DNA from: Marinomonas rhizomae
GTDB taxonomy: Bacteria > Pseudomonadota > Gammaproteobacteria > Pseudomonadales > Marinomonadaceae
Direction: 5' to 3'
DNA: 64,000 nt
NCBI RefSeq assembly: GCF_003315485.1
Contig: NZ_QNSE01000005.1
Coordinates: forward strand, 62,001 to 126,000
A program made the translations under genes and the position numbers. The notes under the pieces were generated by a model. It was not told where the DNA came from, ran no database searches, and saw only the letters and a list, made by a program, of their open reading frames with translations. Positions 1 through 64,000 of this stretch are shown here, piece by piece; the first letter of the stretch is position 1; every line of letters begins with the position of its first letter.

Positions 1-557
1 TTTCCAGTATGCTGGTAAACTTTATTGTCTGAAACGCTCAAACAGATAACTGGCGGCTTGGTAAAATTTTCTTTAAAGCTGTCTGACGCTACAAAACTTC
101 TGAATAGCTTGCCATGTAGATCGCCAAAATTATCTGGAATGCTAAATTTCGTTTGGCCTTCGTTATGGTTGCGCAGTAAAACGCTGAAGTCATAATCGCG
201 CACATAAGAAGAAAAATTATTCCCTACGAGGCCCCGGATACGCTGTTCGGTGTGATGATCAATAATATTCGTCTTCAAAACTTCAATGGAAGGAAAGGTC
301 TGTCCCTTCCCTTCGATATCGACCTCAACGGAAATAATTTCAAGCTCAACAGAGTAACGATCCCCCTTTGCGTTATCCCAATACGCCAGGGCATTAAAAC
401 GGTTATTAATCATCCTTAAAGCGTCACGTAAATTCTCTTCTCGTCTCTCTCCCCTAGCCAAATTCGCAAAGTTAGTTGTAATGCGAGTGTTGTCTGAAGG
501 TCGATAATTTTCATCGAAACAAATGCTCTTTACACTAAAGGTAAACTCGTTATTCAT
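1..557 (-). CDS. mesX: MesX (DUF1852), partial: putative oxygenase for folate-independent methionine synthesis
   Basis: The first 185 residues of a protein that runs off the left edge; the ATG is at 557-555. The N-terminus opens MNNEFTFSVKSICFDENY, followed by the segment NTRITTNFANLARGE, which I recognise as the DUF1852/MesX family (about 320 residues when complete, so roughly the N-terminal 55% is present). MesX is known as the partner of the MetE-like core methionine synthase MesD, acting without folate or B12 and needing oxygen. The partner gene would be expected just left of the window. A MetR-like palindrome lies about 155 bp upstream of the start. The family call is from remembered sequence similarity. 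Confidence 0.85.
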   Translation of the reverse strand, partial: MNNEFTFSVKSICFDENYRPSDNTRITTNFANLARGERREENLRDALRMINNRFNALAYWDNAKGDRYSVELEIISVEVDIEGKGQTFPSIEVLKTNIIDHHTEQRIRGLVGNNFSSYVRDYDFSVLLRNHNEGQTKFSIPDNFGDLHGKLFRSFVASDSFKENFTKPPVICLSVSDNKVYQHTG

Positions 558-710
558 GATGATCTGGTATCCTATTTTCTGAAGTGAGCTAGGAGTCTAT
601 TCCTTACTCATGCCTTCCATTTTTTGCTGAATGGCGATCGCCTAATTAATACTGTTAGTATTTATACCTAGACTCGAACATGAATAAAAATGAATTAATT
701 TAAACTTAAG

Positions 711-723
711 TGAATCATATTCA
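711..723. promoter_or_regulatory. MetR-like box upstream of mesX
   Basis: TGAATCATATTCA fits the MetR consensus TGAA-N5-TTCA with perfect 4-bp arms. It lies in the 269-bp gene-free stretch between mesX (starts 557, minus strand) and the lipoprotein gene end at 827. A methionine-biosynthesis activator site here is biologically sensible, but the motif is short and AT-rich, so chance occurrence is possible. The rest of 558-826 is AT-rich with no gene that I can see. Confidence 0.45.
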
Positions 724-826
724 TTTTGATAATTAAACACTTCCCTGAAAAAGAAGTCCTGATTCAAAATAAGAGCAGATGGAGGAGGGGGAAAACGCCC
801 TTAAGAGAGCGTTATTTGACTAGGCA

Positions 827-1354
827 TTAATCAACAATAGGAAATGGAATAATCGGACAATTGAGCACAATATCAGTTCGTTCAATAGTAACCAAACCCT
901 GATCTTCGGCTACAAAAATGGCTTCTTCAGATGTAAGTTCTTTCGCCTTGCTAGGCTCTTTCCACACCACCACATACATCAGCCAAAGAGGTGAATAATG
1001 GCGATCTTGGCTCAAATGACCCAATGGTTCAGGCACAGATGCAAACACACTTTTAGACTGCTCTCCATTTGGAAATGCATACACGCGCTCTAGCACGGTT
1101 TTAACCTGAGGTGGTTTAGGGTAATTTGGCACAGCATCACGTAATCGCGGTGCATAATTAGCATTTTCTGCTTTTGCTACAGCCTGATCAGAAACATCCG
1201 TTGTAATGTATAAAACCGCTTCGCCATCATGCCAGCCATGTAACAAAGGTAAGCTCACAGTATCAGATTTAGCCTGTGTATTTTTGACAGAATAGTTACT
1301 ACAAGATGCCAGAAACAGCACGGTAATAAGACATAAAATAGAACGGATTAACAT
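827..1354 (-). CDS. Predicted lipoprotein of unknown function
   Basis: A 175-residue protein beginning MLIRSILCLITVLFLASC: a short basic N-terminus, a hydrophobic stretch and a lipobox LASC with the lipidated Cys at residue 18, so it should be a membrane-anchored lipoprotein. After Cys comes Ser-Asn, with no Asp at +2, so by the usual rule it would be sorted to the outer membrane. I recognise no domain in the rest. An AAGGA ribosome-binding site precedes the ATG by about 7 bases. The start codon and first codons form the left arm of a perfect 18-bp inverted repeat whose other arm lies just after the yfaZ-like stop codon upstream (same strand). It may be co-transcribed with that gene. Confidence 0.75.
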   Translation of the reverse strand: MLIRSILCLITVLFLASCSNYSVKNTQAKSDTVSLPLLHGWHDGEAVLYITTDVSDQAVAKAENANYAPRLRDAVPNYPKPPQVKTVLERVYAFPNGEQSKSVFASVPEPLGHLSQDRHYSPLWLMYVVVWKEPSKAKELTSEEAIFVAEDQGLVTIERTDIVLNCPIIPFPIVD

Positions 1355-1463
1355 GTGACTTCCTTAATAATGCATCTGTATAAGCCAAATAGTTTAGCTT
1401 ATTAATATAAGCGAAAACTGTATCACGCCTACCTCATTACACAAAACATGTTAATCCGTTCTA
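1339..1463. repeat. Perfect 18-bp inverted repeat enclosing the lipoprotein start
   Basis: The sequence at 1339-1356 (TAGAACGGATTAACATGT) is the exact reverse complement of 1446-1463, with 89 bases between them. The left arm covers the start codon and first codons of the lipoprotein gene (start 1354); the right arm starts about 10 bases past the stop codon of the upstream barrel gene (1473). In a transcript reading through from the barrel gene the two arms could pair and hide the lipoprotein start codon. Confidence 0.8.
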
Positions 1464-1472
1464 CTTAGATGT

Positions 1473-2033
1473 TTATAGGTTGGAGAAAAATCTCAGCTGA
1501 TACACAGATGCTTCAGCATCAGATCCATGGTCGAAAACTTGCCCATCATAGGCACTGGGGTTGCGGTAAGCGTATTGTAGATCCACTGCAAAATTGCCGA
1601 AGTTGTAGCCAACACCAATAGGCGCTTGTAGGCCGCTCGCATCATATTTACTACCAGATGAATTGGACTTCCAAGTTTCACTGAAATAACCCACACCGGC
1701 ATACGCATAAACGCCTTCATCAACCATATTCGTGCCAAGTAGCAAATTTAGCTCCAATCCAGACGTATCATAAGAAGAAGATCCGGAGTCCGCACCCAGC
1801 GAAAATTTCCCTCCACCCGCCAGATAATAGTTAGTTTCAATCGCGAAATGATTACTAGGTAAAACGCGCGCTGAAAATACCGGAGATGTGAAATCCACAT
1901 CGTAATCACTATTGTTTTCAGCAATACTACTGCCGTGATAACCCGCCCCCACTTGCGCACGTGTATCAGCCACACTCACTGCAGAAGCCCCCATACTAGC
2001 GACAGCCATACTTAATAACACGATTTTCTTCAC
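1473..2033 (-). CDS. YfaZ-like outer-membrane beta-barrel protein
   Basis: A 186-residue exported protein. I place the start at a GTG (2033-2031) rather than the ATG at 2060, because an AGGAG ribosome-binding site lies 7 bases before the GTG and inside the longer reading, and the GTG gives a clean signal peptide (MKKIVLLSMAVASMGASA). The mature part alternates polar and aromatic residues with Gly-rich turns (AGVGYFSETW, GVGYNFGNFAVDLQYAYR), typical of a small outer-membrane barrel, and resembles the YfaZ family. It ends in a strand with phenylalanines (YQLRFFSNL) although not in a terminal aromatic residue. The ligand is unknown. The lipoprotein gene follows on the same strand. Confidence 0.7.
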   Translation of the reverse strand: MKKIVLLSMAVASMGASAVSVADTRAQVGAGYHGSSIAENNSDYDVDFTSPVFSARVLPSNHFAIETNYYLAGGGKFSLGADSGSSSYDTSGLELNLLLGTNMVDEGVYAYAGVGYFSETWKSNSSGSKYDASGLQAPIGVGYNFGNFAVDLQYAYRNPSAYDGQVFDHGSDAEASVYQLRFFSNL

Positions 2034-2133
2034 AACCTTACTCCTTATCAAATCCATCAACCAATGATTGGATACTTTATGAAAGTTCTGTCTTACTCAC
2101 GCAGTCCAGAAACCGCATCAATACTTACCTTTG

Positions 2134-2697
2134 CTAGTGCCCTCTTCCCCCAGAGTGACCGCCAGACCGGCCACCACCGACACTGCTGCCACGATTAGAA
2201 TGGCCTGAATAACCACCAGAGAAACCACTGGTGCTAGAGCGACTACTAGGGGAATAACCAGAATCATTTGTTCGAAACATTGAGCCATAAGAAAACCCGT
2301 TTTGTTGACCATTGCTTCTATGACTAGAGGCTTCAGAGGTGCTTGCGGCACCAACTAAATCACTGTCCGAAACAGACGAACTAGACTCTTCCTCTAGCAC
2401 CGACGTACTACTTCCGCCCGTAACCACACTGGAATCAGTTGAGCTACTAGAAGATTCGCCATTGATAACGGACGTACTACTACTGCCTGTCGTAACGCTG
2501 TCATCGACCGAACTACTGGATTCATTACTAATAACCGAACTGCTCGATGTTGTGCTGCTATCGTTTGAAACAACACTACTATCGCTTGAAACACTGCTTT
2601 CTTCGTCAAGGACATCAGCCAACACTTGAGAAGACAAAGTCCCAAGCACCCCGATCAACAAGCAGAACAAACACGGAGAGATCTTGCGTACTTTCAT
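2134..2697 (-). CDS. Exported Ser-rich low-complexity protein
   Basis: 187 residues from the ATG at 2697, chosen because an AGGTGA ribosome-binding site precedes it and it opens a good signal peptide (MKVRKISPCLFCLLIGVLG, cleavage near VLA-DV); an upstream extension to 2805 would bury it. The mature protein has two parts: an acidic Ser/Thr/Val region with repeated runs such as SSSSVDDSV and GSSSTSV (about residues 30-120), then a basic Gly/Ser/His/Arg tail ending SGGRSGGHSGGRGH. I recognise no fold. It is divergent from the DUF6502-DUF5666 pair and shares with them an intergenic region carrying three matching 17-bp palindromes; the DUF5666 protein ends in a similar His/Ser/Gly/Arg tail. The function is unknown; a surface or matrix role would be a guess. 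Confidence 0.7.
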   Translation of the reverse strand: MKVRKISPCLFCLLIGVLGTLSSQVLADVLDEESSVSSDSSVVSNDSSTTSSSSVISNESSSSVDDSVTTGSSSTSVINGESSSSSTDSSVVTGGSSTSVLEEESSSSVSDSDLVGAASTSEASSHRSNGQQNGFSYGSMFRTNDSGYSPSSRSSTSGFSGGYSGHSNRGSSVGGGRSGGHSGGRGH

Positions 2698-2729
2698 AAC
2701 ATCACCTGCGGAAACAATAAACTTAATTT

Positions 2730-2746
2730 GTGGGATTTTTTCCCAC
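2730..2746. promoter_or_regulatory. Operator copy 1 (GTGGGA-N5-TCCCAC)
   Basis: GTGGGATTTTTTCCCAC is a perfect 6+6 palindrome with a 5-base spacer. It lies 33 bp upstream of the Ser-rich gene start (2697), where a repressor or activator would act. Two related copies follow at 2763 and 2899. Confidence 0.7.
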
Positions 2747-2762
2747 CAAATACAAATATAGC

Positions 2763-2779
2763 GTGTGATATTTTCCCAC
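2763..2779. promoter_or_regulatory. Operator copy 2 (GTGTGA-N5-TCCCAC)
   Basis: GTGTGATATTTTCCCAC matches copy 1 with a single mismatch in the left arm. Its centre is 33 bp from the centre of copy 1, close to three helical turns, so both would face the same side of the DNA. Confidence 0.65.
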
Positions 2780-2898
2780 GTCAACATTATTTCCGTTATA
2801 TTCACAAGAAATTGATCTTTCGACGGCCGTCCTTTTATTCAAAACGCATAATAAAGACCACAAAAAACTAAGCCAAACCGGACATCCATCACAAAAAA

Positions 2899-2915
2899 GT
2901 GGAAAATATTCCCAC
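2899..2915. promoter_or_regulatory. Operator copy 3 (GTGGAA-N5-TCCCAC)
   Basis: GTGGAAAATATTCCCAC matches the same 17-bp pattern with one changed base in the left arm. It ends 42 bp before the DUF6502 start at 2958, so it sits in that gene's promoter. Its centre is 136 bp from copy 2, again close to a whole number of helical turns (13). Confidence 0.65.
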
Positions 2916-2957
2916 ATCAAATTACTATTTCTGAACCTTTATTCTTGATTCCTTTCT

Positions 2958-3779
2958 ATGTCTAAACCGTCAACTAGCAATGATGCCAAGCAACTTATTC
3001 GCAACGCGCTCTACAAAGTGCTGTCTTCGTTGGTCAGGCTGGTGGTGCGTCAAGGTATTACCTTTCCAGAGTTCGCTGATATGCTCAAACGCGCGTATGT
3101 GGAAGAAGTACAAAAAGAGTTGAAGAGCAATAAAGAACGCATCACTCTAAGTCGTATCAGCGTGATCAGCGGGGTGCACAGAAAAGACGTCAAGAGACTC
3201 ACCGATACGCCCGAATTAGACGGTGATAAAAACGAAAAAGTATCACTTACCTCACGTTTATTAAGTTTATGGATGGGCGATTCTCAATTCCTTGATGCAC
3301 AAGGTGATCCCCTTTTGCTACCAAGAACCGGGGCACCATCTTTCGAGTCCCTAGTGTATGCAGTCAGCTCAGACATTCGCCCTCGTACCGTATTGGACGA
3401 TTGGTTACAGCGCGGCCTTATCCAAGGAGATGAAAAAGGTTACCGTTTAATGATGGATGCGTTATTTCCAACGGAAGACATGGCCACTAAAATGGCCTTT
3501 TTTGCCCGAAATACGGCAGACCACATAGCCACTTGCGAGCACAACATCCGCTCAGAAAAAACACCATTGCCCGAACGTTCGGTTTTCTATAACCACCTCA
3601 GCGAAGACTCTATTATCGCGCTTCGAAAACTTGCAGATGACGAAAGCAAAGCTTTGTTAATTCGCATCAACAAACGTGCTCAAGCATTAGCAAAACAAGA
3701 CGATGCAGGGCTAAAAGGCCAATACCGTTTTCTTTTAGGAACATATTTTTATCAGACTGAGGATACTCAGAATGACTAA
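2958..3779 (+). CDS. DUF6502 family protein, probable DNA-binding regulator
   Basis: A 273-residue soluble protein of the DUF6502 family, recognised from its N-terminal region (NALYKVLSSLVRLVVRQGIT, then FPEFADMLKRAYVEE). Residues 63-81 (TLSRISVISGVHRKDVKRL) look like a helix-turn-helix, which makes this the best candidate to bind the three palindromes just upstream. No signal peptide or membrane segment. Its last 8 bases overlap the start of the DUF5666 gene, so the two are translationally coupled. The family's biochemical role is not established as far as I know; the regulator role is my inference from the HTH-like segment and the operators. Confidence 0.8.
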   Translation: MSKPSTSNDAKQLIRNALYKVLSSLVRLVVRQGITFPEFADMLKRAYVEEVQKELKSNKERITLSRISVISGVHRKDVKRLTDTPELDGDKNEKVSLTSRLLSLWMGDSQFLDAQGDPLLLPRTGAPSFESLVYAVSSDIRPRTVLDDWLQRGLIQGDEKGYRLMMDALFPTEDMATKMAFFARNTADHIATCEHNIRSEKTPLPERSVFYNHLSEDSIIALRKLADDESKALLIRINKRAQALAKQDDAGLKGQYRFLLGTYFYQTEDTQND

Positions 3780-4836
3780 ATTAATAGCCGCATTGGTTAT
3801 TTTTATTACTTGCGTATCACTTTTATGGGCTCATGATGACCGAGGTATAGGTGGCACAGGCAAATACTCAGACTCTGATGAGAGAGGTATGGGCGGTACA
3901 GGAAAATACGCAAACAGTGACGACCGAGGTATTGGCGGCACAGCTGTGATAGGTACCATTACTGCGTTTGGTAGTATTTGGGTAAATGGTTTAGAAATCG
4001 AATTTAGTCACGACACTGATATTAAAATGGATGGTCAAAACACTAAAGGTTCATCATTACGAGTGGGACAACAAGTCCAAGTGCTCGCTTCTCAAAAATC
4101 GGGGACGTGGCAAGCCAAGACTATTTTAATTGATCACTCTTTAGTAGGAAGGCTAAAACAAAATGCCGACCAGACATGGAACATCCAAGGCGTCAACATC
4201 ATGAAAGATCCGAATATACCAGGTTCATGGCCAAAACTTACACAGGATGACTATGTCAAAGTCAGCGGTTATTTTGATAGTAACGTGTTTTACGCCACCG
4301 ATATTGTCGCAGCAAACGACGATAACACCTGGAAAGTCAGCGCGCCTATTGTGCTCTCCAAAAACGATAAATGGACAATTGGCAATAACGCTCTGCCAGC
4401 CGATGTACTTGATGCAAAAAGCGGTGAAATAATCACCTTAGCAGGAGTCTACACAGAATATGGCAATCGCTTAACACGAATTTATTACCATAGAGACATC
4501 CCGTTTTCGAACCAAAGTACACACTACATTGTTGAAAAGCGTAGCCCTCAATTTTCAGAAAGTGTGGAATACTCGCCAAGCACCTTTAGGAAAACTATAG
4601 AGCCACAAAACGCTATCAAGCGAGAGCAGCTTGATACTCCGTCCCGCTCCTCATTTTTTAATGAAGCTACGCCGCAACAAAATGATCGCAGCAATCCCTT
4701 CGAGCAATGGAGTAACGGCGGCTTTTCACCTTCGCAAGGCAACCGAGACCCGTTTGGACAGTCGCCAAATGGCACCTTTGGTGATCATTCTCCCTCAAGG
4801 AGTCACTCTGGAGGACAACCGCCCAGAGGACGATAA
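3772..4836 (+). CDS. DUF5666 domain exported protein with RGIGGTG repeats
   Basis: 354 residues. A signal peptide (MTKLIAALVIFITCVSLLWA) is followed by three short repeats DRGIGGTGKY / ERGMGGTGKY / DRGIGGT (about residues 22-57), then the DUF5666 module, seen in VIGTITAFGSIWVNGLEIEF and later beta-rich segments to about residue 235. The last 100 residues are low complexity, Ser/Pro/Asn/Gly-rich, ending in a basic SRSHSGGQPPRGR tail. DUF5666 proteins are exported beta-strand proteins without a settled function and are often found beside DUF6502 genes, as here. The start overlaps the DUF6502 stop by 8 bases. The tail resembles that of the divergent Ser-rich protein, suggesting a shared partner or surface. 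Confidence 0.8.
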   Translation: MTKLIAALVIFITCVSLLWAHDDRGIGGTGKYSDSDERGMGGTGKYANSDDRGIGGTAVIGTITAFGSIWVNGLEIEFSHDTDIKMDGQNTKGSSLRVGQQVQVLASQKSGTWQAKTILIDHSLVGRLKQNADQTWNIQGVNIMKDPNIPGSWPKLTQDDYVKVSGYFDSNVFYATDIVAANDDNTWKVSAPIVLSKNDKWTIGNNALPADVLDAKSGEIITLAGVYTEYGNRLTRIYYHRDIPFSNQSTHYIVEKRSPQFSESVEYSPSTFRKTIEPQNAIKREQLDTPSRSSFFNEATPQQNDRSNPFEQWSNGGFSPSQGNRDPFGQSPNGTFGDHSPSRSHSGGQPPRGR

Positions 4837-4848
4837 AGAATACGTAAA

Positions 4849-4883
4849 AAAAACACTCTAATTTATTCAATAAGAGTGTTTTT
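4849..4883. terminator. Bidirectional rho-independent terminator
   Basis: AAAAACACTCT (4849-4859) pairs with AGAGTGTTTTT (4873-4883) around a 13-base loop, with A/T tracts on both sides. It lies 12 bp after the DUF5666 stop and serves that gene, and could serve the convergent EAL gene ending at 4985. Confidence 0.85.
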
Positions 4884-4984
4884 ATAATCAACCAGATCTC
4901 GCTGACTATGACCTATTCAAGATGGAAATGAATCCTACTAATAGGTTAGTTGACAGCATGCCTATCCGATATATTGGTCTATTG

Positions 4985-6415
4985 TCACATACTGCCTCTA
5001 TAAGCCACTATTTTTTCGGCGCTCATTGGACAACCATGGTACCACCCTTGATGAAGATGAATACCGATTCGTTTTGTTTCATCCTTATCTTTTTCTGTCT
5101 CAATGCCTTCGGCAATACAATCAATATTGAGCTCATTACAAAACGCGATTATGGACTTTAGAATCGCAGTATTTTGATCGCTTTTCCCCATGAAAATTTT
5201 ATCCGTTTTGACGATATCAAAGTCAAATTCTGAAATATAAGACAAACCAGAGTACTCAATACCAAAGTCATCAATCGCAAAACGGCAGCCTAATGCTTTC
5301 AATATTTTCATGTGCTCTTTAATCGTCTGTTTTTCCAGCATTAAGTTTTCATCTTCCGTTACTTCAAGGATCAAACTAGAACAGGTTAAGTCTTCTAGTT
5401 GCAATATGTGGTCAACAAAAAATACACTCTTAAGGTGCAAGCTAGAAATGTTCACTTGGAAGTTATTTTGTGCAATAAAGTCTTTTGAAAAATTCAATTC
5501 GATTTGGCGAATTTGAAAAATAGTGTGATCAATACTCAAATCCAAACTTTTCATTTTTGCGATTGTGTCTTTTACATTGACGTCGTCTCGGCTTCTTAAA
5601 AACACTTCAATTGAAAATACTTTGTCTTGATTTGTGTCCACAACAGGCTGGTATTCATTGTAATAATAGTGGTTTGTAATTCGTCGCCTTAACATAATTT
5701 TATCGATCGCTCTGATTAATTGAGGCGTGAATAAAAAATAGGCAATAATGAATAAAAGCAATGTAATAGGAATGAAATACTCATGATATTTTTTGTCAGT
5801 GGAGAGCGGGGAAACATAATAAGCTAAATTATCAAGCACCTCAGAGGTACGGTACTTTTCACCCGTCGACGTCTCGTCACCGGACACAGTCATATGTGAA
5901 CTGTTATTAAAGAATACATCCACACTGCTTTTTTTAATAATTACATTGAATTCAAAGTTTTCGATGGACTTTTTAATAACAAAAATAGGCATTTCAAGTG
6001 AGTTAATCATATGTGGACCCGTTATTAAAAAGCCATCGTGAGGTTTAGGAACCCTAACTTCCACCCTGTCATCATCGCCCCAAGAATTACACACAACTAC
6101 ACCACGATCACCGTCTTTTTCGATAACACCAAACTCAATAGCTCCAGGGATATTAAAAAGCTCTTTGCGCATCAATAGCACAAAACGGCGAGGACAATCG
6201 CCCGTATAATGGTTTGAAATGGAAGAAATAAATGACGTAATTTCCTGAAGATAACCTTCTACTTGAACAAAGTAGCGCTGCTGCTCTTGTTCTCTGGTTT
6301 CTCGCTCTCTTTGTTGCTGCCATGCATTGCCTATAAAAAAAACAGAGGTGGCAAAAAATACTAACAAAAGCAGGTTGATCAAGACTGTTAGCTGCGCCTT
6401 TAATTTTTGGGTCAT
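4985..6415 (-). CDS. CSS-motif/EAL c-di-GMP phosphodiesterase, variant EAL signature
   Basis: 476 residues: TM helix 1 (about 10-30), a periplasmic domain to about 212 with paired cysteines at 74 and 109 (the latter in CNSWG, where the family usually shows a CSS motif), TM helix 2 (about 212-230), then a C-terminal EAL domain. EAL proteins hydrolyse cyclic di-GMP to pGpG, and CSS-type members respond to periplasmic disulfide state. The signature motif reads E270-V-F-L-R instead of EALLR, but the metal and catalytic positions appear intact: E270, N322, E351, D382-D383 (DDFG), K403, E436/E439 (AEGIET) and Q456. I therefore expect it to be active. It is monocistronic. 6416-6629 upstream holds no gene. 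Confidence 0.9.
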   Translation of the reverse strand: MTQKLKAQLTVLINLLLLVFFATSVFFIGNAWQQQRERETREQEQQRYFVQVEGYLQEITSFISSISNHYTGDCPRRFVLLMRKELFNIPGAIEFGVIEKDGDRGVVVCNSWGDDDRVEVRVPKPHDGFLITGPHMINSLEMPIFVIKKSIENFEFNVIIKKSSVDVFFNNSSHMTVSGDETSTGEKYRTSEVLDNLAYYVSPLSTDKKYHEYFIPITLLLFIIAYFLFTPQLIRAIDKIMLRRRITNHYYYNEYQPVVDTNQDKVFSIEVFLRSRDDVNVKDTIAKMKSLDLSIDHTIFQIRQIELNFSKDFIAQNNFQVNISSLHLKSVFFVDHILQLEDLTCSSLILEVTEDENLMLEKQTIKEHMKILKALGCRFAIDDFGIEYSGLSYISEFDFDIVKTDKIFMGKSDQNTAILKSIIAFCNELNIDCIAEGIETEKDKDETKRIGIHLHQGWYHGCPMSAEKIVAYRGSM

Positions 6416-6629
6416 AGAACGTCCAATATTCTTGCTGGAGTGTTCTATATTTATAGCAAGTTACGAGAATAAAAATATATTAAATTTGTAATAGAAAACC
6501 ATGAGAACTTAATTAACGAGATATAGCCACGCTTAAAACTCTGAAAAAATAAGCTATTCAAGCCTATTCAAGACTGGGTGTTGACTCATCAACCATTACA
6601 ATTCTCTACATTAAATAATTTTCGTCTTT

Positions 6630-8633
6630 TCATTTAGCGTATTTATAAACTGTATTTCGGCTAACACCAGCACTTTTCGCCGTTTGCGAAACATTCCCCT
6701 TAAACTCACTCAATAACCGAGGAATCAGTTTTTCCAGTGGCTCTTCTTCCTCGCCTGTTGCACTTGATTGTGTTGAATAGTCCGAGGGAGTCACTGCCTC
6801 AAGATCATCAAAAAAATCATCGGGTAAATGCCATTCTTCCAAGACTTCTTCATCCGCCATGGCCATGCCGACTTTTAGTACATGAGCCAGTTGGCGCATA
6901 TTTCCAGGCCAAGGATGGGTTACTAAAAGGGCGACCATCGAGTCCGATAACGGTGGGCCTGGCTCTTCTTTTCGTAGGCGGTTATGCAAATATTGGATCA
7001 ACTCGCCTTTATCCAATCGTTCCCGTAATGCTGGCAATTCTATGTTCAAGCCCGAAATTCGATAATATAAATCTTGTCGAAAGCGCCCTTCTTTAACTTC
7101 GTCTTTTAAGATGCGATTGGTGGCTGAAATCAGTTTGATATCGACCGGAAACGCTTCTGTTGAACCCAGAGGTGTAACCACCCTTTCTTGCAAAACACGC
7201 AACAAACGCGATTGTACTGCCATTGGCATTTCACCTATTTCATCCAAGAACAAGGTGCCATGATGAGCGCGACGAATTAATCCAATTGAGCCTCTGTTTT
7301 GAGCCCCTGTAAAAGCCCCTTTTTCGTAACCAAAAAGTTCAGACTCAACCAGTTCCGCAGGAATAGCGGCGCAGTTTACCGCTACCAACATCTCTTTGGC
7401 GCGCGAGCTATGATAATGCAAACTACGCACAAAAATTTCTTTCCCGGCACCGGTTTCACCATGAATTAAGATAGGAATGTCTTTCTCCATAATCTTGTGA
7501 GCTTGACGCACTAAACGTTCTACTCGCTCATCACCATGCTGCAGTTCTGACAATGGGATTACATTATCAGGTATGGTTTTAATAGACGCTTTTTCCGCTT
7601 TAATTATTTTTTCAGTAGGCGGATTTTTTTCTTTCATAACAAGGGTTTCCGTCTGAGAAGGAGCGACATAATCAGCACGTTGCCGAAAATCTGGTACGCG
7701 CATAATTTGCTGCACTGGCGGAATGACTTTGACATAAAATTGATAACGTCCCATGGCAATCAATTTCATTGGTAAACTAAAGGGATGATGTTTAATTTCG
7801 CGCATTTCGATATCAAAAACTTGATTAATATTGAGCAATGCTAAATCCCGAGCTAAAACCACTTCAGCTCGACGGTTAGCGGACACAATGGTGCCATTTT
7901 CATCAAGCACTAAAATACCAGACCAATGACTGTCTAAACTGACCACATTGGTATTAAAACTAAGAATAAAATGCTCTTGCTGGAAAGCGGAAAATATCAA
8001 GCGGTTTTCCACACTCAAAGACATAAGCTTGACCATGCCAAAAGTATGATCTTGCGGAAGATACGCATCTGAGGAAATGTCTAATACACCAACTAAATCG
8101 TTCTTGGTGTTATAGATAGGCGAAGCGGACCCAACCATAAAACGGTTGGCTCGAAGAAAGTGCTCATCACGGCCGACTTGAATGGCTTCGCCTGTAATCA
8201 GTGCCGTACCAATGGCATTGGTACCAACCCCCATTTCGGTCCATTGGTTACCACCAACTAAACCGTGCTCTTCCGCACTTCCAAAACGAGGCTGCCCCCA
8301 GGTATTTAGTACGTGTCCCTGTCGATCTGCTAAAACAATCATACAAGCCGAATTACTCAGGATGTTCTCATAATACGGCAGCACTTCGTTTTCAGTGGTT
8401 TCCAGCAAGCTACGATGTTGATCGACCAGATCGCTTAACGTCCCTCTGGGTAGCGTCGCAAAGTCTGGGCGACTACTGTGATCTAAGCCAAATTGTTCAC
8501 AACGGTACCACGACGCTTGAATACGCTCTTTGTGAGTCTGAGACAGGCTAGAATCCTGTGTCGAATCTTCATCCACTAATGCGTGAAAGGCTCGTTGCTT
8601 TTGTTCTTCTTCTTGCATTTCCAGCTCCAGCAC
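6630..8633 (-). CDS. AcoR-like sigma-54-dependent activator
   Basis: 667 residues. An N-terminal GAF-type sensor (about 80-220), a PAS-like segment (about 236-300), a linker, then the AAA+ domain with Walker A GETGAGKE (392-399), the sigma-54 contact loop GAFTGA (439-444) and Walker B LFLDEIGE (461-468), and a C-terminal Fis-type helix-turn-helix (NVSQTAKSAGVSRNTVYKYA) that ends the protein. GAF-PAS-AAA-Fis is the AcoR arrangement; such proteins bind a small metabolite and activate sigma-54 promoters. It is divergent from the glpS operon, whose upstream region has a good -24/-12 promoter and a palindrome, so it most likely activates that importer. The effector cannot be read from the sequence; glycerol or a product is a guess. 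Confidence 0.93.
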   Translation of the reverse strand: MLELEMQEEEQKQRAFHALVDEDSTQDSSLSQTHKERIQASWYRCEQFGLDHSSRPDFATLPRGTLSDLVDQHRSLLETTENEVLPYYENILSNSACMIVLADRQGHVLNTWGQPRFGSAEEHGLVGGNQWTEMGVGTNAIGTALITGEAIQVGRDEHFLRANRFMVGSASPIYNTKNDLVGVLDISSDAYLPQDHTFGMVKLMSLSVENRLIFSAFQQEHFILSFNTNVVSLDSHWSGILVLDENGTIVSANRRAEVVLARDLALLNINQVFDIEMREIKHHPFSLPMKLIAMGRYQFYVKVIPPVQQIMRVPDFRQRADYVAPSQTETLVMKEKNPPTEKIIKAEKASIKTIPDNVIPLSELQHGDERVERLVRQAHKIMEKDIPILIHGETGAGKEIFVRSLHYHSSRAKEMLVAVNCAAIPAELVESELFGYEKGAFTGAQNRGSIGLIRRAHHGTLFLDEIGEMPMAVQSRLLRVLQERVVTPLGSTEAFPVDIKLISATNRILKDEVKEGRFRQDLYYRISGLNIELPALRERLDKGELIQYLHNRLRKEEPGPPLSDSMVALLVTHPWPGNMRQLAHVLKVGMAMADEEVLEEWHLPDDFFDDLEAVTPSDYSTQSSATGEEEEPLEKLIPRLLSEFKGNVSQTAKSAGVSRNTVYKYAK

Positions 8634-8696
8634 AACAAGGCAAATACCAGACTGTGCACGAAATGTTCATTGTGTTGAAGTAACTGTAAACACTTT

Positions 8697-8721
8697 GAAC
8701 AGTCGTGAACAGTCCTTGTTC
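8697..8721. promoter_or_regulatory. Candidate enhancer site for the AcoR-like activator
   Basis: GAACA-GTCCT-TGTTC (8707-8721) is a perfect 5+5 palindrome; a further GAACA half-site at 8697-8701 forms a direct repeat (TGAACAGTC twice, 10 bp apart). More TGTTC half-sites occur at 8664 and 8850. The palindrome lies about 92 bp before the -24 element, a normal distance for sigma-54 activator sites. Confidence 0.6.
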
Positions 8722-8811
8722 GAAAATGAAAGTCTCTTAAATATAGCTAAAATACATTAAAAAACTATATATATCATAAAGTTAAAAACAACAAAAAGTA
8801 TAAAAATATTT

Positions 8812-8828
8812 TTGGCATGAGTTTTGTA
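8812..8828 (+). promoter_or_regulatory. Sigma-54 (-24/-12) promoter of the glp importer operon
   Basis: TTGGCATGAGTTTTGTA matches the consensus TTGGCACG-N4-TTGCA: the GG at 8814-8815 is separated by exactly 10 bases from the GT at 8826-8827 (consensus GC). It lies about 150 bp before glpS (8980) in a 346-bp gene-free region, opposite an AcoR-like sigma-54 activator gene. Confidence 0.75.
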
Positions 8829-8979
8829 ATGTATTTATTCATCAAGGCATGTTCACTTTTGCACTTACGCAACACAGTTAAGAGAACAGGCCAAATAATG
8901 AAGAGGTTTTTACTCAACACATTTAGAACCACCGTTGTGTTTCATCCTCAAAAATAATAACAACAAAAAGGTACGTACA

Positions 8980-10068
8980 ATGTCTCTGACGCTGCAGAAT
9001 GTATCGCGCGTTGTTGAAGGCGAGACTTGGATCGATGATGTCAATTTGACCCTAGAACCAGGCTCTTTCAACGTTTTACTTGGACGCACATTGTCTGGTA
9101 AAACCACGCTTATGCGACTCATGGCTGGCCTAGATCGGCCGACCAAAGGAAAAATACTCATGAATGGGGTGGACGTAACGGGTGTAGCCGTTCGCGAACG
9201 CAACATTTCTATGGTGTATCAACAGTTCATCAATTACCCCAACCTTACCGTATACGAAAACATTGCTTCGCCACTCCGTTTGGCTCAAATGGATGAAACG
9301 GAAGTCGATCGTCGCGTGCGAGAAACCGCTCAAATGCTACGTATCGATCCATTTCTTGATCGCTTGCCGCTACAATTGTCTGGCGGACAACAGCAGCGAA
9401 CAGCAATGGCGAGAGCCTTGGTGAAAGACTCGCAAATCATTTTGTTCGATGAGCCTCTGGTTAACCTTGATTACAAATTACGTGAAGAGCTTCGCCAAGA
9501 ACTGCGTGCTTTATTCAAAGTGCGTAACTGTATTGCTATTTACGCCACCACAGAACCAAACGAAGCACTCGCATTAGGCGGCAACACTGCGGTTTTGAAC
9601 GAAGGTCGACTATTACAAATGGGGCCTACAGCTGAGGTTTACCACCAACCTAAAGATATTATTACCGCCGAAATGTTCTCTGAGCCACCTATCAATGTGG
9701 TTCCAGGCCGTGTCAGTGAAGAAGAAGTTACTTTTGATGACACGGTACATTTTAGACTAAACAGCGACTTGCGTAGCTTAACACCAGGCGACTATCAATT
9801 TGGGGTAAGAGCCTCGCATATTGGCTTAGTTCCTCATTCTGACGATGATTTAGAACTACCTGTGCGTGTTGACTTAGCAGAAATCAGCGGCTCAGAAACC
9901 TTCTTGCATGTCCACAACCCACATTTTGATTTAGTGCTGCATTTATCTGGGGTTCATGCCTATCAAGTAGACCAAGAAATTAAAGTCTACTTCCCAACGC
10001 ACAAGCTTTACGCCTTTGACGCTCAAGGCAAAATGGTGCACTCCCCAGCGCGAATGAGGGACCAATAA
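8980..10068 (+). CDS. glpS: GlpS-type ABC transporter ATPase
   Basis: 362 residues from the ATG at 8980, preceded by AAAAGG; an in-frame upstream codon at 8935 has no good site. First of two ATPases in a GlpSTPQUV-type importer, known from rhizobia as a glycerol uptake system. Walker A is GRTLSGKT, the signature LSGGQQQR is canonical, Walker B is IILFDEP, but the H-loop His is missing (ATTEPNEA where most have VTHDQxEA). A C-terminal TOBE-like beta domain follows (about 240-362). It should pair with GlpT, whose defects are complementary. The gene is 2 bp from glpT. Here glpT is an ATPase gene, not the glycerol-3-phosphate antiporter of that name. Confidence 0.88.
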   Translation: MSLTLQNVSRVVEGETWIDDVNLTLEPGSFNVLLGRTLSGKTTLMRLMAGLDRPTKGKILMNGVDVTGVAVRERNISMVYQQFINYPNLTVYENIASPLRLAQMDETEVDRRVRETAQMLRIDPFLDRLPLQLSGGQQQRTAMARALVKDSQIILFDEPLVNLDYKLREELRQELRALFKVRNCIAIYATTEPNEALALGGNTAVLNEGRLLQMGPTAEVYHQPKDIITAEMFSEPPINVVPGRVSEEEVTFDDTVHFRLNSDLRSLTPGDYQFGVRASHIGLVPHSDDDLELPVRVDLAEISGSETFLHVHNPHFDLVLHLSGVHAYQVDQEIKVYFPTHKLYAFDAQGKMVHSPARMRDQ

Positions 10069-10070
10069 TC

Positions 10071-11225
10071 ATGGCTTCTATCACGTTAAATGCGCTAGCG
10101 CATACTTATACAGAAAACCCAACCAAGCCCGAAGATTACGCCATTCGTGAAATGACGCATGTGTGGGAGCAAGGCGGTGCCTTTGCTCTGCTTGGACCAT
10201 CTGGCTGTGGAAAATCGACACTACTGAACATTATCTCCGGTTTGCTAAAACCATCCAACGGTGAAGTTTTGTTCGATGGTAAACGCGTCAACGAATTGAA
10301 ACCTGAAGAACGCAACATTGCTCAGGTGTTCCAGTTCCCTGTGGTGTACGACACCATGACGGTGTTTGATAACTTGGCTTTTCCACTGCGTAATATTGGT
10401 GTACCAGAATACAAGGTGAAATCAAAAGTCTACGAAGTCGCCGAGATTCTAGAATTGTCTGAGCAATTGAAGCGCAAAGCCAAAGGCTTATCAGCAGACC
10501 AAAAGCAAAAAGTATCTATGGGGCGTGGATTGGTTCGTGACGATGTATCGGCCATTCTGTTTGATGAGCCACTCACCGTGATCGACCCTCAATTGAAATG
10601 GAAGCTGCGCCGTAAGCTCAAGCAAATCCATGAGCAGTTCAACATCACCATGGTGTATGTGACACACGATCAGCTCGAAGCCTCTACTTTTGCCGATAAA
10701 ATCGCCGTGATGTACAACGGACAAATCGTCCAGTTTGGTACGCCACGTGAATTATTTGAAAACCCAGCCCACACCTTCGTTGGTTACTTTATCGGTAGCC
10801 CAGGAATGAACTTCTTTGAAGCTGAGCTAAAAAGCCAAGGCGAAAAAGAAGCACTGATGTTTGGCGATCATGAAATTTCCGTTAGCGATTCCATGTTAGC
10901 ACGATTGAAAAACATGGGTGCCAACAAGGTTACCTTAGGAATTCGTCCCGAATTTGTTCATGTATGGGATGGCAAAAATGATGACGCTTTTCCTGTCGAC
11001 GTAGATTACGTGGAAGACCTTGGCACTTACAAGATTCTGTCTTTCTTATTCCATGGAAAAGTGATGAAAGCACGTCTCAGCGAAGATCAAAAAGTGCCTT
11101 CTGGACAAATCTATGTGAGCTTTCCTGAGCAATGGACCAAAGTTTACGTGGATGAATATCTCGTTGACTTAACGGCTCATTCTAGCGAAGACGACATGAA
11201 TAAGGAGACCGACCATGCAAACTAA
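10071..11225 (+). CDS. glpT: GlpT-type ABC transporter ATPase
   Basis: 384 residues. Walker A GPSGCGKST, Q-loop QVFQFP, Walker B ILFDEP and the H-loop His (VTHDQLEA) are all canonical, but the ABC signature is degenerate: LSADQKQK instead of LSGGQQQR, and the D-loop reads TVID. A C-terminal regulatory beta domain fills residues about 240-384. Combined with GlpS, a heterodimer would have one complete ATP site (GlpT Walker motifs and His with GlpS LSGGQ) and one degenerate site. It overlaps glpP by 11 bases. The symbol follows the rhizobial glp importer naming. Confidence 0.88.
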   Translation: MASITLNALAHTYTENPTKPEDYAIREMTHVWEQGGAFALLGPSGCGKSTLLNIISGLLKPSNGEVLFDGKRVNELKPEERNIAQVFQFPVVYDTMTVFDNLAFPLRNIGVPEYKVKSKVYEVAEILELSEQLKRKAKGLSADQKQKVSMGRGLVRDDVSAILFDEPLTVIDPQLKWKLRRKLKQIHEQFNITMVYVTHDQLEASTFADKIAVMYNGQIVQFGTPRELFENPAHTFVGYFIGSPGMNFFEAELKSQGEKEALMFGDHEISVSDSMLARLKNMGANKVTLGIRPEFVHVWDGKNDDAFPVDVDYVEDLGTYKILSFLFHGKVMKARLSEDQKVPSGQIYVSFPEQWTKVYVDEYLVDLTAHSSEDDMNKETDHAN

Positions 11226-12084
11226 AGTTGAAAACAACAAGGCTTGGTTCCTTGTTATGCCTGTTTTCCTAATCGTTGCCTTCTCTGCCATTATTCCTTT
11301 AATGACAGTGGTAAATTATTCGGTACAGGATATTTTTGACCCTTACACTCGCTACTTTGTTGGCACTGAGTGGTTTAAACAAGTGATGTTAGACAGTCGC
11401 TTGCATGAAGCTCTGCTGCGCCAATTTATCTACTCCTTCACCATTCTAATCATTGAAGTACCACTGGGTATTTGTGTGGCCTTGATGATGCCGACGAAAG
11501 GTAGAGGCGCGTCTTTGGCATTGATTCTTGTGGCGATTCCCTTGCTGATTCCATGGAACGTGGTTGGCACTATTTGGCAAATATTTGGCCGTGCTGATAT
11601 TGGCTTGTTCGGTGCATTTATGAATGGTTTAGGTCTCGACTATAACTATTCTTCTAACCCAACTGACGCTTGGCTGACAGTAGTGTTAATGGATGTTTGG
11701 CATTGGACTCCGCTGATTGCGTTGTTGTGCTACTCAGGTTTAAGAGCCATTCCAGAAGTGTATTACCAAGCAGCGCGAATCGACCAAGCGTCTCGTTGGG
11801 CAGTATTCCGCTATATCCAATTGCCTAAACTGGCCAATGTATTAGTCATCGGTATGCTACTACGCTTTATGGACTCTTTCATGATTTATACCGAGCCTTT
11901 CGTACTCACTGGCGGAGGTCCTGGTAGCTCAACCACTTTTTTAAGTCAGTCCTTGGTACAACAAGCCATTGGTCAATTTGATCTGGGTCCAGCGGCGGCA
12001 TTCTCGCTGGTGTACTTCTTAATTATCTTGCTCGTGTGCTGGGTGTTCTACACCACCATCATGAACATGCAAAAAGACAAATAG
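11215..12084 (+). CDS. glpP: GlpP-type ABC permease
   Basis: 289 residues, six predicted membrane helices, with the ATPase-coupling EAA loop at VYYQAARIDQASRWAVFRYI, as in MalF/UgpA-type sugar permeases. First of two inner-membrane subunits of the importer. It overlaps glpT by 11 bases and precedes glpQ by 9, so the operon is tightly packed. Substrate is inferred from the operon type, not from this subunit. Confidence 0.88.
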   Translation: MQTKVENNKAWFLVMPVFLIVAFSAIIPLMTVVNYSVQDIFDPYTRYFVGTEWFKQVMLDSRLHEALLRQFIYSFTILIIEVPLGICVALMMPTKGRGASLALILVAIPLLIPWNVVGTIWQIFGRADIGLFGAFMNGLGLDYNYSSNPTDAWLTVVLMDVWHWTPLIALLCYSGLRAIPEVYYQAARIDQASRWAVFRYIQLPKLANVLVIGMLLRFMDSFMIYTEPFVLTGGGPGSSTTFLSQSLVQQAIGQFDLGPAAAFSLVYFLIILLVCWVFYTTIMNMQKDK

Positions 12085-12093
12085 GAGCGGATC

Positions 12094-12978
12094 ATGACGC
12101 AATCAACAATGTCACATAATAAACCAGCTAAAGAACAAGCTCCTGTGTATAGCCGAGCGGAGCGTAAAGCTCGCAATGCCAATACTCGTGGCCGATTTGG
12201 ACTGGTTCTCTACGTGGTTTTATTGCTTTTGCCAATCTATTGGCTAATCAATATGTCGTTTAAAACCAATACTGAAATACTGAGTGGCTTGTCTTTTTTT
12301 CCAGCTGATTTCACTTTGGAAAATTACGCTAAAATCTTTAGCGACTCTACTTGGTATATGGGATACGTTAACTCGATTTTTTACGTATCCATGAACATGG
12401 TGATTAGCTTATTGGTGGCTTTGCCTGCCGCTTATGCTTTTAGTCGCTATAAGTTCATTGGCGATAAACACATGTTTTTCTGGTTGCTTTCAAATCGTAT
12501 GGCGCCACCAGCGGTATTTTTACTACCATTTTTTCAACTTTATTCGTCTGTAGGCTTATTCGATACCCACATCGCTGTCGCGCTAGCACACTGTATTTTC
12601 ACCGTACCATTAGCCGTATGGATTCTAGAAGGCTTTATGAGCGGTGTACCTCGTGAAATAGACGAAACCGCGTATATCGATGGCTATACCTTCCCGAAAT
12701 TCTTCGTGCGAATCTTTATTCCTTTGATCCGTTCAGGCATTGGGGTGACCGCGTTCTTCTGTTTCATGTTCTCTTGGGTGGAGCTGCTTTTAGCACGGAC
12801 ATTAACGTCTGTCGAAGCCAAACCCATTGCTGCCATTATGACACGTACTGTCTCTGCTTCAGGGATGGATTGGGGACTACTCGCTGCTGCAGGTGTGTTA
12901 ACCATCCTACCGGGTATGTTGGTCATTTATTTCGTTCGTAACCATGTCGCGAAGGGCTTCGCCCTTGGTCGAGTGTAA
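12094..12978 (+). CDS. glpQ: GlpQ-type ABC permease
   Basis: 294 residues, a MalG-like permease with a hydrophilic, positively charged N-terminal extension (about 30 residues) and six membrane helices; the EAA loop reads IDETAYIDGYTFPKFFVRIF. A GGAGCGG ribosome-binding site precedes the ATG. Partner of GlpP in the inner-membrane channel. Not to be confused with the glycerophosphodiesterase also called GlpQ. Confidence 0.88.
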   Translation: MTQSTMSHNKPAKEQAPVYSRAERKARNANTRGRFGLVLYVVLLLLPIYWLINMSFKTNTEILSGLSFFPADFTLENYAKIFSDSTWYMGYVNSIFYVSMNMVISLLVALPAAYAFSRYKFIGDKHMFFWLLSNRMAPPAVFLLPFFQLYSSVGLFDTHIAVALAHCIFTVPLAVWILEGFMSGVPREIDETAYIDGYTFPKFFVRIFIPLIRSGIGVTAFFCFMFSWVELLLARTLTSVEAKPIAAIMTRTVSASGMDWGLLAAAGVLTILPGMLVIYFVRNHVAKGFALGRV

Positions 12979-12989
12979 GGAGAATTATT

Positions 12990-13262
12990 ATGGCTTGGAT
13001 GTCTTGGACATTACCTACAGCCCTGTTCTTTATGGGCATCGCTGTGATCTTGGTCGGTATGACCACCTGGCAAATCATCTCACCTTGTGTGGAACGTCGT
13101 GGCTTTTTGCCACTAGCAACCACCCGCGGTGATCGTTTATTCATCGGCCTGCTTAGCAGTGCTTTTATCCACCTTGCATTCGTTGCGTTAACGGATGTGA
13201 ACATCGCGGTGGCAACTGTCCTGTGTGCATTCTGGATGATCATCCTAATGCGCTGGGGCTAG
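12990..13262 (+). CDS. glpU: GlpU-type small membrane protein (DUF2160)
   Basis: 90 residues, three hydrophobic segments (about 8-28, 48-66, 68-86), matching the DUF2160/GlpU protein that always sits between the permeases and the binding protein in this importer type. Its role is unknown; it may be an accessory subunit of the transporter. AAGGAGAA precedes the ATG by about 7 bases. The following 94 bases to glpV contain no clear terminator. Confidence 0.85.
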   Translation: MAWMSWTLPTALFFMGIAVILVGMTTWQIISPCVERRGFLPLATTRGDRLFIGLLSSAFIHLAFVALTDVNIAVATVLCAFWMIILMRWG

Positions 13263-13356
13263 TCAGCGTCCTTATCTGTCGAACTTATCAATAAGAACGA
13301 TGGAATATCTGGCACGGAAGCCAAACATAAAAAACCAAACTTAGTTGAGGTAAAAC

Positions 13357-15081
13357 ATGCACTACAATAAGAAAAAAATTGCACTAGCCGCCTTGCCCTT
13401 TGCTGTTATGTTGCACTCTGCCAATATTTGGGCAGATGCATATTCTGACGCAGCAGAAAAATGGGTAGATTCAGAATTCACCGTTTCAACACTCAGCAAG
13501 CAACAACAGCTTGACGAAATGCACTGGTTTACTGAAGCCGCGAAAAAATTCCGTGGCATGGAAATCAATGTCGCGTCTGAAACGTTAACAACACACAAAT
13601 ACGAGTCTCAAGTATTAGCTAAAGCCTTCCAAGAAATCACCGGCATCAAGGTTAACCATGACCTGATTCAAGAAGGTGATGTGGTCGAAAAACTGCAAAC
13701 GCAAATGCAGTCTGGTCGTAACATCTATGATGCTTACGTCAACGATTCTGACTTGATCGGTACGCATTTTCGTTACGGTAAAGTGGTACCAATTTCTGAC
13801 ATGATGCAAGGCGACGGTAAAGAATTTACTTCGCCAACTCTTGATCTAGCTGATTTTATCGGTTTGGACTTCACCACAGGCCCAGATGGCAAGTTGTACC
13901 AATTGCCAACGCAACAGTTTGCTAACCTTTATTGGTTCCGTGCAGATTGGTTTGCCCGTGCTGATTTAAAAGAAAAATTCAAATCCATTTACGGCTATGA
14001 GCTAGGCGTACCAGTAAACTGGTCCGCTTATGAAGATATTGCGGAATTCTTCACAGATAAAGTCAAAACCATCGATGGTGAGCCAGTATACGGTCACATG
14101 GATTATGGTAAAAAAGACCCATCTCTAGGCTGGCGATTTACTGATGCTTGGTTCTCTATGGCGGGTGCTGGTGATAAAGGCACACCAAATGGTTTGCCTG
14201 TAGATGAATGGGGTATTCGTATCAAAGATGCGTGCTCACCTGTTGGTTCAAGCGTCTCGCGTGGTGGTGCAACAAATGGTCCAGCAGCGGTTTATGCCAC
14301 GACTAAATACGTTGAATGGTTACGTAAGTATGCGCCGCCAGAAGCGCAAGGTATGACCTTCTCTGAATCTGGTCCAGTACCAGCTCAAGGTGGCGTGGCT
14401 CAGCAGATTTTCTGGTACACCGCGTTTACCGCTGATATGACAACTAAAGGGCTTCCTGTTGTAAACGAAGATGGCACACCGAAATGGCGCATGGCTCCTT
14501 CTCCGGTTGGGCCATACTGGGAAGAAGGCATGAAGAAAGGGTATCAAGACGTTGGTGCTTGGACTTTCATGAACTCTACGCCTGAAGACCGTCGTCTAGC
14601 CGCTTGGTTGTACGCCCAGTTCACCACAGCAAAAACGGTTTCACTGCAAAAAACTTTGGTTGGTTTAACCCCTATTCGTGAATCTGACATTAACTCTCCA
14701 GAAATGGCCGCCGCGGCGCCTAAACTGGGTGGTTTGGTTGAATTCTACAAAGGACCTGCTCGTAAAGAATGGTCTCCAACTGGGATTAACGTACCAGATT
14801 ATCCTAAGCTAGCTCAGCTTTGGTGGCAGTACATTTCTCAAGCAGCCAGTGGCGAAGCGACGCCTCAAGAAGCCTTGAATGGTCTAGCTGCGGCACAGGA
14901 TAAAGTAATGCAACGTCTAGAGCGCGCTAACGTACAGCCTCTATGTGGACCAAAACTGAACGAACCGCGTGACGAAGCTTACTGGTTGGCTCAACCAGGT
15001 TCACCAAAACCAAAATTGGCGAACGAAAAACCACAAGGTGTTACTGTTTCTTATGACGATTTAATTCGCTCTTGGGAATAA
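13357..15081 (+). CDS. glpV: GlpV-type periplasmic substrate-binding protein
   Basis: 574 residues with a signal peptide (MHYNKKKIALAALPFAVMLH, cleavage after NIWA). It is larger than usual for family-1 solute-binding proteins, as expected of GlpV. The core from about residue 70 (MEINVASETLTTHKYESQVL) to 470 resembles extracellular sugar-binding proteins; the C-terminal 80 residues (CGPKLNEPRDEAYWLAQPG) are typical of this subfamily. It delivers substrate to GlpPQ. Glycerol is the substrate of the rhizobial homologue, but no glpK, glpD or glpF is in this window, so another small polyol is possible. Last gene of the operon, followed by a strong terminator. Confidence 0.88.
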   Translation: MHYNKKKIALAALPFAVMLHSANIWADAYSDAAEKWVDSEFTVSTLSKQQQLDEMHWFTEAAKKFRGMEINVASETLTTHKYESQVLAKAFQEITGIKVNHDLIQEGDVVEKLQTQMQSGRNIYDAYVNDSDLIGTHFRYGKVVPISDMMQGDGKEFTSPTLDLADFIGLDFTTGPDGKLYQLPTQQFANLYWFRADWFARADLKEKFKSIYGYELGVPVNWSAYEDIAEFFTDKVKTIDGEPVYGHMDYGKKDPSLGWRFTDAWFSMAGAGDKGTPNGLPVDEWGIRIKDACSPVGSSVSRGGATNGPAAVYATTKYVEWLRKYAPPEAQGMTFSESGPVPAQGGVAQQIFWYTAFTADMTTKGLPVVNEDGTPKWRMAPSPVGPYWEEGMKKGYQDVGAWTFMNSTPEDRRLAAWLYAQFTTAKTVSLQKTLVGLTPIRESDINSPEMAAAAPKLGGLVEFYKGPARKEWSPTGINVPDYPKLAQLWWQYISQAASGEATPQEALNGLAAAQDKVMQRLERANVQPLCGPKLNEPRDEAYWLAQPGSPKPKLANEKPQGVTVSYDDLIRSWE

Positions 15082-15107
15082 TACCACCTAACACTCTCTG
15101 AACGTTT

Positions 15108-15132
15108 GACCGGCTTAGGCCGGTCTTTTTTT
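15108..15132 (+). terminator. Terminator of the glp importer operon
   Basis: GACCGGC (15108-15114), loop TTAG, GCCGGTC (15119-15125), then a run of seven T. It lies 27 bp after the glpV stop and just before the convergent RpiR gene end at 15136. Confidence 0.92.
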
Positions 15133-15135
15133 AAC

Positions 15136-16005
15136 TTAAAAAAGAGCAAAACGTTTCGCCATTTCCTGCCATCGCTTAATTCGGATATCACTATTCACGC
15201 TTCGTCTAGATACGGCATCCACTAGCATATTGGTTGTTAAAGCAAGTCCCCAAGTCGACTCTAAAAACAGCCCTGACTTAGATTTTGCATAAATAACATG
15301 GGCATTATACTCACCCGCCCAATGGCAAAATTCATCAGTGATAATTACAATTTGAATACCTTTTTCCACGGCGACTTCACACAGCTTTCGACCTTCTGAA
15401 GCATAAGGAACGACGTCAAGAATAATTAAAGTATCATAGCCCTTCCTACCCCTCGGGCTATCTTCAAGCCATTCTCCTAACATGCCATCATGAGGCGAAA
15501 GATACTGCACCCGATCACGAGCTAGGGAAAGTCGTCGAGTAAAATCTTCCGCGGTGCCTCGTATTGATTGAAACCCCGTGACATAGACTCGAGTTGCGGC
15601 ACTAACGCAACTTACCAAGCTCTCCCAATTTTCCGTCTCAAATTGCTCGTAAAGACGAACCATGCTTTTCAACTCTTGTTTCAAATTGTCTTTATAAAAA
15701 GAATCTGGGGACAGCCTCTGACTTTCCCCTACTTCCATTGGAATAAATTCCTTCTGTAGCTCTTCTTTCAGTGCTGAGATACCCTGATAACCAGCCCTCT
15801 TTAAAAAACGGCTGACCGTAATTTGACTAACGGCCGCTTTTTCAGCGATAGAGGCGCCAGTTTCAAAGCTAATTTGATCTAGATTTAACAAGATAAACTG
15901 CGCCACTCGCGCTTCAGATTTAGACACCAAAGGGATTAACTCTTGAATTCTCTGTGATGTTGTCGTCGCAATATATTCAGGTTTTGAAGAAAATGTATTT
16001 TTCAT
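15136..16005 (-). CDS. MurR/RpiR family regulator (HTH + SIS)
   Basis: 289 residues from the ATG at 16005, which has AAGG upstream; the reading could extend to 16086 but without a ribosome-binding site. N-terminal HTH_6 helix-turn-helix (about 25-75: SIAEKAAVSQITVSRFLKRA) and a C-terminal SIS sugar-isomerase-like domain (about 120-250) that in this family binds a phosphosugar or other metabolite. It is divergent from the polyamine-type ABC operon starting at 16275, the most likely target. An 8+8 inverted repeat lies between them at 16095-16116. The ligand is unknown. Confidence 0.85.
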   Translation of the reverse strand: MKNTFSSKPEYIATTTSQRIQELIPLVSKSEARVAQFILLNLDQISFETGASIAEKAAVSQITVSRFLKRAGYQGISALKEELQKEFIPMEVGESQRLSPDSFYKDNLKQELKSMVRLYEQFETENWESLVSCVSAATRVYVTGFQSIRGTAEDFTRRLSLARDRVQYLSPHDGMLGEWLEDSPRGRKGYDTLIILDVVPYASEGRKLCEVAVEKGIQIVIITDEFCHWAGEYNAHVIYAKSKSGLFLESTWGLALTTNMLVDAVSRRSVNSDIRIKRWQEMAKRFALF

Positions 16006-16094
16006 TCTGTCAGCCTTACTATTTTTACTGGTCACACTGCCGTGATGTGGTGCGATTTTTATCAAAAACAAACCAAATGAGTGCAAATAAAACC

Positions 16095-16116
16095 ACTATT
16101 TTTTATTTAAAATAGT
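16095..16116. promoter_or_regulatory. Inverted repeat, possible RpiR operator
   Basis: ACTATTTT-TTATTT-AAAATAGT: perfect 8-bp arms with a 6-bp spacer, between the divergent RpiR gene and the ABC importer operon. AT-rich, so evidence is moderate. Confidence 0.4.
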
Positions 16117-16274
16117 TCAATTTAGTCCAATTCATTCATATCTATAGCATTTTCAGATTGTTAGAAACATAACATATTATGACATTGAAAGAATATTACC
16201 ATCCCCTACAATAAAATAACGGTGCTTTTACAGACCAAGACAACTCCGTTAGAAACGATCAAGAAGGCCGCATT

Positions 16275-17339
16275 ATGAAACAATCAATTTCTTTAAAAAG
16301 TAGTCAAAAGGTAAAAAAAGCTCTCGCTATGACGAGCATCGCCATTACCGCTCTCAGCTTTGCACACTCGGCATCCGCGGAGGAAACGCTAAGTCTTTAT
16401 AATTGGGGAGAATACATTAACCCGGAAGTACTGCAGCGCTTTACTGAGGAAACAGGCATCAAGGTTAAATTAGATACCTATTCATCAAATGAAGAGATGT
16501 TAGCCAAACTACAAGCTGGAGCAACGGGTTACGATATTGTATTTCCATCCGTTCATATGCAAGACATTATGGCAAAACTCAACTTGCTTGAAAAAACCAA
16601 CATCAATCAATATTCAGGCTTTAAACATATCGATAAAAACTTTCTGAATGCTGAATCTGATCCAAATGGCGAATATTGCCTGCCCTACGCTTGGGGCACC
16701 GTTGGTATTCTTTACAACAAAAAACTCGTGCCTGAGCTGAACTCATGGGCTGATTTTTTCGCTCTACCAAATGACGGTAAAAATATCGCCATGCTGGATG
16801 ATATGCGAGAAGTCATCAGTGTTGGGTTAATCACCAATGGTAAAAGTGTCAACACAACAAATCGTGACGACTTAAAGGCCGCTCAAAACTATATTATCAA
16901 GCACAAGCACAATGTCTCAGCCTTTACTTATGACAGTATCCCTATGGTCCAATCTGGTGATATTGCCGCTGCACAATGGTATGTCGGTTCAATGTTATAC
17001 GTATTCAAAAAACCAGATGATCTTGCTTATATCATTCCGAAAGAAGGCGCTACCATGTATCAAGAAGATATGTGTGTACTAAAACGCGCTCCAAATAAAG
17101 CGAATGCAAAGAAGTTTATGGAGTTCTTTACGCAGCCAGACATCGCTGCGCTAAATGCTAAGCAACAAACCAATGGCACTATGAATACCGAAGCCATCAA
17201 ACTATTGCCCGACTATATACGCAACAACCCGAGCATTAACCCTCCAGCAGAAGTAAAAGCTAAGCTGCAGCTGTTCAAAGAGCTTGGTAAAGGCATCAAG
17301 CTATATGATCGAGTCTGGACCAAGATTCGCACATCATAA
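16275..17339 (+). CDS. PotD/PotF-like periplasmic binding protein
   Basis: 354 residues with a signal peptide (cleavage after SHSASA-like AHSASA, about residue 35). The mature start ETLSLYNWGEYINPEVLQRF is the hallmark of polyamine-binding proteins (PotD/PotF), followed by the YDIVFPSVHMQDIM segment of the ligand cleft. It presents substrate to the PotABC-like transporter encoded next. Polyamine specificity is the family default; the aminopeptidase at the operon end suggests the ligand could instead be an amino-peptide or amide. A GC-rich hairpin with a T run follows and probably makes this gene more strongly expressed than the next ones. Confidence 0.88.
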   Translation: MKQSISLKSSQKVKKALAMTSIAITALSFAHSASAEETLSLYNWGEYINPEVLQRFTEETGIKVKLDTYSSNEEMLAKLQAGATGYDIVFPSVHMQDIMAKLNLLEKTNINQYSGFKHIDKNFLNAESDPNGEYCLPYAWGTVGILYNKKLVPELNSWADFFALPNDGKNIAMLDDMREVISVGLITNGKSVNTTNRDDLKAAQNYIIKHKHNVSAFTYDSIPMVQSGDIAAAQWYVGSMLYVFKKPDDLAYIIPKEGATMYQEDMCVLKRAPNKANAKKFMEFFTQPDIAALNAKQQTNGTMNTEAIKLLPDYIRNNPSINPPAEVKAKLQLFKELGKGIKLYDRVWTKIRTS

Positions 17340-17361
17340 GGTAATCGTATCCCAGAATTTA

Positions 17362-17384
17362 GGCGGGTTATACCGCCCTTTTTT
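17362..17384 (+). terminator. Intra-operon terminator/attenuator after the binding-protein gene
   Basis: GGCGG (17362-17366) and CCGCC (17373-17377) enclose a 6-base loop and are followed by CTTTTTTT. It lies between the binding-protein stop and the ATPase start (17402), the usual place for partial termination in ABC operons. Confidence 0.65.
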
Positions 17385-17401
17385 TCTCTTTGAGGTTTAT
17401 T

Positions 17402-18529
17402 ATGTCAGGGTCCACCCCATCGCTTGAATATATAAAGATTCGCCATGCGCATCGTCAATTTATTACCCCTGAAGGCGGTATTATTAATGCGTTAGATGAT
17501 ATTAGTTTGCCTATTGCACAAAGTGAATTTATTACTTTATTAGGCCCTTCAGGATGCGGAAAAACGACGTTGCTAAAAATCGTCGCTGGATTTGAAGAGT
17601 TAGACAGTGGCGATATCCTGTTAGATGGGCAATCCATTATCCAACAGCCCGCTCACAAACGCCCGGTGAATACGGTGTTTCAGTCCTATGCCCTATTTCC
17701 TCACATGACGGTTGGGGATAATGTTGGTTATGGTTTAGACATTGCCAAAGTCAACAAAGTAGAACGTAACCAACGTGTCGCTACAGCACTAGATATGGTG
17801 GGGTTGGGCGGCATAGAACAACGACTTCCATCACAGTTATCGGGAGGTCAGCAACAACGTGTTGCTCTCGCTCGTGCCATCATTAATCGTCCAAAGTTAC
17901 TGCTTCTCGATGAACCTCTTTCAGCATTAGACAAAAATCTACGACTTCAGATGCAACTCGAGCTCAAAAACCTACAAACAGAACTCGGTATTTGCTTCAT
18001 CTTTGTTACCCATGACCAAGAAGAAGCCCTCACCATGTCCGACCGTATTGTGGTACTTAACGGAGGAAGAATAGAACAAGTCGGCACACCTGATGAAGTT
18101 TACCATTCACCACAAACAGAGTTTGTCGCCACCTTCATAGGCGAAAGCAATATCTTATCAGGCACCGTCATTGAAAAGTCCGAAACGGGGATTGATGTCG
18201 ACTGTGACGGCGTCACTATACACAGCTTGGATACAACACCCGAGCTAGGAGAAGAGGTCAAGCTACTGTTAAGGCCTGAACACCTGTCTTTAACCCCTAA
18301 CGGGCAAGAAGGCGCTCAAGCCCAGCTGACAATGACACTGAATCAAACGGTCTTTATCGGCTCAGATTATCAGCTACATGGTGCACTAGAAAATGGTCTA
18401 GCGTTTTCGGCATTAACTAGAAAAACCAATACACCACTGATAAAAGACAACAAAGTCACCTTGTATTACCAAATTAGCGCACTTCATACCATTCCATCCA
18501 AGAAAAAACCGACTAAGGGCCGCATATGA
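17402..18529 (+). CDS. potA: PotA-like ABC transporter ATPase
   Basis: 375 residues from the ATG at 17402 (GAGG 7 bases upstream; a TTG at 17390 is less likely). Walker [10 protein letters not shown], signature LSGGQQQR, Walker B LLLLDEP, H-loop VTHDQEEA and a C-terminal TOBE domain (about 275-360), all intact. It energises uptake through the two permeases that follow, and overlaps the first by 4 bases. Family: polyamine/opine/phosphonate-type importers. Confidence 0.9.
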
Positions 18530-19419
18530 AATCCCTTAGTATTTCACGAAAACAGCTCATGCTAGTGGCTTTACTCGCACCGACCAGCCTATTTTTATTG
18601 GTGTTTTTTGTGGGTCCCATGTTAATTATGCTGACCTACAGCTTTTTAGAGCCGGGCTTATACGGTGGCGTTGAATGGCATTTTTATCACTGGAATTATG
18701 GTCGAGTACTTGGTTGGGCTGATGGCTTTTATGAAGAGTTCGATACTGTTTATTTGGAAATTTTATTGCGCTCTGTTGGGCTAGCAGTTGCTACCGTCCT
18801 CTGCACTTTATGTATCTGTTATCCAGTCGCATTTTGGGTCTCAACCTTATCGGCCAAAAAGAAAGCCTTGTGTATCTTTTTAATGACATTGCCCTTTTTC
18901 GCTAGCATGGTGGTTCGCCTCTACGCTTGGGTATTAATCTTACGAAACTCGGGCTTTGCCAATCAATTTTTAGAAGCCACAGGGTTAATCACTGAGCCAT
19001 TAAACCTGATGTTTTCTGGAACTGCCGTGATCATAGGCATGGTTTATATATTCATTCCGTTTATGTTCCTGCCTATCTATTCCAGTGTTGAGAAGCTCGA
19101 TAAAAATCTGCTTCAAGCGTCAGAAGACTTAGGTGCCACGCCTTTTACCACCTTTCGAAAAGTCATTTTTCCCTTAACGTTACCGGGCATTGTTGCAGGC
19201 TGTATTTTGGTCTTTATCCCCAGTCTCGGTAATTTTGTTGTGCCAAACATACTTGGCGGCGCCAAGGTATTGATGATAGGAAATATGATTGAGCAACAGT
19301 TCTTATACGCCAGGAATTGGCCCTTTGGAGCGACACTTTCTATGATAATTATCTTCATGATGATGATCATTTTATCCATTTATCTATATAAATCAGCCAA
19401 AAAACAAGCCGCTTTATAG
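18526..19419 (+). CDS. potB: PotB-like ABC permease
   Basis: 297 residues, six membrane helices, EAA loop at [19 protein letters not shown]. Start overlaps the ATPase stop (ATGA). The long periplasmic loop after helix 1 ([19 protein letters not shown]) is usual in this family. Confidence 0.9.
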
Positions 19420-19428
19420 GAGACCATC

Positions 19429-20265
19429 ATGAAAAAACAAACGCCCCTAGGCCGCTTATTATCCATTTACAGTGTGCTCTTTTTTATTTTCCTCTACGCA
19501 CCTGTAATACTTATCGTGATCTATTCGTTTAACTCAAACCCTATCAACATTATGATTTGGGATGGCTTCACCTTAGATTGGTATCGCAGTGTTTTTGGTC
19601 TAGAAACTTCATTAGCCGACTCATCTAGCTATATAGACTCAACAGATCAGCTTCTCAACGCCTTATTAAATAGTTTAATTGTTGCAGGCAGCGCGACTAT
19701 CATAGCGACTTTCCTCGGCACCAGTACGGCTGTCGCCTTAGCCCGTTATCGCTTTAAGCTACATTCATTTTATCGATTACTATTGTTTGTCCCCATGGTT
19801 ATGCCCGATATTGTCTTGGGCATTGCCTTGCTCATTTTCTTTGTCGGGGCTGGTTTCACTCTAGGAAACAGTACTATCATTATTGGTCATTGCACTTTTT
19901 TAACCAGCTATGTTTTTATCGTTGTTAGTGCCAGATTAGCAGGCATGAACCCTCTTACAGAATCGGCCTCTGCTGACTTAGGTGCAAATGAATGGCAAAC
20001 ATTTCGTCGAGTCACTTTGCCTTTAATCCTGCCTGGAGTAATTGGCGGAGCGTTACTCAGTTTTATCATTTCCATGGATGATTTGGTGATCACTTATTTC
20101 ATTAGCGGTGTGGATTCAACCACTTTACCCGTTTTTATCCTTGGCATGATTCGTCGAGGTATTAAACCCGAAATAAACGCAATCGCAACGTTGATGCTGC
20201 TTTTTTCGGTTGTCATTGCCTCAGCAGGTATTTACTTCAAATCCAAAAACACATCCACACCCTAA
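19429..20265 (+). CDS. potC: PotC-like ABC permease
   Basis: 278 residues, six membrane helices, EAA loop at ASADLGANEWQTFRRVTLP. AGGAGA precedes the ATG. Second permease of the importer; 18 bp before the aminopeptidase gene, so clearly the same operon. Confidence 0.9.
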   Translation: MKKQTPLGRLLSIYSVLFFIFLYAPVILIVIYSFNSNPINIMIWDGFTLDWYRSVFGLETSLADSSSYIDSTDQLLNALLNSLIVAGSATIIATFLGTSTAVALARYRFKLHSFYRLLLFVPMVMPDIVLGIALLIFFVGAGFTLGNSTIIIGHCTFLTSYVFIVVSARLAGMNPLTESASADLGANEWQTFRRVTLPLILPGVIGGALLSFIISMDDLVITYFISGVDSTTLPVFILGMIRRGIKPEINAIATLMLLFSVVIASAGIYFKSKNTSTP

Positions 20266-20283
20266 GAAATAGTAGGCTGAATT

Positions 20284-21378
20284 ATGTCCAAACTACGTGC
20301 ACGAGAACTGGGGCTACCTTTCCCCGGAATTACAGGTCCAAACAATGCCATTACCGATGTTCCTGGTATTCAGGTGGGTTATAAAACGCTTATTAATAAT
20401 GATCCAATATCACCAGCTAGAACTGGGGTTACGGCCATACTACCACGGGGTAGAAACAACACACCGCAACCAGTATGGGCTGGCATGTTTGCTCTCAATG
20501 GCAACGGCGAAATGACAGGCACTCATTGGATACAAGATGGTGGTTATTTTGTGGGGCCAATCATGATAACCAACTCCCATGCCGTTGGTATTACTCATCA
20601 CGCGGCAGTGAAATGGACAATAAAACAATACCAAGAAGCATGGCAAAACAATCACCTATGGGCTATGCCTGTGGTTGCAGAAACCTTTGATGGTGTGCTC
20701 AATGATATCAACGCCATGCATGTATCTGAACAAGATGCGTTAGACGCTCTAGACAATGCACAACCCGGTGCTATTTCAGAAGGTAATGTAGGCGGTGGAA
20801 CAGGCATGATAGCTTATGATTTTAAAGGTGGTACAGGAACCTCCTCACGACTCATAGAAATAGCCGACCAAACCTATACTCTCGCCGCCATAGTGCAAGC
20901 AAATCACGGCATTCGTCCATGGTTTACAGTACTTGGGACTCCTGTTGGAAAACTCATGCCTAATAATCGCATTCATGCATTACATGAACAGGGGTCCATC
21001 ATTGTCATTCTTGCTACCGATGCACCGATGCTACCTCACCAGTTAAAACGCCTCGCGAAACGAGCGGCACTTGGCATTGGCAAAAATGGCTCGCCGGGAG
21101 GAAACAATTCTGGAGACATCTTCCTCGCATTTAGCACAGCAAACGAACAAGATTTACCTCAACTGTCGGGTCCAATACGGTCAATGGAATGCCTAAATGA
21201 TGAAGTCTTTGATGATTTTTATATGGCGGCGGTGGAAGCGATAGAAGAGTCCGTAATCAATGCCATGGTCGCAGCAGAAGACACCCCTACATTCAAACAA
21301 CCCGGAGACAAGATCTGCAAAGCAATCGACGTGCAATCTTTATCTAGCATAGTGAGAACCTTCCATTCCATTCCGTAA
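20284..21378 (+). CDS. DmpA/BapA-type P1 aminopeptidase (family S58)
   Basis: 364 residues, cytoplasmic, no signal peptide. N-terminal-nucleophile hydrolase family of L-aminopeptidase D-amidase/esterase (DmpA) and beta-peptidyl aminopeptidase (BapA). The conserved motif PGGNNSGDIFLAF carries the nucleophile Ser276; by analogy the precursor would cut itself between Asn275 and Ser276 into alpha and beta chains. Conserved early segment DVPGIQVGY and the glycine-rich GNVGGGTGM are also present. Last gene of the PotABC-like operon, so the imported compound is likely its substrate: an aminoacyl amide, ester or beta-peptide. That link is inference. A perfect 16-bp hairpin follows. Confidence 0.9.
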   Translation: MSKLRARELGLPFPGITGPNNAITDVPGIQVGYKTLINNDPISPARTGVTAILPRGRNNTPQPVWAGMFALNGNGEMTGTHWIQDGGYFVGPIMITNSHAVGITHHAAVKWTIKQYQEAWQNNHLWAMPVVAETFDGVLNDINAMHVSEQDALDALDNAQPGAISEGNVGGGTGMIAYDFKGGTGTSSRLIEIADQTYTLAAIVQANHGIRPWFTVLGTPVGKLMPNNRIHALHEQGSIIVILATDAPMLPHQLKRLAKRAALGIGKNGSPGGNNSGDIFLAFSTANEQDLPQLSGPIRSMECLNDEVFDDFYMAAVEAIEESVINAMVAAEDTPTFKQPGDKICKAIDVQSLSSIVRTFHSIP

Positions 21379-21400
21379 TGTAAGGCGTGAACATTTCTGA

Positions 21401-21442
21401 AGTGATAGAGAAGGTGATGCATTTACCACCTTCTCTATCACT
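21401..21442. terminator. Perfect 16-bp hairpin between convergent genes
   Basis: 21401-21416 (AGTGATAGAGAAGGTG) is exactly complementary to 21427-21442 around a 10-base loop. There is no T run on either side, so it may stabilise the 3' end or stop transcription with help. It lies between the aminopeptidase stop (21378) and the end of the small convergent gene (21474). Confidence 0.6.
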
Positions 21443-21473
21443 AACAACTGTGCAAACATTTATCGAACCAACA

Positions 21474-21656
21474 TCAATGCGTCATTGGTTCATCATCCGA
21501 TATCAAGGCTTTTAGCTCATCCTGTAAACTTTCAATTTTTTCAGCCAATATATGCTGCTGTGAAGGCGGTATTTGAGCAATATCCTGAAGCGATACTTTC
21601 TCTAAGTTTTCAAGCAAACTAACCAAATGTTGTACGCTGTCATCTTTTCTGTTCAT
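21474..21656 (-). CDS. Small hypothetical protein
   Basis: 60 residues from the ATG at 21656; AAGGAGAG lies 7 bases before it and inside the longer reading from 21680, which fixes the start. Acidic, probably all-helical (QHLVSLLENLEKVSLQDIA, then ILAEKIESLQDELKALI), perhaps a short coiled coil. I do not recognise it. Confidence 0.6.
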   Translation of the reverse strand: MNRKDDSVQHLVSLLENLEKVSLQDIAQIPPSQQHILAEKIESLQDELKALISDDEPMTH

Positions 21657-21837
21657 GCGGATTCTCTCCTTAGATTGCATGGTGACTGTATAACCATAGA
21701 CAACTTTTAGGCATTACTCTGTCATAAATGAGAAAACTTATGTAAAAAATTAAAGTATTGGTTAAATGAGAACAAAAACTTTAATACCTCTATGCTTATT
21801 AAATGCTGGCAACATCATCTACGACAGAGGCTTCACT

Positions 21838-21984
21838 ATGGTATCACTGGGCAAAAACGCATTAAACCAATTGTTCCTAGAAGCTCGCAGCTACAATAAA
21901 TTCTTAAATACACCGATAAGCCAAAAGCAGTTACTGCTAGCTTTGACTCTAGGAAACGTAGAGAGGACTAGAACGCGCCAGTAA
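21838..21984 (+). pseudogene. Remnant of a RutE/HadB-type nitroreductase
   Basis: 49 codons only. MVSLGKNALNQLFLEARSYN followed by KFLNTPISQKQL aligns well with the first 40 residues of RutE-like malonic semialdehyde reductases/nitroreductases (pattern ...LF.EARTHN.W.DKPVSD..L). An AGAGG ribosome-binding site is still present 7 bases before the ATG. After ALTLGNVERTRTRQ the frame stops, where the flavin-binding core (WGPTSANCSP) should begin. A complete protein would be about 195 residues, so roughly 75% is gone. Confidence 0.6.
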
Positions 21985-22027
21985 CACTGATCGTCGCGTT
22001 TGATGACGTCGCAGTCTTATACAAAAT

Positions 22028-22058
22028 GAAAGTCAGTAATGGCTTTCGTTTTTTATTT
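22028..22058 (+). terminator. Rho-independent terminator
   Basis: GAAAGTC-AGTAAT-GGCTTTC (one G-T pair) then GTTTTTTATTTT. It follows the nitroreductase remnant by 43 bp and probably was that gene's terminator. Confidence 0.7.
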
Positions 22059-22089
22059 TAAAGCCTTGTGTCTAAAGAAGATCACCGCA

Positions 22090-22956
22090 TTACCTAATGC
22101 TTTCCTTTTTAAAAAAGCGCAGGCTGATATCCGCTGCCAAATGAGAAGAAAACATAGGGTGGGGCACAGGCGCAACCGCCAACACGATGTCGACAGACGG
22201 CAACGCAGGTAAGTTCGAATTCTGAATAATCGCGATGCCATAAGACACACTGGATCGCGCCATCGCACTCACACCTTGGCCTTTTCTCAGCAAGGCTTTA
22301 ATCGCCGTAGCGCTGGAACTACTGCACAGTAAACGATAATCACGCCCTTGCTTTTCCAAGCCATCAATTGCCGTGCTATGAAACTTACAATCAGGCTCGT
22401 ATAGGACCAAAGACAAAGGGCTTTGCTTCTCTATTTGCTCATCTGTTTGAGTATTTTCCCCTTTTACCCACACGCCCGAATCATGCTTTAGCAAATAACC
22501 TTCTTCCGCATCAGGTGCACGGGTTAGAATGGCTAAATCCACCTTGCCTTGATCTAGCATGAGCCTTAACTGGGTACTGCAATCACAAACGATACGGATA
22601 CTTTGCTGAGGCAACGACTCGCGAATCAGAGTAACCACATCCGGTAAAATAGATTCGGCATAATCATCAGGGCAGCCAATGGTTAAAGGTGGGTGCTGAA
22701 GATGTGTTGAAAAATGCCCTAGCGCTTCATCATGTAAAGACACCAGCCTTCTGGCATAACTCACTAACTGCTGCCCTTGTTCCGTTAAACCAAGGTTACG
22801 TCCTTCCTTTACAAACAACACATGACCCGTTTCTTCTTCCAGCTTTTTCATTTGCATACTAATGGCACTTTGGGTACGAAAAGTCTGCTTTGCCGCACGG
22901 GTAAAACTGCCCGTATCAACAAAGGCAATGAAACTACGAAGTGAGTCAATATCCAT
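22090..22956 (-). CDS. LysR family regulator
   Basis: 288 residues from the ATG at 22956 (MDIDSLRSFIAFVDTGSFTR), the usual LysR opening; six codons upstream (22974) is a possible alternative and neither has a strong ribosome-binding site. N-terminal winged HTH (residues 1-60, TRAAKQTFRTQSAISMQMKK) and a two-lobe effector domain from about 90. Divergent from a glutathione S-transferase gene 143 bp away, its likely target. Effector unknown. Confidence 0.88.
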   Translation of the reverse strand: MDIDSLRSFIAFVDTGSFTRAAKQTFRTQSAISMQMKKLEEETGHVLFVKEGRNLGLTEQGQQLVSYARRLVSLHDEALGHFSTHLQHPPLTIGCPDDYAESILPDVVTLIRESLPQQSIRIVCDCSTQLRLMLDQGKVDLAILTRAPDAEEGYLLKHDSGVWVKGENTQTDEQIEKQSPLSLVLYEPDCKFHSTAIDGLEKQGRDYRLLCSSSSATAIKALLRKGQGVSAMARSSVSYGIAIIQNSNLPALPSVDIVLAVAPVPHPMFSSHLAADISLRFFKKESIR

Positions 22957-23099
22957 AAAACAGTCATCTATCAAGGTTTGAAATAGGAAGTATCAAAACT
23001 ATTCGTTAGTCATCAAAAAAACAAGCTGCAACAATGCATCTTATGGAAAAAGGCATTAAAAAGTCATTCAAAAAAGAAACATAAAAAGGAGCACGCATT

Positions 23100-23753
23100 A
23101 TGAAACTCATCATCGGCAATAAAAACTATTCCTCTTGGTCGTTACGGGGCTGGTTGGCGTTAAAAGCCTTCAGTATTCCTTTTGAAGAAATAAAACTCCG
23201 TCTGTTTAGCGACGAATTCCACACCGAACTTGCCAAGTACTCTACCGTCGGCAAAGTCCCCGTATTAGTGGATGGTGATTTAAGTGTGTGGGACTCTCTG
23301 GCCATTTGCGAATACATCAATGAAAACTACTTGAATGGAAAAGGCTGGCCTGTGGATAAAAACAACCGTGCCGTGGCGCGATCACTAGTAGCAGAAATGC
23401 ATTCCAGCTTATTTGCTATACGTGGCGAAATGCCGATGAATTGCCGCGCAAACCGGGAAATTATTTTGTCGGATAAAGCCCAACAAGAAGTGGAGTGGAT
23501 GAATAAAACATGGACTGAACTAAGAGAGCAGAACGCCGATAAAGGTGACTACCTGTTTGGTGAATTCAGCCTCGCAGATGCCTTTTTTGCGCCTGTCGTC
23601 TTTCGCTTTGCCACCTATGGCATGGCACTTTCCTCAGCAGCAGCCAATTATCGCAACACCATGCTAGCTCACCCTGCGATGCAAGAATGGTTAAAGGATG
23701 CTAAAAATGAAATAGACGTAGTCGACGCGGACGAAGCGGGAGAAGCTCGCTAA
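23100..23753 (+). CDS. Glutathione S-transferase
   Basis: 217 residues. N-terminal thioredoxin-like domain (MKLIIGNKNYSSWSLRGWLA; Ser in the SSWSLR segment is the likely glutathione-activating residue) with the VPVLVDG cis-proline motif and DSLAICEYI for gamma-glutamyl binding, then the all-helical C-terminal domain with LFGEFSLADAFFAPVV. Conjugates glutathione to electrophiles or acts on an unknown metabolite. AAAGGAGCACGC precedes the ATG. Divergent LysR gene upstream. Confidence 0.92.
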   Translation: MKLIIGNKNYSSWSLRGWLALKAFSIPFEEIKLRLFSDEFHTELAKYSTVGKVPVLVDGDLSVWDSLAICEYINENYLNGKGWPVDKNNRAVARSLVAEMHSSLFAIRGEMPMNCRANREIILSDKAQQEVEWMNKTWTELREQNADKGDYLFGEFSLADAFFAPVVFRFATYGMALSSAAANYRNTMLAHPAMQEWLKDAKNEIDVVDADEAGEAR

Positions 23754-23776
23754 CGAAGTAACCTAGACTTAATTAA

Positions 23777-23812
23777 AATGCCTTCTCATTTATCGAATAA
23801 TGGGAAGGCATT
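23777..23812 (+). terminator. 13-bp hairpin after the GST gene
   Basis: 23777-23789 (AATGCCTTCTCAT) pairs with 23800-23812 (ATGGGAAGGCATT) with one G-T pair and a 10-base loop, 24 bp after the GST stop. No T run follows, so termination may be weak. Confidence 0.55.
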
Positions 23813-24106
23813 ACATGGCAGCGAAATCGTTGTACGAAGCCTCTCTAGTAATAAGAGGTACTTTTTACCTGTAAAATAAAACACTGATAAATCAGGCTAT
23901 CTCTCAAGATTTTCATGGCGAAACTTGCGCTGCCCAGAGGACTAAAACAAGCGTAAAGAAACGACCAACTACAGGAACTGACTTAAAAACCCTCAACCTA
24001 TTTGTAGGGTGACACACAAAATATCGTCCATTTAATAACTATCTCAACACTTCACCGCGTTGAAAGGAAATTTTTGATACAAAAGGCCTTCTATCAAGGA
24101 GCACAA
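23813..24106. other. Gene-free stretch upstream of the PhyH operon
   Basis: I see no credible coding sequence here. It contains a small hairpin (CCTCT/AGAGG near 23841-23860) and, at 24073-24097, a TTGATA...TATCAA inverted pair spaced 13 bases, 10 bp before a stronger 9+9 inverted repeat. Confidence 0.5.
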
Positions 24107-24129
24107 TGTTACTATTCGCCATAGTAACA
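24107..24129. promoter_or_regulatory. Perfect 9+9 inverted repeat, candidate operator of the PhyH operon
   Basis: TGTTACTAT, spacer TCGCC, ATAGTAACA. It ends 31 bp before the PhyH start with no T run, so an operator is more likely than a terminator. No regulator gene is adjacent. Confidence 0.55.
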
Positions 24130-24160
24130 ACACTGAAATGCTAAAAAGGGTAATAATTCG

Positions 24161-25054
24161 ATGACAACGACTGTGCTATCTAAACTTGAAGACTTCCAAA
24201 ATAAGGGAGTCCTAAAACTTTCCAATGTCATCGATGTTGAAAAAATTGCCGATGTTCAAACTCTTCTTTGGCAGGAGATTGACCACAAGTTTGGTATCCA
24301 ACTTAAAGAGCCTAGCACTTGGTTTTCCAATGTAAATAACCCTGTCGGAGACGCTCGTGCAAAACGGCTAAATGGTATGGGGTCGATTATGCGAGACCTA
24401 AAAGCCTCGGGTAAATTGGACGAGATAGAAAGTGCGATCAAACCAGCTATCGATAAGGTATTTGGCGCTGACTCTTGGTGTCCGTTAGACCTTTGGTATT
24501 CTTTGTTGAGCTTTCCAGGCTCAGAAGCAGCCTGGAATGTACCTCATAAATCTTGGCACTGCGATGAACCTAGTGTAGTGGGTGACACTAAACCTTGGAG
24601 CCTGTTTGTCTTTGTATTTCTCGATGATGTGAGCACAGACATGGGAGCAACAAGCGTCATTTCTGGATCTCATCGACAAGCAGAACGTCTTGCAAAAACA
24701 CTCGGGATGTCCAATAACGAGGCATTAATTAACGCCTTTGCATCGGTAAATAGTGGACTTTTTGAAAGCCCTAAAGACGTTATACTATTGCCAATGGATC
24801 AGGTTTTAGAACCGCTCATTCAAGAAGACCCTTGGTTCCAAGCGCTGGTTCAAGAAGGTTCCCCTGATGAACGTATTCAGCGATTCACTAAGGAAGGCAG
24901 TTCGCTACATAGCATCGAACAGAAGGTTGTCACATTAACTGGCACCGCAGGCGATATCATCGTATTTGATCCGCGCTGCCTTCACACTTTTTCAGCCAAT
25001 GTTTCAGGCCTTCCACGACAAGTATTACGACTCGACTTTAGACGCCAAATATAA
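24161..25054 (+). CDS. PhyH-family Fe(II)/2-oxoglutarate dioxygenase
   Basis: 297 residues. Phytanoyl-CoA dioxygenase superfamily: iron ligands H133-x-D135 in KSWHCDEPS and H275 in DPRCLHTFSAN, with an Arg about 11 residues further (LPRQVLRLDF) to hold 2-oxoglutarate, all in order. The region MGATSVISGSHR is typical of the family. The substrate is not readable; members hydroxylate small metabolites, often in secondary metabolism or osmolyte synthesis. Followed after 19 bp by a small gene on the same strand. Confidence 0.85.
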   Translation: MTTTVLSKLEDFQNKGVLKLSNVIDVEKIADVQTLLWQEIDHKFGIQLKEPSTWFSNVNNPVGDARAKRLNGMGSIMRDLKASGKLDEIESAIKPAIDKVFGADSWCPLDLWYSLLSFPGSEAAWNVPHKSWHCDEPSVVGDTKPWSLFVFVFLDDVSTDMGATSVISGSHRQAERLAKTLGMSNNEALINAFASVNSGLFESPKDVILLPMDQVLEPLIQEDPWFQALVQEGSPDERIQRFTKEGSSLHSIEQKVVTLTGTAGDIIVFDPRCLHTFSANVSGLPRQVLRLDFRRQI

Positions 25055-25073
25055 TCTACCTTCCAAGGCTTTC

Positions 25074-25412
25074 ATGACCACAATGACACGCAACGACGAA
25101 CAGACAGATCATTCAGATGAGACATTAAACAATGCGAGAAAGGCGTTTGAAATAAGCCTATCTAACTTCACCACGGATCACCTTGATGTCATAAAACATA
25201 TGCAGGAAATTGTTGAGATTTTGCTTAAACAAAAGCAATTTGCTGAAGCCTTAAAAGAAATAGAACAGCTAAAAAAGCTGGCCGTATCGAATAAGAAAGT
25301 AAAAATAGCCATGCTGGAAATGAAAGGACGAATCAAGCAGGTGGGCGCTAGATCTGGTTTTCGATCTAGAGCCACCAAAAAATATACCACGAAGAAGTCT
25401 AAAGGCGCTTAA
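25074..25412 (+). CDS. Small hypothetical helical protein with basic tail
   Basis: 112 residues from the ATG at 25074 (AAGG 7 bases upstream); the open frame extends back into the PhyH gene but that part is a shadow. Central helices (KHMQEIVEILLKQKQFAEAL, then KEIEQLKKLA) look like a coiled coil; the tail is strongly basic (RATKKYTTKKSKGA). Not recognised. Likely co-transcribed with the PhyH gene. Its last 4 bases overlap the convergent LigB-type gene. Confidence 0.65.
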   Translation: MTTMTRNDEQTDHSDETLNNARKAFEISLSNFTTDHLDVIKHMQEIVEILLKQKQFAEALKEIEQLKKLAVSNKKVKIAMLEMKGRIKQVGARSGFRSRATKKYTTKKSKGA

Positions 25413-26206
25413 TCAAAACGGAAGCTAGACGCTGTCCAGCCACCTAAAAGCCCTTCATCATGATAGACGCAGCTTGCTTCGCCCTTTTCTGCTGCTCCAA
25501 GGGCAACCATCAATGGAATCAAATGGTCTTCTCTTGGATGAGCAATACGAGCATAAGGCGCTTTTTCCCATCCAACGATGCTTGCACTGCGTTCTGCCGG
25601 AGTAGATTCCAATAAGGTTTCTTGCAGCCACGCATCAAAACCATTAGAGGGTTTGATAGCTTGCGGGCCTCTTAGCCCAAGGTTATGAAAGCTCAACCCA
25701 CTGCCGACAATTAAGATGCCTTCTTCACGTAATGGCGCTAAAGCTCGACCCAACGCCATGTGTTCTTCTGGATTTAGGTTCGATTTTAACGACAGCTGAA
25801 TCAATGGCATGTCTGCCTTTGGATACATCACTGCCATTGGCGCAAATGCGCCATGGTCGAAACCTTTTTTATCGTCTAGGTCGACGGGGAAACCTGCGCT
25901 CTTAATGAACTCTGCTGCACGTTTCGCAACGTCTGGCGCACCCGGTGCTTGATATTTAACCTCATAAGTATGCGTAGGAAAACCATAATAGTCGTATTCC
26001 ATACCCGGTGCTGGACTGGATTGAACAGCAAGGGTTTTGCGCTCCCAGTGACCCGAAATCATCAAAATCGCTTTAGGCCTTTCAGGCAGTTCTTGTGTCA
26101 TTCGAACCAAAGACGCTTCAAGATTTGAGAACATGGCGCGCATGTCAGCGATATAAGGCCAAGGGCCGCCGCCGTGAGAAATAAAATAAGTGGGTAACAT
26201 CATCAT
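25409..26206 (-). CDS. ygiD: LigB-type 4,5-DOPA extradiol dioxygenase-like protein
   Basis: 265 residues. Class III extradiol dioxygenase (DODA/YgiD) family: SHGGGPWP near the start, ISGHWE, GFDHGAFAP, GLSFHNLG and AHPREDHLIPL supply the conserved histidines for the single metal. Plant and bacterial members open DOPA or other catechol rings. The start has two more ATG codons right after it, with GAGGTGA upstream, so 26200 is also possible. Converges with and overlaps the 112-residue gene by 4 bases. Confidence 0.9.
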   Translation of the reverse strand: MMMLPTYFISHGGGPWPYIADMRAMFSNLEASLVRMTQELPERPKAILMISGHWERKTLAVQSSPAPGMEYDYYGFPTHTYEVKYQAPGAPDVAKRAAEFIKSAGFPVDLDDKKGFDHGAFAPMAVMYPKADMPLIQLSLKSNLNPEEHMALGRALAPLREEGILIVGSGLSFHNLGLRGPQAIKPSNGFDAWLQETLLESTPAERSASIVGWEKAPYARIAHPREDHLIPLMVALGAAEKGEASCVYHDEGLLGGWTASSFRFD

Positions 26207-26385
26207 TCACCTCTAAAACTGGAGTCGTTAGCCAACTTGCAAAACGCTGAATTGGCTGTATTTAATGCGATCAGTTTAGGCTTGTGATATGGCTTGATCA
26301 ATATACATCCAGTTAACCCATCATTTCATCTTGATTAATAATAAAAGCAGAAAACGACATTTGGTTTCATTTAGATCAAGAGAAA

Positions 26386-26420
26386 CAAACACCTCATGTC
26401 ATAAATCATGACGGTGTTTG
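26386..26420 (-). terminator. Hairpin after the VOC gene
   Basis: 26386-26398 pairs with 26407-26420 (CATGACGGTGTTTG) with one bulged base; read on the minus strand it is followed by GTTTGTTTCTC-like T-rich sequence. It lies 20 bp past the VOC stop. Confidence 0.65.
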
Positions 26421-26439
26421 TTTGCAAGCTCGTCACTTA

Positions 26440-26826
26440 TTATAAGGCATTATTGGCTTTTTCATGGGTATAGACACGCAAACGATGACCGTCAGGGTCG
26501 AGCGCGGTAAAGGTCGTACCAAAATCCATTTCTGTTGGTTCTTGAATGATGTCAACATCAAGCTCTCGCCATTTGATGTAGTTAATCTGTAAAGTAATCA
26601 AGTTATCAAGAGTTAATGCCACTTCCATACTTCCGGCGGGAACATCATTGGCTTTGGGCAATACGTCTTCTCGCGCCCATAAGCCAAACTTGGCTCCCGT
26701 TTCCGAGACAAACAAGGCGAAGCCTTCAGTTAACTCCACAGGTTCGCGGTCAAACAAAGGGCGGTAAAAATCCACACTGCGCTGAACATTATCCACATAT
26801 AAGATGGTGAAATTTGAAAGATCCAT
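26440..26826 (-). CDS. VOC (glyoxalase/bleomycin-resistance) family protein
   Basis: 128 residues, two beta-alpha-beta-beta-beta repeats. Starts MDLSNFTILYVDNVQRSVDF and ends with the family segment FTALDPDGHRLRVYT. Members bind or detoxify small electrophiles or drugs, or act as metal dependent lyases; substrate unknown. A WYL-type regulator gene lies just upstream on the same strand and may control it. Confidence 0.88.
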   Translation of the reverse strand: MDLSNFTILYVDNVQRSVDFYRPLFDREPVELTEGFALFVSETGAKFGLWAREDVLPKANDVPAGSMEVALTLDNLITLQINYIKWRELDVDIIQEPTEMDFGTTFTALDPDGHRLRVYTHEKANNAL

Positions 26827-26879
26827 ACTGATAATCCTATTCGCTGTTTATATTTCACGTTAAAAGTTTAGTACTTCTC

Positions 26880-26897
26880 ATCAGGCTTTGGCCTGAT
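26880..26897. terminator. Small hairpin between the WYL regulator and VOC genes
   Basis: ATCAGGC-TTTG-GCCTGAT, 7-bp perfect stem, 62 bp past the regulator stop. No T run, so weak terminator or processing signal. Confidence 0.45.
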
Positions 26898-26959
26898 AAA
26901 AGTGAGAATAAACAATAGGAGTGTCAGATCTTGTCAGTAGAGACACAAAACTGAGGTTT

Positions 26960-27655
26960 TTATTGAGAAGATTTCGACTCGTGTAGATCAGCTCGCCATT
27001 GTTTTAGCAATACATGACGAGGTGTTGCATAACGAGTATTGATTAGTTCACTCGATAAGATTCTATCGGTACGGAAGTTTCGAATCTCTTGTCTCAACTC
27101 ACACCAAGCAACCAACACACGCACTTCGTCGAAATAGCCTAAAGCAAATGGCCAGATACGGCGCTGAGAGTGCTTATCTTTTAAATCTCGATAATCAATA
27201 GAAAGAATCTTTTCATCTCGAATCGCTTGGCGAACTTCGGCCATATTCACCGTATCTGTGGTCGTCTCTTTACTCGGGCCGATCAACAAAGTCGTATCGT
27301 CGAGCATGTCTTTTAATTCTATAGGCAATACCGCTGCAATTTTGTTCAAGGCATTTTGTGCGCCATCGCTTAATTGGTTGTCAGTGCGTTGCGCTACCCA
27401 ACGAGCACCAAGAACCAAAGCTTCTATTTCTTCCTCGGTGAACATTAATGGCGGCAGCAGAAAGCCAGGCTTGAGTACGTAACCCACGCCCGCTTCACCT
27501 TGGATATTTGCCCCCTGCTCTTGCAATGTTGCAATATCTCGATACAAAGTTCGCACACTCACCTCCAGCTTGTCAGCTAAGGTTTGGCCAGACACTGGAT
27601 ATCGATGACTCCGCAGTAAAGCAATGAGAGCAAGCAAACGTTGAGAACGAACCAC
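26960..27655 (-). CDS. YafY-type HTH/WYL transcriptional regulator
   Basis: 231 residues from a GTG at 27655; a GGAGAG site overlapping the end of the upstream Rrf2 gene fixes this start. HTH_11 domain at residues 1-60 (LADKLEVSVRTLYRDIATLQ) and a WYL ligand-binding domain from about 135 (ILSIDYRDLKDKHSQRRIWP). Such regulators often control a neighbouring VOC or detoxification gene, here at 26440. Four bases separate it from the Rrf2 stop, so the two form an operon. Confidence 0.88.
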   Translation of the reverse strand: MVRSQRLLALIALLRSHRYPVSGQTLADKLEVSVRTLYRDIATLQEQGANIQGEAGVGYVLKPGFLLPPLMFTEEEIEALVLGARWVAQRTDNQLSDGAQNALNKIAAVLPIELKDMLDDTTLLIGPSKETTTDTVNMAEVRQAIRDEKILSIDYRDLKDKHSQRRIWPFALGYFDEVRVLVAWCELRQEIRNFRTDRILSSELINTRYATPRHVLLKQWRADLHESKSSQ

Positions 27656-27659
27656 GTTT

Positions 27660-28106
27660 TTACTCTCCGCTAGAGGTTTGTTGGTTCAGCGGATAATCTG
27701 CAAAGCCCACCGCTAACTTATCCAATGTCACATCCCGAAAACGCTCTAACAATAACGCTTCGGCTTCAATCAATACGTCACTAATCGCTTGGTTAACGGC
27801 TATTTCGATGGGGCACGAGGTATGTTCGTCCGACAGCCCTATGGTGAAGACAGAGCTTTCACCAAGCGCATTATGAATGTCTAGCAAGGTGATATCAGAC
27901 AAAGCGACGGCCAATGACCAACCGCCACCATGACCTTTCACTGAGGTGACATAGCCTTTGTCTCGTAAACCCGCCATGGTGCGACGCACGACAACCGGGT
28001 TGGTATTAAGCATTGTGGCGATCTTTTCTGACGTCGCTGGAGCATCTAACTGATCCATGTGAATCAGTACGTGCAACATGCGGGATAAACGACTGTCTTT
28101 TCTCAT
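27660..28106 (-). CDS. Rrf2 family regulator
   Basis: 148 residues from the ATG at 28106 (MRKDSRLSRMLHVLIHMDQL); an ATG four codons upstream is also possible. Winged HTH with the family pattern NPVVVRRTMAGLRDKGYVTS then KGHGGGWSLA. Only one cysteine (in HTSCPIEIAVN, about residue 95) remains near the place where Fe-S or NO sensing Rrf2 proteins have three, so it probably does not hold an Fe-S cluster and may sense thiol state. Divergent from a thioredoxin-reductase-like gene, the likely target. Confidence 0.87.
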   Translation of the reverse strand: MRKDSRLSRMLHVLIHMDQLDAPATSEKIATMLNTNPVVVRRTMAGLRDKGYVTSVKGHGGGWSLAVALSDITLLDIHNALGESSVFTIGLSDEHTSCPIEIAVNQAISDVLIEAEALLLERFRDVTLDKLAVGFADYPLNQQTSSGE

Positions 28107-28179
28107 CAGGGGTCTCATGGCAAATAACAATTTTCACATTCTAACTCAGATCATCACGAAACAATAAAAGTTTCATGAG

Positions 28180-28209
28180 TTGACTTTGACTTTTCTTGTA
28201 ACTTATGAT
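28180..28209 (+). promoter_or_regulatory. Sigma-70 promoter of the TrxR-like gene
   Basis: TTGACT (28180-28185), 18-base spacer, TATGAT (28204-28209), 44 bp before the start at 28254. A GAAAC-N7-GTTTC inverted pair just upstream (28158-28174) is a possible Rrf2 site. Confidence 0.55.
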
Positions 28210-28253
28210 GTTTCTTAAGATCATTGTATTTATCCAAAATAAGGAACAACTTA

Positions 28254-29150
28254 ATGCAACTTGACGTTATCGTAATTGGTGGAAGTTTTGCTGGGTTATC
28301 GGCTGCCATGCAGCTCGCAAGGGGACAAAGAAAAGTCACAGTAATAGACGCTGGTGAACCTAGAAATCGCTTCTCCGATCAATCTCATGGATTTTTCGGA
28401 TTAGACGGTGTGTCGCCTTTTGCTATCCAGCAAGAAGCTCATCGCCAGCTACTTAAATACCCAACAGTAAATATTGTCAAAGACAAGGCGGAAAATGTCG
28501 AAAAAAGCGCTTCTGGATTCCATGTCATGCTCGGAGATGGCGCTAATCTTGATAGCAAAAAACTCATTTTAGCCACGGGGTTAAGAGATGAATTACCCAC
28601 TATTCCAGGCCTAAAAGAACGTTGGGGAGCGACGGTGATTCACTGCCCTTATTGCCATGGCTATGAAGTACGCAACCAGCCACTCGGTGTTATTGCCACC
28701 AGTCCACTGTCCATACATCAAGCCGGCATGATTCCCGACTGGGGCCCAACTACTTACTTTACTCAAGGTCTGTACGAACCTGATGAAGTACAACGTGCTT
28801 TTTTATTAAAGCGTGGTGTCACCATTGAAAGCACACCAGTATTAGAGGTGCTAGGACGAGCACCAGATATTTCTACTGTTTATCTTGCTGATGGCCGCAC
28901 GATTCGTATAGCAGCTTTATTCGTTGGGCCAAGGACTCATATGGCAAGTCCATTTGCTAAGCAACTTGGGTGTGAATTCGAAGACGGCCCTCTTGGCCTT
29001 GTGATTAAAACCGATGCGGTAAAACAAACGTCTGTAGAAGGTGTTTTTGCGGCTGGAGATATATCTAACCCAATGCAAAACGCCACTTTCGCATCCGCGT
29101 CTGGCGTGATGGCTGGGATTGGAGCTCATCAATCATTAATGCAAGATTAA
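28254..29150 (+). CDS. Thioredoxin-reductase-like FAD/NAD(P) oxidoreductase
   Basis: 298 residues from the ATG at 28254 (AAGGA 8 bases upstream). FAD-binding GxGxxG-type motif is GGSFAG at 9-14, a redox pair C131-P-Y-C134 in HCPYCHGYE, and the C-terminal FAD motif GVFAAGDIS. It is the low-molecular-weight TrxR-like group, not the housekeeping TrxB (which has CATC). Probably reduces a small disulfide or peroxide-linked partner. Divergent Rrf2 gene. A 10-bp perfect hairpin follows. Confidence 0.88.
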   Translation: MQLDVIVIGGSFAGLSAAMQLARGQRKVTVIDAGEPRNRFSDQSHGFFGLDGVSPFAIQQEAHRQLLKYPTVNIVKDKAENVEKSASGFHVMLGDGANLDSKKLILATGLRDELPTIPGLKERWGATVIHCPYCHGYEVRNQPLGVIATSPLSIHQAGMIPDWGPTTYFTQGLYEPDEVQRAFLLKRGVTIESTPVLEVLGRAPDISTVYLADGRTIRIAALFVGPRTHMASPFAKQLGCEFEDGPLGLVIKTDAVKQTSVEGVFAAGDISNPMQNATFASASGVMAGIGAHQSLMQD

Positions 29151-29165
29151 ATATTGGGGTTATTT

Positions 29166-29196
29166 GTAGAGGTAGCTAATACCTATCTACCTCTAC
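29166..29196 (+). terminator. 10-bp hairpin after the TrxR-like gene
   Basis: GTAGAGGTAG (29166-29175) and CTACCTCTAC (29187-29196), 15 bp after the stop; a T-rich stretch begins about 15 bases later, so termination is plausible but not textbook. The rest of 29197-29459 has no gene; it contains the promoter region of the first barrel gene. Confidence 0.6.
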
Positions 29197-29459
29197 CTAA
29201 CCTACTCATTTTTTATTTCTTTTTATTCGTTACGAGTGAAAATCTCGTGTAATGAATATCTCCTTTTCTGCGCTTTTAATCGCCTACTTTCCGCTCTGTT
29301 CGTTTTGATATTGCCTATTAAGTAAACACCCAGTCATGATTGCGCAATGATAGATGACACAGGGCTTAAAGGTCATTTTTGTGTCAATTTTGAACGACTG
29401 ATAAACGCGTTATTCTGGAAAAAGAACAACCAACATAGCTATTTATCAGGAGATAAAAC

Positions 29460-30548
29460 ATGTCTTTTAACATCGCAAAACGCACGCTTCTCAGTAGTAT
29501 TATTGCAGCGTCTTCAATATCAACATTGGCGCTTGCACAACAACAAGAAGGATTCACCCTAACGCCAAGCATCGGCTACTACAACATGGACAGCGATAGA
29601 GATACCAAGGATGACAAAGCTTACTCTTTGGGCCTAGGTTACCAATTCAACAATCCATGGGCAGTCGAATTTGTTTACCTAAATGCAGATACTACCCAAT
29701 CTGGCGGTGGCAATGATGTCGATGTTGATCAGTATCGAATAGATGGTCTATACCATTTACCAGACGTCAGCCCACTTAACCTTACGCCTTACCTAGCGGC
29801 TGGTGTGGGCACTGCCGACTTCAGTAACGGTGGCAATAACAATACATTGGTGAACGCTGGTGGCGGCTTGAAATACGCCATTAATGATACGGTTTCATTA
29901 CGTGCAGACTTCCGATTGGTTGATGACGTCGAAGATCACCATCTGGATAATGTCACCTCTCTCGGTGTGCAAATGACGTTTGGTGGTTCCTCTAGCAATT
30001 CAACACCATCCACAAATGATTCTATCGAAGCTTACGAACAATCTTATACTCAAGCAGAGCCGGAGCCAGCGGTACAGCCACCACAAACCGAGCAAGCGGA
30101 AGTCATTAACTCTGAACCAGTCGAACAAGTTCAAGAAGAACCAATGGCAACATCACCTATGACGGAAGAAGCCCCTCAACAGCCTGAAATAGTTGCCGAG
30201 CCGCCAGGGAAAATTAATATTCAATTTGGCCTTAATAAAACCAATGTTGAGCAAAAGTATTACCCTGAAATAGAGAAAGTCGCGATATTCCTTAAAGAAA
30301 ACCCAAACAGTACGGTCATAATTGAAGGCCATACTGATGACTCAGGTGCCGCAAGCTACAACCAAAAGCTGTCTGAAAAGCGTGCTCAAGCCATAGCAGA
30401 GGTACTAACTAACACCTTTGAAATCTCAGATACTCGGGTTGAGTCGATTGGTTACGGCGAAGAAAGACCCTTTGTTGAGAATGACACGGAAGCGCACCGT
30501 GAAGCCAATCGTCGTGTCGTCGCAATCATTTCTACTAGTGAAGAATAA
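29460..30548 (+). CDS. OmpA-family porin-like protein 1 (barrel + Pro/Glu linker + OmpA)
   Basis: 362 residues. Signal peptide to about residue 27 (STLALA), an eight-strand barrel of the OmpA/OprF type (about 30-180: TLTPSIGYYNMDSDRD, YSLGLGYQF, LRADFRLVDD), a Pro/Glu/Gln-rich linker (about 185-250) and a C-terminal OmpA peptidoglycan-binding domain with IEGHTDDSG and NQKLSEKRAQAIA and the final EANRRV motif. It anchors the outer membrane to the cell wall. First of three tandem paralogues sharing the barrel; strong terminator after it. AGGAGA precedes the start. Confidence 0.92.
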   Translation: MSFNIAKRTLLSSIIAASSISTLALAQQQEGFTLTPSIGYYNMDSDRDTKDDKAYSLGLGYQFNNPWAVEFVYLNADTTQSGGGNDVDVDQYRIDGLYHLPDVSPLNLTPYLAAGVGTADFSNGGNNNTLVNAGGGLKYAINDTVSLRADFRLVDDVEDHHLDNVTSLGVQMTFGGSSSNSTPSTNDSIEAYEQSYTQAEPEPAVQPPQTEQAEVINSEPVEQVQEEPMATSPMTEEAPQQPEIVAEPPGKINIQFGLNKTNVEQKYYPEIEKVAIFLKENPNSTVIIEGHTDDSGAASYNQKLSEKRAQAIAEVLTNTFEISDTRVESIGYGEERPFVENDTEAHREANRRVVAIISTSEE

Positions 30549-30589
30549 TTTAGCTAAAAAGCGCCACTGAAGAGTGCTGAATAATAGGA

Positions 30590-30624
30590 GGTGCACAGAT
30601 ATTTTCTTTCTGTGCACCTTTTTC
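30590..30624 (+). terminator. Terminator of barrel gene 1
   Basis: 11-bp perfect stem AGGTGCACAGA / TCTGTGCACCT around a 9-base loop, then TTTT. 42 bp after the stop. Confidence 0.92.
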
Positions 30625-30829
30625 GTTTACACACCTACCTTAAAAAGACTGTCTTTTGTTACTTAAGCCTATTTTAAGTAAGTGCTTTGTAAGGGATTTT
30701 AGTTATGTTTTGAATTGTTTCGTTTTCGTCATAGCACCATTTTATTAAGCCATAATAACGTCAGTATTCACGCAACTGATTGCGCTTACACCAAATTACA
30801 AGTGACCAAAACTTATCAGGAAAAATTCA

Positions 30830-32104
30830 ATGTCTATGTTACTCAATAAACGCACCCTTTTTATTAGTCTTATCGCAGCTTCGTCTGTCACCCAAGCACA
30901 ACAAGAGGAAGGGGTCACAATTGCCCCCAGTATTGGCTACTACAACATGGACAATCACCGAGGGGTTGATAACACCACCGCTTTATCACTTGGTTTAGGA
31001 TATCAATTTGATAACCCGTGGGCTGTTGAATTTGTTTATTTAAATGCGGACAGTGATACCTCTGTTAGTGGTAACAATGTCGATGTTGATCAGTACCGTC
31101 TAGATGCTTTATACCACCTAGCAGAACAAGGGAATTGGTCGCCTTACTTAGCGGCTGGTGTTGGTACAACCGATTTTAGCCCTGGCGAAAACAATGCACT
31201 TATCAATGCCGGTGGCGGTGTGAAATACGCTTTAAACCAAGATTTTTCACTACGTGCTGACTTTCGCTTGATCAAGGACACAGAAGACCACGAATTAGAT
31301 AACCTAACCATGGTAGGTCTTCACTATGTCTTCGGTGCGAAACCTGCACCAACACAAGAAGTCGAAAGCATTATGGTGCAAGCAGCCGATACTGATAATG
31401 ACGGTGTGATAGACAAGAGCGACCAATGTCTCAATACACCAGCAGGTGTTTCCGTTGACATGAAAGGTTGTGCTTTGGATTCTGACAAGGACGGCGTTGC
31501 CGATCATAAAGATCAATGTCTCAACACACCAGCAGGTGTTTCCGTTGACATGAAAGGTTGTGTTTTGGATTCTGACAACGACGGCGTTGTCGATCATAAA
31601 GATCAATGTCTCAACACTCCAGCAGGTGTTTCCGTTAACATGAAAGGTTGTGCTTTGGATTCTGACAACGACGGCGTTGCCAATCACCTTGACGTTTGTC
31701 CGAACTCAAAAGTCGGTTCAAAAGTCGATGCTCAAGGTTGTTACATAGCTCTAAAAGAAGCGAAGTCCATTCGTTTAGATGTCCAGTTTGCGAGTAACTC
31801 TACTCTTGTTAACGCTAAATACTTCCCTCAAATCAGAAAAGTAGCAGCATTCCTAAAAGAGTACCCAAAAGCAAACGTCGTAATTGAAGGCCACACAGAC
31901 AACAGCGGCTCTGCAGCGTATAACCAATCTTTGTCGGAAAAACGCGCTCAAGCCATCGCACATGTATTAACAAAAGACCTAGGCGTTGAATCAAGTCGCG
32001 TGTCTGCTATTGGCTACGGTGAAGAAAAACCACTAATGAGTAATGACAGCGCAGAGAATCGTGAAGCAAACCGCCGCGTGATTGCGGTGATCTCATCGAA
32101 ATAA
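30830..32104 (+). CDS. OmpA-family porin-like protein 2 (barrel + TSP3 Ca-binding repeats + OmpA)
   Basis: 424 residues. Signal peptide (cleavage about residue 22), the same barrel as the first paralogue (about 25-175), then four 30-residue thrombospondin type 3 repeats at 187-216, 217-246, 247-276 and 277-306, each opening D-x-D-x-D-G and containing a CxxTPAG..V..KGC pair of cysteines in the first three, then the OmpA domain (about 310-424, EGHTDNSG, EANRRV). TSP3 repeats bind calcium and stiffen the linker. Same layout as OprF of pseudomonads. Repeats 2 and 3 are 85/90 identical in DNA, so copy number may vary. Confidence 0.92.
   Translation: MSMLLNKRTLFISLIAASSVTQAQQEEGVTIAPSIGYYNMDNHRGVDNTTALSLGLGYQFDNPWAVEFVYLNADSDTSVSGNNVDVDQYRLDALYHLAEQGNWSPYLAAGVGTTDFSPGENNALINAGGGVKYALNQDFSLRADFRLIKDTEDHELDNLTMVGLHYVFGAKPAPTQEVESIMVQAADTDNDGVIDKSDQCLNTPAGVSVDMKGCALDSDKDGVADHKDQCLNTPAGVSVDMKGCVLDSDNDGVVDHKDQCLNTPAGVSVNMKGCALDSDNDGVANHLDVCPNSKVGSKVDAQGCYIALKEAKSIRLDVQFASNSTLVNAKYFPQIRKVAAFLKEYPKANVVIEGHTDNSGSAAYNQSLSEKRAQAIAHVLTKDLGVESSRVSAIGYGEEKPLMSNDSAENREANRRVIAVISSK
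31388..31747 (+). repeat. Four 90-bp in-frame tandem repeats (TSP3)
   Basis: Units begin at 31388, 31478, 31568 and 31658, coding for 30-residue calcium-binding repeats. Units 2 and 3 differ at only 5 of 90 bases; unit 1 is similar and unit 4 has diverged in its second half. Such identity favours slippage or recombination. Confidence 0.92.
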
Positions 32105-32128
32105 GCGTATATAAGTACACCAGAATTC

Positions 32129-32163
32129 GCCCTCTGCTAACCTCCTAGCAGCGGGCGTCTTTT
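32129..32163 (+). terminator. Terminator of barrel gene 2
   Basis: GCCC-T-CTGCTA (32129-32139), loop ACCTCC-like 6 bases, TAGCAG-C-GGGC (32146-32156), then GTCTTTTT. The rest of the gap to 32455 holds no gene; it contains the promoter region of barrel gene 3. Confidence 0.88.
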
Positions 32164-32455
32164 TGCACATTCCCCGCTTTATGGACGTCTCGTACTTACT
32201 CCCGCCACAATTGTTTTTTTACTATATCGGCATGAAAATTTACTGTAATAAGCCCCCCATTTCCTACACCATTTCGCACGCATTTTGATCATTCAATCGC
32301 TTAAATATCGCCACTTTAGTAAAACTTTCGTCATGATTGGGTAGCAGCCGTTCATACCCTTTTTTTGCGCATTTTAATGGGGCTTTTCAAGATTTTTTTT
32401 TGGCGTAATCTGACTAACGAACAACACTACATTATGTTCATTAGGAGAAATAAAT

Positions 32456-33001
32456 ATGTCTACATCTTTTAAAAAACGCACTCTTTTTAGTGGTGTCTTA
32501 ATTGCTTCATCTCTCGCTACAATGGCATATGCTGAAACACCAACACCAGGTCTTACCGTCACGCCAAGCATCGGCTACTACAACACAGATGGCGATAGAC
32601 AAGCAGGCAACGACACATCGTATTCCATCGGTGTCGGCTACCAAACGAATAGCCCATTGGCAGTGGAAGCCGTTTACCTACACTCGGATGCCAGCAAACG
32701 TGGGCGTGACAACGATCTAGATCAATACCGCGTTGATGGACTATACAGCCTTCCTGAGTTTACAACCGTTAATCTAACACCCTATGTTGCAGCGGGTGTT
32801 GGTATGACTGACGTGGATGGCGACTCAAATAACTTGCTTGTTAACGCAGGTGGCGGTGTGAAATACGCGATTAACAGTGACGTCGATCTTCGTGCTGACT
32901 TCCGCTTAGTAAAAGACATCGAAGATAACTATCTAGATAACGTAACTACGGTTGGCGTGCAGTACAGCTTTGGCATGCCAAACCAGCAAGCATCTAATTA
33001 A
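32456..33001 (+). CDS. Barrel-only paralogue 3 (no OmpA domain)
   Basis: 181 residues. Signal peptide (MSTSFKKRTLFSGVLIASSL, cleavage after AYA) and the same eight-strand barrel as paralogues 1 and 2 (TVTPSIGYYNTDGDRQ, PYVAAGVGM, NAGGGVKYAINSD, LRADFRLVKDIEDNYLDNV), but it stops after the last strand (VQYSFGMPNQQASN). It therefore lacks any cell-wall anchor. AGGAGAA precedes the ATG. Own terminator follows, so the three paralogues can be expressed separately. Confidence 0.88.
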   Translation: MSTSFKKRTLFSGVLIASSLATMAYAETPTPGLTVTPSIGYYNTDGDRQAGNDTSYSIGVGYQTNSPLAVEAVYLHSDASKRGRDNDLDQYRVDGLYSLPEFTTVNLTPYVAAGVGMTDVDGDSNNLLVNAGGGVKYAINSDVDLRADFRLVKDIEDNYLDNVTTVGVQYSFGMPNQQASN

Positions 33002-33090
33002 TTTATCGGCTAGATAATCAAATCATTCTCAGACATGGATGTCTTGTGATGCCTTCTATTTACCGAAATAGGCAGCAGCATAAAAAGAGA

Positions 33091-33124
33091 AAAAAACGCT
33101 CAATGGCAACATTGAGCGTTTTTT
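33091..33124. terminator. Bidirectional terminator
   Basis: 33091-33105 (AAAAAACGCTCAATG) pairs with 33110-33124 around a 4-base loop, with A and T tracts on opposite sides. It serves barrel gene 3 (+) and the convergent flavoprotein gene ending at 33172. Confidence 0.93.
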
Positions 33125-33171
33125 ATGCGGACAATTTTATACGAACACCATTAAGACTCAAACGTATTGGG

Positions 33172-34422
33172 TTACGCTAGGTATTCATCAACACCCTTTG
33201 CAGCCAAACGCCCCGTTGCAAAACACGCTGTTAATAAATATCCACCTGTTGGAGCTTCCCAATCCAGCATTTCCCCAGCACAAAAAACACCGGGCATGGC
33301 TTTCAACATAAGTTTTTCATCGACACTGTTTTCACATACACCACCAGCACTCGAAATAACTTCGTCTATCGGCTTGGTTTTATAAAAGCTAACAGGCACA
33401 GCTTTTAAACAGCGAGCTAAGGCTTCTGGTGTTTGAAAAGCATTTTTGGGGAAGGACTCATACAGCAACACCGTTTTCACACCGCTGATTCCCAAGGTGC
33501 GCTTTAAATATTTACTAAAAGATTCTTTCGGCTTGGTATTACGTAACTTTTTAATAACCTGCTCTTCGCTTTTTAGTGGCAATAAATCCATCAACAAAGA
33601 CGACTGACCTGAATCGTTAATACCGTCACGTAGATATTTAGAAAAAGCATAAATCAAACTCCCTTCCATGCCGTCTTGCGTGACAATACATTCACCTTTT
33701 TTGCTGACAACGCCCCCGTTTTCTAAGGTAAAAGAAAAAGCGACGTCTTTAAGTGGGCTACCAGCGAATTTCGTTTTTAAGTGGTCGCTCCATTTGCTGT
33801 AAAAGCCACAGTTGGCACTTTGTAAAGGAGCCACATCTATACCTTTTTCAGTCAGTACCGGAAGCCAAGCACCATCTGAGCCTAACTTCGGCCAGCTTGC
33901 CCCGCCCATGGCCAACACTACTGCATCAGCCTGTGCTATCACGCTTTCTCCTACATGATCAAAGATCACCTCATTGGACGACAAGCCGATCATTTTATGA
34001 CGCATATGAAACTGCACCCCAGCATCGCGTAAACGCTTTAGCCAGTTGCGTAACAACGGAGCGGCTTTCATGTCTTTGGGGAAAACGCGACCTGATGTAC
34101 CGACAAAGGTCTCAATACCTAACTCATGAATCCATTCACACAAGGCATCGGCATTGAACTGACTCATGGATATATCAAGCCAATCGGCTTTATCATAATA
34201 GCGTTGAATAAACTCTGGATAAGCTTCAGAATGAGTAATGTTCATGCCTCCCACACCTGCCAATAAAAACTTACGGCAGGCACTGGGCTTGGCATCGTAT
34301 ACATGAACTTGATGTCCTGCGGCACAAATACCTTCAGCTGCCATCAAGCCCGCTGGACCAGCACCAACAACCAGAACTGTTTTTTGCGTTTGTACCGTTT
34401 CCTGCATACTCACCATCATCAC
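33172..34422 (-). CDS. YhiN/HI0933-like FAD-dependent oxidoreductase (PP_4765-type)
   Basis: 416 residues. N-terminal dinucleotide-binding motif VLVVGAGPAGLMAAEG (about 16-31), then RKFLLAGVGGMNITHSE, the mark of the HI0933/YhiN flavoproteins (the MNITHS variant points to the PP_4765 subgroup), and C-terminal GVFCAGEMLDWEAPTGGYLL, closing the FAD site. Its reaction is unknown. The exact start (34422 or 34407) is not settled. Confidence 0.87.
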   Translation of the reverse strand: MMMVSMQETVQTQKTVLVVGAGPAGLMAAEGICAAGHQVHVYDAKPSACRKFLLAGVGGMNITHSEAYPEFIQRYYDKADWLDISMSQFNADALCEWIHELGIETFVGTSGRVFPKDMKAAPLLRNWLKRLRDAGVQFHMRHKMIGLSSNEVIFDHVGESVIAQADAVVLAMGGASWPKLGSDGAWLPVLTEKGIDVAPLQSANCGFYSKWSDHLKTKFAGSPLKDVAFSFTLENGGVVSKKGECIVTQDGMEGSLIYAFSKYLRDGINDSGQSSLLMDLLPLKSEEQVIKKLRNTKPKESFSKYLKRTLGISGVKTVLLYESFPKNAFQTPEALARCLKAVPVSFYKTKPIDEVISSAGGVCENSVDEKLMLKAMPGVFCAGEMLDWEAPTGGYLLTACFATGRLAAKGVDEYLA

Positions 34423-34573
34423 TTTAAAGAGTTACTAACAAAAGAAACGCATGATAAAGAATATTGAGCCTAACACCAAAGACTTCTTATAAAAGCGTAA
34501 GTACAGAAATATCGAATTGATGTTAAATAACTTACTTTGATAACTAGGGAAGGTTTCGATGAATAAATGCCAT

Positions 34574-35782
34574 TTATTTAATATAGCGGCCGTTAAAATT
34601 GAGGATAATAATCGACAAAGCGGTGACACATAGACTAATGATTAAAACACCTGTGTATTGAAATGTTTCAGCCAACAGCAGCGCAGAGCTTACACCACCG
34701 GTGCCAACAATAGAAGACAACGAATATTGAAGCGTGTAATCCGTCCCCGCCGTTTGCTTTTGAGAATTATCCATCATAACAGTTGCAAGCATGGTCGAAT
34801 TCGCTCCAAAAGCAAACAACATAAAACAAATTGAACTGTAAATCACAATGGTGTTGTTGTTACCCTGCGCCACAGCGAAAAGAATTAGAATAGACAGTCC
34901 AACCAATACATTCGCCAGTATCATAGAACGTTTCCGGCCTATTTTTTGAACCAGTCCCCCCGTCAACACCGCACCAGAAATTGCCGCAAAAGAACCAATA
35001 ATACTCGTGGCAAAACCTATTTGATCAAGTGACCAACCTATATCAACCAACATGGGATTAATGATTGCGTACGCAATGGATATTCCAAGAGTGTAAGTGA
35101 TTAGAATGGATAGCCAACGACCTGAATTGGGACGCTTAAAAAAGGCTATCATGTCACTGTAGCGTACGTTTTCATGATGAACGTTAGCGGCTCGGAGTGG
35201 CTCCTTATAGCGCCATATGTTTATTAGCGGTAACGCAGTTGCCATTGCAAGAATTAGTAAACTCCCTGTCCAGCCTATCCATTCATAGGTCATTAACACG
35301 ACGCCGCCACCAATAAGGTTGCCAATAAAGCCACCGCTCGATTGGATGCTATTACCTACCCCTCTTTCTTCCGGCTCTAAAATAGTAACCCCAAGTGCAT
35401 CAGCGGCAATATCCTGACTTGCAGAGAAGATAGAAAACAGAGCGAACAATACAATTAATGAAGCATATTGAGCGGTTATATCTAACAAAGCTGCACAGAG
35501 TAATGAAACAATCATAAAGCTCTGAAAAAGTATTAACCAACTGCGATAATGCTGTTTCTTATAAGGGCTGAACCTATCAATCAAAGGCGCCCATAGGAAT
35601 TTAAGCGACCATATAAAGCCCAGCGTATACATGATACTGATCTCACTTAACGAACTGCCCAGATCACGCATAATGGCAGGGACAGCGGTTAATATGAACC
35701 CCAATCCTAGAAACTGGGTTGTGTATAAACCACCAAGTAAAATCATTTTTCTTGGTGAGTATTTATTGTCATCATTAGGCAT
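34574..35782 (-). CDS. RhtX/FptX-type MFS siderophore permease
   Basis: 402 residues with about 12 membrane helices. MFS family close to AmpG and the siderophore importers RhtX (rhizobactin) and FptX (pyochelin): MILLGGLYTTQFLGLGFI near the start and the GFIWSLKFLWAPLIDRF motif between helices 2 and 3. Placed in a locus with a TonB receptor and a siderophore-interacting reductase, it probably carries the ferric siderophore over the inner membrane, replacing the usual ABC system. 32 bp separate it from the reductase gene. Confidence 0.85.
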   Translation of the reverse strand: MPNDDNKYSPRKMILLGGLYTTQFLGLGFILTAVPAIMRDLGSSLSEISIMYTLGFIWSLKFLWAPLIDRFSPYKKQHYRSWLILFQSFMIVSLLCAALLDITAQYASLIVLFALFSIFSASQDIAADALGVTILEPEERGVGNSIQSSGGFIGNLIGGGVVLMTYEWIGWTGSLLILAMATALPLINIWRYKEPLRAANVHHENVRYSDMIAFFKRPNSGRWLSILITYTLGISIAYAIINPMLVDIGWSLDQIGFATSIIGSFAAISGAVLTGGLVQKIGRKRSMILANVLVGLSILILFAVAQGNNNTIVIYSSICFMLFAFGANSTMLATVMMDNSQKQTAGTDYTLQYSLSSIVGTGGVSSALLLAETFQYTGVLIISLCVTALSIIILNFNGRYIK

Positions 35783-35814
35783 ATTTTATTGCTACTTGTT
35801 TACGTTGCTTGAAG

Positions 35815-36915
35815 TCAGGAAAGAGCGCTTGGCCCTGCTTCAATAATGTCTTCTTCACTCATCCCGCGTCGCCAATGAGAAAAACACACCATACGCTCTG
35901 AGGGTACTTTCATATCGGAGCGTAAATAGTTTCGTATCGCCCGACAAGCTGAAAGCTCGGCTCCAACCCAATAAAAAGCAAGGTCATGATTTTCTGGTAA
36001 TGAGAGTTCACGAAAAGCATCAATAAGTAATGTTGTTGTTCCCGCTTTCGCTCCACCACGGTACAACCACGTGATGGTAATACCTGATGGCGCGTTTATT
36101 TGTTGCTTCTCACAGCTATCATTTACTTCAATAATGGCACATCCTGAAGCGGTAGTAGGAAGCGCCTCTAGAATACGGGCGATTGCAGGCAAGCCCGTTT
36201 CATCGCCGGCAAGAAAATACTGTTCCGCAGGTTTTGGACCATGGGCATCAGGTCCAAGTATACCCACAACATCACCTGATTCTGCCTCTGCAACCCATGC
36301 ACTGGCCGGCCCCTTTCCATCATGCATTACAAAATCGATGTCTAATGTCCCAGCCTCGACATCAATACTACGAATAGTAAAAATACGCGTGGCTATTTTG
36401 CCTGTTTCTGGCCAGATAATGCGGCCATCATCTCCTAACATAGGCCACTGATACTGCTTAGTACCTTTGTCTATAAACAAAATACGACAATGAAGTTGAT
36501 CTGAAACTGCATAACGATCTAAATTGCTTCCCCCAAAAGATACTCTGCGTATACGAGGTGTTATTTGCTGTACATTAGATACCATCAAGACTCGCAAATC
36601 AGGCGGCAATACAGCACCTATAGAATCTCCTGTCCATTGAATATCCAGTTTTTCATCTTGAGCCGCGAACTCAATGAGGCCAGTTAACTCAGTTTTCAGC
36701 CGATTAAATGATGCTGGAGAAGATGCCTCAATAGAGACATCTAAGCACGTTTGCTTTAGTTTTAATTCCGCGGTTCCAAAAGCAGACACTAAACAATACA
36801 CATTACCTTTTGTCGTTAATTTAATGTTATGCGCAGCCATTAATTCAACAATATCAGTAAAACACCGAGTTAAGTCCGTAAACTCTATGATTACATTCGC
36901 TTTCAAATATGACAC
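35815..36915 (-). CDS. DUF2218-SIP fusion, siderophore-interacting ferric reductase
   Basis: 366 residues: N-terminal DUF2218 domain (about 1-100) joined to a ViuB-type siderophore-interacting protein with FAD motif ATRIFTIRSI (near 170), the beta-rich FAD domain and a NAD(P)H domain (YFLAGDETGLPAIARIL at about 230, and FYWVGAELSACRAIRNYL near the end). SIP enzymes reduce ferric siderophores in the cytoplasm and free the iron. Same operon as the MFS permease and TonB receptor. The role of DUF2218 is not known to me; the fusion suggests it assists siderophore binding. Confidence 0.88.
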   Translation of the reverse strand: MSYLKANVIIEFTDLTRCFTDIVELMAAHNIKLTTKGNVYCLVSAFGTAELKLKQTCLDVSIEASSPASFNRLKTELTGLIEFAAQDEKLDIQWTGDSIGAVLPPDLRVLMVSNVQQITPRIRRVSFGGSNLDRYAVSDQLHCRILFIDKGTKQYQWPMLGDDGRIIWPETGKIATRIFTIRSIDVEAGTLDIDFVMHDGKGPASAWVAEAESGDVVGILGPDAHGPKPAEQYFLAGDETGLPAIARILEALPTTASGCAIIEVNDSCEKQQINAPSGITITWLYRGGAKAGTTTLLIDAFRELSLPENHDLAFYWVGAELSACRAIRNYLRSDMKVPSERMVCFSHWRRGMSEEDIIEAGPSALS

Positions 36916-37025
36916 TCAGATGCTTCCTATTCTTGTTTTCAATGTATTTTTTTTGTGTGCATTTTTTTCAATACACTTTTTTAATGCATTTGTTCTATGG
37001 ACGAGATTTTTTAACGTAAGGATAG

Positions 37026-39185
37026 TTACCATTTATAGCTACCCGTAAGCAGTAGTTCTCTTCCATCACCATATTGGCAGTAATAGTTGTAACTGCAGCT
37101 CGCGTAATATTCTTTGTCAAATACATTGGAGATGCTCAGAGTTGTATCTATATTTTTTAATAATGGATTTAACGCACCTAGATTGTAACTGACCTTAGCG
37201 TCAAACAATGTATAACCGTCTGTTTTGATAGTGTTAGCGTCATCTGCATAGCTGGAACCAACAACACGAACACCACTACCAATACTTAGTCCATCAAAGA
37301 ACATGTAGTTCGCCCATAAAGATGCATAGTATTCAGGAGATGTTTGAGGGCGTTTGCCTATATTGGCAGCCACAGTCGATTCTGTTGTTTTTGTGTCTAA
37401 TCCGGTAATAGCACCGATTAGCTCTAATTTTTTGCTAAGTTTACCGCGTGCTTCCAATTCAATACCACGAGATTGAACTTCACCCTGTTGAACGTAATAT
37501 CCCGCGGTTGAGCCCGCTGTCAAAACATTTTGTTGAGTTATGTCGAAGACAGAAAGCGTGACAAGAGCATCCATACTAGAAGGTTCGAATTTAACACCAA
37601 GCTCCCATTGTTCAGCTTCTGTGGGGATGAAATTATTTCCATCTACATCAACACCAACAGTCGGCTCAAACGAAGTAGAGTAGCTCACGTAAGGCGCTAT
37701 ATTGTTATCAAACAAGTAGTGAAGCCCTGCTCGATGGCTTGATGCACCACTAGATTGCTTGCTGGTTGAATCTGTTAGATTGTTCTCGGTTTCTTGTTTC
37801 GTCCAATCATAACGAGTTCCCAAAAGCGCTGTTAAACGGCCTGCTTTAATCTGGTCTTGTAAATAAAGCCCTGTTTGTTTTTGTGTCTGTTTACTATCGG
37901 TATAAGTTGAGAGCGATCCAACAGTGATACCGTAAACAGGCGATGTTACATCAAGAGAGTCCACTGAACCGTATAAGTATTCCCAATTGCTAGTTGTTTG
38001 TTGGTAATCTAATCCAGCAAGCGCTGTGTGCTGCATTCCTCCGGCACTGAAATCAAGCTGAATAAAGTTATCAGCAACAAAGCTCTCCACATCTTCAATT
38101 GAATGCGCAGCCGCTCGGGGTAAAAGGCCGTCGCTAGTCAGCTCTCCGCTCATTTGCATGCCTTGGAAATCTTGTTCTGCAGAAAAGTATCGTGCTTTTG
38201 AGCTGATGCTCACCATGTCACTAATGGCGTGATCTAGAGCATAACCAACGTAGTATTGTTCTTGTTCATAACTGTCAAAACTTGGGTCACCAACATTAAG
38301 ATCTCTATTAAGTGAAGATTTGTATTCGCTATCCGCTAATGAGCTAGGGTAAATAGAATTAAAATACCCGCCTTCAGGGTCTTCTTGATAGAAAGCACTT
38401 AATGTCAATTGTGTTTTACTGTCTGGCGTCCATGTTATGACGGGCGCCAAAGCAAATCGCTCTTCGCTTACACCATCATATTGAGAACCTGCGGAAGTAC
38501 TGACTCCTGTTAGGCTGTATTGCCATTCCCCCTCTTTATCAATGGTTCCTTGGCTGGTAATGCTCCCTTGCAGATAATTATCCGTCCCAATTTTAATATT
38601 AGCTTCATTATAAGACGTCGAATCAGGAGAACGGCTAACTTGGTTCACTACCCCCCCAGGGCTAGTATTGCCATAAAGTAAAGCTGATGGGCCTTTTAAT
38701 ACATCGATACGATCCAACAAAAATACTTCGATAGAAGGCACCAAAAAGCCTTGTCCTCTTGGTAACTTCAATCCATCTAAAAAATCCACTGCACGAGTTG
38801 CTGTACCAAAGCCCCCAAAACCTCGAATAAAGACACCATCATAACGACTAGTAACATTTGTCGTGGAAAGCACACCAGAGGTGTAATTCAGAGCTTCTTT
38901 TACGGTTTTTACATTTTGATCATCCATCTGTTTACGTGTAATAACCGAAATAGATTGCCCTGTTTCTAATACAGATACAGTACTCTTAGTTGCACTGCTA
39001 GAGTCATCTTCTAGGTATTGTTCTTCCGTTGAGTTTGCTAACCCTGTCTCTTCTACAACAAGTGCTGGAAGCGTGTTATGGGTTTCAAGAGCATAGCCTG
39101 TAGAGGCATTAAGTAATGAAAAGAGCACAATTGAGGTCGAGATTTTTTTAGATACATCTAAAGTCATGAGCTTAATAACCTTCAT
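37026..39185 (-). CDS. TonB-dependent siderophore receptor
   Basis: 719 residues. Signal peptide (cleavage about residue 32, GYA-LET), a plug domain (about 70-200: TVKEALNYTSGVLSTTN, FIRGFGGFG, DRIDVLKGPSALLYG, GGVVNQVSR) and a 22-strand barrel ending in the aromatic LTGSYKW. LPALVVEE at about 38 could be the TonB box. Ferric siderophores bind outside and are pulled in by TonB. No extra N-terminal signalling domain. Divergent from TetR; first gene of the siderophore locus. Ligand (hydroxamate or other) cannot be told. Confidence 0.92.
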   Translation of the reverse strand: MKVIKLMTLDVSKKISTSIVLFSLLNASTGYALETHNTLPALVVEETGLANSTEEQYLEDDSSSATKSTVSVLETGQSISVITRKQMDDQNVKTVKEALNYTSGVLSTTNVTSRYDGVFIRGFGGFGTATRAVDFLDGLKLPRGQGFLVPSIEVFLLDRIDVLKGPSALLYGNTSPGGVVNQVSRSPDSTSYNEANIKIGTDNYLQGSITSQGTIDKEGEWQYSLTGVSTSAGSQYDGVSEERFALAPVITWTPDSKTQLTLSAFYQEDPEGGYFNSIYPSSLADSEYKSSLNRDLNVGDPSFDSYEQEQYYVGYALDHAISDMVSISSKARYFSAEQDFQGMQMSGELTSDGLLPRAAAHSIEDVESFVADNFIQLDFSAGGMQHTALAGLDYQQTTSNWEYLYGSVDSLDVTSPVYGITVGSLSTYTDSKQTQKQTGLYLQDQIKAGRLTALLGTRYDWTKQETENNLTDSTSKQSSGASSHRAGLHYLFDNNIAPYVSYSTSFEPTVGVDVDGNNFIPTEAEQWELGVKFEPSSMDALVTLSVFDITQQNVLTAGSTAGYYVQQGEVQSRGIELEARGKLSKKLELIGAITGLDTKTTESTVAANIGKRPQTSPEYYASLWANYMFFDGLSIGSGVRVVGSSYADDANTIKTDGYTLFDAKVSYNLGALNPLLKNIDTTLSISNVFDKEYYASCSYNYYCQYGDGRELLLTGSYKW

Positions 39186-39324
39186 TTGATATTGATTCGT
39201 ATTCGTAATTGACCTGAAATATAAATCAAACGGGACGCACCCGTCTAGTTTTATTTTTGTTATACTAAGGAAAACTTCGACTCAAATTGTTATTGTCCAT
39301 GATCATACTAGAGAGAGTTCGTTA

Positions 39325-39353
39325 CTCATTTTTATTAACAAATAAAAAGTGAG
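39325..39353. promoter_or_regulatory. Imperfect inverted repeat before tetR
   Basis: CTCATTTTTATT (39325-39336) and AATAAAAAGTGAG (39341-39353) pair with one bulged base, 19 bp before the TetR start. Possible autoregulatory operator; AT-rich, so weak. Confidence 0.35.
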
Positions 39354-39371
39354 AAGCATAGAGGAGAGATA

Positions 39372-40031
39372 ATGATAGAACAGCCTAAAAAAGAAAAACG
39401 CTCAGGAAGGCCGTCAAAAAACAGGACTGAAGAAACATCTAAAAAAATCATCCGCACGGCGGCCAGTTTATTTGCAACGCAAGGCTATGCTGCAACCTCT
39501 ATTGAACAGGTTGCATCCGCATGCAGTGCTGGGAAAGACACAATTTATCGTCGTTACTCATCAAAACTTGAGCTTTTCCAAGCCGTTGTTGAGGACATGC
39601 GCTGCCGTATTGTGGATAGATTGACGTTAGAAATTGAAACAATCAGTAATGAAGGCAATAAATTAGAACACCTAAAGCATATTGCTCGCTGGTTCCTTAC
39701 TGTGAACTTAGATCCTGAAATGATTGCATTTAAACGTATTGCTCTTAGTGAATCCAAATTTTTTGATGTTAGCAAATCAGCCCAACAACATAGCGACCCA
39801 ATTATGGATAGATTAATTTTGTTAGTTAAAGAGACACAGAAGTCAAATTTTCTGCGTCAGGGCGATCCTGAAAAATTGGCAATGCATTTATTGCATTCTA
39901 TCGTCTTTGGGCCATCTAACGACGCTATGTTAGGCAAAACAACGTATAGCTCAGTAGAAGCCCAAAACAATTATTTTGAGCAAGCATGGATGTTCTTTCT
40001 ATTCGGAGCAAATACTGAGAAACAGTCTTAA
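39372..40031 (+). CDS. TetR family regulator
   Basis: 219 residues. Basic N-terminal arm (KKEKRSGRPSKNRTEETSKK), then HTH (about 30-75: AAQ-type GYAATSIEQVASACSAGKDTI, then YRRYSSKLELFQAVVEDM) and an all-helical ligand domain. AGAGGAGAGATA precedes the ATG. Divergent from the TonB receptor by 186 bp, so it most likely controls the siderophore locus in response to an unknown ligand. Confidence 0.87.
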   Translation: MIEQPKKEKRSGRPSKNRTEETSKKIIRTAASLFATQGYAATSIEQVASACSAGKDTIYRRYSSKLELFQAVVEDMRCRIVDRLTLEIETISNEGNKLEHLKHIARWFLTVNLDPEMIAFKRIALSESKFFDVSKSAQQHSDPIMDRLILLVKETQKSNFLRQGDPEKLAMHLLHSIVFGPSNDAMLGKTTYSSVEAQNNYFEQAWMFFLFGANTEKQS

Positions 40032-40085
40032 TATTCATAAAACTATTCCTTTTAGATGCAAGAAAATGGATTAAGAATGGTGCGA

Positions 40086-40688
40086 TTAAGTTTTCTCTGA
40101 TGTCTCTTTGGGATCCTTTTGGCTTTGAACGCCTGCCGTTAGCGCAAGGCGCATAGCCTCCTCAACACCGATATCCAATTCCGTCAAACGATCCCGGGAA
40201 ATATAAAGTGTTATACCGCCAATTTGATAACTCAGGGGAACATAAACGCCAACTAAGTCTTGGTCTCCAAACAACTGCTGTCCAGTTTGTTCTCCGGTGA
40301 TAAAACCGATCACTTGCGCGCCGTTCCACTCAATCGACACAACACTCTTCATTTCCTTCTTTTCCGCCAAGTTAAATACCATCATCATGTCCTTGATGGC
40401 ACCATAAATAGACTTCACTAACGGAATACGTTCAAAAACGTTATGGCTAAGTTTCACTAAATAACGAACACCGTAAAGATTGACCAAGAATCCAATCAAT
40501 ACCAAAGTGCCCAAGGTGGCAATTAAGCCTAATCCTGGAAAATACAGCACATCAGGAATAAGGAATAACAGTAGTGGCCGAGCAATCGCTTCACCAGTCG
40601 CCAGCAACCAATAGATCAAGTACACAGTCAAACCAATAGGTAGAACCGCTACTAATCCTTTAAGTAGTAAGGTAATTAATTTATTCAT
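40086..40688 (-). CDS. DUF502 inner-membrane protein
   Basis: 200 residues, two membrane helices at the N-terminal end (about 5-30 and 45-70, LPIGLTVYLIYWLLA, ATLGTLVLIGFLVNLYG), then a soluble domain with VKSIYGAIKDM and GVYVPLSYQIGG typical of the DUF502 family. Function unknown. Stands alone between TetR (convergent) and a divergent LysR gene. Confidence 0.88.
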   Translation of the reverse strand: MNKLITLLLKGLVAVLPIGLTVYLIYWLLATGEAIARPLLLFLIPDVLYFPGLGLIATLGTLVLIGFLVNLYGVRYLVKLSHNVFERIPLVKSIYGAIKDMMMVFNLAEKKEMKSVVSIEWNGAQVIGFITGEQTGQQLFGDQDLVGVYVPLSYQIGGITLYISRDRLTELDIGVEEAMRLALTAGVQSQKDPKETSEKT

Positions 40689-40835
40689 GTTTATAATGAT
40701 CCTAGAAAATTGTTCACAGCATACCGCAAGCTTTGTGCCACTCCTATGACTCTTATAAGACTTAACGAAAAGATTGCCGAAACATCGTCCGCCTTATACT
40801 CTTTTACGCAATATCTACTTAATTAAGGTTGCTGC

Positions 40836-41753
40836 ATGAACTACAAACGCCTAGAAACCTTCGTTTGGGTTGCTTCATTAGGAAATTTCCGCAAAGCCGC
40901 AGAGCGGCTTCATACCACGCAGCCCGCCATTTCTGCTCGAATTTCTGGTTTAGAAGCCGAATTGGGAGTCAAACTTTTTGAACGAGAAGGTGGCTCCAGC
41001 CCAATAATGCTGACATCGAAAGGCAAAGAGCTACTCCCTTATGTGGAGAAAATTCTTTATCAAACTGAGCAATTACGAAAACGCGCCGGTCTTTCTACGG
41101 CTTATTCAGGGGTATTACGTTTAGGCGTATCAGAAACGATTGTGAACACTTGGCTGCCTGACTTTCTCGCACAGCTTAATAAAGACATGCCAAACCTTGA
41201 TGTAGAAATGACAGTTGATGTAACCAGTAACCTGACCAACGGTATAAAAGATCGCTCTCTGGACCTAGGACTGTTAATGGGTCCGATTTCCGAAACACAT
41301 ATAGTCAATAGAGAACTCTGTACCTTTGCTCTATCTTGGGTCGCCAGTCCGAATTTAGATCTGCCAGACAGGCTTTTATACCTCGAAGAATTAGCTAAAT
41401 GGCCAATCATTACTTACGCCCGAGCAACCAAACCTTATGTTGAAATAAATCAAAAGTTCCGTGAGCTCGATGGCGCGCCAGCACACTTTTTTGCCTCGAC
41501 ATCATTAGCCGCTTGCCGCAGTTTAGCCATTAATGCCGTTGGTATTGCCACCTTACCGAACATTATGATAACCAAAGAATTAGAGGAAGGTAAGCTACGT
41601 AAAATCAGATCGGTTTGGACACCAAGCGACCTGACATTCACCGCATCTTATTCTGATGAGCCGTTTAACCCTATCGCAGAAGTCGCGACCAATATCGCCG
41701 TCATCGCAGCACAAGAATACAACCGACAACAACACATCAATAACATCATCTAA
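40836..41753 (+). CDS. LysR family regulator 1 (paralogue of the gene at 46875)
   Basis: 305 residues; AAGG about 8 bases before the ATG. N-terminal winged HTH (FVWVASLGNFRKAAERLHTT, QPAISARISGLEAELGVKLF) and effector domain from about 90 (LRLGVSETIVNTWLPDFLAQ). It shares a large share of residues along its whole length with the LysR protein at 46875 (for example DLTFTASYSDEPFNPI versus DLIFTASYLNDPRDHT). It converges on the amidase-TRAP operon, which it may regulate, although that operon's promoter lies nearer the second LysR gene. Confidence 0.88.
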   Translation: MNYKRLETFVWVASLGNFRKAAERLHTTQPAISARISGLEAELGVKLFEREGGSSPIMLTSKGKELLPYVEKILYQTEQLRKRAGLSTAYSGVLRLGVSETIVNTWLPDFLAQLNKDMPNLDVEMTVDVTSNLTNGIKDRSLDLGLLMGPISETHIVNRELCTFALSWVASPNLDLPDRLLYLEELAKWPIITYARATKPYVEINQKFRELDGAPAHFFASTSLAACRSLAINAVGIATLPNIMITKELEEGKLRKIRSVWTPSDLTFTASYSDEPFNPIAEVATNIAVIAAQEYNRQQHINNII

Positions 41754-41758
41754 AAGTA

Positions 41759-41793
41759 AAAAAAGCTTGGCGCATCGCTAACCAAGCTTTTTT
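41759..41793. terminator. Bidirectional terminator
   Basis: AAAAAGCTTGG and CCAAGCTTTTTT, stem of 11-12 bp with an 11-base loop, A/T tracts on both sides, 6 bp after the LysR stop. Confidence 0.9.
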
Positions 41794-41797
41794 AACA

Positions 41798-41849
41798 CTT
41801 TAAGAACTGAAAACACTTTAGAACTGAAAACGCTTTAGAACTAAAAACG
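41798..41849. repeat. Three tandem 17-18-bp repeats
   Basis: Units at 41798-41815, 41816-41832 (CTTTAGAACTGAAAACG) and 41833-41849, differing at one or two bases. Located between the LysR terminator and the amidase stop codon (41867). No coding role seen. Confidence 0.8.
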
Positions 41850-41866
41850 CCTCCAAGCCAAACTTA

Positions 41867-43138
41867 TTATGACGTTACAATCGGCTCAAATACTTTGGCT
41901 AATTCAAGAATCTGCTGATCCAAACCATTTCCCGCGGTCAGCATAAATCCCATAGGTTCATTCTCAGAGAGAAAAGGTAAAGAAATACTGCAGCCGTTTA
42001 AAACATTGGCTAACGAAGTATTACGCAGGCACAAAAGGTTCAAACGATCGTATTCAGAATCGTGTTCTAAATCACTCAATTTAGGCGCGACCACCGCAAC
42101 GGTTGGCAATAAGAAAACCGTATTCGGTTCATCCTCCGCCATTTGTTGAATAAAAGCCTGTCGAGCCGCTTGAGTCTGCTGAAAATCCTCAGCGTTAATA
42201 GTTTTCGCACGGGCAATACGAGAAGCAACTCGCGGATCAATATCTGCGCTTGTTAGATCATAGTCTCGGCTATAAAACGCCTGACATTCAAACGCCGAAA
42301 ACTGCCAAACCGGCAAAGTTTTATACGTTTCTAGCGCCTCAATAAAGCGTCGTTCAACCACCACGCCAGCGGCTTCAAGGCGAGCCAATTTTTCAGCAAA
42401 ACCTTGTTCAACTTGAGCATCTAAATCATTCATACCAAAGTTACTTGGTACCACTAGTTTCAGCTGAGCAGAGTCCGTGCTGTTTGATGTATCCGCTGAC
42501 GATGTCACTCCAGACAACACCTGCCACAGCAGTTCACACTCTTCTACTGTTTTAGCAATTGGACCGACTGAATCAAGCTCATCAGATAATGGCAAACAGC
42601 CTTTTCTTGATACGCTTTGTTGCGAGGGTTTAAAACCAGTCAGACCACAAAACGCAGCGGGAATACGCAATGAACCACCCGTATCCGTTCCCAAAGTAGC
42701 ATCTGCCGCACCCAAGGCAACCGACGCCGCCCCACCACTGGTTGACCCCCCAGTAATACGTCCCGCATTTATCGGGTTATCTGGCGTCCCGTAGTGAGGG
42801 TTAAGCCCCAATCCAGAATACGCCAGTTCCGTCATATTAGTGTGACCTAAAAAACTCGCGCCCGCTTTTCTTAATGCCGCAACGGCAGCCGCATCTTGAT
42901 CAGCCAGCTGTGGGTCAATAAATACTGAACCCGCTTGAGTTTTATAACCTTCCACTTGAAACAGATCTTTGATCGAAATAATCGCCCCGTTCAAAGGTCC
43001 TTGCTGAGGTTCAACATATTCAAAAAGCTCGGTAAAAACAGCTTGCCCTTTCAAATCGATAATATCTACTGCAGCTTTCCACTTAGCAACCAACTCTCGT
43101 CCCTGCCAAGAAAAAACCGCTGGTTTTGATTGCGTCAT
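41867..43138 (-). CDS. Amidase-signature family amidase
   Basis: 423 residues. Ser-cis-Ser-Lys hydrolase: K57 in ISIKDLF, cis-Ser about 132 in GGSTSGGAASVALG and nucleophile S156 in GTDTGGSLRIPAA, all in place at the expected spacing. Hydrolyses a carboxamide to acid and ammonia. The C-terminal region has FLLPTVAVVAPKL as in many small-substrate amidases. Last gene of an operon with a TRAP transporter and DUF2848, so it probably acts on the imported compound. 3 bp from the DUF2848 stop. Confidence 0.9.
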   Translation of the reverse strand: MTQSKPAVFSWQGRELVAKWKAAVDIIDLKGQAVFTELFEYVEPQQGPLNGAIISIKDLFQVEGYKTQAGSVFIDPQLADQDAAAVAALRKAGASFLGHTNMTELAYSGLGLNPHYGTPDNPINAGRITGGSTSGGAASVALGAADATLGTDTGGSLRIPAAFCGLTGFKPSQQSVSRKGCLPLSDELDSVGPIAKTVEECELLWQVLSGVTSSADTSNSTDSAQLKLVVPSNFGMNDLDAQVEQGFAEKLARLEAAGVVVERRFIEALETYKTLPVWQFSAFECQAFYSRDYDLTSADIDPRVASRIARAKTINAEDFQQTQAARQAFIQQMAEDEPNTVFLLPTVAVVAPKLSDLEHDSEYDRLNLLCLRNTSLANVLNGCSISLPFLSENEPMGFMLTAGNGLDQQILELAKVFEPIVTS

Positions 43139-43141
43139 ACA

Positions 43142-43795
43142 TTAGCTCACTATTGGCAATTCTTTGGTGATGTATTCACATGAAATAGTACGATTCAATA
43201 CTGGATCATGAATACTCATACGAAACTTTTCTGTACGACGTACACCGCCAATCGCTGGGCAGGTTCCACATAACATCGCACTACCTTCAGACAAATTACC
43301 TTTCTCAACCAACTCCGTCAAAGGACGAATGTTCGCCAATGAACCTTTTTGATACTGAGCCCAACCTTCACCTTCGTCTACCCAAGATTCAATTAGTAAC
43401 TCATCCAGATGATCCGCTACTTCTTCAAAATCCCATAAAGTGGAAGAAATAGGCTTTACAGATACTTGCTTTGAATGAGCAACAGAATGCGCTTCTAGCT
43501 TTCTATCTGTGTGATCAGAACCCACACCCAGCCATAGCTTTCCTTCGGCCTTAATAATTAATGGCTCAACTTCACCAGAAGTATCACCACTTAATACTTC
43601 AACAATAGGATCTTGCGTCACTAGCAAGTTAGATGCTCGGTAAAATAATGGCACAGCAGAAGGTGGCGTCACACCGATTTCTATTAACTCATCAATATGC
43701 TCTTGAACAGATGCCATGTCTCGCGCAGTCCAGCCTGCAATGACCAAGTGCTTGATATCGATTTGTTTTGCAGTTTCATTCACGGTAAATAACAT
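43142..43795 (-). CDS. DUF2848 family protein
   Basis: 217 residues, soluble. Matches DUF2848 (LVIAGWTARDMASVQEHIDE near the start, LWLGVGSDHTDRKLEA centrally, GSAMLCGTCPAIGGVR near the end). DUF2848 resembles the fumarylacetoacetate-hydrolase fold; the conserved GSDHTDR and CGTCP segments may form the active site. No assigned reaction. Located between TRAP permease and amidase genes. Confidence 0.85.
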   Translation of the reverse strand: MLFTVNETAKQIDIKHLVIAGWTARDMASVQEHIDELIEIGVTPPSAVPLFYRASNLLVTQDPIVEVLSGDTSGEVEPLIIKAEGKLWLGVGSDHTDRKLEAHSVAHSKQVSVKPISSTLWDFEEVADHLDELLIESWVDEGEGWAQYQKGSLANIRPLTELVEKGNLSEGSAMLCGTCPAIGGVRRTEKFRMSIHDPVLNRTISCEYITKELPIVS

Positions 43796-43803
43796 GAGAT
43801 TCC

Positions 43804-45084
43804 TTAAAAATTATTAGGTAGGTAAAGAGAAATACTTGGGTAAGCAATAAGCAGAATAATCATCAAGATCATCACGCCAACGTAAGGCAAACTCCCCATG
43901 ACAACATCTGAGATTTTGCCGTTCTTCCGGGCAGAGTTAACAACGTATAAGTTCAATCCGACAGGCGGCGTAATCAATGCCATCTCAACCAGAATGATCA
44001 TTAAGATACCGAACCAGATTTTGTCGTAGCCGAGTTCCACAATAATGGGAACAACAATAGGAATAGTCGCCACCATCAGCGACAGCGTTTCAATAAAGAA
44101 GCCCAAAACGATATACATCAATACAATTATCAACAGAGTCGTCAACGCGCTAAGTCCTAGACCCGTTAAGAGATCTTGTAACGTGCGGCCTACACCCGCA
44201 GCCGTCAAAGCGAAATTGAGAACATAGGCCCCCAATACCACCAACATGATCATCGCCGTAATTCGGATCGTACCCGATAAACTATCAAGCAGCATTTTGG
44301 TCGAAAATGCCTTGTATGCAACGGCCAACACAAGCGATATCAATACACCAATAGCAGCAGCTTCAGTCGGCGTAGCCCACCCTAAATAGATAGAACCTAC
44401 AATGCTAAACAGCAACACCAACACTGGCAGAAGAGACTTCAGCGCAACAATTTTTTCTTTCCAACTGCTGTGTTGTTTTGGTCCCCCTAGGCGAGGCCAG
44501 ATAGAACAGATAATCACAGTCACTATCATAAACATCAGCGCCATGCTGATACCAGGAACAATGCCAGCTAAAAACAGCTTGGGAATTGAACTCTCAGTTA
44601 AAAAACCGTACACAATCAAATTGATTGATGGTGGAATCAAAATGCCCAAGGTTCCACCAGCCGCAATCGAACCCGTAAACAAGCGTTGGTCGTAGCCCAA
44701 TTTTTCTGCTTGAGGCGTCGCTACGGTTGCGACTGTTGCAGCGGTCGCCACCGATGAACCAGATGTCGCCGAAAACATAGTCGCGGTGGCTATATTGGCG
44801 TGTATTAAACCGCCCGGTAGCCAAGAAACCCATGCATTGAGTGCGCCATAAGTCTTCTGGGCAACGCCACTTCGTAATAGAATTTCACCTATCAATACAA
44901 ACAAAGGCACAGCGATAAGCGTTGAGTGATTTGACGAAGACCATAAAACCTGGCCTAAACCACGCATTAAAGGAAAAGGACTAAAAAACTCGTCAATTCC
45001 GAACGCCAATAGAAACAGCACAATACCAACAGGAATCGATAAACCGAGCAGGCCTAAAAGGCCAAAAAACGTAAAAGGAAGCAT
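43804..45084 (-). CDS. TRAP transporter large permease (DctM type)
   Basis: 426 residues, about 12 membrane helices; DctM features GSIAAGGTLGILIPPSINLIVYG-like segment (GTLGILIPPSINLIVYG), GWATPTEAAAIGV and MALITPPVGLNLYVV. Sodium-coupled uptake of organic acids or amides. Start and DctQ stop overlap by one base. Confidence 0.93.
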   Translation of the reverse strand: MLPFTFFGLLGLLGLSIPVGIVLFLLAFGIDEFFSPFPLMRGLGQVLWSSSNHSTLIAVPLFVLIGEILLRSGVAQKTYGALNAWVSWLPGGLIHANIATATMFSATSGSSVATAATVATVATPQAEKLGYDQRLFTGSIAAGGTLGILIPPSINLIVYGFLTESSIPKLFLAGIVPGISMALMFMIVTVIICSIWPRLGGPKQHSSWKEKIVALKSLLPVLVLLFSIVGSIYLGWATPTEAAAIGVLISLVLAVAYKAFSTKMLLDSLSGTIRITAMIMLVVLGAYVLNFALTAAGVGRTLQDLLTGLGLSALTTLLIIVLMYIVLGFFIETLSLMVATIPIVVPIIVELGYDKIWFGILMIILVEMALITPPVGLNLYVVNSARKNGKISDVVMGSLPYVGVMILMIILLIAYPSISLYLPNNF

Positions 45085-45614
45085 TATTCAGTCCCCGTGC
45101 CAATAATATCGTCTACTTGATTGTGTTTACGCTGAATGACCAAGCAAATAGCACAAACCAGCAACACGCACGAAGTGACAGCAAACCATATCCACCCCGC
45201 CATCCAGATAGATTGAGGAATAATAAGTGGCGTCTCTAATGACGTATTGGCAAGTGACTGTCGTTTAAAGCTTTTCTCTACAACAGGAATCACATAGTAA
45301 GCAGCATAAATCGCTACAAATGATGTCGCACATAGCGCAATAAGGTCTGAAATTGAACGTCCTGCGGCCTTACTTTTATTCCTTAAAACATCAATACGCA
45401 CGTGGGCTTTTTCTGTTAATGCATAACAAATCCCCCAACTAGAGACAGACGCCATCACATAACCAGAAATTTCTTCTGAGCCACCAAAACTGATGCCAAA
45501 CTCCCGCAACACAATATCAACCAGAATGAGGAGAATGCAGGCCAGCAATACTAGGCCTGCAGCAATCGCCACTCCATTATTGATACGTTTTAACCAATCA
45601 ATAATGCGCATCAT
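45084..45614 (-). CDS. TRAP transporter small permease (DctQ type)
   Basis: 176 residues, four membrane helices, with FGGSEEISGYVMASVSSWGI as in DctQ proteins. Overlaps the large permease by one base and follows the binding protein by 5 bp. Confidence 0.92.
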   Translation of the reverse strand: MMRIIDWLKRINNGVAIAAGLVLLACILLILVDIVLREFGISFGGSEEISGYVMASVSSWGICYALTEKAHVRIDVLRNKSKAAGRSISDLIALCATSFVAIYAAYYVIPVVEKSFKRQSLANTSLETPLIIPQSIWMAGWIWFAVTSCVLLVCAICLVIQRKHNQVDDIIGTGTE

Positions 45615-45619
45615 GGATA

Positions 45620-46684
45620 CTACTCTCCAGCCACAGCGACTTGAATGCCAACGACTTTCCCAACGGAGCTATTCCACTCTTTTACCCAGTCCTTACCAGC
45701 ACGATCCGCCCAATCAGGTAATACTTTTGAGGTAAGAATATCTTTAGCATGTGCTAAATCAGCGTCACTCGGCTCAACCAACGTCATGCTATGGCTTGGC
45801 CCTTTAGTGCATTCGCCATTACCGGTTAAACAAGCCACATCTTGATCAAGATCGCTTTGCGCTGCCGCCCATACAGGCTTCTCAAACTTATTTGCTACTT
45901 CCGATTGGATAAACGTTTGCTGTTCAGCGGACAGGTCATCCCATTTATCTAAATTAATTGCTGTAACCACCGGATCCCATCCACCCAATGGTAAGGTCAT
46001 AAGAGTCGTTGTCACTTCCCACCAGCCCGCACTGTAACCAGATCCAGCCCCTGTCACAGCGCAATCAATCACACCACGCTGTAACGCCCCAGGCACTTCA
46101 CCAAAACCAATATTGACGCTTTGCGCACCTAGAGCATCTAAGAACTTCGCTGTCATACGACCTGAAGCACGAATTTTCAAACCGGATAAATCTTCTAGGG
46201 ACGACACTGGTGCTTTACAAAACACAACTTGAGGCGGGTAAGGCACAATAGCCAACACTTTCGAATTAAAGGCTGTCTCATAGATTTTTTCGACCATTGG
46301 ACGAGCCGCATTTACCATTTTATGGGCTTCTTCTGCTGTATTCGCTAATAGAGGGACATCTAGCCCTTCTAATGCAGGTGCGTCAGCAACGGCATAGTCT
46401 CCAACCGTCATACCAATATCAAAAACACCATCACCCAACATGCGAAAAACATCACCACCACCAATGCCCATCTGGTCATGTGTTGTCATAGAAACACTAA
46501 AATCGCCCTTACTGTCATTAGGCAATGTACTTGTCCAAAACGGTTGTTCAAATTGTTTATAAAGCGGCAAGCTGCTCCAACTACCGACAATAGAAAGAGA
46601 GTCATCTGCAAAAGTATTACCTGCGAAAAGTGCTCCAGCTAAAACAAAAGGAATCCCCGTTCTACATATATTCTGCTTAGTCAT
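45620..46684 (-). CDS. TRAP substrate-binding protein (DctP type), amidase cluster
   Basis: 354 residues with signal peptide (cleavage after NTFA, about residue 26). Conserved LSGLKIRASGRMTAKFLDAL carries the arginine that binds the ligand's carboxylate in TRAP proteins. Ligand therefore probably carries a carboxylate. A LysR gene starts 191 bp away in the divergent direction. Confidence 0.9.
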   Translation of the reverse strand: MTKQNICRTGIPFVLAGALFAGNTFADDSLSIVGSWSSLPLYKQFEQPFWTSTLPNDSKGDFSVSMTTHDQMGIGGGDVFRMLGDGVFDIGMTVGDYAVADAPALEGLDVPLLANTAEEAHKMVNAARPMVEKIYETAFNSKVLAIVPYPPQVVFCKAPVSSLEDLSGLKIRASGRMTAKFLDALGAQSVNIGFGEVPGALQRGVIDCAVTGAGSGYSAGWWEVTTTLMTLPLGGWDPVVTAINLDKWDDLSAEQQTFIQSEVANKFEKPVWAAAQSDLDQDVACLTGNGECTKGPSHSMTLVEPSDADLAHAKDILTSKVLPDWADRAGKDWVKEWNSSVGKVVGIQVAVAGE

Positions 46685-46783
46685 ATTCGTGTCCTACTTT
46701 GTGAATTTGTTGATTACAAATTTTTTTATGTACCCCAAAAGACAAAGCGTCTTTAGATAGGCTAAGTTCAGTGTTAAACGCTG

Positions 46784-46826
46784 AAGTGATAAAGTCAATT
46801 CGCAATTTTCTTTCTAAAGTGATAAA
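46784..46826. promoter_or_regulatory. Direct repeats in the TRAP/LysR divergent promoter
   Basis: AAGTGATAAA at 46784-46793 and again at 46817-46826, 33 bp apart (about three helical turns). Candidate site for the adjacent LysR protein; not the usual T-N11-A inverted repeat, so the call is weak. Confidence 0.35.
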
Positions 46827-46874
46827 AAAAACCGATCACCTGTATAACCAACGCAAAAATAAAGAGTGCATTAA

Positions 46875-47783
46875 ATGAACTTTGATCAATTAAAAACCTT
46901 CCTTTGGGTCGCCAAATTAGGTGGGGTGCGAAGAGCCGCACAACAGATGAATTTATCCCAGCCAGCTGTTTCTGCACGAATTTCGGCGTTGGAAGAAGAA
47001 CTAGGTATTAAGCTATTTGATCGCCAAAAAAGTGGTGTTGTACTGACAAAAGAAGGCTTACTGTTAAGGTCACACGCGGAGCGAGTGGAAAGCTATTTGT
47101 CACAAATCAGAGCGGAATTAACACCGTCAGAAGAAGTAAAAGGCACGTTAAGAATCGGGGTTGCAGAAACCATTGCACAATCTTGGTTGTCTGAATTTCT
47201 CTCCGCTCTTAGAAAGCATTATCCAAAGCTGGTTGTCGAACTTTCTGTCGATATAAGCATGAACTTACGCGATCAATTATTAAGTAGAAACATGGACTTG
47301 GTGTTTCTAATGGGACCACTATCCGAAGGGAATGTTGAAAACATCACCTTACCTTCATTCGAGCTTGGGTGGTTCTGTCATCCACAAACTGAAAACAAGG
47401 ACCTAGGCAGCACACCTATTATTTCCTTCTCTAGACTCTCTCGCCCTTACCAAGAACTCATGTCTGAGTTAATGCGACGCTATCGAGAAGTAGGTCAAGT
47501 TTTTCCTTCAACATCTCTATCAACTAGCTTTGAAATGATTGCCTCAGGTATTGGCGTTGGTGTGTTACCAATACAGCTAGCGCAACGCTTTATTGAAGCA
47601 AACCGTCTTATTTCTTTTGATCCTGGCTGGGTGCCTGAGGATCTTATTTTTACCGCGTCTTATTTAAATGATCCAAGGGACCATACCGTTTATCAAGTCG
47701 CACAGCTAGCTCTTCAGATCGCCAAAGAATACGACAAAAAAACCAAACCGCAGAAAAGTGAAGAGAGAAACAAATCGTTTTAA
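46875..47783 (+). CDS. LysR family regulator 2 (paralogue of the gene at 40836)
   Basis: 302 residues: winged HTH (LWVAKLGGVRRAAQQMNLS, QPAVSARISALEEELGIKLF) and effector domain from about 88 (LRIGVAETIAQSWLSEFLSA). Divergent from the amidase-TRAP operon and followed, 103 bp later, by the 5-oxoproline operon, so it could control either or both. Closely related to the LysR gene on the far side of the amidase cluster. Confidence 0.88.
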   Translation: MNFDQLKTFLWVAKLGGVRRAAQQMNLSQPAVSARISALEEELGIKLFDRQKSGVVLTKEGLLLRSHAERVESYLSQIRAELTPSEEVKGTLRIGVAETIAQSWLSEFLSALRKHYPKLVVELSVDISMNLRDQLLSRNMDLVFLMGPLSEGNVENITLPSFELGWFCHPQTENKDLGSTPIISFSRLSRPYQELMSELMRRYREVGQVFPSTSLSTSFEMIASGIGVGVLPIQLAQRFIEANRLISFDPGWVPEDLIFTASYLNDPRDHTVYQVAQLALQIAKEYDKKTKPQKSEERNKSF

Positions 47784-47886
47784 TAAAAAAAATTGATCAA
47801 AACACCCAAAAAAACACGATTAGACTTTTCTTGGTCGCTAGATCTACTCTTACAGGAAGTTAATAAGGCAAAAATAAGGATAAAAA

Positions 47887-48690
47887 ATGCACTCTCAATC
47901 TCAATCAAGCTTATTACACCAGACGCAGATACTTCGACAAGCGATACGTAACAAGTCACATACGGGCGTTACTAGCGGCTTAGCGCAAGGCGCAATGCAG
48001 GGTAACGTGGTGATTTTACCTGCAGATTGGGCTCATGATTTTTTGCTTTATTGTCAGAAAAACCCTGTTTCTTGTCCTTTAATTGGTGTTTCGGAGGTTG
48101 GCGATTTTACGATGCCTGAGCTCGGCAATGACATCGATATGCGCCACGATATTCCTGAATATTATGTGTATCGCAATGGCGAGAAGGTCGAAAGTCGCTC
48201 AGATATTGAAGACTTATGGCAAGACGACATGGTGGCCTTTGTACTGGGTTGCTCTTTCTCTTTTGAGCATGCTTTATCCCAAGCGGGACTCACGCCAAGA
48301 AACATAGAAGAAGACGTGAATGTTTCTATGTTTGAAACCAATATTGCCACTGTGCCTGCAGGACGCTTCTTCGGTAACACGGTTGTTACCATGCGACCAT
48401 ATGTCCCAAAAGATGCCATTCGTGCTATTCAAATTACGACTCGCTTCCCGAAAGCACACAGTGCTCCATTACATTTTGGTTCACCGCAAGAGATTGGCAT
48501 CGCAGATTTAAACAAACCAGATTATGGCGATGCAGTGAACATTAAAGAAGGAGAGGTTCCCGTGTTTTGGGCTTGTGGCGTTACACCTCAGGTTGCCATT
48601 CGCAATGCAAAGCCACCGATATGCATCACTCATGCACCCGGAAAAATGCTCGTCACAGATATTTTAGATACGGACCTCGCCGTTTTCTAA
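47887..48690 (+). CDS. UPF0317/DUF1445 putative hydro-lyase
   Basis: 267 residues, soluble. UPF0317/DUF1445 family: [20 protein letters not shown] near residue 35, [19 protein letters not shown]-like [45 protein letters not shown] and [11 protein letters not shown]-like [13 protein letters not shown]. YcsI of Bacillus, in the same family, lies in the 5-oxoprolinase operon, and the domain also occurs in the mitochondrial D-glutamate cyclase, which interconverts D-glutamate and 5-oxo-D-proline. A related step is likely here. AAGGA precedes the ATG. Confidence 0.9.
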
Positions 48691-48698
48691 CTCCTATT

Positions 48699-48791
48699 AG
48701 GAGATGAAAATGTCAGATCATTGAAGCCGCACCGTGCGGGCAAGCACAATCCATCATTATTGATAATAAAAACGAACAACATCAAAAATAG
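48699..48791 (+). pseudogene. Possible remnant of a small gene (carrier-protein-like tail)
   Basis: AGGAG (48699-48703) and a well-placed ATG at 48710 open only four codons (MSDH, stop). From 48717, in another frame, 24 codons run to a stop at 48791 (IIEAAPCGQAQSIIIDN...), which faintly recall the C-terminus of a biotin carboxyl carrier protein; accB and accC genes are common in pxp operons. The similarity is slight. Confidence 0.25.
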
Positions 48792-48802
48792 GAACAAACA
48801 CT

Positions 48803-49774
48803 ATGTTAAAACTTACTAACGCATTACTCATTGGTGGTGTCGCTATCGGCGGCCTGACATCTACAGCCAGTTTTGCGGAAAAATGGCACATGCCTACGCC
48901 TTACGGTGATGGCAACCTACAAACACAGATTGCTTATACCTTCGCAAAAGAAATCAAAGACAATAGCGACCTTGATATCACGGTTCACTCTGGTGGTTCG
49001 TTAGTCAAGCATACTGAGATCCCACGTTCTGTAAAATCAGGGCAGGTGCAAATGGGTGAAATGTTCTTAGGCATTTTAGGCAATGAAAACCCTATTTATA
49101 AACACGATAATATCCCGTTTTTAGCCACGTCTTTTGAAGATGCTAAAAAACTATGGGAAGCGGCTAAACCATCGATCGCCAAAGAACTTGATAAAGACGG
49201 CATGATGCTGCTTTACACCGTGGCATGGCCAGCACAGAGCCTTTATAGCAAAGAGCCAGTCAATAGCTTGGCCGATTTAAAAGGTCAAAAAATGCGAGCT
49301 TACAGCCCAACGCAATCTCGTCTTGCTGATTTAATGAATACCACTCCTATGACTATTCAGACGCCAGACATTCCTCAAGCTTTTAGTACTGGTATCATCC
49401 AAGCTATGATCACGTCACCGTCAACAGGTGTAGATAGCCAAGCTTGGGATTACGTGAACTACTACACAGATGTAAAAGCATGGATTCCAAAAAACATCGT
49501 CGTGGTAAACAAGCGTTCTTTCCGTCGTCTAGATAAAGCAACTCAGCAAGTCGTACTGGACGCCGCGAAACACGCGGAAGCCGCTGGCTGGACTCAAATC
49601 GCAGCACGCGCCGCGAAAGACAAAGCAACCTTAGTTGAAAATGGCATGGTGGTATCGGACCCATCACCTCAATTAGTTGAAGAACTAAAAGCCATTGGCA
49701 AAACAATGACAGAAGAATGGAAAGCGGAAGCACCAAAAGAAATTGGTGCCATCCTGACTCGTTACCAAAAATAA
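48803..49774 (+). CDS. TRAP substrate-binding protein (DctP type), 5-oxoproline cluster
   Basis: 323 residues, signal peptide to about residue 25 (STASFA). Core LADLKGQKMRAYSPTQSRLADL carries the TRAP ligand-binding arginine, and PQAFSTGIIQAMITSPSTGVDSQAW is typical. Given the downstream enzymes, 5-oxoproline (pyroglutamate) or a related cyclic amide is the likely ligand (inference). A REP-like doublet lies between this gene and the small permease. Confidence 0.9.
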   Translation: MLKLTNALLIGGVAIGGLTSTASFAEKWHMPTPYGDGNLQTQIAYTFAKEIKDNSDLDITVHSGGSLVKHTEIPRSVKSGQVQMGEMFLGILGNENPIYKHDNIPFLATSFEDAKKLWEAAKPSIAKELDKDGMMLLYTVAWPAQSLYSKEPVNSLADLKGQKMRAYSPTQSRLADLMNTTPMTIQTPDIPQAFSTGIIQAMITSPSTGVDSQAWDYVNYYTDVKAWIPKNIVVVNKRSFRRLDKATQQVVLDAAKHAEAAGWTQIAARAAKDKATLVENGMVVSDPSPQLVEELKAIGKTMTEEWKAEAPKEIGAILTRYQK

Positions 49775-49789
49775 CTAGCGATATACATA

Positions 49790-49906
49790 ACCCCCACCCT
49801 AGCCCTCTCCTTTCAAAGACATAAGGAGAGGGAGCACTTACCCCTGTACTAAGTGAGATGCTGTATATAAATTCCTCTCCCTGCTAAGGGGGAGGCTAGG
49901 TGGGGT
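49790..49906. repeat. REP/BIME-like doublet
   Basis: Outer arms CCCCCACCCTAGCC (49791-49804) and GGCTAGGTGGGG (49894-49905) are inverted with one extra C. Inside are two hairpins: CCCTCTCCTT/AAGGAGAGGG (49803-49812/49823-49832, perfect) and CCTCTCCC/GGGGGAGG (49874-49881/49888-49895, one G-T pair). This is the look of a dispersed intergenic palindromic element. It splits the operon between binding-protein and permease genes and may stabilise the upstream message. Confidence 0.7.
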
Positions 49907-49936
49907 CTCTAATTGCTCTTCAGAAAAGTGAACGCT

Positions 49937-50455
49937 ATGAGCCAATTAAAAGAAAAACTCTACCTCTGTTCTGGCCTGCTGTCCGGTTTGTGTATCGTTA
50001 TTATTACCTCGCTTTTATTAGCACAAATCGTCGGTCGTTTATTCGGTTTTATTGTCCCCTCTGCGGAAGACTTCGCAGGCTATGCACTTGCGGCATCAAC
50101 CTTTCTTGGATTGGCCTATACCTTCCGTGAAGGCGGCCATATTCGAGTCACCTTGCTGATTCAACGATTTTCTCCGTTACCTCGCAAGATTCAAGAAGGC
50201 ATGATTCTAATCCTGTCCTTAGCGTTATTGAGCTATTTGTCCTATGCCTGTAGTTATATGGTGTATGAATCTTATATTTATGACGAAGTATCCTACGGCT
50301 ACATCCCGGTTCCGCTGTGGATTCCTCAACTGCCTGTGGCTATTGGTGTTATTGCGCTGAATCTTGCTATTTTAGATGCTTTAATCACCGTACTACGCGG
50401 CAAAAAGCCAGCTTACAGTGAACAAGAAGACGCCCTGTCTTTGGAGGAAATCTAA
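49937..50455 (+). CDS. TRAP small permease (DctQ type), 5-oxoproline cluster
   Basis: 172 residues from the ATG at 49937 (a TTG at 49913 is the alternative; neither site has a strong ribosome-binding site). Four membrane helices, SAEDFAGYALAASTFLGLAY and FREGGHIRVTLLI as in DctQ proteins. Its stop overlaps the next start by one base. Confidence 0.9.
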   Translation: MSQLKEKLYLCSGLLSGLCIVIITSLLLAQIVGRLFGFIVPSAEDFAGYALAASTFLGLAYTFREGGHIRVTLLIQRFSPLPRKIQEGMILILSLALLSYLSYACSYMVYESYIYDEVSYGYIPVPLWIPQLPVAIGVIALNLAILDALITVLRGKKPAYSEQEDALSLEEI

Positions 50456-51762
50456 TGGATATGATGTGGATTTCTATCCTACTGGCGTTTGCCATGCTCG
50501 CCCTTTTATCACTTGGGGTGTGGGTATCGTTTACGCTAATCGCCATTGGTGGTTTGGGCTTAATTCTTTCTGAAAATTACCAGGTCGACTTGCTCTTCGC
50601 GACCTCTAGCTGGGGAGCCAGCACAGCTTGGTCTCTCACAGCTCTGCCGCTATTTATTTGGATGGGCGAAGTCTTGTTTCGTACTCGTTTATCAGAAGAT
50701 TTGTTCAAAGGTTTATCGCCTTGGTTAGGCGGTGTGCCGGGTAAATTGTTGCATGTGAATATTCTTAGCTGTGGCATTTTTGCTGCGGTGTCTGGTTCTT
50801 CTGCGGCAACGGCTGCGACCATTGGCCGCATGACTTTGCCAGAACTGCGCAAGCAAGGTTACAGCGATCGCATGGCTATCGGCACCTTGGCAGGTTCAGG
50901 CACATTGGGACTATTAATTCCGCCATCCATTATTTTGATTGTGTATGGCGTCGCGGCCGAAGTGTCTATCGCTCGATTATTTATCGCGGGCGCTTTGCCT
51001 GGCTTGTTATTAGTCACCCTATTTATGGGCTTTACCATGATCTGGGGGCATCTACACAAAGACGAGCTACCCAAAACAACAGGTCACGAGACCAGCTGGT
51101 CGGCACGCATCAAAGGTTTGCGTAAACTCTTGCCAGTCGTTGGATTAATTGGCTTTGTTTTGGGGTCAATTTATGGTGGCATTACGACGCCAACCGAAGC
51201 CGCTGCTATTGGTGTGGCTGGAGCCTTGGTACTGGCCGCATTCACAGGTTCATTAAGTCGACATAGTTTTATGGACAGCTTATTAGGTGCGGTAAAAAGC
51301 TCCTGTATGATTGGATTCATCCTAGTTGGCGCACACTTTCTAACGCTGGCGATGGGCTTTTTGGGTATCCCTAAAGCTTTGGCCTTGTGGATTTCTGGCA
51401 TGTCTTTGTCGCCAATGGAATTGATCTTATACCTCACCGTTTTGTTCGTGATATTGGGCTGCTTCTTGGATGGAATTTCTGTGGTAGTGCTGACTGTGGC
51501 TGTTATCTTACCTATGGTTCAAGCGGCAAATATTGATCTGCTATGGTTTGGTATTTTCATTGTCTTAGTGGTGGAAATGTCGCAAATAACCCCACCTGTT
51601 GGTTTTAATCTCTTTGTCATTCAGGCCCTGACAGGGAAAAATATTTTGTATGTAGCAAAAGCGGCTCTCCCCTTCTTTTTATTGATTGGCGTTGCTATCT
51701 TGTTGATCAGTATTTTTCCTGAGATCGTCACTTTTTTACCAACCACCATGTCTCAAAACTAA
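50455..51762 (+). CDS. TRAP large permease (DctM type), 5-oxoproline cluster
   Basis: 435 residues, about 12 membrane helices; GTLGLLIPPSIILIVYGVAA, GGITTPTEAAAIGVAGALVL and MSQITPPVGFNLFVIQALTG mark the family. Sodium-driven import. Followed 35 bp later by pxpA. Confidence 0.93.
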   Translation: MDMMWISILLAFAMLALLSLGVWVSFTLIAIGGLGLILSENYQVDLLFATSSWGASTAWSLTALPLFIWMGEVLFRTRLSEDLFKGLSPWLGGVPGKLLHVNILSCGIFAAVSGSSAATAATIGRMTLPELRKQGYSDRMAIGTLAGSGTLGLLIPPSIILIVYGVAAEVSIARLFIAGALPGLLLVTLFMGFTMIWGHLHKDELPKTTGHETSWSARIKGLRKLLPVVGLIGFVLGSIYGGITTPTEAAAIGVAGALVLAAFTGSLSRHSFMDSLLGAVKSSCMIGFILVGAHFLTLAMGFLGIPKALALWISGMSLSPMELILYLTVLFVILGCFLDGISVVVLTVAVILPMVQAANIDLLWFGIFIVLVVEMSQITPPVGFNLFVIQALTGKNILYVAKAALPFFLLIGVAILLISIFPEIVTFLPTTMSQN

Positions 51763-51797
51763 GCTCTTAATACATAAATGAGCACAAGGAACCAAAC

Positions 51798-52565
51798 ATG
51801 AAATTAAATTGCGATATGGGCGAAGCGTTCGGCGCCTGGAAAATGGGTTTAGACGACAAAATCATGCCCTTTGTTGATCAAGCAAACATTGCTTGCGGCT
51901 TCCATGCTTCAGATCCACTGACTATGGCGAAAACCGTTGCCTTAGCGAAACAACATAATGTGACCATTGGTGCGCATCCCGCTTACCCAGATTTGGTCGG
52001 TTTTGGCCGTCGCAACATGGACATTGCACCTGCGGAATTGAAAGCCCTAATTCAATACCAAATCGGAGCGTTAAAAGGCATCTGCGAAAGCCAAAACACT
52101 CAAGTAACTTACGTCAAACCTCATGGCGCTTTGTACAATACCATGATGGCGGATTTCACCGTATTAGACACGGTTATGCAAGCCGTTAGTGAACTGGATA
52201 ACCACTTGATACTCATGGTCATGGCGGTTCCGGAAGCGCCACAGATCAAACTCATGGCCGAAAAATACGGTATTCAAGTTTGGTTTGAAGCATTTTCCGA
52301 CCGTTTATACACTGACGAAGGTCGACTCACGCCTCGTAAAGAAGCACACGCCGTTCACGCCAGTTTTGAACTGATTGAGAAACAAGTCGAGCAGCTATGT
52401 GAAACCGGCACATTAACAACTGCCTCAGGCAAGCAACTAGCGATCCACGCCGATACTATTTGTGTGCATGGCGATGGTGATCATGCGCTGGATGCAGTTA
52501 TGCGTATTCGCACTCTGGTTGACCGACTAAAACTCAATCAGCCAAACAAGACAAACGCGAACTAA
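51798..52565 (+). CDS. pxpA: 5-oxoprolinase subunit A (LamB/YcsF family)
   Basis: 255 residues. Opens MKLNCDMGEAFGAWKMG, the family hallmark, with IACGFHASDPLTM, IGAHPAYPDLVGFGRR and VKPHGALYN. With PxpB and PxpC it forms the prokaryotic ATP-dependent 5-oxoprolinase that opens 5-oxoproline to glutamate. AAGGAACCAAAC precedes the ATG. Four bases separate it from pxpB. Confidence 0.96.
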   Translation: MKLNCDMGEAFGAWKMGLDDKIMPFVDQANIACGFHASDPLTMAKTVALAKQHNVTIGAHPAYPDLVGFGRRNMDIAPAELKALIQYQIGALKGICESQNTQVTYVKPHGALYNTMMADFTVLDTVMQAVSELDNHLILMVMAVPEAPQIKLMAEKYGIQVWFEAFSDRLYTDEGRLTPRKEAHAVHASFELIEKQVEQLCETGTLTTASGKQLAIHADTICVHGDGDHALDAVMRIRTLVDRLKLNQPNKTNAN

Positions 52566-52568
52566 ATT

Positions 52569-53273
52569 ATGAGCAGTAAAGATTTCCCGAATATAGAAAT
52601 GGTCAGCAATCAGTCCTGCTTGTTGACCTTTAGTCAGGTGATTAGCGAACCAACCTCCAATTACATTGCCCAAGTTACACAACACTTGGTGCAGTTGGCT
52701 GGCATTGTGGATTTAGTACCATCTTACACCACACTTTTAGTGGTATTTGACGACGATCATTACGACCGCTTTGCTATTTTTAAAACGATTCGCCAGACCA
52801 TAGAAGCCATTGATCCAAATGATTTTTCAGTCAAAGATCAGCGTGAAGTGGTGATTCCTGTGTATTATGGCAAAGAAGTCGCTCCAGACATCGACGATGT
52901 TGCCAACCATTGCAAACTGAGTGTCGACGAAGTGATTAAGCGCCACCACGAGACAACCTATCGAGCGTATGCTATTGGCTTTACGCCTGGATTCGCCTTC
53001 TTGGGCAATACGCCAGATGAACTTCACACACCACGAAAAACCACTCCTCGCTTAAAAGTACCTACTGGCAGCGTGGCATTAGCCGAAAATCAAACGGCGG
53101 TTTATCCCAGTGTGACACCAGGCGGATGGCAAATTATTGGACGTACTCCTGTCAACTTGATTGATTGGGGCAGTAAAAATCTCGCGCTTATTGCGATGGG
53201 GGATTCTGTTCGATTCGAGCCTATTTCTCGGGATGAGTTCTTAGTGCAAGGAGGGCTGCTCGATGGCTTTTAA
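52569..53273 (+). CDS. pxpB: 5-oxoprolinase subunit B (KipI family)
   Basis: 234 residues. KipI-like: VIPVYYGKEVAPDIDDVA, AIGFTPGFAFLGNTPDEL, TPRLKVPTGSVALAENQ and VTPGGWQIIGRTPV, all present. Subunit of the 5-oxoprolinase; its stop lies 11 bases inside pxpC, so the two are coupled. Confidence 0.95.
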   Translation: MSSKDFPNIEMVSNQSCLLTFSQVISEPTSNYIAQVTQHLVQLAGIVDLVPSYTTLLVVFDDDHYDRFAIFKTIRQTIEAIDPNDFSVKDQREVVIPVYYGKEVAPDIDDVANHCKLSVDEVIKRHHETTYRAYAIGFTPGFAFLGNTPDELHTPRKTTPRLKVPTGSVALAENQTAVYPSVTPGGWQIIGRTPVNLIDWGSKNLALIAMGDSVRFEPISRDEFLVQGGLLDGF

Positions 53274-54186
53274 CGTAATCAAACCTGGTTTATTAGCGTT
53301 GGTTCAAGACTTGGGGCGTCATGGGCACCAGTCTATCGGCCTAACCACAGGTGGACCAATGGATGAAGTCGCTTTTCGCTGGGGCAATGCCCTACTCGAC
53401 AACGACTGCAATTGCCCAGAAATAGAAATCACCTTTGGCATGTTGACATTGGAAGCGCAAGCAGACACTAGCATAGCTATCACAGGTGCAGATCTTGCTG
53501 CGACACTGAACGACAAAAGCATCACGCCTTGGCAAACTTACGCGATTAAAAAAGGCGATGTGTTAGCTTTCCAGCAGCCAATTTGGGGGTTACGTGCTTA
53601 TCTTGCGGTGAAAGGCGGTTTCCACTGTGAACCGACATTAGGTAGCGTTGCCACCGTGGTACGTGAAAAAATTGGTGGATTAACAGGTAACGGCGACAAG
53701 CTGCAAAAAGGTGACGTCTTAGCCTATCAAGCTTACCATGATCATGAAAAACGATCAGTACCGCGCTTGGCGATACCGAATTATGGCAATAGAGAAATAC
53801 CGGTAATTTTGGGCTATCAATACCAATCTTTTTCTTCTTTAGAACGGGCAAACTTTTTCTCTAGCGATTATAAAGTGTCATCAAATTCAGACCGCATGGG
53901 CTATCGCTTAGAAGGGCAAGAGATACATTCCAATCTGAAAGGAATTATCTCCGAAGGCATTGCTTATGGCGCCATTCAAATTCCCAAAGATGGCCAGCCT
54001 ATTGTCTTATTACAAGACAGACAAACCATCGGTGGTTATCCCAAAATAGGCTGTGTAACTCGTATTGGCGGTAGTATTTTGGCACAACAAAAGCCGGGAG
54101 ATGTTATCCAGTTCACTCCCATCACAGTTGATCAAGCAGAACAAGAGCGTCATTTGCAAATGGCTCGACTTACTCAGTGGCGATAG
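53263..54186 (+). CDS. pxpC: 5-oxoprolinase subunit C (KipA family)
   Basis: 307 residues. KipA-like: VIKPGLLALVQDLGRHGHQS, GLTTGGPMDEVAFRWGNALL, ITGADLAATLND, SNSDRMGYRLEG and IGGYPKIGCVTR. Completes the ATP-dependent 5-oxoprolinase. End of the operon, followed by a terminator hairpin at 54221 and a separate palindrome at 54295. Confidence 0.95.
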   Translation: MAFNVIKPGLLALVQDLGRHGHQSIGLTTGGPMDEVAFRWGNALLDNDCNCPEIEITFGMLTLEAQADTSIAITGADLAATLNDKSITPWQTYAIKKGDVLAFQQPIWGLRAYLAVKGGFHCEPTLGSVATVVREKIGGLTGNGDKLQKGDVLAYQAYHDHEKRSVPRLAIPNYGNREIPVILGYQYQSFSSLERANFFSSDYKVSSNSDRMGYRLEGQEIHSNLKGIISEGIAYGAIQIPKDGQPIVLLQDRQTIGGYPKIGCVTRIGGSILAQQKPGDVIQFTPITVDQAEQERHLQMARLTQWR

Positions 54187-54220
54187 TCTAACAGAGTCGC
54201 ACCTCATCGATTCAGCCAAA

Positions 54221-54250
54221 GGCGCTAAGTTAAAATAGCGCCTCTTTTCC
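54221..54250 (+). terminator. Terminator of the 5-oxoproline operon
   Basis: GGCGCTA (54221-54227) and TAGCGCC (54236-54242) with an 8-base loop, then TCTTTTCC, 34 bp after the pxpC stop. Confidence 0.85.
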
Positions 54251-54294
54251 TCTCTGCCAACGCAATAACATTGGTTTCGCAACACAAAGTATGC

Positions 54295-54318
54295 GACCTA
54301 ATAGCGCGCTATTAGGTC
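54295..54318. repeat. 24-bp perfect loopless palindrome
   Basis: GACCTAATAGCG (54295-54306) followed directly by its reverse complement to 54318, then AGCTCTTTTA. With no loop and only a short T run it looks more like a protein-binding site or relic than a terminator. It stands about 246 bp before the histidine kinase start; 54319-54564 otherwise has no gene. Confidence 0.7.
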
Positions 54319-54564
54319 AGCTCTTTTACATTTTGTATCACAGCAGTAAAAGAGCGCAACAAACAGACAGCCATCCTTACACATCATGACACATCACCGT
54401 CTGAGTTTTACGAGCATATCCGTTACGCTTAATGTATAAACGAAAGCAGAATTTTAAAAAGTCTCAGTTCATACCTTTTGATTCTATCGCGCCCCTCAAA
54501 TGGACTTGTGATGATCCAAAATTATCTGCTCAAACCGTTACATGCTATTAAAAACAGGGACCTA

Positions 54565-57500
54565 ATGCGTAAATTTAACCGTTTCAACAATACTACTTTT
54601 CTACTTGTCTGGGTCATGGCAGGCGTGGTGCTGTTTGCAACTCTCATTGGTGCGGCCATTTTGCTCGACACCATTCAAAATCTACGCATCCAACAGCAAC
54701 AGTTGGTTGAGCAACAAAATGCCATGTTGCGCAACACGGTTCAACTGCGTGAAATCGTTCCCGCTCAGCACAACACCATGCACCAACATTTGACGGAAAG
54801 TGATCACAACCATGATCTGGAGTCAGAAGCGTGGCTAAAACAGTACCAAAAAGCGGCGACCAACTTACAGAACAGTTCAGAACAGCAAGTAGAACTGTTG
54901 GCTTTGGCAGACCTTCTCAAACAACAAGGCATGGCAATTGAGAGTATTTTTAATCGCATCGAACACTGGCATGAACGCAAAGCGGAATTTGTTGCACAGT
55001 CTGATTTGAACCAACGCATCGAACAAGCTCAATTGAAAGTCGAAGCCCTGCGCAGCCTAGCAAACGCCTTAAACAGTCGCTATCGCCAACAGGAAAATCG
55101 CACCCTATACGAATACAACGATCAGCAAGAGGGCAACCAATCCAATCTTCTTGAATACTATATAAGTTTGAGAGACACCCATCTAGATAACGCGCTAACA
55201 ACCATAATCGAAGATGTAATCGCCCTTGATAGTGCTTTATTTTCACTATTTTATGTCAATAACATTAACGAGTTAAACGACGTCATCAATAACACCTTGA
55301 CCCCGTCTATTGTGCTTTTGGAAGAGGCTATTGAGGTAATTCGTTCTGCTTACCCTGCTTATGCATCCAGTATTGAACGACAGCTAAGTGATCTGCAAAC
55401 CATTCTCTATAGCAATGAACAGCCACGTTCAGACAGCATACAAACGGTACTTCAAGCACAAACCGCGCTGCTGAGTGACCTACAAAAAAACATCGCGCTC
55501 ACCAGCGAAGCTGACGTTCTCGGTCAAGTGCTGGACAATACGTTTTTACCCATTGAGTCTTATCTTGATCAGATCAATGTTTTGGTACAAAAAGAATCTC
55601 ATTCATTTGAAAAACGGATTGGGGACGAACTGCAAGCCGTTAGCGTGCAATCTGGTCTTATCAGCGTGGGAACGATTTTGATCACGCTTTTATTAGCGTG
55701 GGCCATTTCAAAGAAACTGTCTCGTCAGCTGAAACACATCGTAGAAAGCGAAGACCGTTTTCGCTCTATGTTTGAGTCCTCTCCCGATCCCGCTTGGATC
55801 ATGGTGAACGAAAAAATAGTAGAGTGTAATAAAGCAGCTTGTAGCAAATTAGGCCATATTTGCAGTGATCTCAAGCAACGTTCATTCATCCATCTCACGC
55901 CAACCCTTCAAGCCAATGGAAAACATTCGGCAGGGGAACTTGAGACACTGATCAAAACCGTTAAAGCAACAGGTCAAGCACAGGCTGAATGGCTTTTCAA
56001 AGGTGATAAAGCACAGCCGATATACGCAGACATGACCTTACTGTCGGTCTCATACCAAGATCAGAAAGCCATCATTTGCACGTGGCGAGACATCACCAAA
56101 CGTCAACAAACCCAGCGCTCTTTAGAGTCTTACAAAGAGCAATTGGAACACGAGATTGAAGAGCAAACCTTTGAGCTGAAACAAGCGAAAGACATCGCCG
56201 AAAAAGCCAACCAAGCAAAAAGTGACTTTCTAGCCAACATGAGTCATGAAATTCGTACACCAATGAACTCCATTATCGGCATGTCTCATCTGGCGTTACA
56301 AACAGGGCTTGATGAGAAACCTCAAAACTACATTCAAAAGGTCTTGGGGTCTGCAGAATCACTACTCGGCATCATTAACGACATCTTAGATTTTTCAAAA
56401 ATTGAAGCTGGTAAAGTAGAAATCGAAAAGCACCCTTTCCACCTGCAAGATGTGTTGTCGGATGTGGCCAATATTTTGGCGTTAAAAATCGAGGACAAGG
56501 GTCTTGAGCTCATCTTTAATGTCTCACCAGAGTTACCGAATCACTTTGTTGGAGACGCCTTACGCCTCAGACAAATCCTACTTAATTTAGGCAACAATGC
56601 GGTCAAATTCACCAACAGTGGCGAAGTCATTATCCATGTTGAATTAAACCAGGTCCTCAATGATCAAGAGATAGAGTTGCATTTTTCCGTCCAAGATACC
56701 GGCATCGGCATTAGCGAAGAGAGTAAAAAGCATCTTTTTCGCTCCTTTTCGCAAGCGGATTCGTCAACGACTCGACGTTTTGGCGGAACCGGCTTAGGGC
56801 TGGCCATTTCAAAGCAATTGTCGGAGCTCATGGGCGGCGAAATCTGGGTGGAAAGTGAGGAACATCTCGGCAGTACGTTCCACTTCACCATTCAACTGTC
56901 CACATCCGATGCCATAAGCCAAAAGGGTGATGTGACGCACATGCCAAGCATCCAACGCGTTTTAGTAGTGGATGATAATGACGCCGCACGAGAAATACTC
57001 AGTTCGAACGTCAAAGCCTTGGGGCTGTGTTGTGATTCTGCAAAAGATGGCTTTGAAGCCCTTGAAAGAGTGCAACGAGCGAAATCAGAAGGCAATGATT
57101 ACCAGCTTATTTTGGTAGATTGGCAAATGCCTAGAATGGATGGCATCGAAACCTGTCGCCACATACTAGATCAGTCCGCCAATACGCTGCCGACTATGAT
57201 CATGGTGACGGCGCACAGCCTAGCCACGGTAAGACAAGCTTCCAGTGATTTGAACATCGCAGGCTACTTGACCAAGCCAGTGACTCTATCGAGTTTATTT
57301 GATGCCATCATGTCGTCTCATCGTATGGATCAAACGGTGATCACCAAGCAAGTCTTACCAAGCGAGCAACCAGCGCAGTATTTGAACCTACAGGGTGCGC
57401 GTGTTCTGTTAGTAGAAGATAACGAGATCAACCGAGAGTTGGCAGAAGAGTTATTGAACCAACAAAAAGTCGAACTGAGCGTGGCAATGAATGGTCAAGA

Positions 57501-58416
57501 GGCCCTAGAGCTGGTTGACCGTCAAATCTTTGATCTGGTGCTAATGGATTGCCAGATGCCAGTAATGGATGGCTATCAAGCAACGCGTCTCATTCGCCAA
57601 CAAGCAAAATTTGCAGATTTGCCTATCATTGCTCTGACCGCCAACGTATTAACTCATGACATTCAAAGAGCCATGGAAGCTGGCATGAACGATCATATTG
57701 CTAAGCCCATTAACATCCACAATATGTTTTCGACTATGTCCACATGGTTGCCTGAGGCGACATCGCCATCAGCGCACACCTCGTCGACCGATTTACCTGT
57801 TGATGAAGAAGTAAATTTATTACCAAACTTGGCCTTGCCTCACCTGCCGAACATCAACATTAAACAAGGTCTAAAGCATGCTCACACAGAAGCCCTCTAT
57901 TGCAAAATGTTGACCCGTTTCCTTGAAAAATACCAAACCTTTATCACGGAATTCGAACAACATTTGGTAAGACAAGAATGGGACGATGCGACTCGTTTGA
58001 GCCACACCTTAAAATCGATTGCCGCCACACTTGGCATGACCAGCCTGAGCAGGATAGCCGCCAAGTTAGAGGCAGATTGCTTACAACAAGACGCCAAAGC
58101 CGAGCTGGCATTCGAACTCGAAACCATCCTCAGTGGATTGATGCTGTGGCAATCAAAATTGCCAAAAGACATCGACCTTCAACATGAGGAAAAAGCCTTA
58201 AACGTCGAAGAAAAACAACAGCAACTCAGAGAGCTGCGCCATTACTTGGAGCAAAACTCAATACAAGCACAAGATCTTGCACTGAAGCTTGCCCCTTACT
58301 TTAACAAGGCCGATGAAAAAGCCTTATTCAAATTAATTTGTGATGCTGTAACCTATTATGACTTTGATAGCGCCTTAGCTTGCATCGACAATTTAGACAA
58401 AAAGATTCAATCTTAG
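54565..58416 (+). CDS. Hybrid sensor histidine kinase (PAS-HisKA-HATPase-REC-REC-HPt)
   Basis: 1283 residues from the ATG at 54565 (AGGGA 5 bases upstream); a TTG at 54478 and an ATG at 54511 would lengthen it. TM helix 1 (about 16-38), a long, mainly helical periplasmic part (about 40-345), TM helix 2 (about 370-395), a PAS domain (about 400-520), HisKA with phospho-His561 in [12 protein letters not shown], HATPase with [15 protein letters not shown] and [10 protein letters not shown], two receiver domains with phospho-Asp852 and Asp995, and an HPt domain with His1147 ([14 protein letters not shown]). A BarA-type phosphorelay. The sensor fits no ligand family I know. An HD-GYP response regulator follows 11 bp after. 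Confidence 0.93.
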
Positions 58417-58427
58417 CGAGTTAGATT

Positions 58428-59531
58428 ATGACCAATATCAGCAACCTTTATCCCGTCGATGACACACAGCAAGCAAGCATCTTGCTGGTTGATGACACAC
58501 CGGAAAATATCGATCTATTGGCCGCCTCTCTCCGTGACGACTACCAATTAAAAGTCGCCCTTAGCGGTGCACGTGCCTTGGCCATCGCACAAGATAAAGA
58601 CATGCCAAAGCCAGACCTTATTTTACTTGATGTAATGATGCCTGAAATGGATGGTTACGAAGTTTGTTCACGCTTAAAAGCGGACCCAACAACCGCTCAC
58701 ATCCCAGTCATTTTTGTGACCGCCAAACATGACGCTGGGGATGAAGAATACGGCTTCGATCTAGGAGCTGTGGATTATATTACCAAACCTTTTACTCCCA
58801 GATTAGTACGCGCCCGTGTACGCACTCATTTAGCCTTACACAATCAAAATCAACAACTATTCAAACAGGTTCAAGAACGCACCCAAGCGCTGCAAGACAG
58901 CAAAATACGTATCATTCAACATCTTGGTAGAGCGGTTGAATATAAAGACAATGAAACCGGCGCGCATGTTATCAGAATGAGTCACATCACACGCCTATTG
59001 GCCGAACACATCGTCAATGATCAGGCTTGGGTAGAACGCATTTTTCAAGCCGCGCCTATGCATGATGTTGGTAAAATTGGGATTTCTGACGACATTCTTC
59101 GCAAACCAGGCAAACTCACGCCTGAGGAATGGGTTCAGATGAAACATCACCCTCTTATCGGTGCGCAGATTCTTGAATCTGACGATGACCCCTTGCTACT
59201 GATGGCCAGTGTGATTTCGTTAACACATCATGAAAAATGGGATGGCAGTGGTTACCCGAACAACTTGATGGCAGATCAAATTCCATTAGAAGGCCGCATA
59301 GTGGCAATCGCCGATGTGATTGATGCCTTGATGTCCAAACGACCTTATAAGGAGCCTTGGACTACTGAACAAACTATCGAGTATGTAGACGAACAAAAAG
59401 GCAAACACTTCGATCCTGGCTTAGCCGACTTGGCCATTAAGCTCATGCCACACATTGTTGAAATCCGAGCCTTGTACCCAGATGAACCATCTGACCCACT
59501 CGGTTATAGTTTTTTTAAATTAGCACACTAG
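58428..59531 (+). CDS. HD-GYP response regulator (RpfG-like c-di-GMP phosphodiesterase)
   Basis: 367 residues. N-terminal receiver domain with acceptor Asp68 (LILLDVMMPEMDGYEV) and KP at about 125, then HD-GYP domain: H212-D213 in MHDVGKIG, the later HHEKWDGSGYPNN with the GYP motif, and NETGAHVIRMSHI at the start. HD-GYP domains hydrolyse cyclic di-GMP to GMP. Starts 11 bp after the hybrid kinase stop, so the kinase's HPt domain most likely phosphorylates it. Ends with Pro/Leu-rich tail after the catalytic domain. Confidence 0.94.
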   Translation: MTNISNLYPVDDTQQASILLVDDTPENIDLLAASLRDDYQLKVALSGARALAIAQDKDMPKPDLILLDVMMPEMDGYEVCSRLKADPTTAHIPVIFVTAKHDAGDEEYGFDLGAVDYITKPFTPRLVRARVRTHLALHNQNQQLFKQVQERTQALQDSKIRIIQHLGRAVEYKDNETGAHVIRMSHITRLLAEHIVNDQAWVERIFQAAPMHDVGKIGISDDILRKPGKLTPEEWVQMKHHPLIGAQILESDDDPLLLMASVISLTHHEKWDGSGYPNNLMADQIPLEGRIVAIADVIDALMSKRPYKEPWTTEQTIEYVDEQKGKHFDPGLADLAIKLMPHIVEIRALYPDEPSDPLGYSFFKLAH

Positions 59532-59612
59532 ATAATAACAATTTTATTAATTTCTGGATGTCTTCTATTATGTATCTCGTTGGTAACGCAAACACTTATT
59601 AGGAGATACACA

Positions 59613-60170
59613 ATGATCAACACTCAAATCAAACCCTTTAATGCAACTGCTTTTAAAAACGGCGAATTCGTAGAAATCTCTGAAAAAGACGTACTAGGCA
59701 AATGGGCCGTGTTCTTCTTCTACCCTGCTGACTTCACTTTCGTTTGCCCAACTGAGCTTGGTGACGTAGCAGATAAATACGAAGAGCTACAATCTCGCGG
59801 CGTTGAAGTATTTTCTGTGTCAACAGACACTCACTTCACTCACAAAGCTTGGCACGACAGCTCTGACACCATTGGTAAAATCAACTACTTCATGGTTGGT
59901 GACCAAACTGGCAACATCACTAACAACTTCAACGTAATGCGTGAAGGTCAAGGCCTTGCAGATCGTGCTACTTTCCTAATCGATCCAGAAGGTACTATCC
60001 AAGCAATGGAAATCACGGCAGAAGGTATCGGTCGTGACGCTGAAGACCTACTTCGCAAAGTGAAAGCGGCACAATACGTTGCAGCTCACCCAGGTGAAGT
60101 TTGCCCAGCGAAATGGAAAGAAGGTGAAGCGACTCTTGCTCCTTCTCTAGATCTAGTCGGCAAAATCTAA
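59613..60170 (+). CDS. ahpC: Alkyl hydroperoxide reductase subunit C (peroxiredoxin)
   Basis: 185 residues from the ATG at 59613 (AGGAGAT 8 bases upstream; an earlier in-frame codon at 59580 is not used). Typical 2-Cys peroxiredoxin: peroxidatic C45 in [10 protein letters not shown] and resolving C164 in GEVCPAKW. Reduces peroxides with electrons from AhpF. Codon use is strongly biased to a few codons, as in highly expressed genes. A hairpin follows before ahpF. Confidence 0.97.
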
Positions 60171-60184
60171 GACGACTTCCCTGC

Positions 60185-60207
60185 AGTTGGGTGCGCCGCA
60201 CCCAACT
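60185..60207 (+). terminator. Hairpin between ahpC and ahpF
   Basis: AGTTGGGTGC-GCC-GCACCCAACT: perfect 10-bp GC-rich stem 15 bp after ahpC. Not followed by a T run. May protect or partly end the ahpC message, giving more AhpC than AhpF. Confidence 0.6.
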
Positions 60208-60345
60208 TCGGGCTTTCGCCAACTCTTGGACAACAGCCCTCAATAATTCAAATTTCGGTACTCAATCTTCAAGCCACGCTTGCTAGGTATGACTTTTTTC
60301 GCCCGAAATTTATGGTAACTCTCAATTTTAAACGGATTAGACACT

Positions 60346-61893
60346 ATGTTAGACGCAAATATGAAACAACAATTGGGCACCTACCTTAAAAATATCGTTA
60401 ATCCGATTGAGGTTACTGTGTCCACTAATGGCAATGACAAATCGGCTGAACTGCTTGCACTTGCGCAAGACATTGAGTCCCTAAACAGCACGAAAATCAC
60501 CTTGATCACAGATGAAAATCCATCTGGTCGTGCACCACAAATGGCCATTGGTCCGAAAGGCGAAGCGCCTCGTGTTCGCTTTGCGGGGATTCCGATGGGA
60601 CACGAATTTACGTCTCTAGTACTTGCCTTATTACAAGCCGGTGGCCACCCTTCAAAAGCGGCGCCAGAAATACTAGAGCAAATTAAAGGTTTGGACAGCG
60701 AACTTAACTTCGAGGTGTACATTTCCCTCTCTTGCCACAACTGCCCAGACGTCGTACAAGCCGTTAACCTAATGGCCGTACTCAACCCGAAAGTAACAGC
60801 GACCATGATCGACGGCGCACTTTTCCAAAGCGAAGTAGAAGAGCGCAACATCATGGCTGTTCCTTCTGTTTACCTAAATGGCGAACACTTTGGTCAAGGT
60901 CGTATGACGCTGGATGAAATATTGAACAAGGTCGACACAGGTGCGTCCGATAAACAAGCGGCGGCATTATCCGAAAAAGAAGCTTACGACGTCTTGGTCG
61001 TTGGTGGCGGGCCAGCAGGCGCGGCAGCAGCAATCTACTCTGCTCGTAAAGGCATTCGTACCGGCATCGTAGCAGAACGTTTTGGCGGACAAGTCAGTGA
61101 CACCATGGCGATTGAAAACTTTATTTCCGTCAAAGCAACAGACGGCCCTAAATTGGTCGCAGGCTTAGAACAGCACGTTTTAGATTACGATGTTGATCTA
61201 ATGAAAACCCAAAAAGCGGTTCGTCTAGAAAAGAAAGAATTTGTCGAAGTAGAACTGGAAAATGGTGCCATTCTTAAAAGTAAAACCGTGGTATTAGCCA
61301 CTGGCGCTCGTTGGAGAGAAATGAACGTACCAGGCGAACAAGAATACCGTGGTAAAGGCGTAGCCTACTGCCCACACTGTGATGGCCCATTGTTTAAAGG
61401 TAAGAAAACAGCCGTCATTGGTGGTGGTAACTCGGGTATTGAAGCCGCCATTGACCTTGCTGGTATCGTTGAACATGTAACGGTTCTTGAATTTGGTGAC
61501 ACCCTACGTGCAGACGACGTATTGGTGAAAAAAGCAGAATCGTTGCCAAACGTATCCATTATTAAGAATGCCATGACAACTGAAGTATTGGGCGATGGCG
61601 AACGTGTCATTGGCTTGAAGTACACAGATCGTAAAACAGATGAGTCACATCTTGTTGATGTCGCTGGTATCTTTGTACAAATCGGCTTGGTACCAAACAG
61701 TGAATTCCTAAAAGACACACTAGAACTGACCAACCGCGGAGAAATTGTGGTGAACGGACATGGTGAAACCTCATTACCGGGCGTTTTTGCCGCAGGGGAT
61801 GTGACCACCGCACCATACAAACAAATCATCATCTCAATGGGTTCAGGTGCAACGGCTGCCCTCGGTGCATTTGATTACCTAATCCGCCAATAG
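60346..61893 (+). CDS. ahpF: Alkyl hydroperoxide reductase subunit F
   Basis: 515 residues, the usual AhpF length. N-terminal double thioredoxin-like domain with the CHNC pair ([15 protein letters not shown], about 129-132), FAD motif [17 protein letters not shown] (about 215), the redox pair CPHC in [16 protein letters not shown] motif [12 protein letters not shown] and the C-terminal FAD motif [10 protein letters not shown]. Transfers electrons from NADH to AhpC. 175 bp after ahpC. Followed by a strong terminator. Confidence 0.97.
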
Positions 61894-61966
61894 CCGATTA
61901 GGTAAGACACACGCTGAATTGGAGACCCCTTCTTTCTATTCAGTGGCTATTCATTCAGACCTTGAT

Positions 61967-61999
61967 ACGCCCTTTGCACTTCGCAAAGGGCGTTTTTTT
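61967..61999 (+). terminator. Terminator of the ahpCF region
   Basis: ACGCCCTTTGC (61967-61977), 5-base loop, GCAAAGGGCGT (61983-61993), then a run of T. 74 bp after the ahpF stop. Confidence 0.95.
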
Positions 62000-62101
62000 A
62001 TGCTCAAAACTATGCAAACAAGATAGAAACAAACAATTAAAACATTACGTATAAAAACCAGTACAAGTACAATTTCAAGCACTTACTTGCAGGAGTAAAA
62101 T

Positions 62102-62356
62102 ATGTATACGCTAAGTTACTCAACTTTTAGAGCAAACCTTGCTAGCACATTTGATAAAGTAAATGACGATCATAAGCCTGCTCTCATTACTCGTCAGGGC
62201 GGTAAACCGGCTGTACTTATTAGTTTGGAAGATTTTCAAGCGTATGAAGAAACGGCCTATTTGATGGCTAGTCCAAGAAACGCTTCTCGTTTAAACGAAG
62301 CCATTGTAGAAGTAGAAGCAGGCAAAACACAGATAAGAGAACGGATTGAGGAATGA
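62102..62356 (+). CDS. yefM: YefM/Phd-family antitoxin
   Basis: 84 residues. YefM-type: YTLSYSTFRANLASTFDKV forms the DNA-binding fold, HKPALITRQGGKPAVLISLE and the C-terminal disordered tail that normally neutralises YoeB (RLNEAIVEVEAGKTQIRER). CAGGAGTAAAAT precedes the ATG. The toxin start overlaps its stop (ATGA), but the toxin gene is broken, so this antitoxin is an orphan that may still bind its own promoter. Confidence 0.93.
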   Translation: MYTLSYSTFRANLASTFDKVNDDHKPALITRQGGKPAVLISLEDFQAYEETAYLMASPRNASRLNEAIVEVEAGKTQIRERIEE

Positions 62357-62454
62357 TTTTATCTTGGGCTGAAAATGTATGGAAAGATTATCTTTATTGG
62401 CAGTAAAAAAATAAGAAGACGCCGTATATTGTTCATTGCCGTTACCATTACTAA
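62353..62454 (+). pseudogene. yoeB: yoeB toxin, internally deleted and interrupted
   Basis: From the ATG overlapping the antitoxin stop the frame reads MILSWAENVWKDYLYWQ, the standard YoeB N-terminus, then TAA (62404). In the same frame the tail resumes and ends YIVHCRYHY (62425-62451), the standard YoeB C-terminus. About 50 central residues, including the key catalytic Glu and Arg region, are missing and a stop codon was added. A normal YoeB is about 84 residues. Confidence 0.9.
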
Positions 62455-62468
62455 AAGACGAATTCGAT

Positions 62469-62503
62469 AAAGCCAATACAAACGTCGATCTGTATTGGCT
62501 TTT
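62469..62503. terminator. Bidirectional terminator
   Basis: AAAGCCAATACA (62469-62480) pairs with TGTATTGGCTTT (62491-62502) around a 10-base loop. Lies between the yefM-yoeB locus and the convergent phosphatase gene. Confidence 0.85.
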
Positions 62504-62520
62504 CAAAATTTAAAACCGCA

Positions 62521-63279
62521 TTATTTTGCGGCTTTTTCATTCCATGCTTGTAGCTCTGACTTCGACCAAGAACCATATGAAGCATTAGGCATAACAATCC
62601 AATTGTTACCAAAATGCTTGGCTTCTTTGGCAACTAGACCACGCTGATACTCTGTCGATTCTTTGTTTTTAAATTCAGCAGCAAAATCATGCAGGCTGTC
62701 ACCAATTAACATAATAATATCATGGTTTTTACGGGCAATCTCACGGCGAGACTCTTTCGACTCGGTATAAAGCAACACATTGTCACTGCTTACTTGAGCA
62801 ACATTCAGCTTTTTCAGTGTCTTAAGTGTGTCGGCTTTGTTCTCTTGAAAACGATCCGAGATATAGTAGATTTTCACGCCTTGCTGCGTGACAAAATCGA
62901 TAAAATCTTTTGCGCCTGGAATTAAGGTCGGTTCGCCTTTTTTCTCCCAATCGCTCCAAGTATCCCAAGAAGTATAATCGTGGCAATTATTTACATCACG
63001 AACTAATAATGGTGTATTGTCTATGACTGTTTCATCCAAATCTAACACAACAGCGGGTTTTTTATCTGAGTTATGATTCGCCAAAATCTGTATAAAGCGC
63101 TGCGTGGCAAATTGGTATGCCTGCAACTGCAGTGCCATAACTTCGGCAGACTGCTGCTGATAACGCAGTGCCATATTATATTCTTTCGCTTTACAAACAG
63201 TGTCTTGGTCTGCTGAAAAGGCAGCATTACTGCCCAATAAAGGTAACGCAAAAAGTAAAGAGGCGGTGAGTTTTTTCAT
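62521..63279 (-). CDS. e(P4)-like HAD acid phosphatase (5'-nucleotidase), periplasmic
   Basis: 252 residues, signal peptide (MKKLTASLLFALPLLGSNAA, cleavage after AAFSA). HAD superfamily class C: VVLDLDETVIDN holds the nucleophile Asp and the second Asp, with GDSLHDF as the magnesium-binding segment near the end. In Haemophilus the e(P4) enzyme is a lipoprotein, but the lipobox Cys is absent here, so this one should be free in the periplasm. It probably releases phosphate or nucleosides from nucleotides. Single gene, with a terminator on its downstream side. Confidence 0.9.
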   Translation of the reverse strand: MKKLTASLLFALPLLGSNAAFSADQDTVCKAKEYNMALRYQQQSAEVMALQLQAYQFATQRFIQILANHNSDKKPAVVLDLDETVIDNTPLLVRDVNNCHDYTSWDTWSDWEKKGEPTLIPGAKDFIDFVTQQGVKIYYISDRFQENKADTLKTLKKLNVAQVSSDNVLLYTESKESRREIARKNHDIIMLIGDSLHDFAAEFKNKESTEYQRGLVAKEAKHFGNNWIVMPNASYGSWSKSELQAWNEKAAK

Positions 63280-63559
63280 AAGACAAATGTTTCCTTAAAA
63301 TTTAAGGGGACATAAAATGACATGTTTTTTTATTAAATGCCAATTTAATTACAGCTCAAATATATTTTGACCACTATTCACCACTTCCACATTCCACTAC
63401 AACTTTAAAAACAATTAAATCTGAAGTATTCAAACCGAGCCTTACTTTCTCCGCCCATAACATTCAATTAATATGAATGATTTGTTCTTTATTATTCATT
63501 ATTAATGAAAGTAAAAACAGCCTAAACTGATTAAAAGACAAACAGAAAAAGGCACCCAC

Positions 63560-64000
63560 ATGAACAATACACACTCGAGCACCCTATCTATTGCTGGCAT
63601 TGGCTATGCGCTCGCCGCGGTCGCGATTTGGACAGGCTTTATCTTGGTTTCGAAGGCGGGTTCGCTGGCGGCATTGGCCTTACCGGATATGATGATGGTT
63701 CGATTCGGCACTGCTTTTATCTTATTTTTCCCTTTTATTTGGCAGCACCGTCATACCATTTTTCAATGGCGTATGCTGGTGTTAGGCAGCATTGGTGGGC
63801 TCGCATATGCTTTATCCGTGTTCAATGGTTTTGACCATGCGCCCGCGACCCATGCCGCATTATTACTGCCTGGCCTAATGCCAATCATGATTGCCGTATT
63901 CGCTTACTTTCTGGCGAATGAACGTCATAGTAACCTTGCTTGGTTCGGAATTTTGCTCAGTAGCCTGGGTATTATCGTACTCCTATCTGAAACTCTACTG
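63560..64000 (+). CDS. EamA/DMT-family transporter, partial
   Basis: The first 147 codons; it continues past the right edge. Opens at an ATG (63560) with AAAAAGGCACCCAC before it. Membrane helices follow one another: AALAAVAIWTGFILV-like YALAAVAIWTGFILVSK, GTAFILFFPFIWQ, MLVLGSIGGLAYALSVF, HAALLLPGLMPIMIAVFAYF and LAWFGILLSSLGIIVLL. This is the EamA half-repeat of drug/metabolite exporters. The 280-bp gap upstream of it contains no gene that I can see. Confidence 0.88.
   Translation, partial: MNNTHSSTLSIAGIGYALAAVAIWTGFILVSKAGSLAALALPDMMMVRFGTAFILFFPFIWQHRHTIFQWRMLVLGSIGGLAYALSVFNGFDHAPATHAALLLPGLMPIMIAVFAYFLANERHSNLAWFGILLSSLGIIVLLSETLL

Follow-up and report, generated by a model that had tools for sequence, protein, structure and literature searches.

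What binds the three palindromes of one pattern that lie between two divergent genes of Marinomonas rhizomae, and what would their occupation control? The palindromes belong to a stretch of 64,000 nucleotides (contig NZ_QNSE01000005.1, positions 62,001 to 126,000; the window in what follows). They separate a gene for a Ser-rich exported protein from a gene for a protein of DUF6502 (PF20112), a Pfam family without assigned function. From sequence comparisons, we consider it likely that DUF6502 is a sequence-specific transcription factor acting on GTGGGA-W5-TCCCAC and regulating its own operon, which includes an exported GIxG[ST]G protein, together with other exported or envelope targets. The features of the locus, in window coordinates, are:

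2134–2697, minus strand: Ser-rich exported protein (ORF with a signal-peptide-like start), divergent from DUF6502, with a Gly/Ser/His/Arg tail.
2730–2746, palindromic: predicted operator 1, GTGGGATTTTTTCCCAC, just downstream of the Ser-rich −10 box.
2755–2784, minus strand: candidate sigma-70 promoter of the Ser-rich gene, TTGACG-18-TATATT, a consensus match only (10 of 12 positions).
2763–2779, palindromic: predicted operator 2, GTGTGATATTTTCCCAC, within the −35/−10 spacer of the candidate Ser-rich promoter.
2899–2915, palindromic: predicted operator 3, GTGGAAAATATTCCCAC, 59 bp ahead of the start of DUF6502; the loci L021, L022, and L023 have counterparts at −61 and −66.
2958–3779, plus strand: DUF6502 (PF20112) regulator, 273 amino acids, with a helix–turn–helix (HTH) at residues 64–83, a second winged-HTH-like module at 97–165, and a helical C-terminal domain.
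3147–3206, plus strand: HTH of DUF6502 (residues 64–83) with the conserved recognition segment GVHRKDV, from alignments and the AlphaFold2 model.
3772–4836, plus strand: exported partner, 354 amino acids, with GIGGTG motifs, then DUF5666, and a Ser/His/Gly/Arg tail.
3844–3861, plus strand: first GIGGTG motif, in DRGIGGTGK.
3886–3903, plus strand: second motif, GMGGTG, in ERGMGGTGK.
3928–3945, plus strand: degenerate third copy, GIGGTA.

The preliminary description had three 17-bp palindromes beginning at 2730, 2763, and 2899, and both these positions and the distances between centers (33 and 136 bp) are correct. The palindromes are not due to chance: with up to one mismatch, the window contains seven matches against 0.48 expected, and none of 100 shuffled sequences reaches seven. 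A phasing of the sites by whole helical turns, also proposed there, is not general, the spacings elsewhere clustering at 29, 33–37, and 60–66 bp (mode 36). For the Ser-rich gene, the ORF list gives a start at GTG 2805, which appears over-called since its first residues (TWENITR, WWEKIP) translate the palindromes; the ATG at 2697 is the likely start, because it opens a signal peptide. With respect to the Ser-rich promoter, said to be covered by the first palindrome, site 2 falls in the spacer of the candidate promoter and site 1 sits just downstream of its −10 box. The Ser-rich protein matches no Pfam family in a Pfam scan.

The window regulator belongs to PF20112 over residues 17–268 (E 5.6e-29, 101 bits vs. 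a cut-off of 27). It is the only Pfam match of the protein, with none to TetR, MarR, or another named HTH family, and a scan of 63 members of the family returned few and weak matches to other families. There is no NCBIfam match, no solved relative was found by sequence, and our literature search found no paper naming DUF6502. In the AlphaFold2 model (63 sequences; mean pLDDT 84.8, pTM 0.65), an HTH at residues 64–83 is followed by a second winged-HTH-like unit (97–165) and by C-terminal helices; the first HTH, with predicted helices 64–71 and 75–83, agrees with the location guessed earlier (residues 63–81). Foldseek gives no match in the PDB with E <0.001 (best 0.69 for the full model and 0.41 for residues 94–270). 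With VIA-align, many HTH domains superpose on residues 34–93, TetR and FadR-type domains among them. As in small autorepressors with divergent targets (TetR, MarR, and similar), an HTH regulator adjoins its target, with operators across both promoters; unlike those, DUF6502 has no Pfam match to them and has a second winged-HTH-like module after the first.

The distribution of the sites within the genus separates two associations. DUF6502 is present in eight of the 49 Marinomonas genomes searched, with a palindrome upstream in seven (the exception is L020). In Marinomonas and close relatives, paired sites 33–36 bp apart occur in the window and in L017, L018, and L019, that is, in all four loci with a divergent Ser-rich gene; in the last three, the Ser-rich counterparts likewise adjoin DUF6502, and there is no site near the DUF6502 start. 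The four relatives without the Ser-rich gene have one site or none; in L021, L022, and L023, the upstream gene is different and the only site lies at −61 or −66. Paired sites thus go with the Ser-rich gene; the association of DUF6502 is with the single site, which the window has as well.

Beyond the genus, DUF6502 occurs in 48 of 294 genomes of the order, and a scan of one genome per species yielded 254 DUF6502 loci, from which 80 were taken in (Alpha-, Beta-, and Gammaproteobacteria, with a few metagenome bins labelled otherwise); none was found in viral contigs. Loci whose DUF6502 has the HRKD recognition helix (HRKD loci) were reduced to 75 at <75% identity, and 300 bp upstream were scanned. 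GTGGGA-N5-TCCCAC is present exactly in 31 of the 75, with at most one mismatch in 55, and with at most two in 67; control patterns (scrambled, reversed, or with a wrong spacer) reach 0–1 loci at one mismatch. Without any preset pattern (all 6-mers, spacers 0–12), the same GTGGGA-N5-TCCCAC comes out as the commonest perfect dyad. Symmetrising 146 sites gives the consensus GTGGGAAATTTTCCCAC, in which G3 and C15 do not vary. In 17 of 98 HRKD loci, 330 bp contain no site even when one mismatch is allowed. The palindromes upstream of DUF6502 are hence conserved far beyond the genus, which supports, at the level of sequence, the self-regulated locus proposed in the preliminary description; lack of conservation in related species had been named there as a refuting outcome.

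Co-occurrence and covariation point to DUF6502 itself as the likely binder. The exact GTGGGA-W5-TCCCAC occurs in 15 of the 294 order genomes, all of them among the 48 with DUF6502 (hypergeometric 2e-13, although such small probabilities overstate certainty since related loci are not independent). Where the recognition helix is another one (TRKE, SRKE, NRKD, HRKE, NRKE), the DUF6502 gene has a different palindrome, (T)TGGGA-N6-TCCCA(A), beside the start codon. In 124 non-redundant loci, the HRKD helix goes with 79 N5 and two N6 sites and the other helices with no N5 and 20 N6 sites; one HRRD helix has N5. The sequence TTGGGA-W6-TCCCAA occurs in 19 of the 294 genomes, 17 of which carry DUF6502. 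The two DUF6502 genes of one genome (G054) differ in operator class: N5-class sites precede one of them, and an N6 site precedes the other, whose helix reads GLHRKDVSRL. It is because operator spacing covaries with the recognition helix that DUF6502 is the likely binder, as had been proposed, and the family would very probably constitute a DNA-binding switch. A likely function, along with a DNA target and candidate genes under its control, would in this way be assigned to a family found in Alpha-, Beta-, and Gammaproteobacteria; with two operator classes and two paralogues in one genome, specificity becomes directly testable.

In the N6 class, the A/T spacer holds a −10-like box, a TTGACA-like box lies 17 bp before the palindrome in six of 23 sites, and the palindrome is separated from the start codon by at most a few bases. 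With the −10 inside the palindrome and the start codon just after, an occupied N6 site would block the promoter. The N5 sites do not lie at any clearly fixed distance from a −35 box; their largest group centers near −28 from the start codon and many others lie 60–160 bp upstream. The sites 1 and 2 of the window cover the Ser-rich promoter in the way that N6 sites cover theirs.

In the reading that we prefer, DUF6502 would bind GTGGGA-W5-TCCCAC, probably as a dimer, and would control its own operon, most likely by repression. The operon would yield the regulator and an exported protein with GIxG[ST]G motifs, and the shared operator would let DUF6502 co-regulate other exported or envelope proteins (in the window, the divergent Ser-rich protein). 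Geometry is the basis for calling DUF6502 probably an autorepressor, operators overlapping promoter elements. The same geometry is what counts against DUF6502 binding the palindromes as an activator, or acting both ways depending on position: site 2 falls between the −35 and −10 of the candidate Ser-rich promoter, the N6-class palindrome contains the −10, and the largest N5 group is centered close to the start codon. Activation is rather unlikely on these grounds, even though the sites 60–160 bp upstream are at a common activator position and the pairs at 33–37 bp could be side-by-side activator dimers. It is very unlikely that the palindromes are bound by some other regulator shared by these genomes, with DUF6502 a mere target gene. 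Palindromes upstream of genes do often serve other factors, and binding by DUF6502 is deduced from comparisons; but such a regulator would leave aside the absence of the exact site from order genomes without DUF6502, the dependence of spacer length on the DUF6502 helix class, and the different operator classes of two paralogues in a single genome. That the palindromes act as hairpins in RNA (to end transcription or control translation) instead of as protein sites has one point in its favor: site 3 on the minus strand scores as terminator-like. The half-sites are, however, conserved as sequence and not for pairing alone (with two invariant positions in the 146 sites), and the N6 sites, since they contain the −10, are not fully transcribed, which makes hairpins extremely improbable.

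The gene after DUF6502, usually overlapping or close (by an overlap of eight bases in the window), encodes an exported protein. In the window, this protein contains DUF5666 (PF18914; E 8e-11, 42.5 bits vs. a cut-off of 27), a domain that is present in many DUF6502 partners, is absent from the short ones, and is also found without DUF6502. What stays constant in the partner, by sequence, is export together with a GIxG[ST]G motif, in many cases in several copies; DUF5666 is sometimes missing. In a simple scan, GxGGTG, mostly GIGGTG, is present in one to eight copies in the partners of 102 of 116 loci. Partners of ∼95–110 amino acids consist of a signal peptide, the motif, and an acidic or ERPERPE tail. 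With other helix classes, the motif becomes GIRGTG, GIKGTG, GIEGTG, GI[GS]GSG, and similar. As background, the loose motif occurs in 13 of 1089 other ORFs of the same loci, and it is absent from the readable DUF5666 proteins of genomes without DUF6502 (L235, L236, L237, L241, L250). A literature search on GIGGTG found nothing relevant. Two other candidates for the constant partner were discarded: DUF5666, lacking in the ∼100-amino-acid partners, and the Ser-rich gene, a lineage-specific target. Of the single system of DUF6502, DUF5666, and Ser-rich protein first described, the core of regulator and exported partner stands, the Ser-rich protein becoming a lineage-specific target and DUF5666 a domain found only often in the partner. 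The observation is confirmed and most of its interpretation stands, but the core is broader and of another composition, namely, an operator circuit of DUF6502, predicted for the whole family, in which the partner is an exported GIxG[ST]G protein. It is unusual for a short peptide to stay nearly invariant in a regulatory locus while the rest of its protein changes. This peptide offers a concrete signal candidate; as the signal, one would first consider the exported motif protein, whole or in part.

An exported Gly-[Ser/Thr]-Gly peptide beside an autoregulated gene recalls HetR and PatS/PatX of filamentous cyanobacteria. HetR binds the 17-bp repeat GAGGGGTCTAACCCCTC and needs GGG-N5-CCC (PMC4192349). 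RGSGR-type peptides bind the hood domain of HetR and release HetR from DNA (PMC4649674); PatX is exported and processed to HRGTGR (PMC12756182). The two systems are alike in regulator size, in autoregulation (predicted here), in a 17-bp palindrome with GGG/CCC half-sites, and in the exported partner; they may also be alike in the order of HTH, middle, and C-terminal domains, which in HetR are the DNA-binding, flap, and hood domains. They differ in several respects. The HRKD loci have GGG-N7-CCC instead of GGG-N5-CCC. The partner peptide is mostly GIGGTG and not RG[ST]GR (with a GIRGTG variant in one clade); the window partner has no RG[ST]GR and carries GIGGTG, GMGGTG, and GIGGTA. DUF6502 occurs in Pseudomonadota with no known differentiation. 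With VIA-align, HetR is the sole solved structure aligned over the whole model (213–228 residues, collinear, Z 5.8–6.5, rmsd 11–12 Å). With residues 94–270 predicted alone, HetR aligns again over the full span (Z 6.0–6.6, rmsd 11.4–11.8 Å), next to ordinary winged-HTH matches. Profile comparison (hhalign) gives E values of 0.42–0.67, with a shallow HetR profile of three close sequences, and HetR ranks 239 of 493 among decoys; no HetR family appears in the Pfam scans. More distant HetR relatives for a deeper profile were found in neither viral contigs nor plasmids. Homology of DUF6502 to HetR is not supported by the sequence comparison. Since sequence support is absent and the GGG/CCC spacing differs, DUF6502 is not classed as HetR.

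A circuit working by analogy with HetR and PatX can still be considered, in which the exported GIxG[ST]G protein would be processed and a peptide would re-enter and control the hold of DUF6502 on DNA by releasing it, with coordination of surface-protein production between or within cells. Such a circuit is unlikely. The motif is almost family-wide in the partner, including those of ∼100 amino acids that contain little but signal peptide, motif, and tail, and is missing from the DUF5666 proteins read in genomes without DUF6502; HetR is the only structure aligned over both the whole model and residues 94–270, and its ligands, RGSGR and the exported, processed HRGTGR (PMC4649674, PMC12756182), share the G[ST]G core. 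Against these stand the profile E values of 0.4–0.7 and the decoy rank, the large rmsd of the superpositions at a Z of ∼6, and the two additional nucleotides between GGG and CCC, and no peptidase or import route was identified. If a peptide did feed back on the regulator, DUF6502 would be a second case of the HetR–PatX principle, unrelated to the first by any detectable sequence similarity.

For the preferred reading of DUF6502 as a regulator acting on a shared operator, sites away from the DUF6502 locus give candidate targets, predicted to be mostly exported proteins. In two families of the order, PF09826 beta-propeller proteins have an exact site before them; in genomes G195 and G312, so do trypsin-like proteases whose end is GlyGly-CTERM-like. 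The gene divergent from DUF6502 in G054, G097, and G298 encodes a relative of that protease. In G195 and G312, a site also precedes a membrane transglutaminase/ATP-grasp protein. A di-haem oxidoreductase is preceded by two sites, 34 bp apart (L230), and a TPR and beta-barrel protein by one (L233). Off-locus sites without a clear target, such as those of L154, L155, and L229, may be chance.

The similar low-complexity tails noted in the two exported proteins of the window are real and recur in other loci. Over six loci with low-complexity ends in both proteins, the tail composition of the divergent protein matches that of its own neighbor at a mean cosine of 0.90, versus 0.50 with other loci (permutation P 0.003); as the six were picked by eye and four come from or near one genus, the match is a lead only. 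The N-terminal parts in the same six loci differ little (0.61 with the own neighbor, 0.55 with other loci). In L060, ERVE/EKVE repeats end both proteins and, in L125, both end in ETPEVETPE repeats.

The DUF6502 cassette and the divergent gene for the Ser-rich exported protein are bordered in the window by the following genes, all on the minus strand:

827-1354: DUF7482-domain protein, probably a lipoprotein
1473-2060: PF13505 protein, a small outer-membrane beta-barrel, adjoining the Ser-rich gene
4985-6415: membrane-anchored EAL-domain protein, adjoining the cassette

Relatives of the PF13505 beta-barrel gene (cluster 8) occupy the equivalent place in L017 and L018, two of the Marinomonas or close-relative loci with a divergent Ser-rich gene. 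Another protein, outer-membrane-barrel-like and about 250-280 amino acids long (cluster 1), accompanies the cassette in 55 loci (including L027, L069, and L075), usually as the second gene after DUF6502. It was not found at the window locus, and a Pfam scan of one member (that of L069) gave no match.

Within a locus, the exported protein encoded divergently and the one linked to DUF6502 carry low-complexity tails that are alike (2134-2697 and 3772-4836 in the window; also L017, L018, L019, L060, and L125). Despite this match, the tails differ greatly between lineages.

The divergent neighbor of DUF6502 is not always the Ser-rich gene. In 16 loci (including L027, L029, L091, L098, and L105), its place is taken by an alpha/beta-hydrolase-like gene (cluster 2). 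A trypsin-type protease, GlyGly-CTERM-like, occurs in L157 and L158 (near 3200), L166, L167, and L170; its gene either diverges from DUF6502 or lies at another genomic site, where it has two predicted operators of its own, 35 bp apart. In the group of DUF6502 proteins with a TRKE recognition helix, the usual order, on one strand, is an exported DUF5666-type gene, DUF6502, and then the exported gene with the partner-motif variant GIRGTG (L172, L179, L180, L181, and L189). There, N6 dyads ((T)TGGGA-N6-TCCCA(A)) are present also upstream of the first gene, that of the exported DUF5666-type protein.
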